From contig JBFLYA010000256.1 of the NCBI GenBank assembly GCA_040757115.1, forward strand, positions 1-5,317: a stretch of DNA of 5,317 nucleotides, read 5' to 3'. The position numbers and the translations under genes were made by a program. The notes under the pieces were generated by a model. That model ran no database searches, had not been told where the DNA came from, and worked only from the letters and a program-made list of their open reading frames with translations. Positions 1 to 5,317 of this stretch are shown here, one piece after another. Each line of letters starts with the position of its first letter. The stretch's first letter is position 1. The stretch is from a bacterium. GTDB taxonomy: Bacteria; UBA9089; CG2-30-40-21; SBAY01.

Positions 1-10
1 CACAATCAAT

Positions 11-50
11 TTCTACCTATTTCTATAAATTTCAATCTATTTCTATTATC
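11..50. repeat. 10-bp periodic pyrimidine-rich array
   Basis: Four consecutive 10-bp units begin with TTC at 11, 21, 31 and 41 (TTCTACCTAT, TTCTATAAAT, TTCAATCTAT, TTCTATTATC). The 10-mer CTATTTCTAT occurs exactly at 17-26 and 37-46. The period is close to one helical turn, so the tracts would lie on one face of the DNA. This is seen directly in the sequence. Whether it is a decayed minisatellite or a curved-DNA element upstream of the promoter is not decidable here. The array may extend left beyond the window. Confidence 0.6.
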
Positions 51-93
51 TTATCTCCATATCACTCTTATCTCCTTATCCCCTTTCTTACAC
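51..93 (-). repeat. Left copy of GGAGATAA-unit repeat block
   Basis: Read on the minus strand this is GTGTAAGAAA followed by GGGGATAA, GGAGATAA, a 9-bp GAGTGATAT and GGAGATAA. The plus strand shows TTATCTCC at 51-58 and 68-75 and TTATCCCC at 76-83. The same block, in the same unit order (one leader, two 8-bp units, one 9-bp unit, one 8-bp unit), lies at 4974-5017 in the opposite orientation. The two are therefore diverged copies of one repeat family bracketing the operon. There is no coding potential, and the function is unknown. Confidence 0.7.
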
Positions 94-106
94 TTTTGAT
101 ATATAG

Positions 107-120
107 CCTGAACGGTTACA
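107..120 (+). repeat. 14-bp motif CCTGAACGGTTACA, copy 1
   Basis: CCTGAACGGTTACA recurs with one substitution (CCTGAACGATTACA) at 954-967, before the Hsp70 gene. Both copies are immediately followed by a homopolymeric A/T tract. Copy 1 ends 17 bp before the -35 box, which would place it where an upstream activator could bind. It could equally be a dispersed repeat: its core also resembles the CCTGAAAGGTT hairpins near the right end of the window. Confidence 0.5.
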
Positions 121-165
121 TTTTTTTAAAAAAATGCTTGACAAAATTTATTAATATGCTATTAT
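121..165 (+). promoter_or_regulatory. Sigma70-type promoter with UP-like tract, for the chaperone operon
   Basis: A perfect -35 hexamer TTGACA lies at 138-143. After a 16-bp spacer comes TATTAT at 160-165 (5 of 6 to the -10 consensus), preceded by TG at 157-158, which makes an extended -10. A run of seven T then seven A (121-134) sits directly upstream, where an UP element would be. A start near 172 would give a leader of about 190 nt before the first gene. No CIRCE element (TTAGCACTC and its inverted partner) and no sigma32-like -10 (CCCCAT) were seen, so heat-shock control, if present, is not of those kinds. Confidence 0.8.
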
Positions 166-278
166 ATAATCATAAAGGATTAGGAATTAAATTCCCCTTT
201 CAATTGTAGATAGGAATCAGAAAGAAGAGATATTGCTATATCTTATTGAAAATCAAATGCTTGTGCTAAATTTCGCCT

Positions 279-359
279 TTAAATAGAGGGGAAGTTCCAT
301 TACAATTTCCAATGCTATTTAACCATTCCTTCTAATGGCTAAATAGTTATGAAAGGAAT
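279..359 (+). promoter_or_regulatory. Candidate RNA switch in the operon leader with alternative folds over the SD
   Basis: Fold B is a local hairpin: CTATTTA (315-321) pairs with TAAATAG (340-346). After one A-C mismatch CCATT (323-327) pairs with AATGG (334-338), leaving a 6-nt loop at 328-333 and the ribosome binding site (GAAAGGA, 351-357) free. Fold A uses the same strand differently: TTAAATAG (279-286) pairs perfectly with CTATTTAA (315-322). This releases ATTCCTT (325-331) to pair perfectly with AAGGAAT (353-359), covering the Shine-Dalgarno. The folds exclude each other because both need 315-322 and 325-327. All pairings are read directly from the sequence. A regulatory role is inference, and AT-rich pairing by chance remains possible. 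It matches no riboswitch class I know. Confidence 0.45.
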
Positions 360-362
360 ATA

Positions 363-896
363 ATGTGGTCTAAGATAAAACGATTCTTTTTTACAGGAAG
401 TATTAAAGATAAGTTATCCGAGTTATCGAATGACATAAATTATAAGATTGGAAACTCTAAACACGAGATAATAGAAGAAGTAGGGGAGATAAAGAAAGCT
501 CTTCGTAAACAGGGGCTTTTTGTAGAGATGTTCAAAGAAGAGATTCTTGAACGGCTATCAGAAAAGGAATTTACCGAAAGAAAAGAGGATATCGAAAGGT
601 TTATTGATTTATCCGATGCCTTTTTCCATCTACAGGCAACTCTAACAGACAATCTTCCTTTGCAACAAACCTGGCTTGAAGTTATGGCTATTGTTCGGCA
701 AAAGATAGACTCTTTGCTTGAAACGGTTGGGCTGTCAATTGTATGTCAGACAGAGGTAGAATTTAACCCTTCCCTTCATAACGCTGTAGAGAGACTCTCT
801 CAAGATACTTCTCCTCTGCTGGTAGAAAGGGTTATTCAACCGGGCTATTTCTATAAACAGAAACTGATCCGACCAGCAAAGGTTGTGGTTAGATAA
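363..896 (+). CDS. grpE: GrpE-family nucleotide exchange factor (divergent)
   Basis: This is a cytoplasmic co-chaperone expected to release ADP from the Hsp70 encoded next, resetting its cycle. The 177-residue product is close to GrpE length. Residues about 14-85 are charged and helical, as in the long GrpE dimerisation helix. Residues about 86-123 fit the short helices. From about 125 to the end is the beta-wing domain that contacts Hsp70: FNPSLHNAV at 134-142 corresponds to the family's F-D/N-P-x-x-H-x-A-V signature. The end, with PGY at 160-162 and RPAKVVV at 170-176, matches the usual GrpE C-terminus. The N-terminal half is poorly conserved, so this is not a typical housekeeping GrpE. The start is supported by GAAAGGA 5 nt upstream. 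It is the first gene after the promoter, and its SD lies in the possible RNA switch. The stop is followed by a 93-bp gap. Confidence 0.88.
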   Translation: MWSKIKRFFFTGSIKDKLSELSNDINYKIGNSKHEIIEEVGEIKKALRKQGLFVEMFKEEILERLSEKEFTERKEDIERFIDLSDAFFHLQATLTDNLPLQQTWLEVMAIVRQKIDSLLETVGLSIVCQTEVEFNPSLHNAVERLSQDTSPLLVERVIQPGYFYKQKLIRPAKVVVR

Positions 897-911
897 TTTG
901 TAAGTATTCAG

Positions 912-952
912 AGTGTAATATAAGGAAAGAGGTTATTTTTCCTATTTACACT
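912..952 (+). promoter_or_regulatory. Long intergenic hairpin between grpE-like and Hsp70 genes
   Basis: AGTGTAA (912-918) pairs with TTACACT (946-952). After a small internal loop AGGAAA (923-928) pairs with TTTCCT (938-943), extendable by a G-U and an A-U pair to a 5-nt loop. No T tract follows (the next bases are ACCTGAAC), so it is not a standard intrinsic terminator. It may be an mRNA processing or stability element setting the ratio of GrpE to Hsp70, or a weak attenuator. The pairing is seen directly; the role is inferred. Confidence 0.55.
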
Positions 953-953
953 A

Positions 954-967
954 CCTGAACGATTACA
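954..967 (+). repeat. 14-bp motif CCTGAACGATTACA, copy 2
   Basis: It matches 13 of 14 positions of the motif at 107-120. It begins 2 nt after the hairpin ending at 952 and is followed by an A7 run and the Hsp70 ribosome binding site. No convincing -35/-10 pair was found between here and the gene, so it is not clearly part of a second promoter. Confidence 0.5.
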
Positions 968-974
968 AAAAAAC

Positions 975-982
975 AAGGAGGG
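975..982 (+). promoter_or_regulatory. Strong Shine-Dalgarno site of the Hsp70 gene
   Basis: AAGGAGGG, containing the full AGGAGG core, lies 7 nt before the ATG at 990. It decides that start over the internal ATG at 1002 (Met5). It is much stronger than the sites of the other three genes, suggesting that the Hsp70 is made in excess of its exchange factor. Confidence 0.85.
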
Positions 983-989
983 ATATTTT

Positions 990-2708
990 ATGAAAGAACC
1001 AATGTGTGGGATAGATCTGGGGACTACAAATTCTTGCATTGCTTATCTTAAAGACGGGAAATCTGTTCCCATAGAGATTGAAGATGGTCTGGCAATTGTT
1101 CCATCAGTAGTCAGTCTTGATGAAGCAACAGGCCATATATTCGTTGGAAAACAAGCCAAAAATAGACTTATGGCATTTCCGGGAGCTACAGTCAGGTCAA
1201 TAAAGCGTCAGATGGGAAAGGAGATAAAGGTATCCATTGGCGCAAAATCCTTTTCCCCTGAAGAAATATCTTCTTTTATCCTTAAATACTTAGTTGATAA
1301 GGCATCTGCTAAACTTGGCCAGGATATTAAAAAGGTAGTAATTACGGTGCCGGCATATTTTAATGATGCCCAGCGTCGTGCAACTATATCTGCTGGAGAA
1401 TTAGCAGGGCTTGAGGTACTGAGGATAATTAATGAACCTACCGCCGCCTCCCTTGTTTATGACTATGTATCCTTTATTGAAAAGGTAGAAAGCCCATATA
1501 TCATGGTCTATGACCTTGGTGGTGGCACATTCGATGTCTCCATCCTTGAGATAAAAGGAGAAATTAAGGAAGTGCTTGCATCTTGTGGAGATACTGCTCT
1601 GGGTGGGGATGACTTTGATGAAAGGTTGGTAGCCTACTTTCTCGCTCAGATAAGGAGAAAAACCGGGCTTGAACTATCGGATACCAACCTCCCCTGGCAT
1701 ATCAGGTTGAAGGAAATAGCAGAAAAAACCAAAATCGCATTATCGGATAGCCCTTATGTCACTGTTCAGGAGGTAGCTGTAGCAATTGTCAATGGAGAAC
1801 CTGTAAATCTCGATATTGAGGTGAGCCGTAAGGAATATGAAGAGATGATAAGTGACCTTGTTGATAAAACGATTGTAAAGGTCAATGAGGCAATAAGTGA
1901 GGCACACCTTTCAATTGATGCTATTGGAGAGGTTTTACTTGTTGGTGGAGCGACTCGAACTCCGCTTATCCAGGAAAGATTGTCCGAAATATTTAAGAGA
2001 CCAATCTATCACTCTGTTGACCCTGACCTTTGCGTGGGATTAGGTGCGGCTGTCCAGAACGGCCTTATAGCAGGAGAAGATGTCGGTCATATCCTCCTCG
2101 ATGTTACAGCCCATTCTTTAGGGGTAAAGACGGCGGATGATTTTTGTGAGACAACGGGAGAAGCGAACTATTTTTCCACTATCATCCGTAGAAATACCAA
2201 AATACCCGTCAGGAAGTCTGATGTCTATTTTACCATGGTTGACGAACAGGAAGTTGTAAGGGTAGAGGTATATCAGGGTGAAAGCCAGTCATGTAAAGAA
2301 AACTCTCGGGTAGGGAAATTTATCTTCGAACTCAAGCCTGCACCTGCTGATTCACCAGTAATTACAGAATTTGCTTATGACAAAGAAGGTCTTGTGCATA
2401 TAACTGTGGAACAAAAAGGCTACAATAATAAGAAAACAGTCACGCTGAATGTCCGTAGTAAAGAGATAGTTGACAGACAGGGAAAAGAAGAAAAGCAAGA
2501 AATACTGAATTATATATTACAAAAGGCTCGAAGACTAATGAAAGATGAAAAATTGCCTGCTAACTTAAGAAAGGAGATTGAACTTCTGGGGAATGATTAT
2601 GAAGATGCACTTAGAAGCGGTGGCGATAAAATGATAGATGACCTGGAAGATAACCTTCTGAATAAAATAGAAAAGGCTGAAGAAAGGCTTACTGAAGATA
2701 ATGAATAA
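990..2708 (+). CDS. dnaK: Hsp70 family chaperone, HscC-like short DnaK
   Basis: This is an ATP-driven cytoplasmic chaperone that binds and releases unfolded segments. The nucleotide-binding domain (residues about 5-363) shows the phosphate-1 loop GIDLGTTNS (7-15), Lys72 in SIKRQMG at the place of the catalytic lysine, VPAYFNDAQRR (120-130), INEPTAA (147-153), phosphate-2 DLGGGTFDVS (175-184) and the adenosine motif LLVGGATRTPL (316-326). The linker ILLDV (368-372) and J-docking positions Arg145, Asn148, Thr151 and Asp371 are kept. The beta substrate domain covers about 372-500. The alpha lid is short, and the C-terminus lacks the acidic EEV-type tail. At 572 residues it is well below the roughly 640 of housekeeping DnaK and near E. 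coli HscC (about 556). DVTAHSLGV and VEVYQGES also resemble HscC, from memory of that family. It overlaps the next gene by 8 nt. Confidence 0.95.
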   Translation: MKEPMCGIDLGTTNSCIAYLKDGKSVPIEIEDGLAIVPSVVSLDEATGHIFVGKQAKNRLMAFPGATVRSIKRQMGKEIKVSIGAKSFSPEEISSFILKYLVDKASAKLGQDIKKVVITVPAYFNDAQRRATISAGELAGLEVLRIINEPTAASLVYDYVSFIEKVESPYIMVYDLGGGTFDVSILEIKGEIKEVLASCGDTALGGDDFDERLVAYFLAQIRRKTGLELSDTNLPWHIRLKEIAEKTKIALSDSPYVTVQEVAVAIVNGEPVNLDIEVSRKEYEEMISDLVDKTIVKVNEAISEAHLSIDAIGEVLLVGGATRTPLIQERLSEIFKRPIYHSVDPDLCVGLGAAVQNGLIAGEDVGHILLDVTAHSLGVKTADDFCETTGEANYFSTIIRRNTKIPVRKSDVYFTMVDEQEVVRVEVYQGESQSCKENSRVGKFIFELKPAPADSPVITEFAYDKEGLVHITVEQKGYNNKKTVTLNVRSKEIVDRQGKEEKQEILNYILQKARRLMKDEKLPANLRKEIELLGNDYEDALRSGGDKMIDDLEDNLLNKIEKAEERLTEDNE

Positions 2709-4638
2709 AGGACAACGAAGACGGTTACAAAAGGAAAGGGGAAAACTTCTCTCATCAGGACATTACTGGGAGTGGCTTCAGTCTCTGGAGAAAACAGGTT
2801 ACCGTGAGTTTCTTCCTAAAGAGTGGAAAGAGGTATGGAGTATGCTGGCCAGGCGAGCAGTGCGTCTCCCTGCCAGTCTAAACGAATTCTTCAAGAATAT
2901 TCAGAGAATCAGCCGTTATCCTGAGCTGATGGAGATTAAATTCCTTCTCCTGTTGAAGGATTTTATCGAAAAGGATATATCAGCAGATGCATTCTCCCAG
3001 ATAAAAGGGCTCCCTTTTCCTGCAGAAGAAATCCGCAAAAAAGTAATCACCTGGAACGACCGCCTTTTTGAAGAAAAGAGATTTAGAGAACTCCTGACTA
3101 CCTTTGTAAGCCAACCAGATAAAGTGACAAAGGAGCACTTTTCAAAACTTGCCGCATTGACAGAAAAAACCTTATTATATTCGCCCATTCAAAGGCTTTC
3201 AGAATTCGTAGGGGAAAAGGGTGTATCAATAAGAAATTTAAGTGTCATTGACTCCCTCTTAAATCAACTCTCCGAAGAGCTCCCGTCTCCCCTTCAGCAA
3301 CTCCTTTTCTGTCCTTATCTATATTACATAAATAATTATCTCCAGGATATTGTAGAACACGGCGACTATATGAGACTGGCAGAGATTGTTTCTGACATTC
3401 CTTTTATCTTTCCTTTGATTACGGGTAAAAAAACAGAAAAGGCATTAGCCAAACTTGCAGAGATTAACCTTGAGACAATGGATGATACCTTTCTATCACG
3501 GAAAGTATTGGAGGCGACATTAGAAGAGAAAGTAACACTTATAGCCAATATGCGACATTTAATAAAGGATGAATATTTGGAAGAGAAATATTTACCTTAC
3601 CTGAGGACACTTTACCAGGGGCTTTTGAGGGATATAGTTAAAAAGAAGCCATCTCTCTCTGAACGGGAACGGAGAGAACTCCCAAAGATTATGGGGCGTA
3701 TCCTGCAGAACGATATCCATTTCTTGTATAGAACCACAAATGAATTGACTGACATCCTGAGTTTAATTAGCAAAAGTGGCTGTTTAGATACAAGACTTGC
3801 CCTTCTCTCACTTATCTCTGCTGAAATGAATAGGGACAAAAACCTCAAACAAGAGGCAGAATCTGTTCTAAAAGGGGTGTCCAATATAACTAAGGAAGAT
3901 ATCAGGTGGCTTTTTGAAAAAAGCCCTGCACCTATCTACCCCTATGTCAGCACATTAAAACCATTGATTGAACTTTATGGAAAGGAAGAGGCTATTACGA
4001 AAGAGATTCATGCCCATCTTTTTTCTTTGATTCAAAAGTCTCTTTTCAGGAGTTCTGCAATAAAAGAGTCTCAAAGACTTCTTCCCTCCTTTCTAACCAG
4101 AGATGAGTTATATGAGCTCAAGGAGGAATTCTCCGTCCTGAGAGAAGAATTTTTGCTTCTTAAAGGATATCCGCAATTTTTACTGTTGTCAGAGTATCTC
4201 TCTTGTTTTCCAGACAATTTTTTTACAGGGGAGGGATACTACAAATATCTCAATCTTGTTTATAGTAAAAAAGGGATTATCGGCATAATTGATATATATG
4301 AAGATATTTCAAGGGTATCGATGGAGACAAAAGATGTCGGTTTCCCACCTTTTTCCTCTGTATCACATATCGTAGATTCACAACACATGATTTGCAACAG
4401 CGTTTTAAAGGAGCATATATCAGACCTGAATACAGTTAAACTGGAAGAACTTCAAAGGATTTATAACATTATTAATTCTATGGAAAAAGTTAACAGTGAT
4501 TTATTGATACGATTCAATAATGTGCTGAATTATCGGTATAACAAGGGAGAGAAAGAGGTTGAAGTGCTGAAAGATGCTGTCTATAATATGTTGAGGCAAT
4601 TAAATAAGAAAGATAAAAAAAGGAAGAAGAAAAGATGA
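2701..4638 (+). CDS. Unknown 645-residue helical protein coupled to Hsp70 and J genes
   Basis: I do not recognise a family. The protein is rich in Leu, Glu and Lys and reads as successive amphipathic helices throughout, like an alpha-solenoid, but I see no regular repeat consensus, signal peptide, membrane segment or catalytic motif. Both ends are strongly basic: residues 3-15 include QRRRLQKERGK, and the last ten are mostly Lys and Arg (KKDKKRKKKR). This could suit binding to nucleic acid, the ribosome or an acidic partner (inference). Aromatic residues cluster near the N-terminus (H21-Y-W-E-W25). The ATG overlaps the Hsp70 stop by 8 nt and has only a weak upstream AAAGG, 13 nt away, so translation probably depends on coupling to the Hsp70. 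Its stop overlaps the J-protein start. Its place between Hsp70 and J protein suggests a dedicated co-chaperone, adaptor or client. Confidence 0.85.
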   Translation: MNKGQRRRLQKERGKLLSSGHYWEWLQSLEKTGYREFLPKEWKEVWSMLARRAVRLPASLNEFFKNIQRISRYPELMEIKFLLLLKDFIEKDISADAFSQIKGLPFPAEEIRKKVITWNDRLFEEKRFRELLTTFVSQPDKVTKEHFSKLAALTEKTLLYSPIQRLSEFVGEKGVSIRNLSVIDSLLNQLSEELPSPLQQLLFCPYLYYINNYLQDIVEHGDYMRLAEIVSDIPFIFPLITGKKTEKALAKLAEINLETMDDTFLSRKVLEATLEEKVTLIANMRHLIKDEYLEEKYLPYLRTLYQGLLRDIVKKKPSLSERERRELPKIMGRILQNDIHFLYRTTNELTDILSLISKSGCLDTRLALLSLISAEMNRDKNLKQEAESVLKGVSNITKEDIRWLFEKSPAPIYPYVSTLKPLIELYGKEEAITKEIHAHLFSLIQKSLFRSSAIKESQRLLPSFLTRDELYELKEEFSVLREEFLLLKGYPQFLLLSEYLSCFPDNFFTGEGYYKYLNLVYSKKGIIGIIDIYEDISRVSMETKDVGFPPFSSVSHIVDSQHMICNSVLKEHISDLNTVKLEELQRIYNIINSMEKVNSDLLIRFNNVLNYRYNKGEKEVEVLKDAVYNMLRQLNKKDKKRKKKR

Positions 4639-4967
4639 CAAAAGAAGAGGCATTAAAGGAACTGGGGTTAGAACCCTCTGCGGCAGGAGAGGAGATAGAG
4701 AAGACATACCATAAGCTTGTCAGACGCTATCCGCCGGAGTTTCATCCAGACAAATTCAGAAGGATTGATGAGGCATACCGTTTCCTAACATCTTTTTCAG
4801 CTATGCTTGAGCGTCTTTTGTCTTTTCAAACACAGTCGCATACTTTAGATAAGGAATTGTTCGCTTTTAATGTAGAACCGCCTGCCGGTATGATTGAAGA
4901 AGGGATAAAGGAATTAAAGAAGGCGATAAAAATGGCTCACTTATGGAATGTTGTTGATTCTCGATGA
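4635..4967 (+). CDS. Small J-domain protein with displaced HPD motif
   Basis: This is the likely J-protein partner that stimulates the operon's Hsp70 ATPase. Residues 3-54 fit a J domain: helix I EEALKELGL (4-12), helix II EEIEKTYHKLVRRY (19-32) and helix III FRRIDEAYRFL (41-51). The invariant HPD normally follows the Tyr ending helix II. Here that place is PPE (33-35), and an HPD tripeptide comes four residues later (37-39). Residues 55-110 are short, end in a charged helix, and lack the Gly/Phe and zinc-finger regions of DnaJ, so it is a minimal J protein. The ATGA overlap with the previous stop implies coupling. The purine-rich AAGGAAGAAG just upstream serves as SD while encoding the Lys-rich tail of the previous gene. 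From memory, small J-like proteins with YPPE in this place occur beside Hsp70 genes in other bacteria. Confidence 0.85.
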   Translation: MTKEEALKELGLEPSAAGEEIEKTYHKLVRRYPPEFHPDKFRRIDEAYRFLTSFSAMLERLLSFQTQSHTLDKELFAFNVEPPAGMIEEGIKELKKAIKMAHLWNVVDSR

Positions 4968-4973
4968 ATTTTG

Positions 4974-5017
4974 GTGTAAGAAAAGGAGATAAGGAGATAG
5001 GGAGATTATGGAGATTG
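4974..5017 (+). repeat. Right copy of GGAGATAA-unit repeat block
   Basis: GTGTAAGAAAA is followed by GGAGATAA (4985), GGAGATAG (4993), GGAGATTAT (5001) and GGAGATTG (5010). It begins 7 bp after the J gene stop. It aligns unit by unit, including the 9-bp third unit, with the reverse complement of 51-93, so it is an inverted copy of that block. Its transcript could pair weakly with ATCTTC at 5020-5025, but there is no T tract and it does not look like a terminator. Confidence 0.7.
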
Positions 5018-5049
5018 CCATCTTCATCCGTATCTCTCAAATAAAAAAA

Positions 5050-5067
5050 TTCGACCTGTGCGGTTAG
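5050..5067 (+). repeat. Left terminal inverted repeat of the palindromic element
   Basis: TTCGACCTGTGCGGTTAG is the exact reverse complement of 5299-5316. It is preceded by an A7 run and T. The match stops on both sides (5049 and 5068 do not extend it), so the repeat is exactly 18 bp. Confidence 0.9.
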
Positions 5068-5086
5068 AAATTACAAGTAAATTTCC

Positions 5087-5110
5087 TCAAACCTGAAAGG
5101 TTTGATTTTT
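5087..5110 (+). terminator. Hairpin A1 with T5 tract, candidate operon terminator
   Basis: TCAAACCT (5087-5094), loop GAA, AGGTTTGA (5098-5105) form a perfect 8-bp stem followed directly by TTTTT (5106-5110). It is the only structure after the J gene with both a stem and a T tract, so it is the best intrinsic terminator for the operon even though it belongs to the repeat element. The stem is only moderately GC-rich, so it may be leaky. Confidence 0.5.
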
Positions 5111-5116
5111 ACATAA

Positions 5117-5135
5117 CCGTAGATAAAATCTACGG
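5117..5135. repeat. Hairpin B1
   Basis: CCGTAGAT, loop AAA, ATCTACGG: a perfect 8-bp stem with a 3-nt loop. The same stem recurs at 5239-5257 with a different loop (TGC). This suggests that the stem, not the loop, is conserved. Confidence 0.8.
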
Positions 5136-5161
5136 AGAGAAGAAAATCTCCTGCTTACTAC

Positions 5162-5180
5162 TCAACCCTGAAAGGGTTGA
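5162..5180. repeat. Hairpin A2
   Basis: TCAACCCT, loop GAA, AGGGTTGA: a perfect 8-bp stem. It differs from A1 by A-T to C-G changes that keep pairing (compensatory differences on both arms). Confidence 0.8.
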
Positions 5181-5200
5181 ATTCTAACCATGGATTACAT

Positions 5201-5219
5201 TCGACCCTTTCAGGGTCGA
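5201..5219. repeat. Hairpin A2' (inverted type A)
   Basis: TCGACCCT, loop TTC, AGGGTCGA: a perfect 8-bp stem. The loop is the complement of the GAA loops on the left side. Relative to A2, one pair of the stem has changed on both arms (A-T to G-C). G then TTTT follows at 5220-5224. Confidence 0.8.
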
Positions 5220-5238
5220 GTTTTGCGGGCGTTTATTT

Positions 5239-5257
5239 CCGTAGATTGCATCTACGG
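5239..5257. repeat. Hairpin B2
   Basis: CCGTAGAT, loop TGC, ATCTACGG: a perfect 8-bp stem identical to B1 and placed symmetrically to it in the element. Confidence 0.8.
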
Positions 5258-5268
5258 TTATTTAAAAT

Positions 5269-5287
5269 TCGACGCTTTCAGCGTCAA
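5269..5287. repeat. Hairpin A1' (inverted type A)
   Basis: GACGCT (5271-5276), loop TTC, AGCGTC (5280-5285) form a 6-bp stem. A C-A mismatch and one further T-A pair extend it to 5269-5287. It is the mirror counterpart of A1, with compensated stem differences and a single unpaired position. Confidence 0.7.
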
Positions 5288-5298
5288 TAACCTAAAAC

Positions 5299-5316
5299 CT
5301 AACCGCACAGGTCGAA
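5299..5316 (-). repeat. Right terminal inverted repeat of the palindromic element
   Basis: CTAACCGCACAGGTCGAA is the exact reverse complement of 5050-5067. The window ends one base later, so the right flank of the element cannot be examined. Confidence 0.9.
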
Positions 5317-5317
5317 A

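Follow-up and report, generated by a model that had tools for sequence, protein, structure and literature searches.

What does a large protein of no recognisable family do when its gene is wedged between those of an Hsp70 and a J-domain protein? The question is raised by a 5,317-nt stretch of DNA (hereafter the window), which is an entire contig (G000:C256), the flanks of the operon being readable within positions 1–5317. A first-pass annotation had proposed that the 645-residue protein, here called X, is an adaptor, co-chaperone or client of the neighbouring Hsp70. We consider it likely (probability of roughly 0.7) that X is the adaptor, that is, a scaffold or targeting subunit, of a dedicated four-component GrpE–Hsp70–X–J machine.

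All four genes lie on the forward strand. A GrpE-like nucleotide exchange factor of 177 residues (363–896; PF01025, E = 1.2e-14, with 54.7 bits against a Pfam cutoff of 25.8), whose homologues stand first in all X operons, is followed by a short Hsp70 of 572 residues (990–2708; PF00012, E = 1.3e-130, and placed by alignment and tree), by X (2701–4638), and by a J-domain protein of 110 residues (4635–4967; PF00226, E = 1.2e-6), which consists of the J-domain and a tail of about 45 residues and contains no client-binding domain. A consensus scan found a sigma-70-like promoter match upstream of the GrpE gene (138–165; TTGACA-16-TATTAT with a TG before the second hexamer, 11 of 12 positions), which is suggestive only, promoter-like sites being equally frequent in shuffled sequence. 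The length and coordinates of X, the identity of its two neighbours and both gene overlaps were exactly as first annotated: the Hsp70 stop lies inside the start of X in an 8-nt overlap (ATGAATAA, 2701–2708), and the stop of X shares the 4 nt ATGA with the start of the J gene (4635–4638). Because a canonical DnaK with an adjoining J-domain gene stands separately in the same genome (G000:C182), the operon of the window represents a second Hsp70 machine.

The X gene looks to be under constraint at the sequence level, with 98% identity to its congener G001 over 312 residues (the G001 contig being cut) and a dN/dS of ~0.23 for this pair, a value that rests on 11 differences only; the computed chance of a 645-codon open frame at the composition seen here is ~4e-21. 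Searches of Pfam, NCBIfam, PADLOC, PHROGs and the PDB returned no match at cutoff or significance, in agreement with the earlier reader's failure to recognise a family, and those of Pfam, NCBIfam and PADLOC gave no sign of an enzymatic function. Weak matches to PolyA_pol_RNAbd (PF12627) occurred in five of six members of the family (best E = 4e-4), but we rejected this identity since the window protein scored 18.3 bits against a Pfam cutoff of 22. No TPR family reached its cutoff in the six members, the only hint being one weak TPR_TmcB match (E = 0.34), and hydropathy revealed no membrane-spanning segment (highest 19-residue value 1.2 in the window protein).

Both ends of X are basic, as had been noted. 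The N-terminal tail (MNKGQRRRLQKERGK, 2701–2745) carries a net charge of +6 in the first 15 residues and the C-terminal tail (4576–4635), which ends in KKDKKRKKKR, carries +9 in the last 20, compared with −5 in the middle of the protein. Conservation is concentrated at one end: in residues 1–129 (2701–3087), which we propose as the docking part, at least four of five homologues share the same residue at 66 of 129 positions, compared with 120 of 516 in the rest. A conserved N-terminal part joined to a divergent remainder is how a docking part with a diversified target-binding part would be expected to look.

The description of X as helical throughout was borne out by an AlphaFold2 model built from an alignment of six sequences, in which all 645 residues were modelled with helices and no strands (mean pLDDT 77.8, pTM 0.55). 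The best structural neighbours of the model, none of them significant, were TPR and HEAT solenoids (Naa15, Ski3 and karyopherins among them); Foldseek gave nothing at E ≤ 0.001 (best E = 3.8e-3), and VIA Z scores of up to 9.6 were no more than a helical model would be expected to give. The modelled shape appears solenoid-like, but since the model was built from six sequences, has a pTM of 0.55 and drew no Foldseek match at E ≤ 0.001, we use the word as a judgement of shape.

Conserved linkage to Hsp70 genes had been set beforehand as the test of the proposal, and every complete X homologue lies between an Hsp70 and a J gene, including those in a second phylum. Single-sequence searches of genome, viral and plasmid contig collections with X gave no match, and a sequence search of 61 relatives and 19 genomes of the phylum found X in the congener G001 only. 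Two weak matches elsewhere in the phylum we attribute to chance (of these, the one followed up sits in a CTP synthase gene). The Nitrospirota homologues were reached only through the J neighbour, by a DNA-level search for the J-domain pattern A/T-Y-x-x-L/M/I-V ... P-E-x5-F ... A-Y, in which PE was required and x left free. Run over 84,980 species genomes, this pattern recovered at least 117 loci, two of which (four on extension) carry X; a stricter earlier version had matched the window alone.

Full-length X homologues, with 31–36% identity to the window protein, occur in four Nitrospirota genomes: Ca. Magnetobacterium casense MYR-1 (L134/L186), Nitrospirae nDJH8bin6 (L106/L185), nDJH13bin1 (L163/L195) and Ca. 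Magnetomicrobium cryptolimnococcus (L182/L192). All four share the order GrpE–Hsp70–X–J and keep the 4-nt X/J overlap, and three of the four keep the 8-nt Hsp70/X overlap, the exception (L185) having an 18-nt gap. A fifth Nitrospirota genome (G629, L193) holds a decaying copy in which Hsp70 is in three pieces, X is cut at 104 residues and J is gone; with this locus included, the 8-nt overlap is found in four Nitrospirota loci. The Hsp70/X junction reads ATG, TTG or GTG followed by AATAA, and except in L185, where Hsp70 ends earlier, the shared bases encode the last Glu and stop of Hsp70 together with the MNK start of X. These overlaps would be compatible with coupled translation of the operon. 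Identity to the window is lowest for X and for GrpE (35–37%), higher for J (51–56%) and highest for Hsp70 (64–65%), and on either side of the X operons stand housekeeping genes or others of no evident connection, which differ from locus to locus.

X is a small family, comprising the window genus and five Nitrospirota loci. Among 386 genomes spread over the prokaryotes it occurred in two, both of the window's genus, and among 295 Nitrospirota genomes in four, always in the operon and in one case decayed along with its Hsp70; X away from an Hsp70 gene was seen in neither set, and no member matched a family of unrelated function. X and its Hsp70 are inherited together.

The Hsp70 had been called HscC-like, a label that holds in part. 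Its length and its deletion in the nucleotide-binding domain at DnaK positions 76–101 are of HscC type (550–580 residues with this deletion), but it and E. coli HscC fall in different parts of the tree. The Hsp70s of X operons, that of the window together with those of the Nitrospirota, form one clade (support 100/99) that is sister (100/100) to a Synergistota clade and stands apart from DnaK, HscA and HscC, with E. coli HscC in a separate five-member group (96/89). The window Hsp70 also keeps the GrpE-signature region (IVNGEPVNLD, where HscC is deleted), in keeping with the GrpE gene in the operon, and has an acidic C-terminus that could, speculatively, attract the basic tails of X. The J-contact residues R167, Q378, L391 and P419 (DnaK numbering) are present in the window protein; the Hsp70s of the surveyed operons keep R167, Q378 and P419 and, with few exceptions, L391, as well as the catalytic K70, E171 and T199 in our alignment.

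J-proteins are generally held to need the H-P-D motif. In the window this motif is replaced by P-P-E (4731–4739), and the loop reads Y-P-P-E in all X operons. Histidine before the PE is absent from 97 of the 99 readable J-domains among the matches listed, where the residue at this position is P in 48, S in 29, D in 8, N and T in 5 each and R in 2; within stretches of up to 8 kb, an Hsp70 gene accompanies the J gene in 82 of the 117 loci listed and a GrpE gene in 58. A 2026 review names HPE as the only tolerated change to HPD (PMC13254874), as in DjlC acting with HscC, and H-to-Q and D-to-N changes abolish function in tested systems, so that J-proteins with an altered motif are often presumed non-functional (PMC13254874, PMC8215388). 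With histidine lost from nearly all of the PE-type J-domains listed and an Hsp70 gene at most of their loci, the dispensability of this residue becomes directly testable.

The same J survey shows what stands in the place of X elsewhere. Among the loci listed, the gene directly 5′ of a stand-alone J gene usually encodes a large TPR protein (617–800 residues), commonly with a 4-nt TPR/J overlap, and most such slot proteins, like X, begin with a K/R-rich tail. In an Acidobacteria locus (L105) and a Planctomycetota locus (L181) the order is GrpE–Hsp70–TPR–J, which is that of the window with a TPR protein in place of X, and a phylum-mate of the window (G013, L026) has TPR–J–GrpE–Hsp70 with a J-protein that likewise lacks HPD. 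This latter order is the usual one in cassettes from Chloroflexi, Acidobacteria, Planctomycetota, Deferribacteres and others, which resemble the X operons in their four functions, their xPE J-protein, the large helical protein with a basic start before J and, often, the 4-nt overlap, but differ in having a slot protein whose TPRs can be recognised. J and TPRs are joined in one chain in Sumerlaeota/BRC1, cyanobacteria and Firmicutes. Because TPR proteins or J–TPR fusions fill the same position elsewhere, X can be said to occupy a TPR slot.

A third kind of slot protein lacks TPRs altogether. In Synergistota and some deltaproteobacterial MAGs (L177, L133, L116, L142, L200–L208), a protein of 680–750 residues with a basic start and an all-helical model follows Hsp70 or J, and its Hsp70 clade is the sister of that of the X operons; unlike the window, these loci have the order GrpE–J–Hsp70–slot, and the family has no significant profile similarity to X. 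In hhalign comparisons run with reversed and shuffled controls, probabilities of homology between X and the TPR slot proteins, the Synergistota family or the slot proteins of L146, L083 and L132 were ~1% or less and within the shuffled controls, and no hit in fold searches with X or the Synergistota family stood out clearly from the helical-repeat background. Three or more protein families without demonstrable sequence kinship thus appear to have taken the slot, although they may share an ancestor from which they diverged fast.

Since the J-proteins of X operons are only 105–112 residues long, client recognition must lie elsewhere. We propose that a J-protein has been split here into two chains, a catalytic J and the adaptor X. 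The small J, with its J-domain and short tail, would trigger ATP hydrolysis by Hsp70, and X, as an extended alpha-helical solenoid, would supply the remaining role of a class C J-protein by binding the client or the site at which clients arise; GrpE would reset Hsp70. The conserved N-terminal third of X would probably dock to the J tail, to Hsp70 or to both, and the divergent remainder, middle and C-terminus, together with the basic ends, would probably bind the target. The evidence for interaction being all genomic, we infer both the physical binding of X to Hsp70 and J and the direction of docking. Counting against the proposal are the failure to find sequence kinship between X and the other slot families, the modest quality of the fold model and the small size of the X family. 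The three roles first suggested for X can accordingly be narrowed: the TPR proteins that fill the slot elsewhere favour the adaptor, with client and regulator kept as rivals.

As an obligate client, X would be folded or assembled by the Hsp70 machine much as HscA and HscB serve IscU, with which they share an operon, and translation of X between Hsp70 and J would suit such a relationship. Related operons, however, fill the slot with unrelated TPR proteins or with TPRs fused to J, and interchangeable, J-fused solenoids are not clients; X also shows no sign of an enzymatic function. We regard this explanation as unlikely. The altered J motif invites another, in which the xPE J does not stimulate Hsp70 and X–J forms a holding complex that regulates or inhibits, in the manner of the pseudo-J Pam16 with Pam18. 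The functional loss on changing the H or D of the motif favours this idea, but DjlC tolerates HPE when acting with HscC, the short PE loop is also that of DjlB and DjlC in E. coli, the P-E is itself conserved, there is usually one J per operon, and the Hsp70s keep R167, Q378 and P419 and mostly L391, all of which make a regulatory X–J quite improbable.

Patchy distribution (four of 295 Nitrospirota genomes) and decay in one genome are also what an anti-phage or other conflict system would show, with Hsp70–X–J sensing or executing, and in some predicted conflict systems Hsp70 and GrpE do occur along with proteins fused to a J-domain or to TPRs (PMC7159879). The GAP1-N2 GTPase neighbourhoods described there link Hsp70 and GrpE genes with a J- or TPR-fused protein, but are built round a GTPase and FNIII-repeat proteins, none of which was seen beside X; the operon has no PADLOC family and no effector domain, and the neighbours of the X operons, housekeeping or unrelated in kind, are not shared between loci. 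Of these three explanations it seems to us the most far-fetched.

The adaptor reading has precedents, teamwork of Hsp70, J and a solenoid being already known. E. coli HscC with DjlB/DjlC combines a short Hsp70 bearing the 76–101 deletion with a J-domain that has PE and a five-residue loop before F (PPEFHPDKF in the window J, HPETDPQGF in DjlB/DjlC), and the HscC locus contains the Sel1-repeat genes ybeQ and ybeT. DjlB and DjlC differ in being single chains of 475–483 residues that keep the J histidine and are tail-anchored in the membrane (PMC8215388); the large C-terminal region and tail anchor of this type are absent from the 110-residue window J. HscC for its part lacks an adjoining GrpE gene as well as the GrpE-signature region. 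The eukaryotic DnaJC7 and DnaJC3 deliver clients to Hsp70 by means of a solenoid linked to a J-domain (PMC13254874), although these are single chains with canonical TPRs and HPD, and EEVD docking is theirs.

There is about an even chance, in our estimate, that the window holds one version of a widespread, undescribed class of Hsp70 machine, with a short Hsp70, its own GrpE, an xPE J that does without the supposedly essential histidine and a helical solenoid, either fused to J or encoded separately. In such a class, solenoid families that are unrelated (TPR, X and Synergistota) would replace one another and decide the targets. One Hsp70–J core served by different solenoids is a natural swap set for asking what gives targets, and X, being clean and named, is a family with which swap tests could begin. 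We found no description of the operon in the open-access literature searched; the specialised survey of bacterial J-proteins by Barriot et al. (2020), which PMC8215388 cites, lay outside this scope, so earlier notice of the cassettes is possible. Within that literature, three things appear to be new: these cassettes seen as a class, the disappearance of the J histidine across that class, and the X family that goes with it.

Where such a machine might work is suggested by the fusion proteins and the basic tails. A SEC-C motif ends 22 of 62 J-fusion proteins, mostly from Firmicutes, and some have a membrane-like segment. SEC-C motifs are of the kind found at the C-terminus of SecA. Together with the basic tails, these features offer leads towards the ribosome or the membrane, and the tails of X could contact the ribosome or RNA, an acidic membrane or the acidic tail of Hsp70; any specific location for the X machine is, on these features, a tentative suggestion at most.

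J-domains that carry x-P-E instead of H-P-D, as does the small J-domain protein of our operon, form a large class. Among the matches listed from a DNA-pattern scan that fixed the proline and glutamate and left x free (at least 117 loci), the histidine was absent in 97 of the 99 readable domains, and an Hsp70 gene was visible at most loci. Among J-fusion proteins, a SEC-C motif (CPCGSGKKYKxCC) formed the C-terminal end in 22 of 62, chiefly in Firmicutes (L068, L071, L075, L082, L110, L120, L130, and others), which suggests that their Hsp70 machines are targeted to the ribosome or the Sec pathway. In E. coli, too, solenoid-type repeats occur close to an HscC locus: two Sel1-repeat genes, ybeQ and ybeT, lie among djlB, djlC, and hscC in the K-12 hscC locus (L197, 571–8394).

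The genes of the operon encoding X, the 645-residue helical protein, seem to be lost together. In the Nitrospirota genome G629, a decayed copy (L193, 7039–9669) retains three open pieces of Hsp70 and an X that ends early, after 104 residues, while J is missing. Two other X-bearing Nitrospirota (L186 and L192) come from named genera that are magnetotactic, Magnetobacterium and Magnetomicrobium.

The contig end was probably caused by a MITE-like repeat of 267 bp (window 5050–5316). Its two termini are perfect inverted repeats of 18 nt, and it also contains nested inverted repeats. Full-length copies, about 96–100% identical, occur at several further sites in this genome and its congener, and related pieces at dozens of additional places.
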